Assembly: GCF_002797895.1 (NCBI RefSeq)
Contig: NZ_PGES01000001.1
Span: forward strand, 3,410,001 to 3,474,000
DNA: 64,000 nt
Direction: 5' to 3'
Source: Janthinobacterium sp. 67
Lineage (GTDB): Bacteria > Pseudomonadota > Gammaproteobacteria > Burkholderiales > Burkholderiaceae_D
This document shows, piece after piece, positions 1 through 64,000 of the stretch. Made by a program: the position numbers and the translations under genes. The notes under the pieces were generated by a model, which ran no database searches, was not told the origin of the DNA, and was given only the letters and a program-made list of their open reading frames with translations. Numbering within the stretch: the stretch's first letter is position 1; every line of letters starts with the position of its first letter.

Positions 1-1157
1 CCGCCAGCGCCGAGTTCCGCAGCCTGGGCTGGAGCTTGCTGCTGACGGTGCTGCTGTCTATTCTCGTCTCCATCGTCGTGACCATGCTGGTGCGGCGCGC
101 CATGCTGGTGGAAATCCGCGGCATTGCCGACGCCGTGCAAGACTTGGCGGCGGGCAAGCTGACGGCCGGCGCACCCAAGCAGGGCAATGACGAAATCGCC
201 GCCACGTCGCGCGTGCTGGACCAGACCATCGCCCACCTGAACCAGACCTTGCGCACCATCATGGGCGCCGTGCAATCGATCGACACAGCGTCGCGTGAAA
301 TTGCCACCGGCAACCTGGATTTATCGGCGCGCACGGAAATGCAGGCCAGTTCGCTGGAAGAAACGTCGAGCGCCATGGAAGCGCTGACGCAAGCCGTCAA
401 TGACAATGCCGATAATGCCCAGCTGGCCTGCGAACTGGCGGGGCAAGCTTCCACCCTGGCCGTGCAAGGGGGCGCGGCCATGCAGCAGGCGGTGACGACG
501 ATGGCGACGATACGGGCCAATTCGCGCCAGATCGTGGATATTATCGGCGTAATCGATGGCATTTCCTTCCAGACCAATATCCTTGCGCTGAATGCGGCGG
601 TGGAAGCGGCGCGCGCGGGAGAACAAGGCCGCGGCTTTGCCGTGGTGGCGTCCGAAGTGCGCACCCTGGCGCAGCGTTCGGCCCAGGCGGCCAGGGAAAT
701 CAAGACCCTGATCGCCACATCCGTCACCACCATCGATGGCGGCAGCGTGGCCGTGCAGCAAGCAGGCGACAGCATGGGCGCCATCGTGGCCTCGGTGCAG
801 CAAGTCAATGCAATCATCCAGCGCGTGAAAGAAGCCAGCGCGGAGCAGGCGTCCGGCATCACGGAAGTGAATCAGGCCGTCACACAGATGGATGACGTCA
901 CCCAGCAAAATGCGGCCCTCGTGGAGCAGGCGGCGGCAGCGGCGGCCAGCTTGCAGGACCAGGCCGTCAAATTGTCGGCGGCCGTGGCCGTATTCACCCT
1001 CGACCCGCTGGCGCCCGCCCAGCCCGCCTCGCCGGACGAGGAAGCGTTCCGGCATCCGGCCAGTGCGCAGCAGGAGCGGCGCGCACTGCACAGCCCGCTG
1101 CGCGGCATGCCCGGCTTGCACGGCGCAAACACGACGCCACAGCGCCGGCGCAGCTAG
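1..1157 (+). CDS. methyl-accepting chemotaxis protein, 3' part
   Basis: C-terminal part of a chemoreceptor that signals to CheA/CheW; the gene begins upstream of the window, and the frame is open from base 3. A transmembrane segment (about the first 25 residues, [19 protein letters not shown]) is followed by a HAMP region and a long signalling helix pair. The hairpin tip is clear ([20 protein letters not shown]), as in all receptors of this class. A flexible tail rich in Ala, Gln and Arg follows; no CheR-docking NWETF pentapeptide is seen. The ligand domain is outside the window, so the stimulus cannot be named. Its TAG stop shares a CTAG palindrome with the stop of the convergent glycosylase gene. 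Confidence 0.95.
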
Positions 1158-1732
1158 CTGGCCGGCGCGCGCATCGGTTTGCTCAAGTGAGGCGAACCGG
1201 CCAGCACGAAGCGCCACGGCGTCTCCATCGCCTTGGAAATACCGATGCGCGGGCCTGCGTGTACCGTCACCTCTTCCTCGCGCGCCAGCAGCATGAATGG
1301 CGGCGCATCGAGCGCCAGCCGGTTGTGCATATGCGTGACCCCGAGCGCCTGGCACACCTTGCCCGGCCCCGAGCACAGCAGCCGCGCATCCTCGACGCCG
1401 CGCCGTTCGCGCATGGCATCGAGTCCCATCACGGGCTCGATGGCGCGGATCAGCACGCCCGCGCCATGGCCCGCTTCGCGGCACACAAAGTTCAGGCACC
1501 AGTGGATGCCATACGAGCGGTAGACATAGGCGTGCGCGGGCGGGCCGAACATGGCCGCATTGCGCGGCGTCATGCCGCCATACGTGTGCGAGGCCGGGTC
1601 CAGCCGGTCATACGCTTCCGTTTCCACGATGCGCCCGCCCACGCCATCGACCAGCACGGTCACGCCGATCAGCTGGCGCGCCACGCTGCTGGAATCGTCC
1701 GCAAAATCGATACCCGCCAGGATTTTTTTCAT
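1154..1732 (-). CDS. DNA-3-methyladenine glycosylase (Mpg/AAG family)
   Basis: Base-excision repair enzyme of the AAG/Mpg fold that removes alkylated and deaminated purines. Family hallmarks are visible: [19 protein letters not shown] (catalytic Glu in ETEAY), a Tyr-rich stretch [16 protein letters not shown], and [11 protein letters not shown]. Length of 192 residues is normal. The ATG at 1732 ([10 protein letters not shown]) is preferred: the 18 residues upstream in frame look non-coding. The protein ends where the convergent receptor gene ends, with both stop codons in one CTAG. Substrate range within the family cannot be told from sequence. Confidence 0.9.
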
Positions 1733-2020
1733 CCGGCAATTGTACTGCCGCCCATCCCGCTGCACGCCTACCCCGCTTGAAAACAAATAAAACTTGATTT
1801 TTTTATCACAAATATCACGATGGGCCGCGTCGTAAAATGACGAAAATCGCGGCTGGGCCGGGCCAACACAGGGATTTTTGCGAGAATATATTGCAGATAT
1901 GAACTATTGCCATGCATAAACAGCGATAATCGTCGGGCACTGCGCCAGACGCTCATGCAGCGGGCAGCGGCAGCGCACGACAGAATAAGCACCGGGCACA
2001 AAAATGATGATGAAAGCGTG

Positions 2021-2887
2021 ATGATGAGAGCGGCAGCGCAAAAGCAGGTAGTGCAGGAAGATCCGGTTGACGCCCTGATGCGTTCCATCCGCATCCCGCC
2101 GCGTCCCAGCCTGCTGGTCGACCTGCAGCGCGAACTGGCGGAACAGGACCCGTCGCCGCGCCGCATCGCGCGCATCATCGCCGACGACGTCGGTATGTCC
2201 GGTGCCCTGCTGAAATTGGCCAATTCACCGTTCTATGGCGCCGCGCGCAAGGCCAAGTCCGTCGAGCAAGGCATCAACTTTCTTGGCATTAACCAGTGCA
2301 GCGCCATGATGACGGGCTTGCTGGCACGCCAGGCGCTGGAAGCGGACGGCGTGGAACTGAGCAATTTCTGGGACGTGTCGGCCAAGCGCGCGCGCGCCCT
2401 GGTATTTACCTCGCGCAAGTTGCGCATCGCCCCGCCCGACATCGCCCACACCTTCGGCCTGTTCTGCGATATCGGCGTGCCCCTGCTGATGAACCGCTTC
2501 CCCGATTACGTCAACACGTACGCGGCGGCGGCCAACGATGCGCACAATTGTTTTACGACGCTGGAAGACGCGCGCCACCAGACCAACCACGCGGCCATCG
2601 GCTGCTTGCTGGCGCGCAACTGGGGCTTGTCCTCCGACGTGTCCTGGGCGATTTTGCATCACCACGACTACACGGTGCTGGCCGACCCGTCCACGGACGA
2701 CGCCATCCGCTCGCTCGTCGCCCTGTCGCTGCTGGCCGAAAAGGGCATTCAGCGCTACCATGGCAACAGTACCTCGCTCGAGTGGGACAAGGGCGGCGAA
2801 CTTGCTTGCCAGCATCTTGGCCTGTCGCAGGAAGAAGCCGCCGACCTGCTCGACGAATTGCACGAGATGTTCGATACCGACCATTGA
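2021..2887 (+). CDS. HDOD domain protein
   Basis: Carries one HDOD domain over most of its length, a non-catalytic relative of HD phosphohydrolases found in signalling proteins. Visible family features are the N-terminal IPPRPSLLVDLQRELA region, VGMSGALLKLANSPFYG, and a terminal HHHDY segment; the catalytic HD pair is not preserved as a metal site. No effector domain is fused. The start is uncertain: the frame is open from a TTG at 1907 and an ATG at 1955, but those residues look random. The ATG at 2021 follows a GAAAG at suitable distance. It stands alone, between a glycosylase and a DUF2863-like gene. HDOD proteins often link two-component or cyclic-di-GMP pathways to motility; that role here is only inference. 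Confidence 0.85.
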   Translation: MMRAAAQKQVVQEDPVDALMRSIRIPPRPSLLVDLQRELAEQDPSPRRIARIIADDVGMSGALLKLANSPFYGAARKAKSVEQGINFLGINQCSAMMTGLLARQALEADGVELSNFWDVSAKRARALVFTSRKLRIAPPDIAHTFGLFCDIGVPLLMNRFPDYVNTYAAAANDAHNCFTTLEDARHQTNHAAIGCLLARNWGLSSDVSWAILHHHDYTVLADPSTDDAIRSLVALSLLAEKGIQRYHGNSTSLEWDKGGELACQHLGLSQEEAADLLDELHEMFDTDH

Positions 2888-2994
2888 GGTATCAGGCGGC
2901 CGCGTCCGCCTGTATGATCTGTCCCGGCGCCTGGCCTGAGCCATGGCGCCCGTTTCCGTTTGCCTGACCCGTATTTCTTAACCTGTTGACCGCC

Positions 2995-4203
2995 ATGCCC
3001 AAAAATAAGCGCCCTGTCCCCCGTAAATCCGCCAACACGCCTGAAGACAAGGACGAGTCCGTCACGCGCATGCTGTGCACGATGGCCTTGAACCTGGCGG
3101 AGCAGGAAGACAGCGAATCGCAGGGCACGGTACTGGCCGAGCAGGCCGTCGAGTTCGGCCGCCTGATCCGCAAGGCCTTGAATCAAAAGAAGGATGAAAT
3201 CCTGTACGACGCCATCGAGCGTTCGAAATACGAAGACGTGGGCGCCTACCAGTATCTGCGCAGCCATATCGAGGAAGCGGCGTCCGTTTCCGTGATCCGC
3301 CGCGACAACGCGCCGTCGATGGAAATCAACGCCTTCGTCGTGCCCCTGCTGGTGCAAAGCACGGGCGGCCTGAAGGAAGCGGACAGCTTCCAGGACCAGG
3401 ACGCGTTCGAAGCGCTGGTGAAAAGTTTCCAGCAGGCAGAGCTGGAAAGCGCCAAGGCCAAGGTGGTCCTGATGAGCCATGCCTACGACCTCGATGAAAT
3501 CGACCGCATCACCTACAGCCATCTGCACGAAATGGTGCGCGATGCCTATAGCTCGATGACGGACAAGAAGATCGTCGCCACGCCGGGCCTGGAAAGCAGC
3601 ATCGTCGGCTGGAGCGAAACGGCTTTCGGTCCGCAGGACACGGCCGTCGAACTGCGCTTCCTGCTGGGCTTTGCCTTGAAACGCGTGGACGACCCGTTCT
3701 ATGCGGAACCAAAGGATGAAGCGGCGCTCGACGCCTGGTTCGACGCGCGCATGGCCCGCTACCAGCAGTGGACGACGGAAGTGGGCGAACTCGTCAAGCG
3801 TTGCCTGGCGCCGGCCGGCAGCGCCCTGGAAGTAAGTTTCCTCTACCAGGATCTGTTCCACGGCGGCAAGGAACAAGGCATGAGCGAGTACGCGATGTTG
3901 CAGATGATGTCGGGCATCAACCATGCATTGGCGGAAAACAAGGTAGATGCCGGCGACGTCTCGGTGGTCGTCGGCCCGGCCGATGAACATGGCGAAATGC
4001 TGCTGCGCGTCAATGTCAGCACGGCGAACGGCCAACTGCTGCACAGCGCCGACAAGCCGCTGGACCTGGCCGCCGACCTGCAGGACGAAGTCGACGACAT
4101 CTGCGACGCGCTGGCCACCATCGGCGTGACGCAATTGTCCGTGGCGCTGAAATTCGATGCCAAGGGACAGCCGCTGGAAGCGCAACCGTACGCGCCGGCG
4201 TAA
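2995..4203 (+). CDS. DUF2863-like protein of unknown function
   Basis: A soluble, acidic protein of about 402 residues without signal peptide or membrane segments. Length and composition resemble the DUF2863 family of Burkholderiales, recalled from memory and not checked. The N-terminus is basic (MPKNKRPVPRKS), then a helical region, then a C-terminal part that looks like a small alpha/beta domain (VSVVVGPADEHGEMLLRVNV). The ATG at 2995 is chosen over an in-frame TTG at 2986. There is no strong ribosome-binding site. No catalytic motif is recognised and neighbours give no hint of function. Confidence 0.8.
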   Translation: MPKNKRPVPRKSANTPEDKDESVTRMLCTMALNLAEQEDSESQGTVLAEQAVEFGRLIRKALNQKKDEILYDAIERSKYEDVGAYQYLRSHIEEAASVSVIRRDNAPSMEINAFVVPLLVQSTGGLKEADSFQDQDAFEALVKSFQQAELESAKAKVVLMSHAYDLDEIDRITYSHLHEMVRDAYSSMTDKKIVATPGLESSIVGWSETAFGPQDTAVELRFLLGFALKRVDDPFYAEPKDEAALDAWFDARMARYQQWTTEVGELVKRCLAPAGSALEVSFLYQDLFHGGKEQGMSEYAMLQMMSGINHALAENKVDAGDVSVVVGPADEHGEMLLRVNVSTANGQLLHSADKPLDLAADLQDEVDDICDALATIGVTQLSVALKFDAKGQPLEAQPYAPA

Positions 4204-4206
4204 GCT

Positions 4207-4764
4207 TTACAAGGGCTGTAGTGTTTTCCATTGCAGCAACTTGGCGCCATACGCGAGCGTGTAAGCCGGGCTGCTCGACGGCAAACTGACGATGCGGTAG
4301 CGCTGGGCGTGCTCGCCCAGCACCTTGATGCCCAGCTTCGCGGCCGTGCCGCCGTTGAAGGCGATCGTCTGCAGCTGGGGCAGGCTGGCGGCCAGGGCCA
4401 CGAGGTCGTTATCGTCGCGGTCGCGGATATTGCTGTCCAGGCTGCCCGTTCGCTGCGCCTGCGCCACCACGTCCCACAATCCCACGCCGCGCGCCAGCAA
4501 GGTCGCCAGACGTTCCTCATAGGCCTGGCTTTTCAAATCCACGCCCAGCACTTCGCCCAGCAGCATCCAGAACTTGTTTTGCGGATGCGCATAGTACTGG
4601 CTGTGCGCCAGCGATTTTTCGCCGGGCAAGCTGCCCAGTATCAGCAAGCGCGTGCCGGCATCGACGACGGGATCGAAACAGCGCTTGCGCGGGTCGGCGG
4701 CGGCGTCTGGCAAGATGGCTGGGCTATTCAAATGCGCGGTCCTGAAGGGGAAATGAAAGGCCAT
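4207..4764 (-). CDS. DNA-deoxyinosine glycosylase, UDG superfamily family 6 (HDG)
   Basis: Member of the uracil-DNA glycosylase superfamily. The motif LLILGSLPGEKSLAHSQYY is the family-6 (hypoxanthine-DNA glycosylase) version of motif A, followed by HPQNKFW, and the C-terminal LPSSSPAYT corresponds to the DNA-intercalation loop. Family members excise hypoxanthine from deaminated DNA. The ATG at 4764 (MAFHFPF) gives about 185 residues; longer in-frame starts would overlap the divergent gene at 4826. It ends 4 bases after the convergent DUF2863-like gene. It is the second of several repair genes in the window (others at 1154, 23554 and 37386). Confidence 0.85.
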   Translation of the reverse strand: MAFHFPFRTAHLNSPAILPDAAADPRKRCFDPVVDAGTRLLILGSLPGEKSLAHSQYYAHPQNKFWMLLGEVLGVDLKSQAYEERLATLLARGVGLWDVVAQAQRTGSLDSNIRDRDDNDLVALAASLPQLQTIAFNGGTAAKLGIKVLGEHAQRYRIVSLPSSSPAYTLAYGAKLLQWKTLQPL

Positions 4765-4825
4765 TTTACCCGGCCATGCGACGGTGTAGAATTCCCGGAC
4801 AACATCCCTATACAAGAGACCACCC

Positions 4826-5254
4826 ATGCGCACCATCGACACCCTGCTGGCCCAGTATGGCGAAAGCCACCGCAACCACGTCAATGAATGGGTGCACATC
4901 GTGTGCGTGCCGCTGATCGTTTTCAGCTTGCTGGGGCTGCTGTGGAGCGTGCATCCCAGCGTGGCGCTGCTCTGCAGTATTCTGGCCTTATACTATTACT
5001 ACAAGCTGTCGCGCCCGTTTGCGGCGGGCATGCTGGCGATGCTGGCCGCCATGCTGGGCCTGCTGCTGCTGATGCCCCCGCTGACCATCCTGCCCGCGTC
5101 GCTGGCGCTGTTCGTGCTGGCCTGGATAGGCCAGTTCATCGGCCACCAGATCGAAGGCAAGAAACCGTCGTTTTTGGACGATTTGCGCTTTTTACTGGTG
5201 GGACCGCTGTTCGTGCTGGGATTTTTGTACCGGCGCCTGCGGCTGGCGTATTGA
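4826..5254 (+). CDS. Mpo1-like (DUF962) membrane protein
   Basis: Small integral membrane protein of 142 residues with four hydrophobic segments. It matches the Mpo1/YGL010w family: an N-terminal Y-x3-H-x2-H pattern (YGESHRNHVNEWVHIVCVP) and a second conserved block, WIGQFIGHQIEGKKPSFL. In yeast, Mpo1 is an iron-dependent dioxygenase that shortens 2-hydroxy fatty acids; the paired His residues suggested as iron ligands are present here. Transferring that activity to bacteria is inference. It is divergent from the glycosylase at 4764 and appears monocistronic. Confidence 0.85.
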   Translation: MRTIDTLLAQYGESHRNHVNEWVHIVCVPLIVFSLLGLLWSVHPSVALLCSILALYYYYKLSRPFAAGMLAMLAAMLGLLLLMPPLTILPASLALFVLAWIGQFIGHQIEGKKPSFLDDLRFLLVGPLFVLGFLYRRLRLAY

Positions 5255-5390
5255 GCGGCAAGCGGTTACGTGTAGCTGGTAACAGATTTTTACCATTCGT
5301 AACTAGTTATCTGAGGCAAGTGTCCTTATGATAAGTCATCATCTGCCGGTCGACGCAATCGGCAACCTACTTTGTCCAAGGGAGTTCCAC

Positions 5391-5840
5391 ATGAAAGCAC
5401 CAATTATTGCAGTGGCATTGCTCGCCACACTGGCCGGCTGCGCCGTACAACCGAATTCGGCAAACGTCTACAACGCGCGCCAGGCGCAAAATGAACAATC
5501 GGTCCGCATGGGCACGGTTGAATCCGTGCGCCAGGTAACCATCGACAAGGGTGAAACGGGCACGGGCGTGCTGGCGGGCGCGGCGCTGGGCGGCGTGGCC
5601 GGCTCGACAGTCGGTGGCGGCAAGGGCGCCATCGCGGCCAGCATCCTCGGCGCCGTCGCTGGCGGCATGGCCGGCAAAAGCATCGAAGCGAATGCCTCGA
5701 ACAAGCCCGGCCTGGAAATCACCGTGCGCCTGGACAATGGCGACATGCGCGCCATCGTGCAGGACGCCGACGAGCTGTTCCGCCCGGGCGAGCGCGTGCG
5801 CCTGCTGTCGGACGGCCGCAAGACCCGCGTCACGCACTGA
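5391..5840 (+). CDS. outer-membrane lipoprotein, glycine-zipper 2TM domain
   Basis: Lipoprotein signal peptide with lipobox LAGC (Cys at residue 17), then a glycine-rich hairpin (GTGVLAGAALGGVAGSTVGGGKGAIAA and onward) typical of the SlyB/Pcp glycine-zipper family. A small C-terminal beta region follows (ITVRLDNGDMRAIVQ). The ATG at 5391 has a clear AAGGGAG ribosome-binding site 7 bases upstream. Such proteins sit in the outer membrane and help its integrity or stress responses in enterobacteria; the role here is not known. Confidence 0.9.
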   Translation: MKAPIIAVALLATLAGCAVQPNSANVYNARQAQNEQSVRMGTVESVRQVTIDKGETGTGVLAGAALGGVAGSTVGGGKGAIAASILGAVAGGMAGKSIEANASNKPGLEITVRLDNGDMRAIVQDADELFRPGERVRLLSDGRKTRVTH

Positions 5841-5861
5841 TCTGCCAGCCGGCGCATGCGC

Positions 5862-5978
5862 TCAGCCGAATGCGCCGGCAGCGAGCAAGACCGAAGGGTG
5901 CAGCCAGATGGCAATCACCGCCGCCACGGCGACATACGCAAGCACGCTCCATACTTTGATCTGCAGTGAGGCTGGCAT
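5862..5978 (-). CDS. 38-residue single-pass membrane peptide, unknown
   Basis: A very short open frame with good start signals: GGGAG lies 7 bases upstream of the ATG at 5978, and the stop is TGA. It encodes a polar N-terminus (MPASLQIKVW), then about 23 hydrophobic residues (SVLAYVAVAAVIAIWLH), then PSVLLAAGAFG. This is the profile of a real small membrane protein, not a random frame. It is convergent with the lipoprotein gene and is followed upstream by AT-rich DNA suited to a promoter. No family recognised. Confidence 0.6.
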   Translation of the reverse strand: MPASLQIKVWSVLAYVAVAAVIAIWLHPSVLLAAGAFG

Positions 5979-6160
5979 GGCGGTCTCCCTTCAAAGATGC
6001 AATCCGGAAAATATTTACTTAATATTAATGCAAATATTTTCATAAATTCAACATTTTTCCAGGAGCACTGCGCTGGCTCAATGCCCGCTGTCTCCTGGTT
6101 GCACATCGAGCAAGCCCGACCGCACTCGCCATCCCCGCGCGATGCCCGTATACTTGCGCG

Positions 6161-7105
6161 ATGTCATCTCCTCTCCTGTTCATCATTGCCTGCCTGATCT
6201 GGGGCTCCACCTTCTGGGCCATCACCTTGCAGCTGGGCGACGTCGCCCCCGCCGTTTCCGTGGTCTACCGCTTCGGCCTCGCGTCCGCCACCCTGTTCGC
6301 CTGGTGCGCCGTGCGCGGCGACCGCTTGCGCCTGCCCTGGCGCGCGCAAAAATGGATGCTGCTGCAGGGGCTGGCCTCGTTTGCCCTCAGCTATGTGTGT
6401 ACTTACAGCTCGGAGCAATACCTGGTGTCGGCCCTCGTCAGCGTGCTGTTCGCGCTGATGGTGTTCTGGACGCCGTTGCTCAACCGTATCGCTTTCGGCA
6501 CACCGATCACCTGGAGCACCTGCTGCGCGGCATTTGTCGCCATCTGCGGCATCGTGCTGCTGTTTTACCAGTCCATCGGCGCGGCGCTGCAAGATATCCT
6601 GGGCGGCGGCAATGGCCATTTTCTGCTGGGCTTTATCCTGGCGCTGGTGGCGACCATCTCGAGCACGGCAGGCAACGCCCTCGTCATGAAAGTGCGCGAA
6701 CATTCCGGCAACGTGATGCTGACCATGGCCTGGACCATGCTGTGGGGCACCTTGATGGTGGCCGCCTGGGCCATCGCCACGGGCCAGGCCTGGCATTTGC
6801 CCACGCGCGCCAGTTACTGGCTGGGATTGGTGTACCTGGCCATCTTCGGCTCGGTGATCGCCTTCAGCGCGTATTTCACCTTAATCGCCCGCATCGGCAC
6901 CCAAAAGACCGTGTATATCGGCGTCGTCACGCCCGTCATTTCCGTGCTGCTGTCGGTGCAGTTCGAACACTACCGGCCCGCCACCATCGAATGGGTGGGC
7001 ATGGTGCTGTGCCTGTCGAGCGTGGCCTGGGCCCTGACGTCGGGCGCGCGCAAGACGGCTGCCGTCGCTTCCCTTTCCACCACTCCATCAGCAAAGGCAA
7101 CATGA
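6161..7105 (+). CDS. EamA/DMT family transporter
   Basis: Inner-membrane carrier of the drug/metabolite transporter superfamily, about 314 residues. It has ten hydrophobic helices in two EamA repeats, starting IIACLIWGSTFWAI and again at FLLGFILALVATISSTAG, with the usual W-G-S-T-F motif in helix 1. Substrate is unknown; relatives export amino acids or metabolites. The stop overlaps the start of the downstream acetyltransferase (ATGA), so the two are co-translated. Confidence 0.9.
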   Translation: MSSPLLFIIACLIWGSTFWAITLQLGDVAPAVSVVYRFGLASATLFAWCAVRGDRLRLPWRAQKWMLLQGLASFALSYVCTYSSEQYLVSALVSVLFALMVFWTPLLNRIAFGTPITWSTCCAAFVAICGIVLLFYQSIGAALQDILGGGNGHFLLGFILALVATISSTAGNALVMKVREHSGNVMLTMAWTMLWGTLMVAAWAIATGQAWHLPTRASYWLGLVYLAIFGSVIAFSAYFTLIARIGTQKTVYIGVVTPVISVLLSVQFEHYRPATIEWVGMVLCLSSVAWALTSGARKTAAVASLSTTPSAKAT

Positions 7106-7608
7106 GCACCTCTTCCTCCCTCGCCATCCGTCCCGCGACCGCATCCGACGTGGCCGCCATCTTCGGCATGATCCACGAACTGGCCGTGTTTGAAAAACTC
7201 GAACACATGATGATCGCCAAGGAATCCATGCTGCACGACAGCCTGTTCGGCTCCCATCCCGCGTGCGAAGCGCTGGTCGGCGAGGAAAATGGCGAAGTCG
7301 TGACCTTCGCCCTGTTCTTCCATAATTTTTCCACCTTCCTGTGCCGCAAGGGACTGTACCTGGAAGACCTGTACGTGAAGCAATCGGTGCGCGGCAAGGG
7401 TTATGGCAAGCAGATGCTCGTGGCGCTGGCGCAACTGGCCGTCGAACGCGATTGCGGCCGCTTCGAATGGTCGGTGCTGGACTGGAATGAAAACGCGATC
7501 AACTTCTACAAGGGCATGGGCGCGGACGTGATGCCGGACTGGCGCATCTGCCGGGTCGCTGGCGATGCATTGACGCAATTGTCGGCAGGCACGCCAACAT
7601 CGGCCTGA
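7102..7608 (+). CDS. GNAT N-acetyltransferase (spermidine/diamine acetyltransferase-like)
   Basis: GNAT-fold enzyme of 168 residues. The acetyl-CoA binding loop is RGKGYGKQML and the preceding strand LYLEDLYVKQSVR is typical of the SSAT/diamine subgroup. The C-terminal WNENAINFYKGMGA is also conserved there. The ATG at 7102 overlaps the EamA stop by four bases. Pairing with an exporter suggests that both act on the same small amine or amino acid, but that is inference. Confidence 0.88.
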   Translation: MSTSSSLAIRPATASDVAAIFGMIHELAVFEKLEHMMIAKESMLHDSLFGSHPACEALVGEENGEVVTFALFFHNFSTFLCRKGLYLEDLYVKQSVRGKGYGKQMLVALAQLAVERDCGRFEWSVLDWNENAINFYKGMGADVMPDWRICRVAGDALTQLSAGTPTSA

Positions 7609-7633
7609 TGGGGGAACTGTAAGCGCAAGTTCC

Positions 7634-7668
7634 AAAAAAAATCCCCGCGGGCTAGCGGCACCGCGGGG
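7634..7668 (-). terminator. Rho-independent terminator
   Basis: Perfect 8-bp GC stem with a 10-base loop (7643-7668), followed on the minus strand by A and eight T. It works only for minus-strand transcription; on the plus strand no T run follows. No annotated minus-strand gene ends here. Confidence 0.8.
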
Positions 7669-7710
7669 CAGAACCCATTGTCAAGTGGGAGGGGGAGAAT
7701 GCAATCAACG
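7634..7710 (-). ncRNA. candidate trans-acting small RNA with intrinsic terminator
   Basis: On the minus strand an unexplained transcript can be drawn. A -10 box TATATT (7717-7722) predicts a 5' end near 7710. The RNA carries UCUCCCCCUCCC (from 7698 to 7687), a C-rich run complementary to Shine-Dalgarno sequences, and ends in a perfect hairpin (CCCCGCGG / CCGCGGGG at 7643-7668) followed by eight U (7641-7634). There is no open frame. The -35 is poor, but two direct repeats TTACATTTG lie just upstream. Layout is that of an activated small RNA that blocks translation. Entirely inferred from sequence. Confidence 0.5.
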
Positions 7711-7749
7711 GTTATCAATATAAACGCTGCCGCTTGCGATGGCGCAGAC

Positions 7750-7785
7750 CTTTACATTTGCTTACCGGGCCTTACATTTGACTTA
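7750..7785 (-). promoter_or_regulatory. tandem direct-repeat activator site upstream of the candidate small RNA
   Basis: TTACATTTG occurs at 7752-7760 and 7772-7780, exactly 20 bases (two helical turns) apart, each followed by a CTTA-like stretch. On the minus strand it reads GTAAG-N5-GTAAA, close to an OmpR/CpxR-type direct-repeat box. The repeats would lie at about -42 to -70 relative to the predicted start at 7710. The binding protein is unknown. Confidence 0.45.
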
Positions 7786-7830
7786 AATCCGCTAACCAAG
7801 TGTCACCCAGTGTCGCTCGGATGACACTGA

Positions 7831-7968
7831 TTATTTCCGTGGTTCAATCAATGTGCCGTGCAAGCCGATATGTTGTTGCGCAACCCCACTGCCACCCTGC
7901 GATTTTCTATAGATTTGGTACACTGTCAGGCAGGCGATGCAGCCAGCAACCACGGCAAAAATGACCAT
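7831..7968 (-). CDS. 45-residue membrane-anchored peptide, unknown
   Basis: Short frame with a strong AAGGAG ribosome-binding site 7 bases before the ATG at 7968, ending TAA. The N-terminus is a single hydrophobic helix (MVIFAVVAGCIACLTVYQIY) followed by a basic and polar tail (RKSQGGSGVAQQHIGLHG). It therefore probably sits in the inner membrane with the tail inside the cell. An inverted repeat AGTGTCA/TGACACT (7799-7828) lies just after the stop. No family recognised. Confidence 0.6.
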   Translation of the reverse strand: MVIFAVVAGCIACLTVYQIYRKSQGGSGVAQQHIGLHGTLIEPRK

Positions 7969-8185
7969 GCGACGCTCCTTGAATATGCTTGAGGAAATCA
8001 GGGCCTGCGGCTGATGATGACACCAGGCGAGCAGGGAAAATTCAGTGTGGCATCTTCGGTCTTGGGGGCATTGTGCAATGTCAAACGCGCCAATTTGACG
8101 GGGTCATGGCATTTGATATGGCGCAAAGTGGCAGCATTCCGCTCACACAAAATGAACGCATCGTTACGCATCCGGGAGCCACATC

Positions 8186-8365
8186 ATGAATGTCTCTGCC
8201 AAACCGCTCGTCATGAAAATCTACCGCGCCTACCTGCGCTCCCGCCTGGAGCGCTACACGCGCGACTTGCAAGCCATCGCGGAACAGCGCGAAAACGACT
8301 TCCAGGCCGAACGCATCCTGCACCAGGCCGTCGTCTCGGTGCGCTCGAAACTGCACTCGCTGTAA
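8186..8365 (+). CDS. 59-residue basic helical protein, unknown
   Basis: Short frame with GGGAG 8 bases before the ATG at 8186. The product (MNVSAKPLVMKIYRAYLRSR...) is rich in Arg, Leu and Gln and appears to be nearly all helix, with no membrane segment or Cys. Codon choice is like the neighbouring genes, which supports it as real. It is convergent with the transporter fusion gene, ending 12 bases before that gene's stop. Function unknown. Confidence 0.6.
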   Translation: MNVSAKPLVMKIYRAYLRSRLERYTRDLQAIAEQRENDFQAERILHQAVVSVRSKLHSL

Positions 8366-8376
8366 CCGTGACGCCG

Positions 8377-9876
8377 TCAGTGCTGCCGGCCGGCAACGGC
8401 CCAGCGCTCCACCAGCTCGAACAAGCCCTGCGTCAGCAGGGCCAGCACGGCTGCGGGGATGGCGCCGGCCAGCAGCATGTCGTTGTCATTGAGCGCCAGG
8501 CCGATGGTGATGCGTTCGCCATAGCCGCCCGCGCCGATGAAGGCGGCGATGGTGGCCGTGCCCACGCTCATCACGGCAGCCGTTTTCACGCCCGCCAGCA
8601 TGACGGGCAAGGCCAGCGGCAAGTCCACGTGCAGCAGGCGGTCGCGCTTGTTCAAGCCCAGCGCCAGCGCCGCCATGCGCAAGCCTTGCGGCACCTGCAA
8701 GATGCCCGTGCACGTGTTGCGCACGATGGGCAACAGCGCGTACACGAATAGGGCCACCAGCGCCGGCACCGTGCCGATCATGCCCAGCACGGGGATCAAT
8801 ATCGCCAGCAGGGCCAGCGAGGGCACCGTCTGCAGCACGCCGACGAAGGCCAGCACCGTTTGCCGCAGCGGCGCCGAAAACGCCGCCAGCACGCCCAAGG
8901 GAATACCGATCAGGCACGCCAGCGCCACCGACAGCAGCACCAGGGTCAGATGCTGGCGCGTCAGGGTCCACAGATCGTCGCCGATGATTTTATCGAGCAG
9001 CTTGCCGCGCGCGGTGGACGGTTTGTTCGCCTGCGTGCCGGAAGCCAGCCACTGGCGGGCCACGTCGGAAAAACGCTTGCCGTCGATTTCCACGGCCGCA
9101 TTCATGGCGATCATGTCGCTCTCGCTGATGCGTCCTTGCAACCCCAGCAATGCCTGCCATGCCGCGGGGAAACGCTGCGGCACGTCGAGCCGGTACAACA
9201 GCATGGCGTCGTAGCGGGGAAAATACTGCTGCGTATCGGCCAGCACGCGCAAGCCGTACTGGCGTATCTTCGCATCTGTCGAATAAATGTCGATGACGTC
9301 CACCTGGCGCTGCGCCAGCGCTTCGTAGGCGATGCCGTGATCGAGCCCGCGCGGGCGCTGCGGCAAGCCATAGCGCGCGGCCAGTCCCGGCCAGCCATCG
9401 ACCCGGCCGATGAATTCATGCGACAGGCCGAATGTCAGGGCCGGGTGCTGGGCCAGTTGCGCCAGGCTGGCGATCGATTTTTCATCATGGCGCACTGCCA
9501 GCGCATAGGTATTGTTAAAGCCCAGCGGCACGGCCACGCCCAGGCCCAGCGCCGCCAGCTCGCGCCGCATCTGTTCCAGGCCGATGGCCTTGTCGTGCTT
9601 GAGGATTTCGCTGCCGATGGTGCCCATGTATTCGGCATACACGTCAATGCTGCCCGCCTGCAGCGCGGCCAGCACGATGGCCGTGTTGCCCAGGCCCTGG
9701 CGGTGCTCCGCCTTGACGTGTGGCGCGGCGCTCTGCTGGAGGATTTCGCCAAGGATGTACGATTCCGTAAAGCGCTTCGAACCCACCTTCAGGGTGCCGC
9801 CATCCTGGGCATGTGCAGGGGCGGCGGCAAAAAACAGCAACAACAGCAGGTAAGACAAGGAGTAAACAACACGCAC
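8377..9876 (-). CDS. ABC transporter permease/substrate-binding fusion of the betaine/choline/histidine (OpuB/HutXW) type
   Basis: One chain of 499 residues. A signal peptide (to about residue 23, AHAQDG) leads into a ProX/OpuBC-type binding domain (KVGSKRFTESYILGEIL, residues 30-290). A ProW/OpuBB-type permease with about six helices follows (315-490; EAA-like loop near ALALGLNKRDRLLHVDLPLALP). The start is GTG at 9876 with GGAG upstream. It lies 22 bases after hutI and so is the last gene of the hut operon. In pseudomonads a related system (HutXWV) imports histidine; that fits this context. The order binding-permease is unusual and no ATPase gene is present nearby, so the ATP-binding subunit must come from elsewhere. 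Confidence 0.85.
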   Translation of the reverse strand: MRVVYSLSYLLLLLFFAAAPAHAQDGGTLKVGSKRFTESYILGEILQQSAAPHVKAEHRQGLGNTAIVLAALQAGSIDVYAEYMGTIGSEILKHDKAIGLEQMRRELAALGLGVAVPLGFNNTYALAVRHDEKSIASLAQLAQHPALTFGLSHEFIGRVDGWPGLAARYGLPQRPRGLDHGIAYEALAQRQVDVIDIYSTDAKIRQYGLRVLADTQQYFPRYDAMLLYRLDVPQRFPAAWQALLGLQGRISESDMIAMNAAVEIDGKRFSDVARQWLASGTQANKPSTARGKLLDKIIGDDLWTLTRQHLTLVLLSVALACLIGIPLGVLAAFSAPLRQTVLAFVGVLQTVPSLALLAILIPVLGMIGTVPALVALFVYALLPIVRNTCTGILQVPQGLRMAALALGLNKRDRLLHVDLPLALPVMLAGVKTAAVMSVGTATIAAFIGAGGYGERITIGLALNDNDMLLAGAIPAAVLALLTQGLFELVERWAVAGRQH

Positions 9877-9897
9877 GCGGCGCTCCAGGGCGGATGA

Positions 9898-11124
9898 TCA
9901 ATCCGTCCAGCTTACCACCGGCGCGCGCCAGACACCGCCATGCACCACGCCCGCGCACGGGTTCAGGCCCAGCGCATACGCCAGGTCGGCGGGGCGCGCG
10001 ATGCGCCACAGGGCGAAATCGGCGCGCTTGCCCACCACCAGGCTGCCCGTCCGATCCTGCAAGCCCAGCGCGCGCGCCGCGTGGCACGTAGCACCAGCCA
10101 GCGCTTCCTGCGGTGTCAAGCGCCACAGGGTGCACGCCATGTTCATCGCCAGCAGCAAGGACGTCATCGGTGACGTGCCCGGGTTGCAATCGGTGGACAC
10201 GGCCATCGGCACGCCGGCCGCGCGCAATGCTGCCACCGGTGGCGGCTGCGTCTCACGCAAAAAGTAATACGCGCCGGGCAGCAGCACGGCCACCGTGCCA
10301 TGTTGCGCCATGGCGGCGACACCCTCGTCCGACAGGAATTCCAGATGATCGGCCGACAAGCCATCGTAACGGGCCACCAGCGCCGCGCCGCCCTGGTCCG
10401 ACAGCTGCTCCGCATGCAATTTGACGGACAGCCCCAGCGCCCGCGCCGCGTCAAACATGCGCTGCGTTTGCGCCGGCGTAAAACCGATGCGCTCGCAAAA
10501 CGCGTCAACGGCGTCGACCAGTCCATCGCCCGCCAGCCGGGGCAGCATCTGCGCGCACAGCAGCTCGATATAAGAGTCGGCCTGGCCCGCATATTCGGGC
10601 GGCAGCGCGTGCGCGCCGAGGAAGGTGGTGCGCACAGTGACCGGCAGTTGTTGCCCTATCCTGCGCGCCACGCGCAGCATCTTCGCCTCGCTGTCCGCGT
10701 CCAGGCCATAGCCGGACTTGATTTCCAGGGTCGTCACGCCCTCGGCCAGCAGCGCCAGCACGCGGGGCAGGCTTTGCCGCAGCAATTCGTCGTCGCTGGC
10801 CGCGCGCGTGGCGCGCACGGTGGACATGATCCCGCCGCCGGCGCGGCTGATGTCTTCATAGCTGGCGCCATTCAGGCGCGCCTCGAATTCGTCGCTGCGG
10901 TTGCCCGCGTGGACGATGTGCGTATGGCAGTCGATCAGGCCGGGCGTGAGCCAGCAGCCCTGGCCATCAATCAGCACCGCGCCGCTGGCCGGCAGCTCGT
11001 CGCCGGGGCCGAACCACGCGATGCGGCCATCCTTGACGGCGATGGCCGCGTCCAGCAACTCGCCATAGCCGTGTTCCATCGTGGCCAGGTGAACGTTGTG
11101 GATGACCATATCCCAGTCTTGCAT
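9898..11124 (-). CDS. hutI: imidazolonepropionase
   Basis: Amidohydrolase that opens imidazolone propionate to N-formimino-L-glutamate, third step of histidine breakdown. The metal site is plain: [14 protein letters not shown] (HxH), [16 protein letters not shown] and [10 protein letters not shown]. Length of 408 residues is standard. The ATG at 11124 has GGAGGG upstream. It follows hutD by 12 bases in the minus-strand operon. Confidence 0.95.
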
Positions 11125-11136
11125 GTGTTTGCCCTC

Positions 11137-11712
11137 CTAGATGAACAGGTCGACGCGGAACACGGCCGTGCGCTGCAAGGCGTCGAGCCGCCAGTCCGGC
11201 GCATCGTCGGCGTCCAGCAGCAGCGCGTCATGGCGGGCCAGCGCAAACTGCTGTTCCCCGCCGCGCGCCAGCACGTGGCCTTCGCCGGCGACGAACAGCA
11301 GGGTCGCCGCGCTGCGCCGCGCCAGCTTGCACGGCGCCGTGATTTTCTCCAGCTGGTGGCGGCAGCGGTCGCGCCGCGTCATCACATTGAAATCCGTCGT
11401 CGTCCCCTTGACCTGTGCAACCACGGCCGCCTCGCCGGGGAACCACAGCATCGGTTGCGCCGCGCTCAAGGTCACCTTGCGCGCGCCGTCCAGCGTCAGT
11501 TGCACGCTGTCGCCATCGACCAGCATCAGGCTGCGGTCGATGCCGGGAAAGCTGGAAAACGGCCCGCTGGCCGTGATCGTCGCCAGGCTGATGCGCCAGT
11601 CGAAATCGTCGAAGCCGGCACCCGGGGGAGCAATCGCGATTTCCGTCGTGCTGCCGCCGCCGTTTTTCCACGGCGCGGCGCGCAGGTATTCCTGCGGGAT
11701 GAAGGTCGCCAT
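11137..11712 (-). CDS. hutD: HutD-family protein
   Basis: Cupin-fold protein of 191 residues, seen in many hut operons and thought from pseudomonad work to moderate hut expression; its biochemistry is not settled. Typical opening: EYLRAAPWKNGGGSTTEIA, then FDWRISLATI and GIDRSLMLVDG. The ATG at 11712 shares a base with the hutF stop (TGATG), so translation is coupled. The longer frame upstream is antisense-like and is not used. Confidence 0.92.
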   Translation of the reverse strand: MATFIPQEYLRAAPWKNGGGSTTEIAIAPPGAGFDDFDWRISLATITASGPFSSFPGIDRSLMLVDGDSVQLTLDGARKVTLSAAQPMLWFPGEAAVVAQVKGTTTDFNVMTRRDRCRHQLEKITAPCKLARRSAATLLFVAGEGHVLARGGEQQFALARHDALLLDADDAPDWRLDALQRTAVFRVDLFI

Positions 11713-13088
11713 CAGAGTGCCCTCAGTTGCGCCAGGGTGCGCTTGTAGGCGCCGCCGATGGCGTCCTGCGCCACGTGGCGCCCGCCGCGTACCTGCCACT
11801 GGCCGCCGCACAGCACGTCGCGCACCAGGTTGTCGTTGCCGCAAAAGAGTACGCTGCCCAGCACATCGGCGATGGCCACGCCGCACAGGTTCACATGCGC
11901 GTCGTCGAGCACCAGCAAGTCGGCACGGCAGCCCGGCGCCAGGGCACCGAGCTTGCGCCCGGCCGCCTGCGCGCCGCCCCGCAAGGCCGTTTGCCACAGG
12001 TAGTCGCCCACATGGCGTTCATCTGGCGTGGCGGCCACATTGCGCTGCTGGCGCTGCAAGCGCTGGCCATATTCGAGCCAGCGCAATTCCTCCACCGGCG
12101 ACTGCGACACGTGGCTGTCACTGCCCACGCCGAAGCGCCCGCCGGCGGCGATGAATTCGGCCAGCGGGAACAGGCCATCGCCCAGGTTCGCTTCCGTCGT
12201 CGGGCACAGGCCCGCCACAGCGCCGCTGGCGGCCATCAGCGCCACTTCGTCCGGCTGCACATGCGTGGCGTGCACGAGGCACCAGCGTGCGTCGACGTCG
12301 ACCTGGTCGTACAGATACTGCACCGGGCGCCGGCCGCTATAGTCCAGGCACTGGCGCACCTCGCCCTGCTGCTCGGCGATGTGGATGTGGATGGGACGGT
12401 CCGCAGGCAGCGCTTGCACCACTGCGCGGATCTGCGCCACCTCGGCCGCACGCAGGGAATGTGGCGCAAAGCCCACCTCCACCTGGCCGCCGCGCTGCGG
12501 CGCCAGCGCTTCGACGATGCGCAGCACGTCATCCGCACCGGTGCGAAAGCGCGCCTGCTCGGGTTTGAGGGGCTGTGCGCCGAAACCCGCATGGCTGTAC
12601 AGCACGGGCAGCATCGTCACGCCGATGCCGCTGAGGCGCGCCGCGGCCAGCACCCGTTCGGCCGTTTCGGCGGGACGCGCATATAGCGCGCCGGCCGCAT
12701 CGCGCTGCAGGTAGTGAAATTCGCAGACAGCCGTGTAGCCATGGCGCAGGCATTCGGCAAACAGCTGCGCGGCGATGGTTTCCATCTGCTGCGGCGTGAT
12801 GTGATGCGCGAAGCGGTACATCAGCTCGCGCCAGGTCCAGAAGCTGTCCAAACCATCACCGGCGACTTCCGTCATGCCGCCCAGCGCCCGCTGGAACGCA
12901 TGCGAATGCAGGTTGACCATGCCGGGCAAGACATATTCGGCCACTTCCGCGCCAGGCGGCGCGGCGGCGTTGTCCGCCACCGCCGTCAGATCGCCGGCCG
13001 CGTCCCACTCCAGCAGCACGTCGCGGCGCCAGCCTTGCGGCAGCAGCGCGTGGCGCGCAAACAGGCAGCCGCTCAACGCGCCACCCAT
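11712..13088 (-). CDS. hutF: formimidoylglutamate deiminase
   Basis: Amidohydrolase that converts N-formimino-L-glutamate to N-formyl-L-glutamate with release of ammonia. Metal-site motifs are NLHSHAFQRALGG, HIHIAEQQGEV, HATHVQPDE and GSDSHVSQSPVEELR. Of 458 residues. The ATG at 13088 (MGGALSGCLFARHALLP) overlaps the hutG stop by 16 bases; the longer reading to 13193 is unlikely. Together with hutG it marks the two-step (formylglutamate) branch instead of direct formamide release by a formiminoglutamase. Confidence 0.94.
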   Translation of the reverse strand: MGGALSGCLFARHALLPQGWRRDVLLEWDAAGDLTAVADNAAAPPGAEVAEYVLPGMVNLHSHAFQRALGGMTEVAGDGLDSFWTWRELMYRFAHHITPQQMETIAAQLFAECLRHGYTAVCEFHYLQRDAAGALYARPAETAERVLAAARLSGIGVTMLPVLYSHAGFGAQPLKPEQARFRTGADDVLRIVEALAPQRGGQVEVGFAPHSLRAAEVAQIRAVVQALPADRPIHIHIAEQQGEVRQCLDYSGRRPVQYLYDQVDVDARWCLVHATHVQPDEVALMAASGAVAGLCPTTEANLGDGLFPLAEFIAAGGRFGVGSDSHVSQSPVEELRWLEYGQRLQRQQRNVAATPDERHVGDYLWQTALRGGAQAAGRKLGALAPGCRADLLVLDDAHVNLCGVAIADVLGSVLFCGNDNLVRDVLCGGQWQVRGGRHVAQDAIGGAYKRTLAQLRAL

Positions 13089-13861
13089 GCCACGGCCGCT
13101 TCCATCATCTGGCGCAGCAGCGGCTGCACCTGTGCCGCCAGGTCGGGCCGGTAGCCAAACGGCGCCGATTCGTCCATGTACAGGCATTGGCACATCTCCA
13201 GCTGGATCGCCTGCACGCGGCTTTCCGTCTGGCCGTAATGGCGCGTGATATGGCCGCCCTTGAAGCGGCCATTCAGCGCCACGGTAAAGTCATCCTGTGC
13301 GCGCGCAATGTCCACCACGGCGGACGTCAGGCCGCCATCGCAGCTGGCGCCATCGGCCGTGCCGAAGTTCAGGTCGGGCAGCTTGCCGTCAAAGAAGCGC
13401 GGCACGCGCGAGGCGATGGAATGGGCATCCCACAGCACCACGGCGCCATGCACGCGCAGCAGCCGGTCCAGTTCCGCGCGCAGCTGCGCGTGATACGGCG
13501 CCCAGTAGCGCTGCAGCCGATGCCGCATATCGGCCGCATCGGGCTCCTTGCCGGCCAGGTACAGCGGCTCGCGGTGGAAGGTATCGCTGGGCAGCAAGCC
13601 CGTCGTATCCTGGCCCGGATACAGATTCGTGTCCTCCTGCGGGCGATTCAAGTCGATGGTGTAGCGCGACCAGCGCGCCGACAGCACGGACGCATCCATC
13701 TCCTGCAAAAAGCCATACAGTTCGCGCAAATGCCAGTCCGTATCGGCCTTGACCAGGGCCTCGGGCGTCATGCGCGCGGCGATATCGTCCGGTATATCGG
13801 TGCCCACGTGGGGCATCGACACGAGCAGCGGGATGCTGCCTTCGTTGAAGCGGAAATCCAT
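13073..13861 (-). CDS. hutG: N-formylglutamate deformylase
   Basis: Zinc hydrolase of the N-formylglutamate amidohydrolase family; yields glutamate and formate, last step of the pathway. Family motifs are SMPHVGTDIP, ADTDWH, DLNRP, LWDAHSI and KGGHITRHYG. The ATG at 13861 has AAGGAG at the correct distance. 262 residues. Its end overlaps the start of hutF. Confidence 0.94.
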   Translation of the reverse strand: MDFRFNEGSIPLLVSMPHVGTDIPDDIAARMTPEALVKADTDWHLRELYGFLQEMDASVLSARWSRYTIDLNRPQEDTNLYPGQDTTGLLPSDTFHREPLYLAGKEPDAADMRHRLQRYWAPYHAQLRAELDRLLRVHGAVVLWDAHSIASRVPRFFDGKLPDLNFGTADGASCDGGLTSAVVDIARAQDDFTVALNGRFKGGHITRHYGQTESRVQAIQLEMCQCLYMDESAPFGYRPDLAAQVQPLLRQMMEAAVAWVAR

Positions 13862-13881
13862 GCTTGTCTCCTTGCGCCCGC

Positions 13882-15441
13882 TCAGGCGTACAGCGGGGCG
13901 AACAAATTCTTGCACGTGCTGCTCAACTCGCCATGCAGCACCATCTGCTTGGCCGCTTCGATATCGGGCGCGAAGAAGCGGTCGGCGTCGAAGAACGGCA
14001 CTTTCTGGCGCAATTGATGGTGCACGTGCTCGAGGTGCGGCGAGGTTTTCAGCGGACGGTGGAAATCGATGCCCTGCGCGGCGGCCAGCAGCTCGATGCC
14101 GACGATGACGGCCGTGTTGTGCGCCATGTCGTCCAGGCGGCGCCCGGCGAACGTGGCCATGCTCACGTGGTCTTCCTGGTTGGCGGAAGTGGGCAGGCTG
14201 TCGACGCTGGCGGGATGGGCGAGCGACTTGTTTTCCGACGCCAGCGCGGCAGCCGTCACGTGGGCGATCATGAAGCCGGAATTGACGCCGGGGTCGCGCA
14301 CGAGGAAGGGCGGCAGGCCGGAAAGCGTGGCGTCGATCAGCAGCGCGATGCGGCGTTCGGCCAGCGCGCCGATTTCCGCGATCGCCAGCGCCAGCGTGTC
14401 GGCGGCAAAGGCCACCGGCTCGGCGTGGAAATTGCCGCCCGAGACGATTTCCGCCTGCCCGTTCGGACCATCCTGGAAGATCAGCGGATTGTCCGTGACG
14501 GCATTGGCTTCAATCAGCAGGGTGCGGCCGACGTTGCCGATCAAATCGAGGCAGGCGCCCATGACTTGCGGCTGGCAGCGCAGGCTGTACGGGTCCTGCA
14601 CGCGCTCGTCGCCTTCCAGGTGCGAGGCGCGAATCGCGCTGTGCGCCACCAGTTGGCGGTACATCTGCGCGGCCAGGATTTGCCCCGGCTGCCCGCGCAC
14701 GGCATGCACGCGCGCGTCGAAAGGAGCGTCGCTGCCCTTGGCCGCATCAAGCGACAGCGCACCCGTGACCATGGCCGCTTCCAGCAGGCGCTCGGCCATG
14801 AACAAACCATGCAGCGCCAGCGCGTTCGACACTTGCGTGCCGTTGATCAGCGCCAGGCCCTCTTTCGCCGCCAGCACGACGGGCGCGATGCCCGCCTGCG
14901 CCAGCGCGTCCTGCGCCGCCATCAATTCACCGTTGACGCGCACGTCGCCCACGCCCAGCATGGCCAGGGTCATGTGCGACAGCGGCGCCAGGTCGCCCGA
15001 AGCGCCGACGGAACCCTTGGCGGGAATGGCCGGCATGATGCCCGCGTTGTACAGCGCGATCAGGGTGTCGACGATCAGCGGGCGCACGCCGGAAAAGCCG
15101 CGCGCCAGGCTGCCGATCTTCATCAGCATGATCAGGCGCACGACGGCGTCCGACAGCAGTTCGCCCGTGCCGACGGAGTGCGACAGGATCAGGTTGCGCT
15201 GCAATTGCTCGAGCTTTTCATCGGGGATGCGCGTCTTGGCCAACAGGCCGAAACCCGTGTTGATGCCGTAGGCCGCATCGCCCTTGGCGACGATGGCTTG
15301 CACGGCGGCGGCCGACGCCTCGATGACGGAGTACGCTTCGGCGGCGAGGATCAGTTTCGCGGGCGCGGCCCACACGGCGCGCAGGTCGGCCAGGGTCATC
15401 GCGCCCGGTTTCAGGGTCCAACTTTTGGAGTGCTGTGTCAT
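13882..15441 (-). CDS. hutH: histidine ammonia-lyase
   Basis: Removes ammonia from histidine to give urocanate. The Ala-Ser-Gly that forms the MIO cofactor is in [14 protein letters not shown] (residues 147-149), and YGINTGFG lies ahead of it. 519 residues. The ATG at 15441 is preferred; an in-frame GTG at 15453 would overlap the hutU stop (GTGA) and also give a plausible coupled start. Second gene of the operon. Confidence 0.95.
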
Positions 15442-15449
15442 GTTTGCTT

Positions 15450-17159
<1,710 letters not shown>

Positions 17160-17212
17160 GCTGTCTCCTCGTAGGGTGCGAGCGGACATGCGTGGCCCGC
17201 TCAGGTGCTCCC

Positions 17213-17241
17213 AGCATAGGTTGTCTATACAACCAAGTCAA
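17213..17241 (-). promoter_or_regulatory. hut operon promoter with HutC-type operator in the spacer
   Basis: On the minus strand: -35 TTGACT (17236-17241), a spacer of exactly 17 bases, and -10 TATGCT (17213-17218). The spacer holds GGTTGT-CTAT-ACAACC (17219-17234), with GTCTATAC matching the GTNTANAC consensus of HutC/GntR-family operators. A bound repressor would cover both promoter boxes. It sits about 55 bases upstream of the hutU start. Confidence 0.8.
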
Positions 17242-17254
17242 CAGATTTTCTTTA

Positions 17255-17279
17255 GGGTCAGACCCGGCGGGTCTGACCC
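17255..17279. repeat. 11-bp perfect inverted repeat (GGGTCAGACCC)
   Basis: GGGTCAGACCC (17255-17265), a three-base loop, and GGGTCTGACCC (17269-17279) form a strong hairpin between the amidohydrolase stop and the hut promoter. No T run follows on either strand, so it may halt the upstream gene with Rho or be a dispersed palindrome. Single copy in this window. Confidence 0.7.
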
Positions 17280-17285
17280 CAGCCT

Positions 17286-18953
17286 TTATTTTTTCTCGTA
17301 CACGCGCTTGCCCGCCACCCACGTCTGCAGCACCTGCGTCTTGCCGATGGCGGCTGGCGCCACGGTAAACAGGTCCTGGTCGACGACGATGAAGTCCGCC
17401 CATTTTCCCGCTTCCAGGGTGCCGATGACCTTTTCCTGGTGCGCCGCCCACGCCGCGTCGAGCGTGAAACAGCGCAGCGCTTCCGTCACCGTCATGGCTT
17501 GCTGCGGGTACCAGCCGCCGGCCGGGAAACCTTCGCTGTTTTGCCGCGTGACGGCCGCGTGAATGCCCTCGAACGGGTTCGGCGACTCGATGGGGAAGTC
17601 CGATCCGCAGGCGATGCGCGAACCCTGCTTGAGGAAGGTGCGCCACGCATACGCGCCCTTGATGCGCTCGTGGCCCACGCGCTGCTCCGCCATGTTCTGG
17701 TCGGACGTGGCGTGTGTCGGCTGCATCGACGGCACGATGCCCAGCGCCTTGAAACGGGGGATGTCGGACAACTGCACCACCTGCGCATGCTCCATGCGGT
17801 GGCGCAGGCCCACGCTGCGGTACTGCGCGATCAAGGCCTGGTAGCCGTCGAGGATTTGATGGTTGCCCGCGTCGCCGATGGCGTGCACGTTGACCTGGTA
17901 GCCGGCGCGCATGGCTTTTTCCATCTTCGCGCGCATGACGGCGTCCGGGTAGAACAGCAGGCCACGGGTAGAGGGATCGTCGCTGTACGGTGCCAGCAGG
18001 GCCGCGCCGCGGCTGCCCAGGGCGCCGTCGGACAGCAGTTTCACGGCGCGCAAGGCGTACATGTCGCGCGCATAGCTGGTCAAGGGGCCGTTTTTCGACA
18101 GCGCGTCGAAGTCTTCCGTCGTGTCGGCAATCATGCCGTACACGCGCACCGTCAGCTTGCCGTGATCCGCATAGTCGCGGAACAGCCGGTCCTGCATCTG
18201 GCCGATGCCCGCATCGTGCACGCTGGTCAAGCCCACCTGCGACAGCTGCGCCAGTGCGCCATCGAGGGCGGCGCGGTTTTCCACGTCGCCCGGCTTGGGC
18301 AGCACGGCATCCATCAAGTCCATGGCGCTGTCGACCAGCACGCCGGTGGCATTGCCATCCGCGTCGCGGACTATCTTGCCACCCGCCGGATCCGGCGTAG
18401 TGCGCGTGATGCCGGCCAGCGCCAGCGCGCGGCTATTGGCCCAGCCCGCGTGGCCGTCGACCCGGCGCAGCCAGACGGGTCGCGCGCTTTCCGCCGCATC
18501 GAGTTCCTGGGCCGTGGGAAAGCGCCCCAGCTTCCAGATTTCCTGGTTCCAGCCGCTGCCAATGATCCAGCTGCGTTCGGGATGTGCCTTGGCGAAGTCG
18601 CCCGCGGCCTGCACGGCGGCCGGCAGCGAGGACGAACCGTACAGCATCACGCCGCTGGCAATCGTGCCCAGGCCGAACACGTGGCCATGCGCGTCGATCA
18701 GGCCAGGCAGCACGGTTTTTCCCTGCACGTCGACGTGGGTCGCGCCCTTGGCCGCCTTGCGTTTCACCTGCGCGGCGCTGCCGACGGCGAGCAGCTTGCC
18801 CGCATCGTCAAAGGCCAGCGCCGTGAAGCACACCACCTTGCCGTTTGCATCGAGCGTGTAGCCGTTGGCATTGTCGACGACGGTATCGGCGCGGGCATGG
18901 CCCAAGGCGCCCAAGCAGGCGAGAACGAGCAGGGTGCGGCGCGGGATCGACAT
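17286..18953 (-). CDS. exported YtcJ-like amidohydrolase
   Basis: Metal-dependent hydrolase of about 555 residues with a signal peptide (MSIPRRTLLVLACLGALGHARA). The amidohydrolase-3 family features are LPGLIDAHGHVFGLG, SDGALGSRGAALLAPY, NVHAIGDAGN and GSDFPIESPNPFEGIHAAV. The ATG at 18953 follows GGAG; another ATG at 18965 is possible. Relatives act in the periplasm on unknown amides or esters. It precedes the hut operon on the same strand, but the operon has its own promoter, so a link with histidine use is not supported. Confidence 0.85.
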   Translation of the reverse strand: MSIPRRTLLVLACLGALGHARADTVVDNANGYTLDANGKVVCFTALAFDDAGKLLAVGSAAQVKRKAAKGATHVDVQGKTVLPGLIDAHGHVFGLGTIASGVMLYGSSSLPAAVQAAGDFAKAHPERSWIIGSGWNQEIWKLGRFPTAQELDAAESARPVWLRRVDGHAGWANSRALALAGITRTTPDPAGGKIVRDADGNATGVLVDSAMDLMDAVLPKPGDVENRAALDGALAQLSQVGLTSVHDAGIGQMQDRLFRDYADHGKLTVRVYGMIADTTEDFDALSKNGPLTSYARDMYALRAVKLLSDGALGSRGAALLAPYSDDPSTRGLLFYPDAVMRAKMEKAMRAGYQVNVHAIGDAGNHQILDGYQALIAQYRSVGLRHRMEHAQVVQLSDIPRFKALGIVPSMQPTHATSDQNMAEQRVGHERIKGAYAWRTFLKQGSRIACGSDFPIESPNPFEGIHAAVTRQNSEGFPAGGWYPQQAMTVTEALRCFTLDAAWAAHQEKVIGTLEAGKWADFIVVDQDLFTVAPAAIGKTQVLQTWVAGKRVYEKK

Positions 18954-19011
18954 TTCCATCTCCAAGTCTTGAATGAAGAGACGAGTGTATAGAAATTGGC
19001 AAAATGGTCAA

Positions 19012-19638
19012 TCAGGCAGCGTGAGGTTCCCTTACCATCAGCCAGTAATCGCAGCCCGTGACGGCTTCCCCATACCGCCCCGCCACCACGAAACCCAGGC
19101 GGGCATAGAACGGCAGACTGCGCTCGTTGTACGTCTCCAGGAAGCACGCGGCGCCCGCCGCATCGACGGCCGCCAGGCCAGGCGCCAGCACGGACGCGCC
19201 CAGCCCCCGGCCCTGTGCGGCGGGATCGATGCCGGCGATCGACAGATACCACGCGTCCTGCAGACCATGCGGCGCCAGCGCATGCTCCATATTCCCGACG
19301 ATGGCCGTGAAATGCGCGTAGCCCTGCTCTCCCAGCAGCGTGCGCAACGCTGATTCGCGCTGCGCGTACGCGGCCTGGCGCAGGGCCGCCGGCGTGTCCG
19401 TCGTCCAGATAGCGGCGCCATTGCCCGCCCCATTGCACACCCCGTCAGCCAGGTCGACGCGGCCCGCCTGCTCCCCCTCGGCCAGCGCCAGCGCGAAGTA
19501 CGCTTCCAGCATCGCCAGCCGCGCCGCGTCATCGTCGCCGCACGCCACCGTGACGGTGCGGTAAAACGGGTCGCCGATCAGGGCGGCGGCCAGGCTGCGG
19601 GCGGCGCGGGAGGTGTCGGCGGGAGATGGACTGGACAT
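19012..19638 (-). CDS. GNAT N-acetyltransferase
   Basis: Acetyl-CoA-dependent transferase of 208 residues. The conserved A motif is AAQGRGLGASVLAPGLAAV, and C-terminal FYARLGFVVAGRY is typical. The first half (to about residue 100) is less conserved and rich in Ala and Asp. No substrate can be given. Its stop is about 60 bases from the amidohydrolase start on the same strand. Confidence 0.85.
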   Translation of the reverse strand: MSSPSPADTSRAARSLAAALIGDPFYRTVTVACGDDDAARLAMLEAYFALALAEGEQAGRVDLADGVCNGAGNGAAIWTTDTPAALRQAAYAQRESALRTLLGEQGYAHFTAIVGNMEHALAPHGLQDAWYLSIAGIDPAAQGRGLGASVLAPGLAAVDAAGAACFLETYNERSLPFYARLGFVVAGRYGEAVTGCDYWLMVREPHAA

Positions 19639-19755
19639 GGTTCTCTTTCTTTTCGTGGAAACGCCGGCATCTTAGCGCAAGCGCGCAGGCCTTGCGCCCA
19701 GTCAATACCGGCAAGGCTCCGCTGGCCTACGCTGGCGTTTTATCGCGGAGTCCCC

Positions 19756-19860
19756 ATGGCCAGCCACCATGTCATCAGCACCACCGCATGCGACGTGTTC
19801 TTCAAGCTCGTGGCCCACCAGAAGAAAAGCCTGGGCGCGCGCTTCATGAGATCTACCTCG
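19756..19860 (+). pseudogene. 5' remnant of a truncated gene at the edge of an AT-rich insert
   Basis: An ATG with GGAG 5 bases upstream begins a GC-rich coding-like stretch (MASHHVISTTACDVFFKLVAHQKKSLGARFM). After about 33 codons composition drops sharply and the frame runs antisense into the 3' end of the DUF2971 gene. The simplest reading is a host gene cut off when the low-GC segment entered. No continuation was identified with confidence beyond the insert. Family not recognised. Confidence 0.4.
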
Positions 19861-19872
19861 AAGCTATCTGCC

Positions 19873-20556
19873 TTATTTGTCGCCCTCCGGCATCACGACT
19901 ACAGCTGGAACGTCATTTTTCTGCACGATTGTGAACGTCTTGAATGCTGGCCGGGACTGGATGATCGTGACGGACTTGTCCACTTTACCGACATATTTTC
20001 GAAATGACTCAACTGTAGCGTCACATCGTGATCCCACAATGATTTCCCTAAGAACAAACGTTTCACTAAACGGTAGATAAAAACTTCCATTGATAGGATC
20101 TGGTTCTTTCAACTCTCCAAGAAGCCGCCACTCTTCTTCGTAAGACCAACCTTTTGCCTTTGTAGTCGAAAGTCCCTTCATCATGTCAAACGTGACGCCG
20201 CCGTGCGGGTCGTTGGGGACCAAGATGTGAGTCGTCCGTTCTTCGGTGTATGTGATCTGAGTTGGCATGTCCTCATCCGTCACATCAAATCCCAAACATA
20301 CGCCCTGATGATTCTGGGTATAGTGTGCCCACATAAGCGGGCTTTTCCAGTGTTCGACCATACATAGGAGGCCTACGTTTTTGATGTAGTGTTCGAGCAC
20401 CTTTTTAAAAATGTATCGTCCATCACGCCCTTCAAACTTTATGCTTTTCAACTCGAAAGGATCGTTGAGATTATCGAATCGTGAAAACCGCATACGGCGT
20501 TCTGGCAAAATGTAGTCAACGGCGTTTTTAAGGGTAGTCATGTGGTAAAGGCGCAT
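19873..20556 (-). CDS. DUF2971 family protein
   Basis: About 227 residues, soluble. Features of DUF2971 are visible: LYHMTTLKN at the start, FSRFDNLNDPFELKS, MWAHYTQNHQGVCLGFD (the W-x-H-Y block) and EEEWRL. The start ATG at 20556 has GGAG four bases upstream. Codon use is AT-rich compared with both sides, suggesting recent transfer. The biochemical role of the family is unknown, though members are often found in variable regions. Confidence 0.8.
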   Translation of the reverse strand: MRLYHMTTLKNAVDYILPERRMRFSRFDNLNDPFELKSIKFEGRDGRYIFKKVLEHYIKNVGLLCMVEHWKSPLMWAHYTQNHQGVCLGFDVTDEDMPTQITYTEERTTHILVPNDPHGGVTFDMMKGLSTTKAKGWSYEEEWRLLGELKEPDPINGSFYLPFSETFVLREIIVGSRCDATVESFRKYVGKVDKSVTIIQSRPAFKTFTIVQKNDVPAVVVMPEGDK

Positions 20557-20599
20557 AAAACTCCATAGCAGCAACACCTGGCAAGGGTATTAGGCAAAT

Positions 20600-20977
20600 C
20601 TACTTCGAGCTGCCTTTTAGTTTTCCATACATTACCCAGTTACCCACATAGAAGAGGAAAAACGATGTGAGCGGTAGTCCGAGTGCCAGCCGTAAGGCTA
20701 GATACGTATCTTCCAAACGGCTCGCCCGAATAGGAATTAGTCGGTCGATGGTTTCGCGTGAATCTCTCATGCTTCCGCATAGGATAGGTTTTTGAAAATC
20801 GGGTTCATTCGGATCGAGGCACTGACGGCCCATCTCAATCGAATTTTTCGCTTCGGACGCAATGTATTCTGAAAGCTTTTGATATTGGTAGTAGCTATAT
20901 CCCGACCAAACGCCAAAGCCAACAAGTGATGTTAGAGCGATTGCTATAGCCAGCCGTTTAAGTCGTTGACGTATCAT
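20600..20977 (-). CDS. two-pass membrane protein, unknown
   Basis: About 125 residues with a basic start (MIRQRLKRL), a hydrophobic helix at roughly residues 9-28, a periplasmic-length loop with two Cys (QCLDPNEPDF..ILCGS) and a second helix near residues 95-118. AT-rich codon use matches the DUF2971 gene. It lies 43 bases upstream of that gene on the same strand, so they could be one transcript. Frame extends further upstream, but the ATG at 20977 starts right before the helix. Confidence 0.6.
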   Translation of the reverse strand: MIRQRLKRLAIAIALTSLVGFGVWSGYSYYQYQKLSEYIASEAKNSIEMGRQCLDPNEPDFQKPILCGSMRDSRETIDRLIPIRASRLEDTYLALRLALGLPLTSFFLFYVGNWVMYGKLKGSSK

Positions 20978-21136
20978 AATCTTCAGTTGGCTACAGGAAT
21001 AACAGCGTGAAAAGTTTATCATTATTGCACGTGCGAAGAGTCTAAAGCGCGCCCAAGGGAAAACCACAATAGCGCGTGTGGATTTCCCCCATCACGATCA
21101 GACCACTGCTGGCCTTCAAGGCTTGGGCGGAGCCAA

Positions 21137-22792
21137 TTAAATCGATTCTTCCCCCCGCCTCGCCGGCGCCCTGAACCACTCCTCCGGCGGCACCACCTGC
21201 GATTCTTTCGGGTCATCGATGTAATGCGGCGAGGTAATCTGCACGTCGAATTCGTTGAAGACGTCGATGATGTTCTGGTGCAGCCGGTTCAGCACTTCGG
21301 CGCGCTGGCGCGGGACTTCGGCGCTGGCGTAGGCGACGAGGCGGTATTGCACGTAGTAATCCTGCAAGGCCAGCTGCATGACGTAGGGTTTTGGCGAGGT
21401 GGACAGCTCCGGCGTGCGCGAGGCGGCCAGTTCCAGCATGGCGTGCACTTGCCGCCACGGCGTGGCGTAGCCGATGGTGACGGTGGAGTCGAGCACGAAG
21501 CCGCCGCCGGGCTGGGCGCGCGAATAGTTCTTTGTCGTTTGCGACATCACCCACGCGTTCGGCAAGGCGACCTCTTCACCCAGCCCCGTGCGCAGCCGCG
21601 TTTCGAACATGCCCACGTCGACCACGGTGCCCTCGCTGTCGCCCACGCGCACATATTCACCCTTGCGCAGAGCGCGCGTGTACATCAGGATCAGGCCGCT
21701 GGCGCCCTGGCCCACGATGCTCGACGCGCCGATCGACACCATCAGGCCCACCAGCACGGACAGGCCCTGGAAGGCGGCCGTGTGCGAGCCGGGCAGATAC
21801 GGATACGCCATGGCCAGCGCGAACAGCCAGATCACCACGCTGGTGATGCGGCGCGTGGGCAGGGCCGTGTCCTTGTCCAGCCAGCCGATCTGCAATTCGC
21901 CGCTTTCCACGCGCTTGAACAGCGAGGCGGCCGTGGCGGCGATCAGGCGCGCGATGGCGAAGATCACGCACACCAGCACCAGCCCCGGCAAGGCGCCGAT
22001 GATGGCGTGGAAGACGTCGGCCGCCACGTCGAACAGGTAGCCGCTCAGGCTTTCGCCCCAGGAGCGCGTGTACGGCAAGCGGCCCAGCACGAAGGCGGCC
22101 CACAGATAGGTGGCCATCAGGCGCAAGCCCCACAGCACGGCGCTCAGCAGCTGGTAGGCGAAGGCGATGTAGTGCTCGGCGTCGAGCACGCGCACGTTTT
22201 TCAGGCGCACGTCGCGCAGGCGCGAGGCCAGCAAGATGCCGCTGCGGCGCTTGGCCCAGCGGTAAAAGCGCGTCAGGCCCATCCATACCAGCCAGAACAC
22301 GAGCGTGGCGACCGCGCACACGGCGGCGGCGATGGCCAGGTAGCGCCAGCTGCTTTGCTCACGATAGTCAAGGACGGCTTTGCGCAATTCCTCTGCCGCC
22401 GTTTTCGCCACGCTTTCCGTCGTGTCGCCGGCCAGCAGGTTGACGTCGCCAGGCACGACGACGAACAGCTGCACGCCATCGAGCAGCACTTGCGTGCCTT
22501 CGGAAATCGTGCGCGTGCTCGCCAGCAAGGGACCGTTTTTCGCCAGCACGCTTTCCAGGCGGCGCTGCGCCCCGATGGCCCGCTCGTCCGGCGGATAGCC
22601 GGCCAGCGCGGCGCGGAAGACGAATACCTTGCGGTTGGCGAACATCAGCGGCGCCGTCCTGGCCGCCGCAAGCTGCGACGGCGCCACGACGGCCCCGGCC
22701 TCCGCAACGAGCGCGGGCACGCCATCGTCCGCATGGGCTGCGGGCAGCAGAAAAATGGTCAACAGGCACAACAGGCGGAGCAACGCGGACAT
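21137..22792 (-). CDS. MscS-family mechanosensitive channel
   Basis: Large MscS-like protein of about 551 residues. A signal peptide (MSALLRLLCLLTIFLLPAAHA), a periplasmic domain to about residue 150, then several helices. The pore region is recognisable: GLMVSIGASSIVGQGASGLILMYTRALRKGEYVRVGDSEGTVVDVG, followed by the cytoplasmic beta domain with LPNAWVMSQTTKNYSR. Opens under membrane tension to release solutes in osmotic downshock. The start at 22792 is chosen from the signal peptide; the ribosome-binding site is weak. Confidence 0.9.
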   Translation of the reverse strand: MSALLRLLCLLTIFLLPAAHADDGVPALVAEAGAVVAPSQLAAARTAPLMFANRKVFVFRAALAGYPPDERAIGAQRRLESVLAKNGPLLASTRTISEGTQVLLDGVQLFVVVPGDVNLLAGDTTESVAKTAAEELRKAVLDYREQSSWRYLAIAAAVCAVATLVFWLVWMGLTRFYRWAKRRSGILLASRLRDVRLKNVRVLDAEHYIAFAYQLLSAVLWGLRLMATYLWAAFVLGRLPYTRSWGESLSGYLFDVAADVFHAIIGALPGLVLVCVIFAIARLIAATAASLFKRVESGELQIGWLDKDTALPTRRITSVVIWLFALAMAYPYLPGSHTAAFQGLSVLVGLMVSIGASSIVGQGASGLILMYTRALRKGEYVRVGDSEGTVVDVGMFETRLRTGLGEEVALPNAWVMSQTTKNYSRAQPGGGFVLDSTVTIGYATPWRQVHAMLELAASRTPELSTSPKPYVMQLALQDYYVQYRLVAYASAEVPRQRAEVLNRLHQNIIDVFNEFDVQITSPHYIDDPKESQVVPPEEWFRAPARRGEESI

Positions 22793-22867
22793 GGCAGAAA
22801 TGAAAGAGTGACAAGAAGCACCCATCATGCCATGTAATCCTGGAAACTCAAGGATCACACGTACTGC

Positions 22868-23557
22868 TCAGCTCGCATCGTGGAAAATGATGCCCAGGGT
22901 ATGGCGCACACCCGAGCGCAGGCGCGACACGCCGTGGCGCATGTTCACGCGGTAGCTGCCGCGCGTGCCATTCACGGGACGCAGCGCGACGGGAAAAAGG
23001 ACGGCGTCGCCCTGCGCCAGCGGCACCACTTCGGCGCGCGACTGCATGCGCGGGCGTTGCTCCATCAGCACGAACTCGCCGCCCGTGAAATCATCTTGCG
23101 GGCGCGACAGCAGCACGGCCAGTTGCAGCGGAAACACGTGCTCGCCATACAGGTCCTGGTGCAGGCAGTTGTAATCGCCCTCGCGGTAGCGCAGCAGCAG
23201 GGGCGTGGGCCGGATTTGCCCGGCCGCATGGCAGCGCGCGAGGAAATCGGCGTGGCTGGACGGAAAGCGCGTCTCGATGCCCATGGCGGCGTGCCAGCGG
23301 TTGGCGATGGCCGCCAAGGGCGAATACAAGCCCGCGCGCAAGGCGGCCACCACGTCCGGCAGCGGATGCGCCCAATATTGGTACTCGCCCTGTCCGAAGC
23401 CGTGGCGCTGCATCACCACACGGCTGCGAAAGCGCGACGCATCGTCGTACTGGGCCGCCAGCGCCGCGCACTGCGCGGGATTGAGCAAGCCCGGCACGAC
23501 GGCGCAGCCATGTGCATTCAGCTCATCCTCGATGCGCTGCCAATCGAGCGCCATCAT
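22868..23557 (-). CDS. 2OG-Fe(II) oxygenase (prolyl-hydroxylase-like)
   Basis: Double-stranded beta-helix oxygenase of 229 residues. Iron ligands are HxD in NCLHQDLYG (His133, Asp135) and His208 in NMRHGVSR; Arg218 in SGVRHTLGI fits the 2-oxoglutarate contact. It starts inside the last codons of ada (overlap of four bases) and is thus co-translated with it. E. coli ada is followed by alkB, also a 2OG-Fe(II) enzyme, but the motif spacing and the missing AlkB R-x-N-x3-R signature place this one nearer the prolyl 4-hydroxylase class. Substrate unknown. Confidence 0.85.
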   Translation of the reverse strand: MMALDWQRIEDELNAHGCAVVPGLLNPAQCAALAAQYDDASRFRSRVVMQRHGFGQGEYQYWAHPLPDVVAALRAGLYSPLAAIANRWHAAMGIETRFPSSHADFLARCHAAGQIRPTPLLLRYREGDYNCLHQDLYGEHVFPLQLAVLLSRPQDDFTGGEFVLMEQRPRMQSRAEVVPLAQGDAVLFPVALRPVNGTRGSYRVNMRHGVSRLRSGVRHTLGIIFHDAS

Positions 23558-24609
23558 CGCTCACCCTCGCGTTCCAGCAGCGCCTGCTTGCGCTCCACGC
23601 CCCAGCGGTAACCGGACAAGGCGCCATCGTTGCGCACCACCCGATGGCAGGGAATGGCGACGGCCAGCGCATTGGCGGCGCAGGCACCGGCCACGGCGCG
23701 CGCGCCTTGCGGGGCACCGATGCGGCGGGCCAGCTCGGCATAGCTGACCGTGCTGCCGGCGGGAATCTCGCGCAAGGCTTGCCACACGCGCTGCTGGAAC
23801 ACGGTGCCGCGCACGTCGAGCGGCAAGTCCAGGCCGATAGCTGGCGCCTCGACCAGGCCGACGACTTGCGCCACCGTCCGCTCGTAGTCAGGCTCGGCGC
23901 CACGCAGCTCGGCTTGCGGAAAGCGGTCCTGCAAGTCGCGCAGCAGCACTTCCGGATCGTCGTCGATGAGAATGGCGCAGATGCCCTTGTCCGTGCTGGC
24001 CACGAGGATGGCGCCCAGCGAACAGGCACCGATGGCGAAGCGGATCACGGCGCCGCTGCCGCCGGCGCGAAACGCGCCCGGCGTCATGCCCAGCAAGCCC
24101 GGCGTGGCCGCGTACAGGCGGCCGCTGGAATTGAAGCCGGCCGCATATAACGTTTCCGTGACGTTCGCTTCGCCCTGCAAGCCGGCTTTGAGGCGCTCGC
24201 CGCGCCGCGCCGCCGCGTACGCTTTGGGCGTGATGCCCGTGTGCGCCTTGAAGACGCGGTGGAAGTGAAAGCGGCTCATGCCGGCCGCCTGTGCCAGGCT
24301 GTCCAGGTCGGGCAGCTCGTCGCTGGCGTCGATCAGCCGGCAAATGTCGGCCACGATGGCCGCCTGGCGCTGGGCCAGCGGCGGCAGGTTCGGCTTGCAG
24401 CGCAAACAGGGGCGAAAGCCGGCCGCCTCCGCCTGCTCGCACGTAGCGTGGAAAGCGACGTTGCGGCGCAAGGCGGGACGCGCGGCGCAGGAAGGCCGGC
24501 AATACACGCCCGTCGTGCGCACCGAATAATAAAAGACGCCGTCGGCATCGGGCGCGCGCCGCTGCAGGGCATCCCAGCGTTCATCGTCAGTCAGGTAAGC
24601 GTGTTCCAT
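23554..24609 (-). CDS. ada: Ada: methyl-accepting regulator and O6-methylguanine-DNA methyltransferase
   Basis: Repairs alkylated DNA and activates its own regulon. Zinc-bound methyl-acceptor domain with Cys37, Cys41, Cys68 and Cys71 (VYCRPSC, RPCLRC), then an AraC-type helix-turn-helix (MSRFHFHRVFKAHTGITPKAY), then the methyltransferase domain with active Cys321 in IPCHRVVRNDG. These positions nearly match E. coli Ada. 351 residues from the ATG at 24609, which has GGAG upstream. The downstream oxygenase overlaps its stop. Confidence 0.95.
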   Translation of the reverse strand: MEHAYLTDDERWDALQRRAPDADGVFYYSVRTTGVYCRPSCAARPALRRNVAFHATCEQAEAAGFRPCLRCKPNLPPLAQRQAAIVADICRLIDASDELPDLDSLAQAAGMSRFHFHRVFKAHTGITPKAYAAARRGERLKAGLQGEANVTETLYAAGFNSSGRLYAATPGLLGMTPGAFRAGGSGAVIRFAIGACSLGAILVASTDKGICAILIDDDPEVLLRDLQDRFPQAELRGAEPDYERTVAQVVGLVEAPAIGLDLPLDVRGTVFQQRVWQALREIPAGSTVSYAELARRIGAPQGARAVAGACAANALAVAIPCHRVVRNDGALSGYRWGVERKQALLEREGER

Positions 24610-24789
24610 GGCGAACTCCGTACAAATCAATAACAAGTCACCAGCATAGCCAGCAGCGGCGCACGCCACACTCCGGCGCTTGCTTTTGAATTCAAAAAAG
24701 CCTGGCGGCAGGCATCGTGCTCGGTGCTAAAATCGGCCATCGCGCCTCCACCCGGCGGCGCGCCCTGCCCGCGCCTCGGAGAAACCGCA

Positions 24790-25509
24790 TTGGACGATCA
24801 CAATACACAAGAAAATACGCCCATTTTCCAGCGCATCAAGGATTTTCTGCTGGCCGGCATCGCCGCCGGACGCTGGAAGGAAGGCGACGTGATTCCATCC
24901 GAGCAAGCACTGGTAAAACAATTCGGCGTCTCGCGCATGACGGTCAACCGCGCCGTGCGCGAACTGACGAGCGAACAGGTGCTGACCCGGCGCCAGGGTT
25001 CCGGCACCTATGTGGCGCAGCAAAAATACCAGGCAACCTTGTTGGAAATCAAGAGTATCGCCGATGAAGTGCGGGCGCGCGGCCATATCCACCGCAGCAG
25101 CTTGCAATTGCTGGAACGCACCAAGGCGTCCGACTTGCTGGCCAAGCAATTCGGCCTGCCGCCCGAGCACCCGCTGTTCCATTCGCTGATCGTGCATTTT
25201 GAAAACGGCGTGCCGATCCAGGTGGAAGACCGCTGGGTCAATCCCGAGTGCGCGCCCGACTACATGACGCAGGATTTTTCCAGCATCACGCCGAACGAAT
25301 ACCTGATGGCCGCCGCGCCCCTGCAAGGCGCCACCTACAGCATCGAGGCGCTGTCGGCGCCGCGCGACATCGCCGAAATGCTGGCCATCGACACCAAACA
25401 GGCGTGCCTGGTGCTGCGCCGCCAGACGCGCTCGGGCGGCAAGATCGCCTCGATCGCCACCATGTGGCACCCCGGACACCGCTATCAGTTCGCAGGAAGT
25501 TTTACTTGA
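24790..25509 (+). CDS. hutC: histidine utilisation repressor HutC
   Basis: GntR-family repressor, HutC subgroup, 239 residues. The N-terminal winged helix-turn-helix is IPSEQALVKQFGVSRMTVNRAVRELTSEQVLTRRQGSGTYVA; the C-terminal UTRA effector domain follows, expected to bind urocanate. TTG at 24790 is taken as the start because CGGAGAAACCGCA lies just before it; the frame also opens at a GTG (24724) whose extra residues look non-coding. Unlike most hut clusters it is not next to the operon but lies 7.6 kb away, beyond the ada region. Confidence 0.88.
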   Translation: MDDHNTQENTPIFQRIKDFLLAGIAAGRWKEGDVIPSEQALVKQFGVSRMTVNRAVRELTSEQVLTRRQGSGTYVAQQKYQATLLEIKSIADEVRARGHIHRSSLQLLERTKASDLLAKQFGLPPEHPLFHSLIVHFENGVPIQVEDRWVNPECAPDYMTQDFSSITPNEYLMAAAPLQGATYSIEALSAPRDIAEMLAIDTKQACLVLRRQTRSGGKIASIATMWHPGHRYQFAGSFT

Positions 25510-25705
25510 GGTCAGACATCGCGATTCGTTAGCACGATTTCGCGCCGACTTTCTCTCGGATTCTCACCAAATCGCGAAAAAAACAGCCATTCCGGGGCAA
25601 AAAAAATCCCGTTTTGGCCGTTTCTGAACTTAACCACTGCGAGCAAATATTCGATGCTATAGTTGCCGCCAGAAAGCGCCGCAGGCGTTTATTTGAGCGC
25701 GCATC

Positions 25706-28700
25706 ATGCCCTGTCAGCCCGGTTCCATCATGCCCCAGAAAGGGATGCATTTGTCGTATTGCAGCCACGCGAGTTTCAGCGCACCACGCCGAAGGCGCCC
25801 TGCGCTGCACCGGCTCGCTCGTACGATGCTGGCGGCAGGCGTGGCGCTCTCGCTGCCGGTGCAGGCGGCGGCACAGGGCATGGCGCCAACAGTGCTGTGG
25901 CCGTACGCTGCCGCCAGCGCCACCGCCCTGGCGGGACTGGCTTGCTGGCAAGCCTGGCGGCTGCGGCAACGGTTGCGCCGCCTGCTACTGCCCGCGCACG
26001 CCCTGGCCGAACAGGATGCGGGGCAAGCCTTGCGCGGCGCCTCGCTGGCTGGCTGGACCTGGCGGCGCCAAACCGGCCGGCTGCAGTTCGCCCCGCAGTA
26101 CCAGGACGTGCTGGGCGACAAGAGCGCCAAACTCGACCATGCGCTGGACGACTGGCTGGCCGAAGTGCACCGCGACGACCGGACACGCCTGAGCCAGGCA
26201 TTTCGCCAGCATCTGGATGGCCAGGCACCCGGCACCTTCAATTGCGAATTCCGTTTGCGCCACAGCGACGGCCACTGGCGCTGGCTGCTGGCGCGCGGCG
26301 CCGTGCTGACGCGCGCCTCGGATGGCGCCGCCACGCAGGCCAGCGGCATCATCTGCGATATCAGCGAGCGCAAGCAGGACGAGCAATCGCGCATGCGCTC
26401 GATGCTGGAAGCGGCGCCCGAAGCCATGCTGGTGGCCGACGTCGAGGGCAAGGTGCATTACGCCAACCAGATCGGCGCGCGCTGCTTCGGCTATCCGCTG
26501 GCCGAATTGACGGGCATGTCGCTGGAACAATTGGTGCCGGAAAGCACGGCCAGTCATTCCGTGGGCGATCCGCAAGCGCGGCACAGCCTGCCGGGCCGGG
26601 TGATGATGGCGCGCCGCCGCGACGGCACGCATTTCCCTGCCAAGGTCAGCCTGTCGCCGCTGCGCATGGCGGGCCAGGTGTTTTCCATCGTCTCGCTGCG
26701 CGACATGACGCAGCGGCAACGCGCCGAGGAAGCGCTGCACGCCAGCTCCGAACGCTACCGCCTGATCGTGCAGACGGCCGCCGAAGGCATCTGGATGACG
26801 GATGCGGACGGCAAGACCACCTTCGTCAACCCGAAGATGGCGCACATGCTGGGCTACACGGTGCAGGAAATGCTGGGCCGTCCCCTGCTCGACTTCATGG
26901 ACCGCGACAGCCAGCTGCTGATGCAGCGCCGCCTGGCCAGCCACGGCAGCTTGGCCAGCCAGCCGGACCAGGTCGATTTCCGCTTCTTCCGCAAGGATCA
27001 GTCCAGCCTGTGGGGCTTGCTGTCGAGCACCAGCATCCAGTCGGACAACGGCGAGCCGGGCGGCACGCTGGCGATGATCACCGACATCACGGAACGGCGC
27101 CAGGCGTCGATCGCCCTGTCGAACTCGAGCCAGCGCATGGCGTCCGTCTTCGGCGCCGTGACGAATGGCCTGGTGGTGCAGGACAGCCACGGCCACATCC
27201 TGGAAAGCAACGCCGCCGCCGAGCGCATGCTGGCGGCCAGCCCGGCCGGCAACAGCCTGTGGCAGGCCATCCACGAGGACGGCACCGCCTTCGACCAGCG
27301 CAGCCATCCCGTGCACATCACCCTGTCGACGGGAGAAGCCATGCGCGACGTGCTGATGGGCGTGCAGCAGCCCGACGGCAGCCTGTCGTGGCTGTCCGTA
27401 AATACCGAGGCCATCCGCGATGAATACGGCAAGGTGGGCATGGTGGTGGCCAGCCTGACGGACATCACGTATCACAAGCGCAGCGAAAGCGCCTTGCGCG
27501 AACTCAATGAACATCTGGAAGAGCGCGTGGCGCAGCGCACGGAGCAGCTCGACCAGGCCAAGCAGGTGGCCGAGGAAGCGAGCCTGGCGAAGGGACAATT
27601 CCTGGCCAACATGAGCCATGAAATCCGCACGCCGATGAATGGCGTGATCGGCATGGCCTACCTGGCCCTCAAGACGGATCTGGAACCGCGCCAGCGCGAT
27701 TACCTGGAAAAAATCCGCTTTGCCGGCGAACACTTGCTGGGCATCATCGACGATATTCTCGACATTTCGAAAATCGAGGCGGGCAAGCTGGAAATCGAGC
27801 GCGTCAACTTCAGCTTCGACCACGTCGTGCAAACCCTGATGACGGTGGTGGCGCCGCGCGCCGCCGGCAAGAACCTGGAATTGCTGTTTGAAATCGACCC
27901 GCAATTGCCGGCCGTGCTCGTGGGCGACCCGTTGCGCCTGGGGCAAGTGCTGATCAACTACGCCAATAACGCCATCAAGTTCAGCGAACAGGGCAGCATT
28001 ACCGTGAAAGTGCGCAAGGTGGTGGCGGACGCGAAGCACTGCCTGGTGCGCTTTGAAGTGTGCGACCACGGCATCGGCCTGTCGCAGGATGAAATGAGCA
28101 AACTGTTCCAGTCCTTCCAGCAGGCCGACACGTCCACCACGCGCGAATACGGCGGCACGGGCCTGGGCCTGGCCATCTGCAAGCAGCTGGCGCAGCTGAT
28201 GGGCGGCGACGTGGGCGTCGACAGCCGTCCCGGCGCCGGCAGCACCTTCTGGTTCACGGCCAACCTGGGCATTTCCGACCAGGCGGCGCCCGCCATGCTC
28301 GACAGCATGGTGCAGACGGCGGCCGCCATGCGCGCCAGCGCCGACGCGGCCCTCGTGATGCGCACGCTCAAGCATGCGCGCATCCTGCTGGTGGAAGACA
28401 ATACCTTCAACCAGCAAGTGGCGCTGGAATTGCTGGAAGAAGCGGGCGCCTCCGTCTGCCTGGCCAACAATGGCGAGGAAGCGCTCGACCTGCTGCGCCA
28501 GACCCAGTTCGACTGCGTGCTGATGGACGTGCAGATGCCGCTGATGGATGGCTTGCAGGCGACGCGCCACATCCGCGCCGACCCGCAGCTGGCGCATCTG
28601 CGCGTGCTGGCCATGACGGCCACGGCCACCAGCGAAGACCGCGTGCGCTGCCTGGACGCGGGCATGGACGATTTCATTTCCAAGCCCATCCAGCCGGCCA

Positions 28701-29164
28701 TGATGTACCAGACCATCGCCAGCTGGCTGCCGGCGCGCGAGACGCCACCGCCACCGGCGCGCAGCCGTGCCGCCCCAGCCTTCAAGACCACCCTGGCGGG
28801 CGACCCGCAAGTGATCGACCTGTCCATCCTGGCCAAGTTGCTGGGCTACAACCCGGAAAAGGTGCGCAAGTTCGCCTTCAAGTTCCTGCAGACGACGCAG
28901 GATGGCTTCGGCGACATCGATGCGGCCCTGGCGCGCGGCGACGTGCACCAGGTGCGCGAACTGGGGCACCGCATCAAGTCGTCGGCGCGCACCGTGGGCG
29001 CCCTGGGGCTGGCCGACCTATGCCACAACCTGGAGACCCTGGCGCCGGGCGAACCGGCCGACGAGGCGGAGCGGGCGCGGCACATCGTGGCGCGCCTGTG
29101 GCCCCTGCTGGAACAGATTACCGAACAAATCATGAATAACACCAGCTTTGCCAATGACGATTAG
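25706..29164 (+). CDS. hybrid sensor histidine kinase with four PAS domains, receiver and HPt
   Basis: 1152 residues. An N-terminal hydrophobic part (about 40-75) may anchor it. Four PAS-type sensor domains follow (about 90-215, 225-345, 350-470, 475-595), each ending in a DITER/DISER-like motif. Kinase: phospho-acceptor His638 ([12 protein letters not shown]), then an ATP-binding domain. Receiver with Asp941 ([11 protein letters not shown]) and a C-terminal HPt with His1088 ([13 protein letters not shown]). All phosphorelay residues are present. Stimulus unknown. The start is uncertain between 25706 and ATGs at 25730 and 25826. The stand-alone receiver at 29235 follows 70 bases later and is a likely partner. 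Confidence 0.93.
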
Positions 29165-29234
29165 CTACCGCCAAATCACGTTACGGCAAGGTATCGGCAT
29201 CGACAGCGATGCATATCAACAGGAAGACAGGACG

Positions 29235-29693
29235 ATGAATACTGCATCAAACCAAACAAGCCAGGAACACAATGAAGCAGGCCTGGCGCCGTTGCGCGTG
29301 CTGCTGCTGGACGACGACGTTTTCATGCTCGACGTGCTCAGCGACATGCTCGAGCAAATGGGCCCGTTCGACATCCGCTGCGAGTCGCACAGCGAACAGG
29401 CGCTGGCTACCCTGAAGCAGCACCAGCCCGACCTGCTGATCTGCGACCTGTCGATGCCCGACATCGACGGCATCGAATTCTTGCGCATGGCGGCTGAAAA
29501 CGGCTTCCGTGGCGGCGTGGTCCTGCTGTCGGGCCTGCATTCGGCCGTGCGCCTGGCGGCCGAGCGCCTGGCCATGGCCAATGGCCTGCATATATTGGGC
29601 ACCTTCCGCAAGCCGATGGAAAGCGCGGAATTGCAGCTGATGGTGAACTTGCAGTTGCAGCACACGGCGCGTCTGGCCGGCACGCAAGCCTGA
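29235..29693 (+). CDS. stand-alone response regulator receiver (CheY-like)
   Basis: 152 residues with a single receiver domain and no output domain. Acidic triad in LLLDDDVFMLD and phospho-acceptor Asp in LLICDLSMPDIDG; Lys in FRKPM. The ATG at 29235 is used, since the frame before it (from 29148) overlaps the kinase. It follows the four-PAS hybrid kinase on the same strand and is probably phosphorylated by it or through its HPt domain; output must be by protein contact. Confidence 0.85.
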   Translation: MNTASNQTSQEHNEAGLAPLRVLLLDDDVFMLDVLSDMLEQMGPFDIRCESHSEQALATLKQHQPDLLICDLSMPDIDGIEFLRMAAENGFRGGVVLLSGLHSAVRLAAERLAMANGLHILGTFRKPMESAELQLMVNLQLQHTARLAGTQA

Positions 29694-29995
29694 TCTCAGG
29701 GCCAGGCGGAGGGGCGGGCACGGCGCTGCAAGCGAGCAGGCATGCGGCTTTGCCGCCCTGCCGGCAGCTGCGTCGACGATATGCCTCAAGTTTTTCTGCA
29801 ATAATCGCCACGCTTTGAAAAAATGGGTTATTATTTCAGCCATCCCCGCCTGCATACCTCTGGTCGCACCTTCCAAGAACATTGAATTCGTGCCCATTGT
29901 CCCCATCTTCTCATTGCATTCCAGGAAGCATGGATGGCGAACCAGCGTATGGTTAATTCCAGGCATTATTGATCCCACCCTCATTTGAGGAAAAT
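29694..29995. other. intergenic region without recognised gene
   Basis: The first 80 bases are GC-rich with small imperfect hairpins and could end the receiver transcript. Then AT-rich DNA (around 29815-29840, with GGGTTATTATTTC) probably holds the trxA promoter. No open frame of convincing quality was seen. Confidence 0.5.
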
Positions 29996-30322
29996 ATGAG
30001 CGAAAATATCAAACACATTAGCGATGCATCTTTTGAAGCAGACGTCCTGAAATCCGAGTTGCCAGTACTGGTCGACTTCTGGGCGGAATGGTGCGGTCCC
30101 TGCAAGGCCATCGCCCCGATCCTGGAAGAAGTGGCCAAGGAATACGCCGGCCGCATCCAGATCGCCAAGATGGACGTGGACGCGAACCAGGCAGTGCCTG
30201 CCAAGTTCGGCATCCGCGGCATCCCGACCCTGATCCTGTTCAAGGATGGTGTTGCAGCTGCTCAAAAAGTAGGCGCCATGGCCAAGGGCCAGTTGACCGC
30301 TTTCGTCGACAGCAACATTTAA
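29996..30322 (+). CDS. trxA: thioredoxin 1
   Basis: 108-residue disulfide reductase of the cytoplasm. Active-site WCGPC (Cys33, Cys36) in VDFWAEWCGPCKAIAP, and cis-Pro in GIRGIPTLILF. The ATG at 29996 is preceded by TGAGGAAAAT. As in many proteobacteria it stands directly upstream of rho, separated here by 155 bases. Confidence 0.97.
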   Translation: MSENIKHISDASFEADVLKSELPVLVDFWAEWCGPCKAIAPILEEVAKEYAGRIQIAKMDVDANQAVPAKFGIRGIPTLILFKDGVAAAQKVGAMAKGQLTAFVDSNI

Positions 30323-30477
30323 TGTATGATGGGCAGCGCTGCGCCCGCAGCGCCGCCTGACTGAACGACCGGGAAGCGGCTATGCCCTCATTCGTGCACA
30401 GCCTTCCCCAATAATTAATCAACGCCACGCAGTCCCCTCCCCTACCTTTACATCCCGTCTCGGGACACTCAACACAT

Positions 30478-31740
30478 ATGCATTTATCCGAACTAAAGGC
30501 CCTACACGTATCCGCCCTGCTTGAGATGGCGATCGGTCTTGACATTGACAACGCGGCCCGCTTGCGCAAACAGGAGCTGATGTTCGCTATCCTGAAGAAA
30601 CGCGCCAAGTCCGGCGAACAGATTTTTGGCGATGGCGCCCTGGAAGTGCTGCCTGACGGCTTCGGCTTCCTGCGCTCGCCCGACGCCAGCTACATGGCGT
30701 CCACCGACGACATTTACATCTCCCCTTCGCAAATCCGCCGCTTCAATCTGCACACCGGCGATTCGATCGAAGGCGAGGTACGGACCCCGAAAGATGGCGA
30801 ACGCTATTTCGCTCTGGTCAAAGTCGACAAGGTCAACGGCGAATCGCCGGAAGCCTCGAAGCACCGCATCCTGTTTGAAAACCTGACGCCGCTGCATCCG
30901 AACGAGCCGCTGCGCCTGGAACGTGAAATGAATGGCCAGGAAAACATCACCGGCCGCATCATCGACCTGATCGCCCCGATCGGCAAAGGCCAGCGCGGCT
31001 TGCTGGTGGCGTCGCCGAAATCCGGTAAATCCGTGATCCTGCAGCACATCGCGCATGCGATCACGGCAAATCACCCGGACATCACGCTGATCGTGCTGCT
31101 GATCGACGAACGTCCGGAAGAAGTGACCGAAATGCAACGCTCGGTGCGCGGCGAAGTCGTCGCCTCGACCTTCGACGAGCCGGCCACGCGCCACGTGCAA
31201 GTGGCCGAGATGGTGCTGGAAAAAGCCAAGCGCCTGGTCGAAATGAAAAAAGACGTGGTCATCCTGCTCGACTCGATCACCCGTCTGGCGCGCGCCTACA
31301 ACACCGTCATCCCTGCCTCGGGCAAGGTACTGACCGGCGGTGTCGACGCGAACGCGCTGCAACGTCCAAAACGCTTCTTCGGCGCCGCGCGCAATATCGA
31401 AGAAGGCGGCTCGCTGACCATCATCGCCACGGCGCTGATCGAAACGGGTTCGCGCATGGATGACGTGATCTTTGAAGAATTCAAGGGTACGGGCAACATG
31501 GAAGTGCATCTGGAACGCCGCCTGGCCGAAAAACGCGTCTACCCGGCCATCAACCTGAACAAATCGGGTACCCGCCGCGAAGAACTGCTGATCAAGCCGA
31601 ACGAGCTGCAAAAAATCTGGATCCTGCGCAAGTTGCTGTACTCGATGGACGAGATCGAGGCGATGGAGTTCATTCTCGACAAGATGAAAGCGACGAAAAA
31701 CAACGCCGAATTCTTCGACATGATGCGCCGGGGGGGATAA
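30478..31740 (+). CDS. rho: transcription termination factor Rho
   Basis: RNA-dependent hexameric ATPase that ends transcription. 420 residues. N-terminal RNA-binding domain ([15 protein letters not shown]), Walker A with Lys181 and Lys184 (ASPKSGKS), Walker [17 protein letters not shown], and the Q- and R-loop region. Length and positions match the E. coli protein. The end is marked by GGGGGA runs and a gap full of palindromes before the next gene. Confidence 0.98.
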
Positions 31741-31751
31741 ACCTACTGCGC

Positions 31752-31821
31752 GGCCACATTTGCGATCTCCGTTGCTCACCGTACTTTTGTACGGTTGCGC
31801 TACTCGATCGCAACTGCGGCC
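31752..31821. repeat. 70-bp imperfect palindrome downstream of rho
   Basis: GGCCACATTTGCGATC (31752-31767) pairs with GATCGCAACTGCGGCC (31806-31821), 14 of 16 bases. Within lies a perfect CCGTAC-TTTT-GTACGG hairpin (31779-31794). A further stem GGTGGCA/TGCCACC follows at 31847-31866. No T run. The arrangement resembles a dispersed hairpin element or an RNA processing structure at the rho 3' end. Confidence 0.65.
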
Positions 31822-31870
31822 TGCTCGCTACGGTTTCTCCCTCCCCGGTGGCAACATGCTGCCACCAAAG

Positions 31871-31986
31871 ACGTAGGTCGGATTAGGTGGGGCCGCCGAG
31901 GCCCGCAGGGCCGTAATCCGACAACATTGTTGGCGAAGGCGGTGATGTTGTCGGATTACGCGCTTGCGCGCCAATCCGACCTACGT
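31871..31986. repeat. REP/BIME-like element: two inverted palindromic units
   Basis: Outer arms ACGTAGGTCGGATT (31871-31884) and its complement (31973-31986) are perfect over 14 bases; inner arms GTAATCCGACAACAT (31913-31927) and its complement (31945-31959) are perfect over 15. So two head-to-head units each begin GTAGGTCGGATT and end GTAATCCGAC with a GC-rich hairpin inside. This is the form of REP elements mobilised by RAYT transposases; no RAYT gene is in the window. Confidence 0.8.
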
Positions 31987-32015
31987 TGCACCACGCCGAC
32001 CACACGCGATCATGC

Positions 32016-32041
32016 AAAGCCGCCTTCGGGCGGCTTTTTTA
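32016..32041 (+). terminator. Rho-independent terminator
   Basis: AAAGCCGCC-TTCG-GGCGGCTTT (32016-32037) with six T at 32035-32040: a classic tetraloop terminator closing the rho region before the L31 promoter. Confidence 0.85.
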
Positions 32042-32070
32042 TTGCCGCCGGCCCGAAAGCGCTATATAAT
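32042..32070 (+). promoter_or_regulatory. promoter of the L31 gene
   Basis: TTGCCG (32042-32047), 17-base spacer, TATAAT (32065-32070). It starts right after the terminator and gives a leader of about 95 bases. In that leader a hairpin GTTTGG-CTA-CCAAAC (32145-32159) stands directly before the ribosome-binding site AGAGAGAAG, which may affect translation. Confidence 0.65.
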
Positions 32071-32172
32071 CTGCGGTTGCATTATTTTAACCCTGGCAAG
32101 TGATCGGCAATCGGGTCAAGAAGCAAGACGACCGACGAAGTGCTGTTTGGCTACCAAACTAGAGAGAAGACC

Positions 32173-32442
32173 ATGAAAGTCGATACCCATCCAGAATACC
32201 GCGAAGTTGTTTTCCACGATCTGTCGTGCGATTTCAAATTCGTTACCCGCTCGACCATCCAAACCCGCGAAAAAATCACCCACGACGGTAAAGAATACCC
32301 ACTGGTGAAGATCGAGGTTTCGGCTGAATCGCACCCATTCTTCACGGGCAAGCACAAAATCGTCGATACCGCTGGTCGCGTCGAGAAGTTCCGTCAGAAG
32401 TTCGGTTCGGTTGGTTCGAAAACCGCAGTCGCAGCAGGCTAA
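32173..32442 (+). CDS. rpmE2: 50S ribosomal protein L31, type B (zinc-independent)
   Basis: 89-residue large-subunit protein. The type B form is shown by [23 protein letters not shown] and the [25 protein letters not shown] end; the CxxC pair of the zinc-binding type is absent, with only one Cys. Such forms replace zinc-bound L31 or are the only copy. The ATG at 32173 follows AGAGAGAAG. Confidence 0.95.
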
Positions 32443-32486
32443 TTTTTGCCGCTTTGCGGCAAAAAGGGCAGCTTCGGCTACCAGAG

Positions 32487-32513
32487 AAAAAGGCAGCCGC
32501 GGCTGCCTTTTTT
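32487..32513 (+). terminator. Rho-independent terminator after L31
   Basis: AAAAAGGCAGCC-GC-GGCTGCCTTTTTT: 7-bp GC stem flanked by A and T runs (32487-32513). Closes the L31 transcript ahead of the glycosyltransferase. Confidence 0.85.
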
Positions 32514-32593
32514 GTCTTTGGCCGCTTTACTTTATACTCGCGCATACCCGACGCCATTCGTCGCGTCTTGCCACTATTCTGATACAACTATCG

Positions 32594-34318
32594 ATGAAGC
32601 CAGTCCGCCTTCCCGCCGCTGCCACACTCGCGCTGCCACGATGGGCCTTGTTTGCGCTCGGCCTGCTGTACATCCTGCCTGGCCTGATCGGCCGCGAACC
32701 GTGGAAGAACGATGACGCCGCCAGTTTCGGCATCATGTGGACCATGGCGCATGGCGGCCTGAACGACTGGCTGTGGCCCAACGTGGCCGGCCTGTCGCTG
32801 CCCGATGAAGGGCCGCTGGCCTTCTGGCTGGGCGCCATCTTCATCAAGCTGTTCGGCTGGATCGACGGCGACGTCTTCGGCGCGCGCATGTCGACCATCG
32901 GCATCTTCGTCGTCAGCACCCTGTCCGTCTGGTACACCGCCTTCAACCTGGGCCGTCGCAACGACGCCCAGCCGCTGCGCCTGGCCTTCGGCGGCCAGCC
33001 AGAGCCGGACGACTTCGGCCGCACCCTGGCCGATGCCGCCGTGCTCATCTACCTGGGCTGCCTGGGCCTGCTGCAGCACAGCCACGACATCACGGCCGAA
33101 GCGCTGTACGTGTCCCTGATGGCCTATCTGCTGTACCGCGCCGTGCGCTACGTGGAAGGCCCATCCGTGCGCAATGCGGCCCTGCTGGGCCTGGCACTGG
33201 GCGGCCTGACCCTCGCGCGCGGCTGGATCACGCCGGCGGCGCTGAGCATCGCCCTGCTGCTGTGCACCGTCTTCCTGCGCCTGCCGCTGCTGCGCAGCGT
33301 GCGCCACCTGGCGCTGGCCATCATGATCGGCGCCGCGCTGACCCTCGTCTGGCTGCTGCCGGGCGAATGGCTGCGTCCGTACGGCCACTCGCCGCTGCAA
33401 GCGTGGATGGAGTGGAATTGCCGCCAGTTCAGCGCGCCGAGCCTGAAAAGCCTCCAGTATTTCTTGCGTGTCGGCATCTGGTTCTTCTGGCCCGCCTGGC
33501 CGTTCGCCGCCTGGGCCGTGTACGCCTGGCGCCGCCAGCACCACGTGCTGCACATCGTCGTGCCGCTGACCTTTGTCGCCATGCTGGCCATCCTGGGCCT
33601 GTGCCATCCCGATCCCGACCCGAGCCAGCTGCTGCCGCTGCTGCCGCCGCTGGCCGTGATGGCCGCGTTCGGCCTGCTGACCATGAAACGGGGCGCCATC
33701 AACGCCATCGACTGGTTCTCCGTGATGGTGCTGACCATCTGCGCCCTCGCGCTGTGGCTGTTCTGGTTCGCCATCCTGACGGGCTGGCCGCCGAAACTGT
33801 CGCACAATGCCCTGAAACTGATGCCCGGCTTCAAGCCCGAACTGGACTTGCTGGCCTTCTTCGTCGCCGCCTGCGCCAGCGCGGGCTGGGTGGCGCTGGT
33901 GCACTGGCGCATCTCGCGCCAGCCGGCCGTGCTGTGGCGCGCCGTGGTGCTGTCGTCCGGCGGCCTGATCCTGATCTGGGTGCTGATCATGACCTTGTTC
34001 CTGCCGCCGCTGAACTACAGCAAGAGCTACGCCAGCGTGGCGCACCAGATTTCCGTCCACCTGCCGCCGGGCAGCAAATGCATCAACAGCAACGTCGGCC
34101 CCGCCCAGCGCGCCTCGTTCGCCTACTTCGGCCACCTGCCGTTTGCCAGCGTGGGCCAGCAGCAATGCGATGTGTTCTTGTTGCAAGACAGCATCAAGGT
34201 TCCCGACAACAAGGAAAAGCTGCCCGAGCATCACGGCGCGGACTGGATCAAGCTGTGGGAAGGGCGCCGCCCCACGGACGACGTGGAACGTTTCCGCCTG
34301 TACCAGCGCGTCAGGTAA
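32594..34318 (+). CDS. ArnT/PMT-like membrane glycosyltransferase
   Basis: Integral membrane protein of 574 residues with about 11-12 helices. The first loop has ...GREPWKNDDAASFGIMW, where the paired Asp in an E/D-rich first periplasmic loop is the catalytic signature of GT-C enzymes. A soluble C-terminal portion (about 500-574, SISVHLPPGSKCINSN) follows. Family members move a sugar or aminoarabinose from a polyprenyl carrier to lipid A or proteins. The ATG at 32594 is used; the frame upstream overlaps the L31 terminator. A strong terminator follows. The true acceptor is not known. Confidence 0.82.
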   Translation: MKPVRLPAAATLALPRWALFALGLLYILPGLIGREPWKNDDAASFGIMWTMAHGGLNDWLWPNVAGLSLPDEGPLAFWLGAIFIKLFGWIDGDVFGARMSTIGIFVVSTLSVWYTAFNLGRRNDAQPLRLAFGGQPEPDDFGRTLADAAVLIYLGCLGLLQHSHDITAEALYVSLMAYLLYRAVRYVEGPSVRNAALLGLALGGLTLARGWITPAALSIALLLCTVFLRLPLLRSVRHLALAIMIGAALTLVWLLPGEWLRPYGHSPLQAWMEWNCRQFSAPSLKSLQYFLRVGIWFFWPAWPFAAWAVYAWRRQHHVLHIVVPLTFVAMLAILGLCHPDPDPSQLLPLLPPLAVMAAFGLLTMKRGAINAIDWFSVMVLTICALALWLFWFAILTGWPPKLSHNALKLMPGFKPELDLLAFFVAACASAGWVALVHWRISRQPAVLWRAVVLSSGGLILIWVLIMTLFLPPLNYSKSYASVAHQISVHLPPGSKCINSNVGPAQRASFAYFGHLPFASVGQQQCDVFLLQDSIKVPDNKEKLPEHHGADWIKLWEGRRPTDDVERFRLYQRVR

Positions 34319-34323
34319 GCAGC

Positions 34324-34352
34324 AAAAAACCGGGGCTAGCCCCGGTTTTTTC
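34324..34352 (+). terminator. Rho-independent terminator
   Basis: Eight-bp perfect palindromic stem ACCGGGGC-TA-GCCCCGGT with A run before and T run after (34324-34351). It ends the glycosyltransferase gene and could also act on the other strand. Confidence 0.85.
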
Positions 34353-34417
34353 ATGTCCGGCGGACAATTACCGGCCACAGGAAAAGTGTTGCCTTAAAAT
34401 ATAGTTAATTACCTAAA

Positions 34418-34447
34418 TTGAACTAACATTGTTTTTTATATTATAAT
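34418..34447 (+). promoter_or_regulatory. promoter of the PEP-CTERM gene
   Basis: TTGAAC (34418-34423), 18-base spacer rich in T, TATAAT (34442-34447). The AT-rich surroundings suggest strong expression. Predicted transcript start about 65 bases before the coding start. Confidence 0.6.
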
Positions 34448-34517
34448 AGCGGACTGCGCGATGGCGGTGTCTTGCTTTCCCGCCCTATTCGTCCCCCAAT
34501 TCACTATGAGATTGTCC

Positions 34518-35498
34518 ATGAAATTATTTGCTACCCGCACCTTGCCGCTCATCAGCGCCGCCCTGTTCGCTTTCTCCTTCAGCGCGTCGGCCCAGGCCAC
34601 CGTGGTTGACCTCGGCGTCGCCAATGGCTACTCGGCCTTTATCTTCGGCAACATCGGCAGCAGCGGCGCCAGCGGCTTTACCAGCGTCGGCGGCAGCATT
34701 GCCGCTGGCGGCAATATCTACCTGGACAACTACAATGTCGGCACGAATAAAAAGCCAGGCAGCGCCGTCAATTCGGTGGTTGCTGGCGGCAACCTGAACA
34801 CGGGCTGGGGCACGCTCAGCGGTTCGGCCGTGTACGGCGTCAGCAACCCCAACGCCACCCTGACGGCACCACAGTGGTTCCCAACGAACAACATCAGCAA
34901 AGGCAACGCGTCCACCCTGGACTTCGCGGGCGCCAAGCAGCAATTGACGACCCTGTCGGGCGACGTGGCCAAGCTGCAATCGAACGGTACCGTGATCTCG
35001 CAGTACGGCAACATGACCCTGGTGGGCAACGTCAACGCCGACGTGAATATTTTCAACATCGATGCGTCGAACCTGCATAACCTGACCCTGGACCTGTCCT
35101 CGCTGAAAAGCACGGCCAGCATCATCATCAACGGCACGGCGACCAACATCACCATGAGCGGCGGCTTCGACAATTTCGCCAGCTTCGCCAACCGTACGCT
35201 GTTCAACTTCGCCAACGCCACCACCACCAACCTGCAAAACGTCGGCATCAACGGCAGCATCCTGGCACCGAACAGCGCATTCTCGGGTTCGGGCGACATG
35301 AACGGCACCCTGATCGCCAATTCCGTCAGCTCGGTCAATTATGGCCACGTCGCGATGAACGGCTCCGGCTTCAACACGGTCAACGTATCGGCCGTTCCTG
35401 AGCCAGGCACCTACGCCATGCTGCTGGCCGGCCTGGGCTTGCTGGCGTTCATGCGCCGCCGCACGCCAGCGCGCGCACCGCAAGCCGCGATGGCCTGA
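34518..35498 (+). CDS. choice-of-anchor A family protein with PEP-CTERM sorting signal
   Basis: Secreted protein of 326 residues. Signal peptide (MKLFATRTLPLISAALFAFSFSASAQA), then a Gly/Asn/Ser-rich body beginning VVDLGVANGYSAFIFGNIG, the hallmark of choice-of-anchor A proteins, which are often repetitive and low in charge. The C-terminus has VPEPGTYAMLLAGLGLLAFMRRR: PEP motif, helix and basic tail, recognised by exosortase. No exosortase gene is in the window. Proteins of this type are linked with exopolysaccharide and biofilm in related bacteria. The start ATG at 34518 fits the signal peptide. Confidence 0.9.
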   Translation: MKLFATRTLPLISAALFAFSFSASAQATVVDLGVANGYSAFIFGNIGSSGASGFTSVGGSIAAGGNIYLDNYNVGTNKKPGSAVNSVVAGGNLNTGWGTLSGSAVYGVSNPNATLTAPQWFPTNNISKGNASTLDFAGAKQQLTTLSGDVAKLQSNGTVISQYGNMTLVGNVNADVNIFNIDASNLHNLTLDLSSLKSTASIIINGTATNITMSGGFDNFASFANRTLFNFANATTTNLQNVGINGSILAPNSAFSGSGDMNGTLIANSVSSVNYGHVAMNGSGFNTVNVSAVPEPGTYAMLLAGLGLLAFMRRRTPARAPQAAMA

Positions 35499-35518
35499 GC
35501 TTTACGCTGAACCAATGC

Positions 35519-35556
35519 AAAACACCGGGCCGCGCGAGCGTCCCGGTGTTTTTTTA
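35519..35556. terminator. convergent terminator
   Basis: AACACCGGG (35521-35529) and CCCGGTGTT (35542-35550) with seven T after on the plus strand and a short A run before. It separates the PEP-CTERM gene from the convergent acyl-CoA synthetase. Confidence 0.75.
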
Positions 35557-35572
35557 TGTGCCCGCAAAAAAC

Positions 35573-37252
35573 TTATTCCGTGCTCAGCCCCAGATCCGTC
35601 GCCACCTGCTTGCGCAATACATATTTCTGGATCTTGCCCGTCACCGTCATGGGGAATTCCTCGACGAAGCGCACGTAGCGGGGAATCTTGTAATAGGCGA
35701 TCTGCCCATCGCAAAAGGCGCGGATGTCCTCGCTGGTGGCCTGCGTACCGGGACGCAAGATGATGCAGGCACACAGTTCTTCGCCATACTTGGCATCCGG
35801 CACGCCCACGCATTGCACGTCGAGCACGCTCGGGTGGCGATACAGGAATTCCTCGACTTCGCGCGGGTAGATGTTTTCACCGCCGCGTATCACCATATCC
35901 TTCGAACGGCCGACGATGCTGCAAAAGCCGTTGTCATCGATCACGGCCAGGTCGCCCGTGTGCATCCAGCGCGCCGCGTCGATGGCCTCACTGGTTTTTT
36001 CAGGGTCGCCCCAGTAGCCCTGCATCACGGAATAGCCGCGCGTGAGCAATTCGCCCTTCTCGCCGCGCGGCACGATGCGCCCTTCCGCATCGATGATTTT
36101 CACTTCCAGGTGCGGGTGGACCCGGCCGATGGACGACACGCGCATTTCTCGCGGGTCGTCGATCGACGTCTGGAAGCTGACGGGCGACGTTTCCGTCATG
36201 CCATACGCAATCGTGATCTCGGCCATGTGCATCAGCTCGATGACCCGCGTCATGACTTCCATCGGGCAGGGCGAGCCGGCCATGATGCCGGTGCGCAAGT
36301 TGGATAAGTCGTATTGCTTGAAGTCGGGATGGTCGAGGATGGCGATGAACATCGTCGGCACGCCGTGCAAGCCCGTGCAGCGCTCGGCCTGCACGGTTTC
36401 CAGCACGGCTTTCGGATCGAAGCCTTCGCCGGGAAACACCATGGCCGCGCCATGCGTGACGCAGGCCAGGTTGCCCAGCACCATGCCGAAACAGTGGTAC
36501 AGGGGCACGGGTATGCACAGGCGGTCCCGTTCGGTGAGGCGCATGGCTACACCAATGAAAAAGCCGTTGTTGAGGATATTATGATGCGTCAAGGTGGCGC
36601 CTTTCGGCGCGCCTGTGGTGCCGGACGTGAACTGAATGTTGACGGCGTCGTCAAACTGCAAGCCAGCGCTCACTTCCTCCAGGTGCGCCAGGTCGGCATC
36701 CGTGATGCCGTCCATCAGGGCGTCGAAGTTGTGCATGCCCGGCGTGGCGGCCGCGCCCAGGCGGATGACGTGGCGCAATTGCGGCAGGCGCGGCGACTGC
36801 AGGGCGCCGGCGCGCGCACGGGCGATTTCCGGCACCACGTCCTGCACGATGGCCAGGTAATCGCTGGACTTGAAGCTGGGCGACAGGATCAGCGCGCTGC
36901 ACTGCACCTTGTCGAGCACGTATTCGAGTTCCGAGCGGCGGTAGGCGGGGTTGATGTTGACCATGATCAAGCCGGCTTTCGCCGTGGCAAACTGCGTGAG
37001 CACCCATTCGGCGCAGTTCTGCGACCAGATGCCGACCCGGTCGCCCGGCTGCAAGCCCAGTTTCAGCAGGCCGGCGGCCAGGCGGTGCACGCGCTGCTGG
37101 AATTCAAGGTACGTCCAGCGCACGTTCTGGTGCGCCACGATCAGGGCGTCGTGCTGGCCGTAGCGGGCGGCGATGCCGTCCAGGTAGGCGCCTATCGTTT
37201 CGCCGATCAACGGCGTCTCGTGGGCGCCGTGTACATAACTGATTGCTTGCAT
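35573..37252 (-). CDS. AMP-dependent fatty acyl-CoA synthetase
   Basis: 559 residues. Activates a carboxylic acid to acyl-AMP and then acyl-CoA. Motifs: [16 protein letters not shown] (P-loop), [28 protein letters not shown], and [15 protein letters not shown], with the C-terminal Lys of TVTGKIQKY. The order corresponds to the long- to medium-chain FadD-like group. Single gene, transcribed towards the convergent terminator. Its substrate chain length cannot be told. Confidence 0.9.
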
Positions 37253-37385
37253 GCTGTCTCCGGTGTGGGTGGCGCGGCGCGCTCTTGTTATCGTCTTCGA
37301 TGCAGAAAATTATAGCCGCAACCGCCCCCGCCCTGCGTCAGCTTGCTGTAATGTGCAGGCCAGCACATCCGACACTCACGGCATC

Positions 37386-39743
37386 ATGACAGGCAACACC
37401 CAGCACACGCCCGAACAGGGCTTCATCCTGACCCGCCACTGGCGCGACACGAGCGCCGGCACGGAAGTCGATTTTTGGCTGGCAACGGATGCCGGGCCCC
37501 GCCACGTGCGCCTGCCCGTGCAGACGGCCGTCGCCTTTATTCCCATGGAGCAGCAAGAACAGGCACAACAGCTGCTGCGCGGCGAACGCCATGCGGAACT
37601 GCGGCCCCTGTCGCTGTGCGATTTCCACCACCGCCCCGTGCTGGGCCTGTACTGCAAGCAATACCGGCATTTGCTGAAGCTGGAAAAGCAGCTGCGCGCG
37701 CACGGCGTCGACGTGTACGAAGCCGACATCCGCCCGCCCGAGCGCTACCTGATGGAGCGCTTCATCACGGCGCCGGTCACGTTCAGCGGAGAAACGGAAG
37801 TGCAGCTGAAACCTGCGCCCGGCTACCGCCCGACATTAAAACTGGCGTCGCTCGATATCGAGACGACGGCCCATGGCGAGCTGTATTCGCTGGCCCTGGA
37901 AGGCTGCGGCCAGCGCCAGGTCTACATGCTGGGGCCGGCAAACGGCGGCGATGACGCCTTGGACTTCGACCTCGAATACTGCGACAGCCGCGCACAGATC
38001 CTCGAGCGCCTGAACACGTGGATGGAGCGCCACGACCCGGACGCCATCATCGGCTGGAACCTGGTGCAGTTCGACTTGCGCGTGCTGCGCCAGCACGCCG
38101 AGCGCTACCAGGTACCGTTGAAACTGGGACGGGGCGGCACCGTCATGGAATGGCGCGAACACGGCGGCAAGCAGGAGCACTATTTTGCGGCCGCGGCGGG
38201 CCGGCTGATCATCGACGGCATCGAAGCCTTGAAGTCGGCGACGTGGAATTTTTCCTCGTTCAGCCTGGAAAACGTGGCGCAGACGCTCTTGGGCGAAGGC
38301 AAGTCCATCGACAATCCCTACCAGCGCATGGCCGAGATCGACCGGCGTTTCCGCGAAGACAAACCGGCATTGGCCCGCTATAACCTCAAGGATTGCGAAC
38401 TGGTCACGCGCATCTTCGCCAAGACCGAGCTGCTGACCTTCTTGCTGGAACGGGCCAGCGTGACGGGGCTGGCGGCCGACCGCAGCGGCGGCTCCGTGGC
38501 CGCCTTCGAGCACCTGTACTTGCCGCTGATGCACCGGCAGGGTTACGTGGCGCCCAACCTGGGCGATGTCTCCGGCGAAAACAGCCCGGGCGGCTTCGTC
38601 ATGGATTCGCAGTCGGGCCTGTACGATTCCGTGCTCGTGCTCGACTATAAAAGCCTGTATCCGTCCATCATCCGCACCTTCCTCATCGACCCCGTGGGCC
38701 TGGTGGTGGGGACGAGCGGCGACGAAGCCGATACCGTTCCCGGCTACCGGGGTGCGCAGTTTTCAAGGGTGAAACACTGCCTGCCGGCCATCGTGAAGCA
38801 GGTGTGGCAAGGGCGCGAGACGGCCAAGCGCGAACGCAATGCGCCGCTGTCGCAAGCGTTAAAGATCATCATGAACGCGTTTTATGGCGTGCTGGGCTCG
38901 AGCGGCTGCCGCTTTTTCGATCCGCGCCTGGCCTCGTCAATCACCTTGCGGGGACACGACATCATGCACCGCACGCGCGAGCTGATCACCGAGCAAGGGT
39001 ATCAGGTGATCTACGGCGACACGGATTCCACCTTCGTGTGGCTGAAAACGGCGCATACGGACGAAGCGGCGGGCAAGATCGGCCGCGCCCTGGTGGCGCA
39101 TGTGAATGCGTGGTGGGACGCCCACTTGCGCGAGGAATTTGGCCTCGAGAATGCGCTGGAGCTGGAATTCGAGACGCATTACCGGCGTTTCCTGATGCCC
39201 ACCATCCGCGGCTCGGAAGAAGGCAGCAAGAAGCGCTACGCGGGCCTCGTGGGCAAGCCGGACGGCAGCGAGGACATGGTCTACAAGGGCCTGGAAACCG
39301 TGCGCAGCGACTGGACGCCGCTGGCGCAGCAATTCCAGCAGGATTTGTACCGGCGCATCTTCCAGCGCGCCGCCTACCAGGATTATGTGCGCGACTACGT
39401 GGCGCGCACCGTGCGCGGCGAATTCGATGCCTTGCTGGTCTACCGCAAGCGATTGCGTCGCCCGCTCGACGACTACCAGCGCAACGTGCCGCCCCACGTG
39501 CGCGCGGCGCGCACGGCCGACGCCTACAACCAGTCGCAGGGCCGGCCGCTGCAATACCAGAACGGCGGCTGGATCAGCTATGTCATCACGGTGGCGGGAC
39601 CGGAACCGCTGGAAACGCAGCGCTCGCCCATCGACTACCACCACTACCTGACGCGCCAGCTGCAACCGGTGGCCGACGCCATCCTGCCCTTCCTCGGCGA
39701 CGATTTTTCGCGCCTCGTGTCGGGCCAGCAGGATTTGTTTTAG
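37386..39743 (+). CDS. polB: DNA polymerase II
   Basis: Family B polymerase, about 785 residues as in E. coli. Exonuclease motif [14 protein letters not shown] (Asp-x-Glu), polymerase motif [15 protein letters not shown], motif B region, and motif [11 protein letters not shown]. The C-terminal five residues QQDLF are a sliding-clamp binding motif. ATG at 37386 is preferred; upstream in-frame sequence looks non-coding. Pol II is damage-induced in E. coli; no LexA-like box was seen just upstream here. Confidence 0.95.
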
Positions 39744-40006
39744 ATCAATTCTGCTTACCTGTGAGGCCAAGCTGAGGTAATATCGGCGCCTGCCGGGCCA
39801 GTCCGCGGGCGCTGTGCGCCGTGGCAGCGTAAAATACGCCATGGCGAAAGAATAAGAACTGCATGCAGAAGAAGATGCCATTCCAGACGAGAATCGTTCG
39901 CAACAGGATTTTCCTCGCTGAAATGGCGCATAATTTACAACTATGTTGAACCAGCGGGCAGTCGCATCAGCCATCTGCCCTGCTAATTTTAGAATGAATT
40001 GACACC

Positions 40007-41323
40007 ATGACCGAGATCACGTCCTTAAGAGACATCCCGCAAAAAAATATCTTCCGCAAGGGCGACACCTTTGTGCTGTTCGGCGAGCTGTTCGGCCGCG
40101 GCTATGTAAATGGCTTGCTGGACGAAGCGCGCAAGGCGGGCATGAATATCGTCGGCATGACGGTGGGCCGCCGCGATGAAAACATGGCGCTGCGCCCGCT
40201 GAACGCGGAAGAGCTGGCCGAAGCGGAAGCCAACCTGGGCGGACGCATCATCAACGTGCCGCTGATGGCAGGTTTCGACCTCGACGCGCCAGCCGGCGAA
40301 CCGACGCCGACGGCCCTGCTGGCCGACATGACCCTGAAAAGCTGGCAGGAAGACAAACTGGACTGGGCGCAGATCGAACGCTGCCGCGAAGCCGGCGTCG
40401 CCCGCTTCAGCGCTTCCGTGGCGAAAGCCATGGCAGAGCTGGACAGCCTGATTCCTGACGGCAGCAACGTGTATTTCGCCCACACCATGGCGGGCGGCAT
40501 TCCAAAGGTCAAAGTGTTCCTGGCGATCGCCAACCGTATCTACAAAGGCCGCGGCGAGCGCTTCATGTCTTCGCGCGCCCTGCTCGACAGCGACCTGGGC
40601 AAACTGATCCTGATGAACTTCGACGAAGTCACGGCCAATACCCTGCAGCACCTGATCGACGGCAGCGCCGCCATCCGCGCCCGCATCGAGCAAACGGGCG
40701 GCCAGGTGCGCTACAGCGCCTACGGCTACCATGGCACCGAGATCCTGATCGACGGCAAGTACCAGTGGCAAACCTATAGCAACTACACCCAGGGCCTGGC
40801 CAAGATGCGCCTGGAAAACGTGGCCAAGGCCGCGTGGGACAAGGGCATCAAGGCCACCGTCTTCAATTGCCCGGAAATCCGCACGAACTCGTCCGACATT
40901 TTCGTCGGCGTGGAACTGTCGCTGTTCCCCCTGCTCGACGCGCTGAAAAAAGAAGGCGGCGGCGCCTGGGCCGAAGAGCAGTGGAAAATCTGCCAGGGCT
41001 TGCTGGAAGACGGCGTCTCGCTGCAAGACTTGCTCGACCGTATCGCCGCCTACAACGGCGACGCGACCAGCGTGCAGTTCCGCAACTTCGCCGCCTGGCC
41101 GATGGACAACACGCCGGAACTGGCCGACGTCATGATCGGCACGTCGGACGACATCACCAAGCTGCACAAGGACCGCAAGGAACTGATCACCGACCACCTG
41201 AGCTCGCTGGTTCTGGAAGGCACGGGTCCGCTGATGTTCCACACCATGTCGGAACCGCCGGCACCGGTCGTCTGGCTCAACCACGACATCATCGCGCGTC
41301 AGCTGAACTCGGTTCACAACTGA
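40007..41323 (+). CDS. enoyl-ACP reductase-like protein (FabMG family)
   Basis: 438 residues with a modified SDR pattern. A Gly-rich nucleotide turn DTFVLFGELFGRGYVNGLLDEA lies near the start. The catalytic region QTYSNYTQGLAKMRLENVAK aligns with the FabI stretch NVMGLAKASLEANV, with Lys266 and Tyr257 giving Y-x8-K. CPEIRTNSS fits the FabI AGPIRT loop. The name FabMG is from memory. It suggests an NAD(P)H-dependent enoyl reductase, in relatives less sensitive to triclosan. Whether it is the main or an extra fatty-acid reductase cannot be told. The 263-bp leader before it holds no recognised gene. Confidence 0.6.
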   Translation: MTEITSLRDIPQKNIFRKGDTFVLFGELFGRGYVNGLLDEARKAGMNIVGMTVGRRDENMALRPLNAEELAEAEANLGGRIINVPLMAGFDLDAPAGEPTPTALLADMTLKSWQEDKLDWAQIERCREAGVARFSASVAKAMAELDSLIPDGSNVYFAHTMAGGIPKVKVFLAIANRIYKGRGERFMSSRALLDSDLGKLILMNFDEVTANTLQHLIDGSAAIRARIEQTGGQVRYSAYGYHGTEILIDGKYQWQTYSNYTQGLAKMRLENVAKAAWDKGIKATVFNCPEIRTNSSDIFVGVELSLFPLLDALKKEGGGAWAEEQWKICQGLLEDGVSLQDLLDRIAAYNGDATSVQFRNFAAWPMDNTPELADVMIGTSDDITKLHKDRKELITDHLSSLVLEGTGPLMFHTMSEPPAPVVWLNHDIIARQLNSVHN

Positions 41324-41391
41324 GCTTGATGTAGCAGCACAGCACCGACGGCCCGGCTCATCCCCGGGCCGTCGGCGTTTTCGGGGCGGCG

Positions 41392-42156
41392 TCAGGCGCG
41401 CACGATGGACACGCCGCCATCGGCCAGCAGCGCCGTGCCGGTGGTGAAGCTCGATGCATCGGACGCCAGGTACAGCGCCGAATGGGCGATCTCGTCCGGC
41501 GTGGCCAGGCGTTTCAATGCGTGTAGTCCAGCCACGAAGGCCAGCGCCTCGGGCGTATTGGCAACCTGCCGCCCCAACGGTGTATCGGTACCGCCTGGCA
41601 ACAAGGCATTCACGCGGATGCCCGCCGCGCCATACTCGGCCGCCAGGGCCTTCGTCAAGCCGATCACGCCGGCCTTGCTGGCCGCATACGCCGCCATGCC
41701 GGGCATGCCCAAGGTATGGCCGACAAACGTGGACGTAAAAATCAGCGAGCCGCCGCCACGCGCCGCCATGGCAGGCAGCTGATATTTTGCCGCCAGGAAG
41801 GCGCTGGTGAGGTTGGTATCGACCGTCGCCCGCCAGTCTTCCAGGGCAACTTCCTGCGTGGGCCCCATGGGCCCCAGGGTGCCCGCATTATTAAAAGCGA
41901 TATCGAGGCCGCCAAAGCGTTGCAGCGCCAGCGCCACGGCCCCTTGCGCGCACGCCGCGTCGCCCACATCGCCCACGCAAGCCACGGCTTGCGCGCCGCC
42001 GTCCGCCAGCTGCGCCACCAGCGCATCGAGTTCCTGCTGCCGCCGCGCCACCAGTACCAGCCGCGCGCCATGGCGGGCAAACAGCCGCGCTGCCGCATGA
42101 CCGATGCCCGAGCTGGCGCCCGTGATGATGGCGACCTTGTTTTCCAGTTGCTTCAT
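41392..42156 (-). CDS. SDR family oxidoreductase
   Basis: 254-residue short-chain dehydrogenase. Cofactor turn TGASSGIGHAAA, NNAGTLG, catalytic Ser and YAASK (Tyr-x3-Lys), and the C-terminal PGGTDTPLG. The ATG at 42156 has GGAGGG upstream. Convergent with the enoyl-reductase-like gene, but lacking any strong link. Substrate unknown. Confidence 0.9.
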   Translation of the reverse strand: MKQLENKVAIITGASSGIGHAAARLFARHGARLVLVARRQQELDALVAQLADGGAQAVACVGDVGDAACAQGAVALALQRFGGLDIAFNNAGTLGPMGPTQEVALEDWRATVDTNLTSAFLAAKYQLPAMAARGGGSLIFTSTFVGHTLGMPGMAAYAASKAGVIGLTKALAAEYGAAGIRVNALLPGGTDTPLGRQVANTPEALAFVAGLHALKRLATPDEIAHSALYLASDASSFTTGTALLADGGVSIVRA

Positions 42157-42286
42157 GGGATATCCCTCCAGGTAGTGAAGGGACACGATAGGACGGCTGG
42201 CCAGGCGCGGCACTCCGCTTCTTGCGCTGGAATCGGCGCATTCACAGATTCTCAATGCTAGTGCCAGCACGCGCCAAGCATAAAAC

Positions 42287-42315
42287 TTGCCAGATTGTGA
42301 CAAATCAGTGATAAT
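42287..42315 (+). promoter_or_regulatory. tRNA-Leu promoter
   Basis: TTGCCA (42287-42292), 17-base spacer, GATAAT (42310-42315), 12 bases before the mature tRNA. Well-formed sigma-70 type. Confidence 0.75.
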
Positions 42316-42327
42316 GCGTCTCGCGTT

Positions 42328-42414
42328 GCCGGGATGGCGGAATAGGTAGACGCACGGGACTCAAAATCCCGCGCTGGAAACAGCGTGCCGGTTCGATTCC
42401 GGCTCCCGGCACCA
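42328..42414 (+). tRNA. tRNA-Leu(CAA)
   Basis: Acceptor stem GCCGGGA/TCCCGGC pairs fully and CCA is encoded. Anticodon loop CTCAAAA gives anticodon CAA (42362-42364), reading UUG leucine codons. A long variable arm (GCTGGAAACAGC) is typical of class II tRNA-Leu. T-loop GTTCGATTCC present. 87 bases. Confidence 0.97.
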
Positions 42415-42440
42415 CAGAACACATCAAGGAAGTACCGATC

Positions 42441-42483
42441 AAGCCATTAAATCCAATGCAATCAAGGATTTAGTGGCTTTTTT
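42441..42483 (+). terminator. Rho-independent terminator of tRNA-Leu
   Basis: AAGCCATTAAATCC (42441-42454) pairs with GGATTTAGTGGCTT (42466-42479), 13 of 14, followed by T run. About 27 bases after the tRNA. Confidence 0.85.
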
Positions 42484-42633
42484 CTTGCGCGTTCGTTCCG
42501 CACACCAGCGACTATTCCCGATTAGACCATTCCCGATATACACAGCGGCTCATTGCGCACAAATGACGCAATGATTAGGCCTATCGGGGTCTTGCTGCGG
42601 CACCGCCGGATATCGGCCGGTTCCGCTTTGCCA

Positions 42634-42879
42634 TTACGGCAAGGTCATCTCCAGACCGAGCATCCTGACAGCGATGAAGGTGACGATCCCCAGGCCCAGG
42701 AGCAATAGTACAAACATTGCGGCCGCCTTGCCGCCCGCGCGCAGCACCGCGCGATTCTGCTTCGCCTTGTCCTTGTCCTTCTTCCCTTGATCGTAATGCC
42801 ACTTGATGGCGAAGAACATGCCGATGCCCAGCACGAGACCTTTGAACGTAATGAAGACTATAGGGGTCCAATCCATCAT
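42634..42879 (-). CDS. small two-pass membrane protein, unknown
   Basis: 81 residues: hydrophobic helix near the start (TPIVFITFKGLVLGIGMFFAI), a very basic middle (KKDKDKAKQNR), then a second helix (AAAMFVLLLLGLGIVTFIAV). Start chosen at ATG 42879; a GTG at 42909 is also in frame. The highly charged loop would be cytoplasmic. Divergent from the MocR gene. No family recognised. Confidence 0.65.
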   Translation of the reverse strand: MMDWTPIVFITFKGLVLGIGMFFAIKWHYDQGKKDKDKAKQNRAVLRAGGKAAAMFVLLLLGLGIVTFIAVRMLGLEMTLP

Positions 42880-42938
42880 TTTGAGTATTTCCTGGCTATT
42901 ACTTGACACTATCTATCGTGAGGATCACTACCTCAAAA

Positions 42939-42963
42939 CGCTGCTTCGGCAGCGACATTTTTT
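42939..42963 (+). terminator. candidate plus-strand terminator hairpin
   Basis: CGCTGC-TTCG-GCAGCG (42939-42954) followed by ACATTTTTT. It lies between two divergent genes, where no known plus-strand transcript should end. It could close a short unannotated RNA or prevent read-through into mocR. Confidence 0.5.
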
Positions 42964-43144
42964 GTTCAAACCATCCCCACGCATGCTGTTTGAGTCTTTC
43001 ATTATAGCTATGCCATCACCACGGCGTCGGGCGCAATGATGTGCCACATCCAGAGGAGGGAGGAAAGAACGTCATCGACTGCCATGCAAGGATGGTATTG
43101 CTGCAGCTTCTGATGCATACTACCAAAAAACAATTTCCATACAT

Positions 43145-43161
43145 TGGGACAAAATGTCCCA
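43145..43161. promoter_or_regulatory. palindromic operator overlapping the mocR start codon
   Basis: TGGGACA-AAA-TGTCCCA is a perfect 7-3-7 palindrome, and the ATG of the gene (43154) lies inside it. No ribosome-binding site precedes it, so the transcript may be leaderless. The position suggests self-control by the GntR-type regulator. Confidence 0.55.
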
Positions 43162-44554
43162 GTTAAAAACCATGCAAGATGAACATTTAGCCATCTGGCT
43201 GCCCCGATTGGGCGCGAACAAAGGGCCACGTTTTTTGCAGATTGCCGATGCCTTGCAGGCGGCGGTGGCGGACGGATCGTTGAGGCCGGGCGACCGCCTG
43301 CCGCCGCAGCGCCAGTTGGCGGCACAGCTGGACGTCGACCTGACGACGGTCACGCGCGGATACGACGAAGCCAGGCGCCGCAACTTGCTGGAGGGCCGCG
43401 GCGCACGCGGCACGTATGTCGCGGCGCCGAAAGTCGAATTGAACGCCATCCTCGACCTCTCCATGAATACCCCGCCGCCGCCCGATGGCGTGGACTTCGA
43501 CGACATGCTGAAACAAGGTTTGTCTCAAGTATTGATGCGGGCAGATAATGAATTGCTGATGACTTACCACCTGGGCGGGGGGAGCGATTCCGACCGCAAG
43601 GCTGGCGCCGCCTGGCTGGCGCCGATGTTCGGGCACCTGGATGCTGGGCAAGTCGTTGTCTGTCCGGGGGCGCAAGCGGCGATCGCCGCATTGATCCTCG
43701 CGCTGACGGAGCCTGGCGACGTGATCCTGACGGAGCCTGCGAGTTATCCCGGCTTGCGCGCCGCGGCGACCCAGTTCGGCCGGCACATCATTGCCGTGCC
43801 AGCGGACAAGCACGGGATGCTGCCCGAGATGCTCGAGCAAGCGTGCCGCCAGCACAAACCCGGGCTGGTCTACCTCAATCCGACGTTACAGAATCCGACC
43901 GCCGTCACCATGCCGGAACGCCGGCGCAAGGAGCTCGCCAGCATCGCGCAGCGCTGCAATGTACGCATCGTCGAGGACGATCCCTACTGGCTACTTGCCG
44001 ACGCCCCGCCGCCGCCTGTTGCCACGTTTGCCCCGGAACACGTGGTCTACATCTCAACCCTGTCGAAATGCCTGACGCCCGGCTTGCGTGTCGCCTTCGT
44101 GCTGATACGCGACCCCGTTGAGCGCGAACGGTTCCTCGTCGCGCTCAGAGCCTTTGCGCTGATGGTCGCGCCTCTGACGGCCGCGCTGGCCACCCAGTGG
44201 ATACTCGACGGTTCGGCGCACACATTGATGGAAGGCGTACGCAAGGAGGCGCGACTGCGCCACCGGATGGCGCGCGACATCCTGGCGGGGCGCTACAGCG
44301 GCTCTGGTGACGGCTTGCACGTGTGGCTCGAGTTGCCGGCGTATTGGAACTCTTCGCAGCTTGCGCGCGCGGCCGACATGGAAGGCATCGCGGTCACGCC
44401 GGCGGAGGCATTCGCAACGGGCAGCGTCGCCGTGAATGCCATCCGGATCTCATTGGGCAGCATCAAGGACCGTGGACGTCTGCAGGCGGGTCTTCAACGG
44501 CTGTCTCACCTGCTGGCGCGGCGGCCCGAGTCGTTCAGCGCCGTGGTGGTTTGA
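43154..44554 (+). CDS. MocR family PLP-dependent transcriptional regulator
   Basis: 466 residues: N-terminal GntR winged helix-turn-helix (LRPGDRLPPQRQLAAQLDVDLTTVTRGYDEARR), then an aminotransferase-like domain with PLP-binding Lys305 (ISTLSKCLTPG), plus the N-T-P-T-Q-N-P-T region. MocR proteins use PLP as co-effector, often for amino acid or pyridoxine genes. The target is unclear: the divergent neighbour is a small membrane protein. The start at 43154 sits in a palindrome; an ATG at 43172 is possible. Confidence 0.9.
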   Translation: MSQLKTMQDEHLAIWLPRLGANKGPRFLQIADALQAAVADGSLRPGDRLPPQRQLAAQLDVDLTTVTRGYDEARRRNLLEGRGARGTYVAAPKVELNAILDLSMNTPPPPDGVDFDDMLKQGLSQVLMRADNELLMTYHLGGGSDSDRKAGAAWLAPMFGHLDAGQVVVCPGAQAAIAALILALTEPGDVILTEPASYPGLRAAATQFGRHIIAVPADKHGMLPEMLEQACRQHKPGLVYLNPTLQNPTAVTMPERRRKELASIAQRCNVRIVEDDPYWLLADAPPPPVATFAPEHVVYISTLSKCLTPGLRVAFVLIRDPVERERFLVALRAFALMVAPLTAALATQWILDGSAHTLMEGVRKEARLRHRMARDILAGRYSGSGDGLHVWLELPAYWNSSQLARAADMEGIAVTPAEAFATGSVAVNAIRISLGSIKDRGRLQAGLQRLSHLLARRPESFSAVVV

Positions 44555-44558
44555 CCGG

Positions 44559-44951
44559 TCAGCGCTCTTCGCGATAATAATCGCAGCCCTCGAACGTGGT
44601 GCGCAGCGCCTGCTGCAGCTGGGCGTAGCGCTCGGGCGACAGGTTGAAACGCACGTCGATCTGGCCGTCGTCATCCATCTGCATGGCCGCCTCGGCATCC
44701 ATCTGCACGGACAGGCGGTTCGGATGCAGGATCACGGCGTGCATATGGCCATACCAGGAAAATTCCTGGCCGCCGTATTCGATGTAGGGCTCGTCCATGC
44801 CCAGCGCCACGTCCTGCTCGTCGTACTCGTCGGCGCGCTGCAGCATCAGGTAGACGGGCTCGCCTTTGCCGGCGGGCGCGGCCAGGGTGGTGATCAGGGC
44901 GTCGTCTTCATCGATGACGGACAACTCGGTGGCGGTAAATCCTGCGGACAT
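44559..44951 (-). CDS. Imm10-like immunity protein, orphan
   Basis: 130 residues, acidic, soluble. The pattern VYLMLQRADEYDEQDVALGMDEPYIEYGGQEFSWYGHMHAVILH and the end FNLSPERYAQLQQALRTTFEG resemble the Imm10 group of contact-toxin immunity proteins. That assignment is from memory and not checked. No toxin gene is adjacent; it could be an orphan or a house-keeping relative. Convergent with the mocR gene. Confidence 0.5.
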   Translation of the reverse strand: MSAGFTATELSVIDEDDALITTLAAPAGKGEPVYLMLQRADEYDEQDVALGMDEPYIEYGGQEFSWYGHMHAVILHPNRLSVQMDAEAAMQMDDDGQIDVRFNLSPERYAQLQQALRTTFEGCDYYREER

Positions 44952-45079
44952 GGCGTGCTTTCAACAAATCAATGGATGACGCCACCATAGCGCAAAAGCG
45001 CTCGGGACAACATAGCGCGCGGCGAATAAAGCGTGCCGCCTATAATGGCCATTCCATCCATATTGCACAGGAGACCGTC

Positions 45080-45496
45080 TTGACCGCAGCATCGCCCTAC
45101 ACCATCCGCCTGGCCATTCCCGCCATCGCCACCTATCAGCACCTGCGCGTGGCCGCCGGCATGAGCGCGAAAAGCACGGTGGCGGCAGCCAAAGGCTTGC
45201 CGAACTCGCTGTTTGCCGTGCAAATCCTGCATGGCGACGAGGTGGTGGGCATGGGCCGCATCATCGGCGATGGCGGCTGCTTTTATCAGGTCACCGATAT
45301 CGCCGTGCTGCCGGCCCACCAGGGCAAGGGCCTGGGCAAGCGCATCCTGGGCGAGATCATGCAATTCATCGAAACACAGGTGCCGCAAAGCGCATACGTC
45401 AGCCTGATCGCCGACGGCCAGGCGCAAGACTTGTACGCACAATTCGGTTTCAAGCACACGGCGCCCGCCTCCGTCGGCATGGCGCTCAAGCGCTAG
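45080..45496 (+). CDS. GNAT N-acetyltransferase
   Basis: 138 residues; the start TTG at 45080 follows CAGGAGACCGTC. A motif: VLPAHQGKGLGKRILGEIMQFI; C-terminal YAQFGFKHTAPASVGM. Its stop TAG shares a base with the GTG start of the next gene (TAGTG), so they are co-translated. Substrate unknown. Confidence 0.85.
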   Translation: MTAASPYTIRLAIPAIATYQHLRVAAGMSAKSTVAAAKGLPNSLFAVQILHGDEVVGMGRIIGDGGCFYQVTDIAVLPAHQGKGLGKRILGEIMQFIETQVPQSAYVSLIADGQAQDLYAQFGFKHTAPASVGMALKR

Positions 45497-46251
45497 TGCC
45501 GGCCTGGCTGGTTTGCAGCATGGCGCTGGCGCTGCTGTTGAGCGCTGCCGCCTGGGGCGCCGAACGCGCGCTGCAGCGGCGCGGCCATGCGCGCAACCGC
45601 ACGCGCTGGCTGTGGCTGGCGGCCATCGCCGCGTCCGTCATCGCGCCCCTGGCATGGCTGCCCGGCGTGCTGGCGGCCATGCCGGCGGAACAGGCGCAGC
45701 TGAAACTGGGCTGGTTCATGTTATCGAGCGGCATGCTGTTGTTATTGCTGCTGCGCAGCGTCTGGCTGCTGTCGCACCAGCGCCGCTGGCAAAAAGCCTC
45801 CCTGCTGGGTGCGCCCGTTTTCCTCAGCGGCGGCATCGGTCCCTGCGTGGCGGGCCTGCTGCGGCCCCGCATCGTGATGCCCGTCTGGCTTTCACTGATT
45901 CCACCCCGGCAGCAGGCGCTGCTGCTGGCGCACGCACAATGCCGGCTGGCCGCGCGCGACCCGCTGCTGCTGGCCGTGGCGTACGCATTGATTATTCTCA
46001 TGCCGTGGAACCTGCCCCTGTGGTGGCAGCTGCACCGGCTGCGCTTTGCCATCGAGGTCGATTGCGATGCGCGCATGCTGGCGCGCGGCCACGCGCAGCG
46101 CGACTACGCCTTCGTGCTGCGCCGCCACGGCCAGTATTATTCGGGCTTGACGGGCGCCTCGCCCATCGTGCTGAGCGACCCGCTGGCGCTGCGGCGCCGG
46201 CGGCGGATCATGGCCAGATTTACCCGGGAGCAGGCGGCGAACTTGCTATAG
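45496..46251 (+). CDS. BlaR1/M56-like membrane protein with degenerate zinc motif
   Basis: 251 residues with about four helices, organised like the membrane-metallopeptidase part of BlaR1/MecR1 (GPCVAGLLRPRIVMPVWLSL ahead of the active-site helix). The expected HExxH is replaced by H146-A-Q-C-R150, though VDCDARML further on is kept. It cannot bind zinc normally and is probably inactive. No BlaI/MecI repressor and no sensor domain are present. Coupled to the upstream acetyltransferase. May be a pseudoenzyme signalling protein. Confidence 0.75.
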   Translation: MPAWLVCSMALALLLSAAAWGAERALQRRGHARNRTRWLWLAAIAASVIAPLAWLPGVLAAMPAEQAQLKLGWFMLSSGMLLLLLLRSVWLLSHQRRWQKASLLGAPVFLSGGIGPCVAGLLRPRIVMPVWLSLIPPRQQALLLAHAQCRLAARDPLLLAVAYALIILMPWNLPLWWQLHRLRFAIEVDCDARMLARGHAQRDYAFVLRRHGQYYSGLTGASPIVLSDPLALRRRRRIMARFTREQAANLL

Positions 46252-46314
46252 TAGCGGCAACGCCGCGCGGCGCGCCCGCAATCCCGGCTTCCCCTTCGAA
46301 ATCAGAGAGATACC

Positions 46315-46815
46315 ATGCTTTACCTGCTTGCCATCGTGATCGTCATCGCCCTGCTGTACTACGTCTTCAGCGGCCGCACGCCCGTCAAACCGCTGCACAA
46401 GCCGCTCGTCTCCGTGCGCCAGTACGTGCCGGCGATTCCTGCCGGCGCACCCGCGCACCACTGGAGCGATGAAGGGCGCTTTGCGTCGGAAGTGGAAAAC
46501 GAAGCGATGTACCAGAGCGCCATCGCCAAGCTGGCCGGCGAGCACGGTCCCGGCAATGCGGAAGAGAAATGCCTGGCCCTGCTCGTCTGCGACGACGCCA
46601 ATCCGTTCCAGGACAAGGCCATCGCCGTCTTCATCGATGGCCTGCTGGTCGGCTACCTGTCGCACAACGACGCGCTGCGCCTGCGCCGCAACCTGGGCCG
46701 CATGGATCTGGTGGGCCAGCTGACCTCGTGCGACGCCGTCATCCGCGGCGGCGGACTGTGGAATGGCAAGCGCCTGTCGTATGCCGTATGGCTCGATCTG
46801 CAGCCCTACAATTAA
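46315..46815 (+). CDS. membrane-anchored HIRAN-like protein
   Basis: 166 residues: one N-terminal helix (LYLLAIVIVIALLYYVF), a linker, then a small beta domain. The stretch DDANPFQDKAIAVFIDGLLVGYLSHNDALRLRRNL is like the HIRAN domain, which in other proteins binds DNA ends. Here the domain would face the cytoplasm or periplasm next to the membrane. The comparison is by eye. It is 63 bases after the M56-like gene on the same strand. Confidence 0.5.
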   Translation: MLYLLAIVIVIALLYYVFSGRTPVKPLHKPLVSVRQYVPAIPAGAPAHHWSDEGRFASEVENEAMYQSAIAKLAGEHGPGNAEEKCLALLVCDDANPFQDKAIAVFIDGLLVGYLSHNDALRLRRNLGRMDLVGQLTSCDAVIRGGGLWNGKRLSYAVWLDLQPYN

Positions 46816-47067
46816 GTTACCGGCGGATGCACTTTTCAAAAAAACCACACAATTCCTAACTGCAACTTCTCCCCTGGAATCGCTGTTCCCATGGGAGAGG
46901 CAAGACGCGCGCGGCGTGTTAGCGCCCGCCTTGCCGCATGCACGACAGGGAAAATAATTACAATTAAGATATTTGTTTCCTGAAATCTGGTAAGGTAATT
47001 CGCATCGATCACCCGCAGTGGCGGCAGGCGCCCATGCCAGCGCCAACGCGTCACCTGTTTGCCTACG

Positions 47068-50000
47068 ATGATACCTGCCAGCGTCCAGCAGCTGTTTCAC
47101 CTTCCCGCCGATCCGGCCCAGCTGCATCACGGCCAGCATGCGCCGGGCCTGGTGCTGCTGTCGCTCGTGATCGCCATTTTCACATCGTGGATGGCTTTCC
47201 AGATGACGGCCTACAGCCGCGCGCAGGCGAGCATCAGCCGCCGCTTGCACTTGCTGTGCCTGCTGGCCGGCAGCCTGGCATTGGGCTGCGGCGTGTGGGC
47301 CATGCATTTCATCGGCATGCTGGCCTTCGAGCTGTGCACCAGCGTCGATTACGCCCCGGGCCTGACCTTGCTCTCCATCGTGCCCAGCGTGGCGGCCTCG
47401 TTCGTGGCCCTGGCCACCATCAGCCGGCGCGCCGTCACGGCGCCGCTGCTGCTGCGCAGCGGCCTGCTGGTGGGCCTGGGCATCGGCGCCATGCATTACA
47501 CGGGCATGCAGGCCATGCGCATGGGCCTGTCGCTGCGCTACGATCCGCTGCTGTTCGCGCTGTCGCTCGTCGTTGCCGTGGCGCTCGCCACCCTGGCCCT
47601 GTGGATACGTTTCGGCTTGCGCGGCTGGAGCAGCCGCGTGCCCTCGTCGCAGCGCACGCTGATCAGCGCCTGCGTCATGGGATGCGCAATTACCGGGATG
47701 CATTACATGGGCATGCAGGCGGCGCGCTTCGTGGGGACGATTCCCCCAGGCAATGATGCCGATGCCAACCGGCCCATGCTGGTGATCAGCGTGACCCTGC
47801 TGACCATCGCCCTGACGATCCTGGTGGCCTCGGCCGTGGGCACCCTGCGCTACCGCGAACTGTTCCGCCACCTGAATCAAAGCGAACACTGGACCCGTTC
47901 GCTGCTGACGAGCACGGTCGACGGCGTCATCACGATCGACCGGCAAGGCGGCATCGTCGACTTCAACGGCGCCGCCGAGCGCATCCTGGGCTGGCGAGCG
48001 GCGGAAATTGTCGGCCGCCATGTTAGCGTGCTGGTCAGCGACGTGCGCCAGTCGGAACAGCGCGGCCTGCTGCACTACCTGCGCACGGGCGAGGCTGGCG
48101 CTTTCCAGTCCAGCGAGGAAATCGTCTACCTGCGCAAGGATGGCGCACCGGTCGCCGTGCAGCGTTCGATGGCCAGCGCGCGCCTGGCCGACCAGGATTT
48201 GTATGTGCTGTTCATTACGGACATCAGCGAACGGCGCGCCATGCTGGCCGCCCTGCGCGAAAGCGAGCAGCAGTTGCGCTCGCTGATCGGCAATATCCCC
48301 GGCATCGCCTTTCGCTGCACCACGGCGGAAAACCAGCCCATGCTGTTCATCAGCGATGGCGTGGAAGCCGTCACCGGCTATCCTGCCGCCGACTTTCTCG
48401 GCGCCGCACCGCGCCGCAGCATCACGGGCCTGATCGCCAGCGAAGAGCGCGCCTACGTCGTCGATGTCTTCAACCGCAGCGTGGCCAGCGGCGAGCCCTA
48501 CCTGCTGGAATACCGGCTGCTGCATGCCGACGGCACGGCACGCTGGCTGTGGGAGCGGGGCACCGTCGTGCACGATGCGGCAGGCGCCGTGCGCTGGGTC
48601 GACGGCGTCATCCTCGACATCAGCGAACGGCGGCAAATGGAGGAAGACTTGCGCATGGCCAAGGAAAAAGCGGAGCTGGCGGCCGCCACGCGGGCCAGCT
48701 TTGTCGCCAACATGAGCCATGAAATCCGCACGCCGATGAATTCCATCCTCGGTTTTACCGATGTGCTGCTCGACTCGCCGCTGGCGCCGGAGCAGCGGCG
48801 CCACCTCAATACCGTGCGCCAGTCCGGCCGCTCGCTGTTGCGCCTGCTCAACGAAGTGCTCGATACGGCCAAGCTGGACAAGGGCGCCGTGGCGCTGGAA
48901 ATGCGCGACTACAGCCTGCTGGCGCTGGTCGACGAACTGGCGTCCACGTATGGCATCCATGCACGCAACAAGGGTTTGCGCATGGAGGTGCAGTACGATC
49001 CGCAACTGCCGGCCGTGCTGCATGGCGACGAATTGCGCATGCGGCAAGTGCTGGGCAACCTGCTCGACAACGCCATCAAGTTTACGCCCAGCGGCGGCGT
49101 CAGCCTGACGGCGCGCCTCGACGATGGCCAGCTGCACCTGCTGGTGCGGGACAGCGGCATCGGCATCCCTGCGGAGCGGCGCGACGCCATTTTCGATCCC
49201 TTCGTGCAAGCGGACGCTTCGACCACGCGGCGCTTTGGCGGCACGGGCCTGGGCACCACCATCAGCAGGCAGCTGGTGACCCTGATGCAGGGGCGCATCT
49301 GGGCCGACGCCGGCGTGCCGCACGGCAGCGTGTTCCACGTCATGCTGCCCTTGTTGCCGGCACGCCAGGCGGCGCTGCCTGCCAGCGAACGCCGCAGCGT
49401 GCGCCTGCCGCCCCTGCGCGTGCTGGCCGCCGACGACGTGCCGCAAAACCTGGAACTGCTGAGCCTTCTGCTGGGCAAGCGCGGCCACACGGTGGTCACG
49501 GCCGGCGACGGTGCGCAAGCCTTGCAGCTGGCGCAGCAGGACGACTTCGACATTCTGCTGGTGGACTTGCAAATGCCGCGCATGGATGGCCTGGCCGCCA
49601 CGCAAGCCATCCGTGCCGCCGCCCTGCGCGATGGCCGCCCGCGCGTGCCCGTGATCGCCATGACGGCCAGCGTGCTCGACGCGCACCGCAAGGCGGCGCG
49701 GGCGGCCGGCATGGACGGTTTCGCCACCAAGCCCGTCGAATGGCAGGCGCTGTCGCAGGAAATCGCCCGCGTACTGGGCCTGGCGGCGGAGCCGGCCGAT
49801 AACAGCCGCGCACCCGCTGGAGGAAGAGTGCTGCACCATGCGGGCGCCCTGCAGCGCTGGGCCGGCAACGACAGCGCCTACCGCACGGCGCTGGACCGTT
49901 TCGCACGCGAGCATCCCCGCCTGCCGCCTGCCCTGCAAGCCGCCATCGCGGCGCGCGACCACGAGACGCTCTTGTCGCAGAGTCACCGGCTGCGCGGCCT

Positions 50001-50412
50001 GGCGGCGAACCTCGGCCTGGAACAGCTGGCCGCCAGCCTGGCAACCCTGGAACAAGCGTGCGCCAGCCCCGGCCCCGCCACGGCACAGCAGCTCGACGCA
50101 ACGCTGGGCACGCTGCTGACACAATGGCCGGCGGCCCTGGCAGCCATCGCCCGGCTGGCGCCGCCGGCATTGCCGGCGGCAACGGAGAATGCCATCGACG
50201 CGCCCGCCGCCCGGCAAGCGGCCAGTACCCTGCTGCACGCCTTGCGGCGCGGCGAACTCGATGACGCGGCGCAAGCACAGTTGCAGCAGGCCATGGGGGC
50301 GCAAGCGGATGCGCTGGCGCCGCTGCTACACGCCATCGACGACTTTGATTTCCCCCTGGCACAGTCGCTACTGGACGGCTTGCTGGCCACTTTCACCCCG
50401 GAGTCCCCATGA
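47068..50412 (+). CDS. MHYT-domain hybrid sensor histidine kinase
   Basis: 1114 residues. Three MHYT motifs in a seven-helix membrane sensor (MHFIGM, MHYTGM, MHYMGM), proposed to bind copper and sense O2, CO or NO. Two PAS domains follow (about 275-395 and 405-520), kinase with His551 ([12 protein letters not shown]) and ATP-binding domain, receiver Asp833 (LVDLQMPRMDG) and HPt His973 (SHRLRGLAANLG). The last ~100 residues are Ala/Gln-rich. ATG at 47068 is used. It overlaps the HD-GYP gene by four bases, so the phosphate is likely passed to it. Confidence 0.93.
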   Translation: MIPASVQQLFHLPADPAQLHHGQHAPGLVLLSLVIAIFTSWMAFQMTAYSRAQASISRRLHLLCLLAGSLALGCGVWAMHFIGMLAFELCTSVDYAPGLTLLSIVPSVAASFVALATISRRAVTAPLLLRSGLLVGLGIGAMHYTGMQAMRMGLSLRYDPLLFALSLVVAVALATLALWIRFGLRGWSSRVPSSQRTLISACVMGCAITGMHYMGMQAARFVGTIPPGNDADANRPMLVISVTLLTIALTILVASAVGTLRYRELFRHLNQSEHWTRSLLTSTVDGVITIDRQGGIVDFNGAAERILGWRAAEIVGRHVSVLVSDVRQSEQRGLLHYLRTGEAGAFQSSEEIVYLRKDGAPVAVQRSMASARLADQDLYVLFITDISERRAMLAALRESEQQLRSLIGNIPGIAFRCTTAENQPMLFISDGVEAVTGYPAADFLGAAPRRSITGLIASEERAYVVDVFNRSVASGEPYLLEYRLLHADGTARWLWERGTVVHDAAGAVRWVDGVILDISERRQMEEDLRMAKEKAELAAATRASFVANMSHEIRTPMNSILGFTDVLLDSPLAPEQRRHLNTVRQSGRSLLRLLNEVLDTAKLDKGAVALEMRDYSLLALVDELASTYGIHARNKGLRMEVQYDPQLPAVLHGDELRMRQVLGNLLDNAIKFTPSGGVSLTARLDDGQLHLLVRDSGIGIPAERRDAIFDPFVQADASTTRRFGGTGLGTTISRQLVTLMQGRIWADAGVPHGSVFHVMLPLLPARQAALPASERRSVRLPPLRVLAADDVPQNLELLSLLLGKRGHTVVTAGDGAQALQLAQQDDFDILLVDLQMPRMDGLAATQAIRAAALRDGRPRVPVIAMTASVLDAHRKAARAAGMDGFATKPVEWQALSQEIARVLGLAAEPADNSRAPAGGRVLHHAGALQRWAGNDSAYRTALDRFAREHPRLPPALQAAIAARDHETLLSQSHRLRGLAANLGLEQLAASLATLEQACASPGPATAQQLDATLGTLLTQWPAALAAIARLAPPALPAATENAIDAPAARQAASTLLHALRRGELDDAAQAQLQQAMGAQADALAPLLHAIDDFDFPLAQSLLDGLLATFTPESP

Positions 50413-51422
50413 ATGCACGCGCCAGACCCGTGATTCTCGTCGTCGACGACGAATCGTCCAACTTGCAATTGCTGCGCCAGATATTGCAGAACGACTACGC
50501 GTTGCTGTTCGCCAAGGATGGCGCGCGGGCACTGGAACTGGCGCGGCAGGAACGCCCGGCCCTGATCCTGCTCGACGTGATGATGCCGGGCATGAGCGGC
50601 CACGACACCTGCCGCCAGCTGAAAGCGGCGCCGCTGACGGCCGCCATTCCCGTCATCTTCGTCACGGCCCTGAACGACATGCGCGACGAACTGAGCGGTT
50701 TTGAAGCGGGCGCCGTCGATTACATCACCAAGCCGCTCAGCCCCGCCATCGTGCGTGCCCGCGTGCGCACGCACCTGTCGCTGGTGCGCATCGACGAACT
50801 GAAGGAAACGCGGCTGCAGATCGTCCAGCGCCTGGGCCTGGCGGCCGAATACAAGGACAATGAAACGGGCTTGCACGTGATCCGCATGAGCCATTACGCG
50901 CGCCTGCTGGGCGTGGCCGCCGGCATGGACGAGGCGGCAGCGGACGACCTGCTGCACGCGGCACCCATGCACGACGTGGGCAAGATCGGCATCCCCGATC
51001 GCATCCTGCAAAAGCCGGGCAAGCTCGACGCGGACGAATGGGCCGTCATGCAGACGCACGCGCGCATCGGCGCCGATATCATCGGCGAACATGCCGCGGG
51101 CGGCATGCTGGCGCTGGCGCGCGAAATCGCCCTGTCGCACCATGAAAAATGGGATGGCAGCGGCTACCCGAACGGCTTGGCGGGCGAGGCGATCCCGCTG
51201 GCGGGACGCATTGTTGCCGTGGCCGACGTCTTCGACGCGCTGACCTCGGTGCGCCCGTACAAGCGCGCGTGGCCGGTGCCGGACGCCGTGGGCTATTTGC
51301 AAGCGCAACAAGGCAGCCACTTCGATGCGCGGCTGGTCGAGCTGTTTGTGCAGCAACTGCCCGCCATCGACGCCATCCGGCTGCGCTGGGCGGAGCAAGA
51401 GGAACACCATGCGCAAGCATGA
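50409..51422 (+). CDS. response regulator with HD-GYP cyclic-di-GMP phosphodiesterase
   Basis: 337 residues: receiver with Asp56 (ILLDVMMPGMSG) and HD-GYP domain. The metal pair is His188-Asp189 (PMHDVGKIGIPD), with HHEKWDGSGYPNGLAG bearing the GYP (252-254). Together with MADVFDALTSVRPYK all catalytic parts look intact. Like RpfG, it should break c-di-GMP when phosphorylated. Start overlaps the MHYT kinase stop (ATGA). Confidence 0.93.
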   Translation: MNARARPVILVVDDESSNLQLLRQILQNDYALLFAKDGARALELARQERPALILLDVMMPGMSGHDTCRQLKAAPLTAAIPVIFVTALNDMRDELSGFEAGAVDYITKPLSPAIVRARVRTHLSLVRIDELKETRLQIVQRLGLAAEYKDNETGLHVIRMSHYARLLGVAAGMDEAAADDLLHAAPMHDVGKIGIPDRILQKPGKLDADEWAVMQTHARIGADIIGEHAAGGMLALAREIALSHHEKWDGSGYPNGLAGEAIPLAGRIVAVADVFDALTSVRPYKRAWPVPDAVGYLQAQQGSHFDARLVELFVQQLPAIDAIRLRWAEQEEHHAQA

Positions 51423-51556
51423 AAAGTGAACTCCCGCCACGGCCAGCGTTGTTGCGTCACACAAGGAAGTGCCGGACAGATGGCGCCGGCGCCGATGCAG
51501 ACCACTGGAAGGGCAAGGAGTTCGATGCCATTATCGCCGGCAGGCAGTGAAGCATT

Positions 51557-51570
51557 TTGATGCACATCAA
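51557..51570. promoter_or_regulatory. FNR/Anr-type box 1
   Basis: TTGAT-GCAC-ATCAA, a perfect match to the TTGAT-N4-ATCAA consensus for oxygen-responsive FNR/Anr regulators. It is 159 bases upstream of the membrane-protein start. Confidence 0.65.
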
Positions 51571-51624
51571 ACAGAGCGGCATTTCCGGAAAATGCGCTTG
51601 TACATGACCAGGGCCTGTGATTTT

Positions 51625-51638
51625 TTGACCCACATCAA
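51625..51638. promoter_or_regulatory. FNR/Anr-type box 2
   Basis: TTGAC-CCAC-ATCAA, one mismatch from the consensus. Its centre is about 73 bases upstream of the start predicted from TATAAT (51693-51698), near the usual class I activator position. No good -35 is present, which fits activation. Confidence 0.5.
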
Positions 51639-51728
51639 CCGGTGCTGATGGCGCACAGAGGTCAAGCGCGCCATGTCTATTTGTTAAATAGCTATAATTG
51701 CCTTATTACTTACTTTAAGGCAATGTAC

Positions 51729-52598
51729 ATGAAGGAACAACTGGTCAATTGGGGCAGCGCCCTGGCGCCGTTCGGCAGCGACCTGCTGTGGACAGTCCTG
51801 CCGTGGATGCTGCTGTATGGCGTGATCGGCTTTGTGCTGGCGCTCGGCATCTGCTACCAGCTGGCCAGAAAATGCCTGCTGGTGCGCCGTCCGCCCGCCT
51901 GGCATCTGGCCGCCAAGCTCAGCTATGTGTTGATCCTGGTCGTGCTGCCGCTGCTCGGTGGCGGGTTTGGCGCCGTGCACAGCGTGCACCGCGTCGTCAA
52001 CCAGGCCCTTGAGCGCGACTTGCAGCCGGTGGTCGAAGCGCAGATGCCGGCGCTGCGCGTCTACCTGGAACAGCAGGTCAAGCTGATCGCCCCGGGCCAG
52101 GCTATCAGCATGCGCAGCCTGATCGAGCCCTTCGTGCAAGACATGTATTACCGGCCCACGTCAGGCAGTTACTGGGAACGCAGCAAGGCGCGCTGGATCA
52201 ATGAATTCATCCTGCGCCGCGGCAGCGTGTTGCTGACGCAGGTGCTGCAGGAACAGCTGATCGCCAGGGCAAGTGTGCTGGGCGAAGCGCTCAAGGGCGC
52301 CGGCTTCCGTGGCCAGGCGACGGGCGAACTGGCCAGCCTGGGCACCGACCTGGCCGTGCGCCTGACCACCGATGTGGCGCGCCAGGCCGACTTCAGCAAA
52401 CTCGACAAATCAGTGCCGATGATTTTCATCGACGCCATCAAACGCCAGGCCGGCGCGTATTTCAGTTCGCTCAAGATCACGCTGGGCCTGTTCGCGCTGG
52501 TGGCGCTGCTGCTCGTGTGGGGCGAGATCATGCTGTACCGCCACTCTTACCTGCGCCGCCGTCCGGCCGCCACGGCCCTGCCCGTGCCACCCATGTAA
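51729..52598 (+). CDS. membrane protein of unknown function
   Basis: 289 residues with three helices: near residues 18-42, 60-82 and 255-275, with a long extracytoplasmic domain between the second and third that is mainly amphipathic. ATG at 51729 has AAGG 8 bases before it; the one at 51723 is possible. No family recognised. Two FNR-like boxes upstream hint at expression under low oxygen. A strong terminator follows directly, so it is monocistronic. Confidence 0.75.
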   Translation: MKEQLVNWGSALAPFGSDLLWTVLPWMLLYGVIGFVLALGICYQLARKCLLVRRPPAWHLAAKLSYVLILVVLPLLGGGFGAVHSVHRVVNQALERDLQPVVEAQMPALRVYLEQQVKLIAPGQAISMRSLIEPFVQDMYYRPTSGSYWERSKARWINEFILRRGSVLLTQVLQEQLIARASVLGEALKGAGFRGQATGELASLGTDLAVRLTTDVARQADFSKLDKSVPMIFIDAIKRQAGAYFSSLKITLGLFALVALLLVWGEIMLYRHSYLRRRPAATALPVPPM

Positions 52599-52633
52599 AA
52601 AAGCCGCCCCTCCTTGCGGACGGGGCGGCTTTT
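52597..52633. terminator. bidirectional terminator
   Basis: AAAAGCCGCCCC (52599-52610) pairs with GGGGCGGCTTTT (52622-52633), with A and T runs on both sides. It serves the membrane protein gene and convergent maeB. Confidence 0.85.
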
Positions 52634-52649
52634 CATGCGCAGCTAAGGC

Positions 52650-54968
52650 TTAGACTTTACGCTGAGCCACTGCGTCCACGACGCACAGTGCCGTCATGTT
52701 GACGATACGGCGCACGGTGGCCGATGGCGTCAGGATGTGCACGGGCTTGGCGCAGCCGAGCAGGATCGGGCCCACGGCGATGCCGTTGCCGGCCGCCGTT
52801 TTCACCAGGTTGTAGGCGATGTTGGCCGATTCGATGTTCGGCATGACGAGCAGGTTGGCGTCGTTCTTCAATGCCGAATTGGGCATCAGTTTTTGACGCA
52901 GCTTGCTGTCGAGGGCCGTATCGCCGTGCATTTCGCCGTCGATTTCCAGGTCCGGCGCGCGTTCCTTGACGATGGCCAGGGCGGCGCGCATCTTTTGCGC
53001 CGAGGCGCTGTCGCTGGAACCGAAGTTCGAGTGCGACAGCAGGGCAGCGCGTGGCGACAAACCGAAACGGGTCATCTCTTCGGCGGCCATGATGGTGATC
53101 TCGGCCAGTTGCTCGGCGTCGGGGTTTTCATTGACGTGCGTGTCGACCATCACCAGTTGGCGCTCCGGCATGATCAGGACGTTCATGGCGGCATACACAT
53201 TGCTGCCGGCGCGCTTGCCCAGCACCTGGTCGATGTATTTCAGGTGCAGCTGGGTGGTGCCGAAGGTGCCGCAGATCATGCCGTCGGCGTCGCCCTTGTG
53301 GATCATCATCGAACCGATCAGGGTGTGGCGGCGGCGCATTTCCAGCTTCGCGTATTCCTCGGTGACGCCCTTGCGGCTCGTCATCGCGTAATACGTGTTC
53401 CAGTAATCGCGATAGCGCTCGTCGAAGTCCGGGTTGATGACGTCGAAGTCGACGCCTTGCTTGAGGCGCAGGCCGAACTTCTGGATGCGCGCTTCGAGCA
53501 CGGGTGGACGGCCGACCAGGATAGGACGCGCCAGTTTTTCATCGACCACCACTTGCACGGCGCGCAGCACGCGCTCTTCTTCGCCTTCGGCGTAGACGAT
53601 GCGTTTGAGTTCGGCCGGCGTGGATTTGGCCATCAGGAACAGCGGCTTCATGAAGGTGCCGCTGCGGTAGACGAATTGCTGCAGGCTGTCCGCGTACGCT
53701 TGCAAGTCCTTGATCGGACGCGTGGCGACGCCGGAATCCTCGGCCGCCTTGGCCACCGCTGGCGCGATCTTGATCAGCAGACGCGGATCGAACGGCATCG
53801 GGATCAGGTATTCAGGACCGAAGGACAGGTTGCTGATGCCATACGTGGTGGCCACGATGTCGGACTGCTCGGCATGCGCCAGGTCGGCAATCGCGTGCAC
53901 GACGGCGATTTCCATTTCGCGCGTGATCGTCGTCGCGCCGCAATCGAGGGCGCCGCGGAAGATGTACGGGAAGCACAGCACGTTGTTGACCTGGTTCGGA
54001 TAGTCCGAACGGCCCGTGGCGATGATGGCGTCGCTGCGCACGGCCTTGACTTCTTCCGGCAGGATTTCCGGATTCGGGTTGGCCAGCGCCAGGATCAGCG
54101 GGTTCGGCGCCATCTTGCGCACCATGTCCTGCTTCAGCACGCCGCCGGCGGAGACGCCGAGGAAAATGTCGGCGTCCGGGATGATCTCGGCCAGGGTGCG
54201 CAGCGGCGTGTCTTGCGCGAAGCGTTCCTTGTCCGGGTCCATCAGTTCCGTGCGGCCCTTGTAGACGACGCCGGCCAGGTCGGTGACGTAGATGTTTTTC
54301 AGCGGGAAGCCCAGGTCGACGATCAGGTCCAGGCAGGCCAGCGCCGCGGCGCCCGCGCCCGAGACGACCAGCTTGCACTCTTCGATTTTCTTGCCGACGG
54401 CTTTCAGGCCGTTCAGGATGGCCGCGCCGACGATGATGGCGGTGCCATGCTGGTCGTCATGGAAGACGGGAATCTTCATGCGGTCGCGCAGCTGGCGCTC
54501 GATGTAGAAGCACTCTGGCGCCTTGATGTCTTCCAGGTTCACGCCGCCGAAGGTCGGTTCCAGCGAAGCGATGATGTCGACCAGTTTGTCCGGGTCCGAT
54601 TCGTTGATCTCGATGTCGAAGACGTCGATGCCGGCGAACTTCTTGAACAGCACGCCCTTGCCTTCCATCACCGGCTTGGCGGCCAGCGGGCCGATATTGC
54701 CCAGTCCCAGCACGGCCGTGCCGTTGGTGATGACGGCCACCAGGTTGCCGCGCGCCGTATATTTATAGGCATTGGCCGGATCGATGACGATTTCTTCGCA
54801 CGGTGCCGCCACGCCTGGCGAGTAGGCCAGTGCCAGGTCGCGCTGGTTGGTCAGTTGTTTGGTCGGCGTCACGCTGATTTTGCCGGGGCGCGGGCACTCG
54901 TGATACTCGAGTGCGGCCAAGCGCAATTGTTGACGCAATTCTTCTTTTTTATCAGATGACGAATCCAT
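52650..54968 (-). CDS. maeB: NADP-dependent malic enzyme (malic enzyme-PTA fusion)
   Basis: 772 residues. N-terminal malic enzyme domain ([39 protein letters not shown], catalytic Tyr/Lys region in the first 100). The C-terminal 330 residues are phosphotransacetylase-like (from about 430), as in MaeB where they give regulation by acetyl-CoA and usually no activity. Converts malate to pyruvate with NADPH. Its 200-base upstream region has no other gene. Confidence 0.96.
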
Positions 54969-55166
54969 GCTGTGCTGCCTTCCTGTTTGGTCGATCGGGT
55001 GTTCCGGATTTTATCAGACCGATTCTTTCAATTAGCTAGGTATTTTCCGCTAGCCACAGTCTGATATCACGAAAACGCATAACCTAGCATTGTAAGGCCG
55101 TCCGGCGGCACAAACGTCCCCAACAGGAAAAACTATCAAATTTTAGGTTTCAATTAGTTTTTGCGA

Positions 55167-55523
55167 TCATCGACCGGGAGCGCGCCACAGCGGCAGCGCT
55201 TTGACGGCGCGCTCGATATCGTCCATGTCGTCCTCACCCAGGGTGCTGTCGAAGGGCGCGGACAAGATGCGGCGCATCAGCGCCAGGCGCATCGTCGCTT
55301 GCTGCGCGTCGATGAAGCGGGTCGTCTCCGCGCAATACCGCGCGCGACGCTGGGCATCGGCGCCGTCATCGGCGCCGTCGGGATAATAATGGCGGCCGAT
55401 GTTATTGAGCGACATTAACAAAAATTCGATCTCGCACAGGATGCGCAGCGCATCCTCGCCGGACAGCACGATGCGGCGGTTGGCGGGCAGCAGCGATGGT
55501 GGCGTGGCGATGTGGTCGGCCAT
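55167..55523 (-). CDS. hypothetical protein, 118 residues
   Basis: Helical soluble protein (IVLSGEDALRILCEIEFLLMSLNNIGRHYYPDGADDGADA) with many Asp and Arg residues and no membrane segment. Codon use matches the neighbours. It follows the MFS gene by 34 bases on the same strand, so could be co-transcribed with it. No family recognised. Confidence 0.65.
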   Translation of the reverse strand: MADHIATPPSLLPANRRIVLSGEDALRILCEIEFLLMSLNNIGRHYYPDGADDGADAQRRARYCAETTRFIDAQQATMRLALMRRILSAPFDSTLGEDDMDDIERAVKALPLWRAPGR

Positions 55524-55557
55524 GGCGGCATCTTTCTATCAGGGACAAGCCGACAGC

Positions 55558-56763
55558 CTACGCGATTTTTCCCGCAGGCGACGCCAGGCGCGCACCTGGC
55601 GCGAAGCGCACGGCGATCAGCAGCAGCACCACGACGCCGGCGGCCATCACCATCCACGCCTGGGCCAGGCTGGCCGAATGCTGGCGGATCAGGCCGGCAA
55701 TGAACGGCATGCTGCTGGCGATGATGTAGCCGCCGCCCTGCACGAAACCGAGCAGCGCGCCGGCACCGGCCGGCTCGACCACGTGGTCCATGCTGACGAT
55801 CAGCGACAGCGGGAACAGCGCGCCGATGCCGCAGCCCAGTAATATCACGGCGGGAACAGCCAGTTGCGCGGGCGCCACAATCAGACAGGCCAGGCCGCCC
55901 AGCACGGCCAGCAGGACGGCCAGCAACAGGATGCGGCGGTCGGGAAAGCGGTGGATGATGCTGGAAATCACCAGTCCCGCCAGCACTTCCACCAGGGTCA
56001 GGCTACCCAGCAGCAAGCCGCTGTCGGCCGCGCTCCAGCCCAGTTCCGTGTAAAACGGCGGCAGCCAGGCCAGCACCAGGGTGTACGCGCCCGTGCCGAT
56101 GCCAAAGAACACCATCAGCAGCCAGGCGCGGCCACTGCCCACGGGCAGGGTGGCGCCCGCGCCGGTGGAGACCTCCACGCGCGAAGCCGCTGCGCGGCGC
56201 CACAGCAGCGCGGCGGCCACGGCCGGCAGCGCCCACAGGGCCAGCAGCGCCTGCCAGCCCAGCGACTGGGCCAGAGGCGAGGCCGACGCGGCGGCAATGG
56301 CCGCGCCACCCATGATGCCCGTCGTATAAAAACCCATCAGCTGGCCTGCCCGCTCGGGGAAATGGCGCTTGATGAAGGCGGGCAGCAGCGCCTGCACCAG
56401 CGCGATGCCCAGGCCGCCCAGGGCCGCCGTGGCGATCAGGCCGCCGCTGCCGTGCAGGGGCCAGCGCAGCGCGCAGGCGCAAGCGATGATGGCGATGCCC
56501 AGCGAGATGCCGCGCGCCACGCCCAGCCGTCGCTGCAGCTGCGCGCCCGCCAGCGCACACACGCCCATGGCAAACACGGGCACGGTCGTCAGCAAGCCCG
56601 CATCGGCATCGCTGATGCCCGTGCCGGCCTGTATGCTGTCGAGCAAGGGGCCGATGGCGGCCAGGATGGGCCGCAGGTTCAGGCCCAGCAAGATGATGGC
56701 GGCCACCAGCAGGGCCGAAGAAACGGAAGACGAAGGGGAAGCGGCAGGTCGGGCGGAAGGCAT
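55558..56763 (-). CDS. MFS transporter of the CynX/NimT family
   Basis: 401 residues, 12 helices. The NLRPILAAIGPLLDSIQAGTGISDADAGLLTTVPVFAMG start is typical of the cyanate/nitroimidazole exporter group (CynX/NimT). Substrate not known. Divergent from a MarR gene, with paired operator palindromes between them, so it is probably repressed by that regulator. Confidence 0.88.
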   Translation of the reverse strand: MPSARPAASPSSSVSSALLVAAIILLGLNLRPILAAIGPLLDSIQAGTGISDADAGLLTTVPVFAMGVCALAGAQLQRRLGVARGISLGIAIIACACALRWPLHGSGGLIATAALGGLGIALVQALLPAFIKRHFPERAGQLMGFYTTGIMGGAAIAAASASPLAQSLGWQALLALWALPAVAAALLWRRAAASRVEVSTGAGATLPVGSGRAWLLMVFFGIGTGAYTLVLAWLPPFYTELGWSAADSGLLLGSLTLVEVLAGLVISSIIHRFPDRRILLLAVLLAVLGGLACLIVAPAQLAVPAVILLGCGIGALFPLSLIVSMDHVVEPAGAGALLGFVQGGGYIIASSMPFIAGLIRQHSASLAQAWMVMAAGVVVLLLIAVRFAPGARLASPAGKIA

Positions 56764-56830
56764 GGGATAGTCCTTGCCTCGCTGGGAGGCACATGGTTTA
56801 ATGCGTCATCAAATATGACTCGATGAAAAG

Positions 56831-56872
56831 TATCTTAACATAAAGATAGAAATCTATCTTGAGGTCAAGATA
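56831..56872. promoter_or_regulatory. twin MarR-type operators in the divergent promoter
   Basis: TATCTT-N6-AAGATA occurs twice: 56831-56848 (TATCTTAACATAAAGATA) and 56855-56872 (TATCTTGAGGTCAAGATA). Centres are 24 bases apart and the second abuts the regulator start codon. Perfect inverted repeats between marR and its divergent transporter. Confidence 0.75.
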
Positions 56873-56873
56873 A

Positions 56874-57407
56874 ATGGATAGCCCCATGACAATTACCCCG
56901 CAAGAACACACGCGCGCGCAATTTGCCGCCGCACAATGGCAACGCGAGTTGCCGCAGATGGATACGCGCGCCATGCAGCTGGCAGGACAGCTGGGCACGG
57001 TGGCGCAGCTGATGGCGCGCGACTGGCTCAATCCGCTGTTTGCCGAACACGGCTTGCAACCGGGCGAATTCGACGTGCTGGCGACCTTGCGCCGTTCGGG
57101 CGCGCCTTACAGCCTGACGCCGACGGCCCTGTACGAAGCGGCCATGCTGTCCTCGGGCGGCATGACCAACCGCATCGACCGGCTGGAAGCGGCCGGCCTG
57201 ATCGAACGCCAGAAGCACCCGACGGACCGGCGCGGCGTGCTGGTGGCCCTGACGCAAAAGGGATTGGAATTGATAGAAAAACTCGTGCTGCTGCACGTGG
57301 AGAACGAGCGCGCCATGCTGTCGGCGCTCAGCGCGGACGAGCAGCGCCAGCTCGACCAGTTGCTGGCCAAGCTGCTGCACGGCATGGCGCAGGCGAAGAA
57401 GGGCTAG
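56874..57407 (+). CDS. MarR family transcriptional regulator
   Basis: 177 residues with a winged helix-turn-helix (TPTALYEAAMLSSGGMTNRIDRLEAAGLIERQKHPTDRRGVLVALTQKG) in the usual MarR order. Likely represses itself and the divergent MFS transporter by binding the two palindromes directly before its start. Effector unknown. An ATG at 56886 is possible. Its stop TAG shares a CTAG with the convergent gene's stop. Confidence 0.9.
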   Translation: MDSPMTITPQEHTRAQFAAAQWQRELPQMDTRAMQLAGQLGTVAQLMARDWLNPLFAEHGLQPGEFDVLATLRRSGAPYSLTPTALYEAAMLSSGGMTNRIDRLEAAGLIERQKHPTDRRGVLVALTQKGLELIEKLVLLHVENERAMLSALSADEQRQLDQLLAKLLHGMAQAKKG

Positions 57408-58009
57408 GAAATCAGGCTCGCCAGCTCGCGCAGCGCCGCATTGCCGCGCCGGGCCAGCCGCTGCAGGTCGGCAGGGTCGCGGCTGTCGTAGATGGCCTGG
57501 ACATGGCGCGCGCTGGCCGCGCGCAAGTCGATATCGCTGTCGCGGTCCGGAAGCTGGGCGTCGGCCACGTGTCCCTCGACCAGGGTCAGATAGTAATGAC
57601 GGGGCTTGCCGCGCAAGTTGGCGGCAAACTGCAGCACCAGGCCATTGTCGAACAGCAAGGCGCCGCTGCGGCCGCCCTGTTCCAGCAGCACGCGACACGC
57701 CGGCAAGGGCCGCCGCGCCGCGCGCAGAAAGCCCGCCAGGTGCACCCGATAACCGAGTTCCAGGCCATTCGCGCCCAGCTGGCCGCGCTGCAGATACACC
57801 TTGAACGACGCCGGCACGGGCCGCCTTCCCCTGCGGAACAGGCGCGCATCTTCGTACAGGCACAGCTGGTTGCCGTCGCTGATGGCGTCGAAGCCGCGCG
57901 CCGCCAGTTCCTGCGCCTCGAAAGTGCGCAAGCCGACGGCTTGCGGGTCGCGCAGCCAGCCGTGGTCGAGCCAGGATTGCAACAGAACGTGAATATCGGG
58001 GAGGGGCAT
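57404..58009 (-). CDS. hypothetical protein, 201 residues
   Basis: Soluble alpha/beta-like protein with many Arg and Leu residues: MPLPDIHVLLQSWLDHGWLR, RPVPASFKVYLQRGQ, KPRHYYLTLVEGHVADA. The second half has RDSDIDLRAASARHVQ. No catalytic motif or membrane segment. Start ATG at 58009 fits its codon use. Stops within the CTAG shared with marR. Function unknown. Confidence 0.6.
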   Translation of the reverse strand: MPLPDIHVLLQSWLDHGWLRDPQAVGLRTFEAQELAARGFDAISDGNQLCLYEDARLFRRGRRPVPASFKVYLQRGQLGANGLELGYRVHLAGFLRAARRPLPACRVLLEQGGRSGALLFDNGLVLQFAANLRGKPRHYYLTLVEGHVADAQLPDRDSDIDLRAASARHVQAIYDSRDPADLQRLARRGNAALRELASLIS

Positions 58010-58098
58010 GGGAAGCTGTTCGGCAGTGGCAAAGGCGCCTATTGTATGCCAGCCTATAATAGCCAGGCCACACCCTCATTCAACGAACTGACCACGCC

Positions 58099-59079
58099 AT
58101 GGCCCCACACGACGCGCTTTCCGAATTCGACCTGATCAAACAATATTTCGTGCGCCAGCGCCCCGGCCGCGCCACCCTGGGCATCGGCGACGATTGCGCG
58201 CTGATCACGCCCGGCGCCGGCAAGCAGATCGCCATCTCGTCGGACATGCTGGTCGAGGACCGGCATTTCTTTGCCGGCGCCGACGCCCGCATGCTCGGCC
58301 ACAAAAGCCTGGCCGTGAATCTGTCCGACCTGGCCGCCATGGGCGCGTGTCCCGTGGCGTTTACCCTGGCCCTGGCGCTGCCGCAAGCGGAGCGCGCCTG
58401 GCTGGCCGGCTTTGCCGACGGCCTGTTTGCGCTGGCCGACGCGTTTAATTGCGAACTCATCGGCGGCGACACCACCAAGGGCCCTTTGAATATCTGCATC
58501 ACCGTGTTCGGCGAACTGGCGCCGGGCCAGGCCCTGCGCCGCAGCGCGGCCGTGGCGGGCGACGACATCTGGGTCAGCGGCACCCTGGGCGACGCGCGCC
58601 TGGCGCTGGCCGGCTACCGCAGGGAACAGGCATTGTCGCCCGCCGACCTGGCCACGGCCGGTGCGCGCATGCACACGCCGACGCCGCGCGTGGCGCTCGG
58701 CTGCGCGCTGGCCGAAGCGGGCCTCGCGCATGCGGCCATCGACATCTCGGACGGCCTGGTGGGAGATTTGGGCCACATCTTGAAAGCGTCGCAGGTGGGC
58801 GCCACCATCGACGTCGACGCCCTGCCTGCCGGCCCCGTGCTGGCGCGGCAAAACATGCAACTGCGCCGCCGCTACACGGCCGCCGGCGGCGACGATTATG
58901 AATTGTGCTTCACGGCGCCCGCCTCCTCGCGCGACGCCATCGCCGCCCTGGCGGCCAGCTGCGGCACACCCGTCACGCGCGTGGGCGGCATCGAGGCGCA
59001 AACGGGCTTGCGGCTGGTCGATGCGGCGGGGCAGCCGCTGGATTTGCAACTCAGCTCGTTCGACCACTTCAGCGATTGA
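58099..59079 (+). CDS. thiL: thiamine-monophosphate kinase
   Basis: 326 residues; phosphorylates thiamine monophosphate to the diphosphate. Conserved GIGDDCALI, SSDMLVEDRHFF, SLAVNLSDLAAMGACPVAF, GGDTTKGPLNI and AIDISDGLVGDLGHIL match ThiL. The gene is usually followed by pgpA in this group, but here it is next to a convergent signalling operon. Confidence 0.95.
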   Translation: MAPHDALSEFDLIKQYFVRQRPGRATLGIGDDCALITPGAGKQIAISSDMLVEDRHFFAGADARMLGHKSLAVNLSDLAAMGACPVAFTLALALPQAERAWLAGFADGLFALADAFNCELIGGDTTKGPLNICITVFGELAPGQALRRSAAVAGDDIWVSGTLGDARLALAGYRREQALSPADLATAGARMHTPTPRVALGCALAEAGLAHAAIDISDGLVGDLGHILKASQVGATIDVDALPAGPVLARQNMQLRRRYTAAGGDDYELCFTAPASSRDAIAALAASCGTPVTRVGGIEAQTGLRLVDAAGQPLDLQLSSFDHFSD

Positions 59080-59080
59080 G

Positions 59081-61669
59081 CTAGCGCACCGCCACCCGCG
59101 CCAGCCCCGGCTGGTTCACCATCCAGTAGTGCTGAAAGGCCAGGCGAATGTTGTCGCGCAGCTGGGTGTCGTCCCACGGTTTCGTATAGAAACGGTAGAT
59201 GGCGCCGCGGTTGATCGAGTCGAGCACGGCTTCCAGGCCCGTGTAGCCGGACAGGATGATGCGGATGGTTTCCGGGTACAGCTCCTTCACCTTGCTGAGG
59301 AACTCCGTGCCGCTCATGCTCGGCATGCGCTGGTCGCAGACGATCACGTGCACCCGGTGCAGGGCCAGCATTTCAAAGCCCTCGGCCGGCGTGCTGGCCG
59401 TGAGGATCTGATAGCCCTCGGGACGGAACAGGCGATGCAAGGACGACAGCACGTTGACGTCGTCGTCGACGATGAGCAGCGTCTGCGCGGGCTGCGCGGC
59501 CGGGTCGTGGCCGGGCGGCAGGCCGGCGCCGGCGACGATCATCTGCCCCAGTTCCAGCGCCGGCAAAGAACGGCTGAAATAAAAGCCCTGGATCTCGTCG
59601 CAGCGGTTGCGCCGCAGGTATTCGAGCTGCGGGCGCGATTCCACGCCCTCGGCCACGACGCTCAGTTTCAGGCTGTGCGCCATGCTGACGATGGCCAGCG
59701 CGATGGCCGCGTCGTTCGGGTTGCTGGTGATGTTGCGCACGAAGGCGATGTCGATTTTCAGCTTGTCGATGGGGAAGCGCTGCAGATACGCGAGACTGGA
59801 ATAACCGGTGCCGAAATCGTCGATCGCCACCTTCACGCCGATTTTCTTCAATTTGCCCAGCACGACGATGGTGCGCTCGGCGTTCGACATCAGCGCCGTT
59901 TCCGTCAGTTCCAGTTCCAGCAGTTCCGGCGCCACGTTGTACTGCGCCAGCGCGCGCGTCACTTCGCTTTCCAGGTCGCCTTCGGCAAACTGGCGGCTCG
60001 ACACGTTCACGGCCACGTGCACGGGTCCCACCTCGCTGTCGCGCCACTCGGCGATCTGGCGGCAGGCGGCCTGGATCACCCAGGCGCCCACGCGCACGAT
60101 CAGGCCCGTGTCTTCCAGCACGGGCACGAATTCGGCCGGCGCCACCAGGCCGTAGCCGGGACGGCGCCAGCGCAGCAGCGCCTCGACGCCGCTGATGCGG
60201 CCCGTGCGCAAATCCACCTTCGGCTGGTAGTACAGGATGAACTGATCGTGTTCGAGCGCATGGCGCAGCGCCAGTTCCAGGTCCAGGCGCGCCAGCACCT
60301 GCACGTTCATGCCGGCCGTGAAAAAGCGGTAGCCGTCGCGGCCCGCCTGCTTGGCGCCGCCCATGGCCGTATTGGCGTATTTGATCAGGGTTTCCGGGTC
60401 GGTGGCGTCGTCCGGATACATGGCGATGCCGATGCTGGCCGTCAGGGTGGCCGCGTGGCCGCGCAAGTCGAATGGCGCGCGCAGGGCTTCGCGCACCTGG
60501 TTGGCCACGGCCACGGCTTCCTGCTGGTTGCGGCTCATGGTCAATATGAGCGCGAATTCGTCGTTGCCCAATCGACCCACCGTGTCGCGCAGGCGCACGC
60601 ATTCGACCAGGCGGTTGCTGAACTGGCGCAGCAATTCGTCGCCCAGCGCCGCGCCCAAGGTGTCGTTGATGCTTTTGAAACGGTCGAGCGCGATGAACAG
60701 CACCACGATGCGCCAGCTTTTTTCCTGCGCCAGTTCCACGGCCTGGGCCAGGGTCTGGTAGAACAGGCTGCGGTTCGGCAATCCCGTCAAGCCATCGTAA
60801 TGGGCCAGGTGCTTGAGGCGCTCCTGCGCCTGGCGCCGCTCGCTGATGTCGCGCGCCACGGCGATCAGCAGCAGGCCGCCCGCGCCAGGGGTGCCAGAAT
60901 AGCCGCCCGTCACGGGCGCTTGCGCATACCAGTGCCAGCCCAGTTCCACGGGGATCAGGCTCAGGTCGCGCCGCACCAGTTCGCATTCCGTCACTTCCGT
61001 GGCCAGATGGGCCGGGCCGCCCGGCAGCGCGGCCAGCGGCGGAGCCGGCGGCGATGGCAGCAAGGTGCCCGGCGCCAGCGCCAGCAATTCGTTGCGCGCA
61101 TAGCCGAGCAGGCGGCAAGCGCCGTCGTTGACGTCGACCAGGGTCATGCCCAGCACGTCGACGAGGAAAATGGCGTCCGTGGTGGCGTCCATGGCGCCGC
61201 GAAAGCGCTGCAGTTCGGCCGTGCGCTGGCCCACCGTGCGTTCGAGCAGGGTGTTGTAGTGGCGCGCGGCGCGGTGCAGCAGCCGCACTTCGAGCATGTT
61301 GCGGATGCGCGTGAGCACTTCGAGCGCGTCGAAGGGCTTGCTGATGAAATCGCGCGCGCCCGCTTCCAGCGCCGCCAGCTTGGCGTCCGGATCGGCGGCG
61401 ATCACCAGCACGGGCAGGTAGCCTTCCAGTTCCAGCGGACGCAAGGCATCCATCACCTCGTAGCCGCTCATGCCCGGCATCACCAGGTCGAGGATGATCA
61501 GGTCGAACTGGTGGTGCTGGTGCAGGCCGGCCACGGCGCGCGCGTCGAGGGTGCTGGTGCAGGCCGTGTAGCCGCCGCTGTGCAGCAAATGCTCGAGCAG
61601 GCGCAGATTGACTTCCTGGTCGTCGACGATGAGGATTTTCGCCGCGTAGATATCGGCCTGGCTGATCAT
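59081..61669 (-). CDS. REC-PAS-GGDEF-EAL-REC protein
   Basis: 862 residues. N-terminal receiver with Asp61 (IILDLVMPGMSG), PAS (about 155-280), GGDEF (about 290-455), EAL (about 460-705) and C-terminal receiver with Asp779 (VCDQRMPSMSG). The GGDEF motif reads RLGNDEF (368-372), and the metal-binding Asp in the LFIALD segment is Ala327, so it is probably inactive. EAL residues are kept: EALLRW (Glu496), NVSS, ELTET, DDFGTGYSS, KID, AEGVE and QGFYFS, so it should hydrolyse c-di-GMP. Overlaps the hybrid kinase by four bases. Confidence 0.92.
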   Translation of the reverse strand: MISQADIYAAKILIVDDQEVNLRLLEHLLHSGGYTACTSTLDARAVAGLHQHHQFDLIILDLVMPGMSGYEVMDALRPLELEGYLPVLVIAADPDAKLAALEAGARDFISKPFDALEVLTRIRNMLEVRLLHRAARHYNTLLERTVGQRTAELQRFRGAMDATTDAIFLVDVLGMTLVDVNDGACRLLGYARNELLALAPGTLLPSPPAPPLAALPGGPAHLATEVTECELVRRDLSLIPVELGWHWYAQAPVTGGYSGTPGAGGLLLIAVARDISERRQAQERLKHLAHYDGLTGLPNRSLFYQTLAQAVELAQEKSWRIVVLFIALDRFKSINDTLGAALGDELLRQFSNRLVECVRLRDTVGRLGNDEFALILTMSRNQQEAVAVANQVREALRAPFDLRGHAATLTASIGIAMYPDDATDPETLIKYANTAMGGAKQAGRDGYRFFTAGMNVQVLARLDLELALRHALEHDQFILYYQPKVDLRTGRISGVEALLRWRRPGYGLVAPAEFVPVLEDTGLIVRVGAWVIQAACRQIAEWRDSEVGPVHVAVNVSSRQFAEGDLESEVTRALAQYNVAPELLELELTETALMSNAERTIVVLGKLKKIGVKVAIDDFGTGYSSLAYLQRFPIDKLKIDIAFVRNITSNPNDAAIALAIVSMAHSLKLSVVAEGVESRPQLEYLRRNRCDEIQGFYFSRSLPALELGQMIVAGAGLPPGHDPAAQPAQTLLIVDDDVNVLSSLHRLFRPEGYQILTASTPAEGFEMLALHRVHVIVCDQRMPSMSGTEFLSKVKELYPETIRIILSGYTGLEAVLDSINRGAIYRFYTKPWDDTQLRDNIRLAFQHYWMVNQPGLARVAVR

Positions 61670-63696
61670 GGCGCGCCCGTTCCCTTCTGCCGGCGCTGCT
61701 GCGCCACATAGGCCAGGGTGCTGTTGATCGCCTCGGTAAATTCATCGAGGTTGATCGGCTTGGTCAGGTAGCGGTAAAAGCCCAGCGCCAGGCTGCGCTC
61801 GACGTCGCCCGGCATGGCGTTGGCCGTCAGGGCGATGACGGGAATGTGCGCCGTGCGGGGATCGGCGCGCAGCAGTTTCAGCGCGTCCGTGCCATTCACG
61901 TTCGGCAGGTTGATGTCCATCAGGATCAGCTGCGGCAGGTGCGCGCGCGCCATTTCCACGCCCAGGCGGCCATCGGTGGCCGTCAGCAGCTGCAATTGCG
62001 GGCAGTAGCGCACGATTTCCTCGACCAGGGTCAGGTTGGCGGGATTGTCTTCCACGTACAGCAAGGTCACGGGCGCGCTGTGCTCGAGCAGCGCGCCGGC
62101 CAGGTCCGGCCGCGGCAAGGCCAGCGTGTCGGGCGCGGGCAAGGCGTCGACCACGCGCAGCTCGATCCAGAAGGTGCTGCCCTCGCCGGGCGCGCTGGTC
62201 ACGCCGATGCTGCCATCCATCAGCTCGACCAGGCGCTTGGTGACCACCAGGCCGATGCCGCTGCCCTCTTCCGTGCCGCCTTCCTGCCCCAGCCGGTTGA
62301 AAGGCTGGAACAGCAGCGCCACCTGTTCGCCATCGAGGCCGATGCCCGTGTCGCGCACGCTGATGCGCACCCGGCCGCCGGCCTGCGGCGCGCAATCGAT
62401 GGCCACCTGACCGTGCTCGCGGTTGTACTTGAGCGCATTCGACAGCAGGTTCAACAGGATTTGCTTGAGGCGCGTGCGGTCGGCCAGCACGTTCAGCGGG
62501 CAGGCGTCGGGGAAGGTCATGCCGATGCCGCGCTGGCTGGCCAGCGGCGCGATCATGTCACGGCATTCCTGCAAGATGGCGTCCAGGCCCACCGGTTCGA
62601 GCGACAGGCTGACCGTGCCCGATTCCACCTTGGCCAGGTCGAGGATTTCGTTGATCAGTGTCAGCAGGTGCCGCCCCGATTTCAGGATATGGCCGGCGAA
62701 CTCCTTCTTTTGCTCCAGGGTCGACGGCAGGCGGTCGGAACTGAGGATTTGCGCAAAGCCCAGGATGGCGTTGAGCGGCGTGCGCAATTCATGGCTCATC
62801 GACGACAAAAAGGCCGACTTGGCGTAGTTGGCGCTGCGCGCCTCTTCCATCGCCATGGCCAGTTCGCCATTCGTCATTTCCAGCTGCATCGTGCGTTCGT
62901 GCACGCGCACTTCCAGCTCCTGGTTCAGGCGCATGACTTCCTGCTGCGCCTCGGTGCGCTGCTCGCCTTCGCGCGCCAGCTCGCCGTTCGAGCGCTCCAG
63001 TGCCTGCGTGCGCAGCTCGATCTCGGCCAGCATCTTGTTGAAGGAATCGACCAGCTGCGCCACTTCGTCGACGCTGAGCTTGCGCGCGCGGCGCGAATAG
63101 TCGCCCGTCTCGATCACTTCGCGCGCCACGTCGGCGATATCGAGGATGGGCTGGGTGATCACGTAATCGAGGCGGCGCAGCAGCAGCAAGGCCACCAGCA
63201 GCGCCAGCACCGTCACGCCCAGCGCGATGGCCAGGTAATCGGCCGTGCGGCCGGCCAGCTCGTAGTCGGCACGCAGATACACGGTGCCCAGCAATTCGCC
63301 ATTGTCGACGATGGGCTTGAACAATTCGACGGATTTGCCGGCGATGCTGACGCCTTCCTTGCCCACTTTCGCCGGCAGCTCGCCCACCTGCTCGTTCGCG
63401 CGGTAGCTGGCAAACAGGCTGCCGTCGGCCTTGTACAGGGCGCCGGCCGTCACGCGCGGGCGGATGCGCATCAGGTTGAGGTTTTCCAGCGCCAGGCGCT
63501 CGTCGTCGAAGGCCAGCGCAGCCGAACTCATGTGCCCCAGCAGCTCGGCCTGGGTACTGATGTCGGCCACCAGGTTGCGGTGGTAGGCGCGCAAGTCGTA
63601 GACGACGATGGTGCCCAGCGAAATGACGAGGGCCACCAGGGTGGTCAGCAAGACCACCGACATCAGCTTGTGGCGGATGGAACGCAGTCTGATCAT
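61666..63696 (-). CDS. periplasmic-sensor hybrid histidine kinase (CHASE8-like)
   Basis: 676 residues. Two helices (about 12-33 and 155-175) flank a periplasmic domain resembling CHASE8 (LVADISTQAELLGHMSSAALAF) as found in YfiN-type proteins. HAMP, coiled coil, kinase His302 (SSMSHELRTPLNA), ATP-binding domain and receiver Asp594 (ILMDINLPNVNG). The YfiR gene's stop directly precedes its ATG. Downstream is the dual-receiver EAL protein, the natural phosphate target. Confidence 0.9.
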   Translation of the reverse strand: MIRLRSIRHKLMSVVLLTTLVALVISLGTIVVYDLRAYHRNLVADISTQAELLGHMSSAALAFDDERLALENLNLMRIRPRVTAGALYKADGSLFASYRANEQVGELPAKVGKEGVSIAGKSVELFKPIVDNGELLGTVYLRADYELAGRTADYLAIALGVTVLALLVALLLLRRLDYVITQPILDIADVAREVIETGDYSRRARKLSVDEVAQLVDSFNKMLAEIELRTQALERSNGELAREGEQRTEAQQEVMRLNQELEVRVHERTMQLEMTNGELAMAMEEARSANYAKSAFLSSMSHELRTPLNAILGFAQILSSDRLPSTLEQKKEFAGHILKSGRHLLTLINEILDLAKVESGTVSLSLEPVGLDAILQECRDMIAPLASQRGIGMTFPDACPLNVLADRTRLKQILLNLLSNALKYNREHGQVAIDCAPQAGGRVRISVRDTGIGLDGEQVALLFQPFNRLGQEGGTEEGSGIGLVVTKRLVELMDGSIGVTSAPGEGSTFWIELRVVDALPAPDTLALPRPDLAGALLEHSAPVTLLYVEDNPANLTLVEEIVRYCPQLQLLTATDGRLGVEMARAHLPQLILMDINLPNVNGTDALKLLRADPRTAHIPVIALTANAMPGDVERSLALGFYRYLTKPINLDEFTEAINSTLAYVAQQRRQKGTGAP

Positions 63697-64000
63697 CTAG
63701 GCGCCCCCCGTCTGCACGCGGTAGGCGGCCAGCAGCATGCGCGCGCTGATGCGGATATGCGCCTGCGCCACGGGTTTCAGGGCCACGTCGAAACGCACCT
63801 TGTCGTCGGCCATCACAAAGTTGATCATGCTGCCCATCGCGTAGACCTCATCCGAATCGGACACCGTCAGCAACGCCAGGCCACGGCTGGCGGCCAGCAT
63901 CTCCTGCAGCGCCGTTTTCTCCAGCGCACCCAGGTACAGCACGTGCAGCCCGGCCAGCGCTTCGCCGCGGCGCACTTTTTTCACCTGCACGGCGCGGCCG
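63697..64000 (-). CDS. YfiR-like periplasmic regulator, C-terminal part
   Basis: Runs off the right edge; the last 100 residues are seen. LTVSDSDEVYAMGSMINFVMADDKVRFDVALKPVAQAHIRISARMLLAAYRV matches the end of YfiR/DUF4154 proteins, which sit in the periplasm and inhibit the sensor domain of YfiN. The stop TAG is directly followed by the kinase ATG. The GTG at 63990 is only an internal codon. The signal peptide and possible Cys lie outside the window. Confidence 0.8.
   Translation of the reverse strand, partial: GRAVQVKKVRRGEALAGLHVLYLGALEKTALQEMLAASRGLALLTVSDSDEVYAMGSMINFVMADDKVRFDVALKPVAQAHIRISARMLLAAYRVQTGGA

Follow-up and report, generated by a model that had tools for sequence, protein, structure and literature searches.

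In the YfiBNR and HmsCDE systems of P. aeruginosa, E. coli and Yersinia, a YfiR-family protein is paired with a CHASE8 partner that carries an A-x-x-F-x-D contact motif, with presumed periplasmic control of c-di-GMP and a diguanylate cyclase as the output. Among systems built on a hybrid kinase, the RpfC-RpfG type pairs the kinase with a REC-HD-GYP protein, and in LuxP-LuxQ the periplasmic partner LuxP, of the sugar-binding type, controls LuxQ, a hybrid kinase that has a PAS-like domain, with LuxU as the output. RavR of Xanthomonas is a GGDEF-EAL-REC protein without an N-terminal REC. It belongs to the RavS/RavA-RavR system, in which a kinase is paired with a protein that combines a degenerate GGDEF, an active EAL and a REC, and the passages of PMC6707612 on this system describe no YfiR or CHASE8. 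YfiR beside a histidine-kinase or hybrid-kinase output had been pointed out before by Malone et al. 2012 (PMC3375315), with a YfiN-like periplasmic domain fused to the kinase and a hybrid-kinase example from Thauera, so the YfiR-kinase coupling itself is not new. However, a downstream phosphodiesterase and joint loss are not described in the parts of that paper on kinase-type YfiR, and the word TonB is absent from its main text.

We analysed a window of 64,000 nucleotides from Janthinobacterium sp. 67 (NZ_PGES01000001.1, positions 3,410,001 to 3,474,000). At its end, three touching or overlapping genes lie on the same strand and encode YfiR, a hybrid kinase and an EAL protein. The operon, for which no report was found in the open-licence PMC literature (supplementary tables aside), looks like a known envelope-sensing module that has been rewired, with breakdown of the biofilm messenger c-di-GMP as its predicted output. 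The features are as follows.

63697..64000, minus strand: YfiR/DUF4154 gene, 3′ part (PF13689, 130 bits), with its start at window position 64311
61666..63696, minus strand: hybrid histidine kinase, 676 aa, CHASE8-HAMP-HisKA-HATPase_c-REC (Pfam)
63274..63579, minus strand: CHASE8 periplasmic domain, residues 40-141, motif SAALAFDD (Pfam, 50.5 bits, cut-off 27; AlphaFold)
63016..63159, minus strand: HAMP, residues 180-227 (Pfam)
62617..62823, minus strand: HisKA, residues 292-360, phospho-His 302 (Pfam; alignment)
62152..62481, minus strand: HATPase_c, residues 406-515 (Pfam)
61723..62061, minus strand: kinase receiver, residues 546-658, Asp-594 (Pfam; alignment)
59081..61669, minus strand: REC-PAS-GGDEF-EAL-REC protein, 862 aa (Pfam: Response_reg twice, PAS_8, GGDEF, EAL)
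61304..61636, minus strand: REC1, residues 12-122, Asp-61 (Pfam; alignment)
61043..61210, minus strand: PAS_8 match, residues 154-209 (Pfam)
60335..60805, minus strand: GGDEF, residues 289-445, A327 for the first metal Asp, signature GNDEF (Pfam; alignment)
59570..60271, minus strand: EAL, residues 467-700, complete catalytic motif set (Pfam; alignment)
59135..59482, minus strand: REC2, about residues 730-845, Asp-779 (Pfam; alignment)

The kinase ATG follows the YfiR stop codon TAG directly, confirming the unspaced arrangement given in a preliminary description of this DNA, and the kinase and EAL genes overlap by ATGA. The divergent neighbour upstream of yfiR is one that we take to be cinA-like, and the convergent neighbour downstream of the EAL gene is presumably thiL-like. 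Scans of the window locus (L003:2900-8700) gave 0 promoter-like sites and 3 terminator-like sites, compared to 4.1 expected. The three-gene order, which the preliminary description had proposed to search for in other genomes, was found in 38/80 loci, each of which belongs to a genus of Oxalobacteraceae or to an unclassified relative; these 80 are the best of 223 relatives by similarity to the window YfiR and thus lean to close kin. Since the order recurs across genera, the layout is more than chance. The 38 include L072, where the kinase receiver is frame-broken, and exclude L062 (contig ends after REC-PAS), L093 (which has a receptor gene, and its EAL gene split over two frames) and L088 (without the kinase). 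Domains in the 80 loci were typed by phmmer against sequences from this analysis, with three queries only for the receptors, and Pfam searches covered single examples (L100, L116, L133, L112, L110, L132 and L043, a copy of L105).

YfiR is a protein of 204 aa, of which the last 100 codons and the stop lie in the window (63697-63999; gene start at L003:8312), and its PF13689 score compares to a cut-off of 24.9. The start, 311 bases outside the window, was placed at the chosen ATG because indels become multiples of three only after it in 15 Janthinobacterium sequences (14 loci and the window), and the signal peptide was judged by eye. Phe-130 aligns with Phe-162 of P. aeruginosa YfiR and is invariant (19/19). 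In the alignment, other residues stand at each of the four cysteine positions of P. aeruginosa YfiR (0/4 kept), and the mature chain contains no cysteine at all. Among the related YfiR cores (best 80 of 223), 76 of which adjoin a CHASE8 kinase, 64 have no cysteine, 16 have one and 0 have more than one, compared to four cysteines in 11 of 12 YfiB-type loci. The preliminary description had offered a redox or envelope signal, and a sensor in which periplasmic reduction unfolds YfiR, which here would free the kinase, has been described for the four-cysteine YfiR/HmsC (in parts of PMC3375315 and PMC5550408). However, the window YfiR is without the cysteines on which that model rests, and disulfide sensing was rejected as a candidate on their absence from this protein and on the related cores having at most one cysteine. 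Redox sensing by this YfiR is unlikely from the cysteine-free mature chain, and we regard a redox-gated kinase as very improbable.

A yfiR-yfiN-yfiB set is present elsewhere in the same genome, its yfiB identified by a match with E. coli yfiB. A YfiB query from L004, which does find E. coli yfiB, had no match in L003, and extension beyond the window gave no YfiB-like gene beside yfiR. A standard YfiN adjoining this YfiR, the finding that the preliminary description had named as speaking against it, was also rejected, the adjoining downstream gene encoding CHASE8-HAMP-HisKA-HATPase-REC and the upstream gene being divergent. Compared to YfiBNR and HmsCDE, the operon lacks YfiB and the YfiR cysteines, and a hybrid kinase with a separate EAL protein stands where the others have a diguanylate cyclase. 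The YfiR module belongs here to a second circuit in a genome that also holds classical YfiBNR, with the opposite predicted enzyme output, breakdown instead of synthesis. The genome contains four CHASE8 matches compared to two YfiR genes, so CHASE8 can do without YfiR.

The kinase has all three hallmarks of a hybrid kinase (H-box His, ATP-binding domain and receiver Asp), with the His in 76/76 aligned kinases and the receiver Asp in 65 of the 76 rows, the other 11 being gaps. Its periplasmic domain is CHASE8-like, as first described, by the Pfam score and by an AlphaFold model of residues 1-238 that showed a PAS-like periplasmic fold (pLDDT 86). Ligand-binding PAS domains, CitA among them, have a similar fold, and so does LuxQ; a solved YfiN periplasmic domain was not among the fold matches listed, which excludes nothing. 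BLASTP of the N-terminal part against the genome's own YfiN gave no alignment, and the CHASE8 link was made by profile. The SAALAFDD stretch falls where YfiN has its motif for contact with YfiR: A60-L-x-F63-x-D65 is aligned to A-V-V-F-x-D in both YfiN and E. coli DgcN, and F63 and D65 are present in 76/76 kinases. The A-x-x-F-x-D region of YfiN is the motif named in the relevant part of Malone et al. 2012 (PMC3375315). No Hpt was found among the Pfam matches of the three proteins, and the rest of the genome has 24 Hpt matches, of which 23 exceed the cut-off and three lie in frames of <250 aa.

The third protein has receivers at both ends, a GGDEF domain without its metal Asp and a complete EAL motif set, in agreement with the preliminary description. 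The EAL residues E496, N555, E587, E590, D617, D618, K638, E674 and Q694 are present, at positions that we assume from known EAL enzymes, and the catalytic positions checked are invariant in 40/40 EAL proteins. The first metal Asp of GGDEF, by the position that we take from PleD, presumably corresponds to Ala-327 and is replaced by A, G or T in 40/40, with the signature GNDEF in 15 (window included) and GGDEF in 25. A diguanylate cyclase or bifunctional GGDEF-EAL enzyme was rejected on this absence. By its residues the protein looks like an EAL phosphodiesterase, predicted to hydrolyse c-di-GMP, and the EAL domain is under strong constraint (dN/dS 0.03-0.12, 10 pairs). REC1 keeps the acidic pair, the phospho-Asp and the Lys in 40/40; REC2 keeps the Asp in 39/40 and the Lys in 40/40. 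The Thr/Ser position of REC1 is Thr in 26/40 orthologues and Ala in 14/40, being Ala-91 in the window and Thr in 0/13 close Janthinobacterium loci, and REC1 is lost in one Janthinobacterium genome. From this Ala in place of Thr and the single loss, the role of REC1 in Janthinobacterium may be fading. The full-length model had pLDDT 78 and pTM 0.46, and its domain packing was not trusted on these values.

We lean slightly towards reading the operon as an envelope-to-cytoplasm switch in which a YfiR-gated kinase controls a c-di-GMP phosphodiesterase. The direct ground for this is the gene order, the domains, the residue conservation, the joint absence of YfiR and CHASE8 and the swaps of phosphodiesterase regulators. 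In the mechanism that we infer, periplasmic YfiR would bind the kinase CHASE8 at the hydrophobic motif that YfiN also uses and would set kinase activity, most likely holding the kinase off, as with YfiN. Release of YfiR in response to a signal would allow autophosphorylation at His-302, and the phosphate would probably pass to the two receivers of the EAL protein, beginning with REC1, either directly or via the receiver of the kinase itself and an Hpt encoded elsewhere. The EAL protein would act as a c-di-GMP phosphodiesterase, with GGDEF as a putative catalytically dead regulatory domain, and receiver phosphorylation may alter its activity or placing. Against this mechanism speak the CHASE8 matches that outnumber the YfiR genes, the missing BLASTP alignment with YfiN, a Massilia arenosa locus that has YfiR and the EAL gene but no kinase between them, the RavR result given next, the changes in REC1, the few loss events behind the joint absences and the single MAG behind the HD-GYP swap. 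The receivers could instead drain the kinase as a phosphate sink, as in RavS-RavR, with EAL not set by phosphorylation and another regulator as the real output. RavR likewise combines an active EAL with a REC and a degenerate GGDEF, and its phosphorylation left the phosphodiesterase activity unchanged (in the RavR sections of PMC6707612). The window protein differs from RavR in having REC at both ends. Some relatives have a kinase-adjoining regulator with an N-terminal receiver on HD-GYP or EAL, a plain activation layout, and on this ground we consider a sink unlikely.

In a Herminiimonas MAG, the only source of the HD-GYP swap, HD-GYP stands on a receiver of the REC1 group (60% identity; support 93/96 in a tree of 37 chosen receivers with long branches), and Rhodanobacter L116 has a kinase with REC and Hpt followed by REC-EAL. 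With HD-GYP on the same receiver in one relative and REC-EAL in others, the output looks like c-di-GMP breakdown. The Herminiimonas variant resembles RpfC-RpfG in that a phosphodiesterase response regulator accompanies the hybrid kinase, but the sensor here is CHASE8 with YfiR. In 30/80 loci (best 80 of 223), the first domain identified on the upstream side of YfiR, within 3.5 kb, belongs to a TonB-dependent receptor, and one further locus has the receptor downstream. This link suggests a testable signal source for kinase-type YfiR. It also fits YfiR as an activator or ligand carrier for the kinase instead of a repressor, switched on by the receptor or a ligand, as does the likeness of the kinase domain to CitA and to LuxQ, itself driven by a periplasmic partner. 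We find an activator somewhat unlikely, since the YfiN contact motif, the site of YfiR repression, is kept in the kinase, and the EAL gene is constrained where YfiR is gone, which is easier to see if YfiR loss leaves the output on. A broader reading, tentative but conceivable, is that YfiR is a general periplasmic adaptor from TonB-dependent receptors to CHASE8 proteins. The kinase branch, without disulfides, would gate c-di-GMP breakdown through phosphodiesterase regulators interchangeable on one receiver, Oxalobacteraceae would mostly have lost the receptor gene from this operon and gained a second receiver, and the receptor, not redox, would be the sensor.

Among 40 Janthinobacterium genomes, 35 have the kinase, and YfiR and CHASE8 are both present in 31 of these and both absent in 4; the tree allows these 4 to stem from one or two losses. 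The EAL gene is kept in all 4. Together with the relatives that carry other phosphodiesterase-type regulators, these four strengthen the coupling claimed in the preliminary description, in which YfiR, a CHASE8 kinase and an EAL output take the place of YfiN; that part stood, and the redox signal through YfiR disulfides did not. The same four could suggest that the EAL protein acts alone or with other kinases and has only transcription in common with YfiR and the kinase, as could Massilia arenosa, which has YfiR and the EAL gene with the kinase between them absent. We hold this to be rather improbable, since the kinase core still adjoins the EAL gene in the four, with pairwise dN/dS of 0.21-0.29 (5 pairs), values that include time before any loss. 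Genomes without both YfiR and CHASE8 represent natural deletion controls. The five genomes outside the 35 (G160, G161, G166, G168 and G174) have no kinase orthologue at the locus, and G161 and G168 showed partial close EAL matches.

Three minus-strand genes occupied the final 4.9 kb of the window, which lies on a 6.19-Mb chromosome; two were complete, and the third was present as its 3′ half. The window was extended by 10 kb, as the preliminary description had proposed, and this recovered the full YfiR gene with its start (204 codons, ATG at position 8312 of the extended locus, L003; the mature part ends at window 63697). A signal peptide was judged by eye to be present.

63697..64311, minus strand: YfiR, start outside the window
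61666..63696, minus strand: hybrid kinase, 676 aa
59081..61669, minus strand: EAL protein, 862 aa, with an N-terminal (REC1, Asp-61) and a C-terminal (REC2, Asp-779) receiver

The kinase ATG abutted the YfiR stop directly, and the kinase and EAL genes overlapped by a common ATGA. The gene above YfiR, which we take to be cinA-like, pointed away, and the gene below the EAL gene, presumably thiL-like, pointed towards it; both lay on the other strand, and the three co-directional genes are therefore bounded as a set. We infer that they form one transcript. Beyond the cinA-like gene was a gene for a TPR-GGDEF protein (L003:9007-10884). The named relatives whose YfiR is 98% identical to that of the window are Janthinobacterium, and of 15 named Janthinobacterium loci, 14 had a GGDEF domain detected on the upstream side and one was cut short.

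Pfam matched YfiR to PF13689 (130 bits), and found a receiver, PAS, GGDEF, EAL and a second receiver, in that order, in the EAL protein. The kinase contained CHASE8, HAMP, HisKA, HATPase_c and a receiver. Its proposed CHASE8-like character was borne out by the profile score (50.5 bits; cut-off 27) and by a PAS-like fold in the AlphaFold model of residues 1-238 (pLDDT 86), which showed two long helices with a five-strand PAS-like domain between them, followed by a HAMP-like part. Fold matches to the model included the periplasmic domains of WalK, CitA, LapD-type proteins and LuxQ. The periplasmic domain thus resembled CHASE8, and no YfiN stood beside this YfiR in the extended locus. A classical yfiR, yfiN and yfiB set stood in a row at ~315 kb of the same chromosome (L004), with the GGDEF signature of yfiN intact by eye; the yfiB query also matched the gene annotated as yfiB in E. 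coli K-12, and the two YfiR proteins were 26% identical.

A search of other genomes, likewise proposed earlier, showed that the three-gene order recurs. Among the best 80 of 223 related loci, those 80 being from named genomes, 38 had YfiR, a CHASE8 kinase and a REC-PAS-GGDEF-EAL-REC protein in order without a receptor gene. A CHASE8 kinase with a TonB-dependent receptor and without an unbroken gene of this EAL type was found in 27 (including L093, whose EAL gene is in two frames), a kinase with neither in 11 (including L062, cut by a contig end), a receptor with no kinase seen in three, and a receptor, YfiR and EAL gene with no kinase in one, Massilia arenosa. There the EAL gene adjoins YfiR with no kinase gene in between (L088/L041), and contigs C114 and C136 carry two further YfiR matches, each close to a match for CHASE8. 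Among 15 family genomes picked mostly for high YfiR scores, the EAL-protein orthologue and YfiR were separated by ~2.03 kb, a distance that equals the kinase gene in length, in 10 (G048, G005, G144, G067, G111, G138, G139, G011, G075 and G052); this layout was not seen in G072, G113, G125, G002 and G058.

The window EAL protein was aligned with those of the 38 full-order loci and L088. Across these 40 proteins none of the catalytic positions examined in EAL varied, and the first metal Asp of GGDEF was never Asp (A in 25, G in 11, T in 4). Asp-61 of REC1 was kept in all 40 and Asp-779 of REC2 in 39, the exception being a Glu in J. lividum PAMC 25724 (L072), where the kinase receiver is also frame-broken (L164). 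At one REC1 position 26 proteins had Thr and 14 had Ala, the latter being those of the window and of 13 Janthinobacterium loci.

A Herminiimonas MAG had as its third gene a REC-HD-GYP protein with HDIGK and GYP motifs. Its receiver fell into the REC1 group (60% identity, support 93/96) and outside those of REC2 and the kinase receiver; on the evidence of this one genome, two unrelated c-di-GMP-degrading domain types would thus share a type of receiver and follow a single type of kinase. Rhodanobacter L116 had a kinase with REC and Hpt followed by a REC-EAL gene, and L130 resembled this layout by phmmer, with any Hpt putative. In five betaproteobacterial MAG loci (L101 cut by a contig end) no receiver was detected in the kinase, and the next gene coded for a GGDEF-EAL protein, which in L100, the one of the five run, had an N-terminal REC by Pfam. 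Many kinase loci among the best 80 of 223 had no phosphodiesterase domain detected nearby. The pattern across relatives supports c-di-GMP breakdown as the probable output of the operon, and the pattern of neighbours supports REC1 as a putative shared receiver type. Control of the activity by phosphorylation would go beyond this pattern; in the cited passages on RavR, phosphorylation did not set phosphodiesterase activity (PMC6707612).

The phospho-His was kept in 76/76 kinases, as were F and D of an A-L-x-F-x-D motif that aligned with the A-V-V-F motif of YfiN, which the sections cited of Malone et al. (PMC3375315) tie to YfiR binding. Window-type YfiR was present in 31 of 40 Janthinobacterium genomes, as a single piece of at least 69% identity in 29, as two overlapping, frame-broken pieces in G150 and as two diverged pieces in G152. 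In the same 31 genomes the kinase matched from its first residues, CHASE8 included. Four of the 40 (G072, G156, G162 and G170) had no YfiR match and a kinase without CHASE8, its first membrane helix running straight into the second; a Pfam profile search of the G072 genome found no YfiR either. Fisher's test for joint absence gave 1.9e-5, with genomes that are not independent of each other. Three of the four grouped together in a tree and the fourth was nearby with weak support, so the joint absence amounts to one or two events. All four kept the EAL gene (the G156 copy has lost REC1), with dN/dS of 0.07-0.12 for the EAL domain. Pairwise dN/dS of the kinase cores was 0.21-0.29 among these four (5 pairs) and 0.14-0.18 in YfiR-holding genomes (4 pairs), and the kinase's own receiver was lost or broken in three of the four. 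The simplest reading is that the CHASE8 domain of this kinase would be YfiR's partner. Against such a partnership, Massilia arenosa has a YfiR without an adjoining kinase, with its other YfiR and CHASE8 matches elsewhere.

A periplasmic redox or envelope signal had been proposed. P. aeruginosa YfiR has disulfide pairs Cys71-Cys110 and Cys145-Cys152 in the part of the report cited (PMC4655355), and all four cysteines are replaced in the window YfiR. YfiR cores in the best 80 of 223 loci (76 beside a CHASE8 kinase) had no cysteine in 64 and one in 16; YfiB-type cores had four in 11/12 and two in one, and receptor-plus-GGDEF-EAL-type cores two in 9/10 and four in one. Because of these counts, disulfide redox sensing does not carry over to this YfiR type. 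Going upstream from YfiR, the first domain detected was a TonB-dependent receptor in 30 of the best 80 of 223 loci; in one locus the receptor lay downstream. Pfam confirmed five receptor proteins from a further set of genome stretches. The upstream receptor gene in many relatives points to a putative outer-membrane input. A third YfiR layout, seen in 10 of 20 loci compared (L149-L153, L155-L159), had a TonB-dependent receptor, a YfiR mostly with two cysteines and a CHASE8-GGDEF-EAL protein; CHASE8 was not detected by phmmer in L152, and EAL was in another frame in L155.

In the portions cited, Malone et al. 2012 (PMC3375315) describe distant YfiN homologues with GGDEF-EAL, Hpt or sensor-kinase outputs, including a hybrid kinase in Thauera. 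Among the open-licence PMC papers listed by literature searches aimed at this combination, none reported the three-gene operon or the receptor link. On these sources, YfiR-kinase coupling was already known and the three-gene form is apparently new.

The own genome had two YfiR and four CHASE8 matches, so CHASE8 can occur without YfiR. Another hybrid kinase with CHASE8 (34 bits), 982 aa long and with an Hpt match in its frame, was directly followed by a REC-GGDEF-EAL gene (L173:204-5313, G000:C1 ~5.913-5.918 Mb), and both YfiR matches lie away from this pair. A CHASE8-GGDEF-EAL protein (L172:4557-6449) had no adjoining YfiR. Two Hpt matches, at window 28883-29110 and 49891-50148, belonged to frames of 1155 and 1137 aa that may encode large hybrid kinases.
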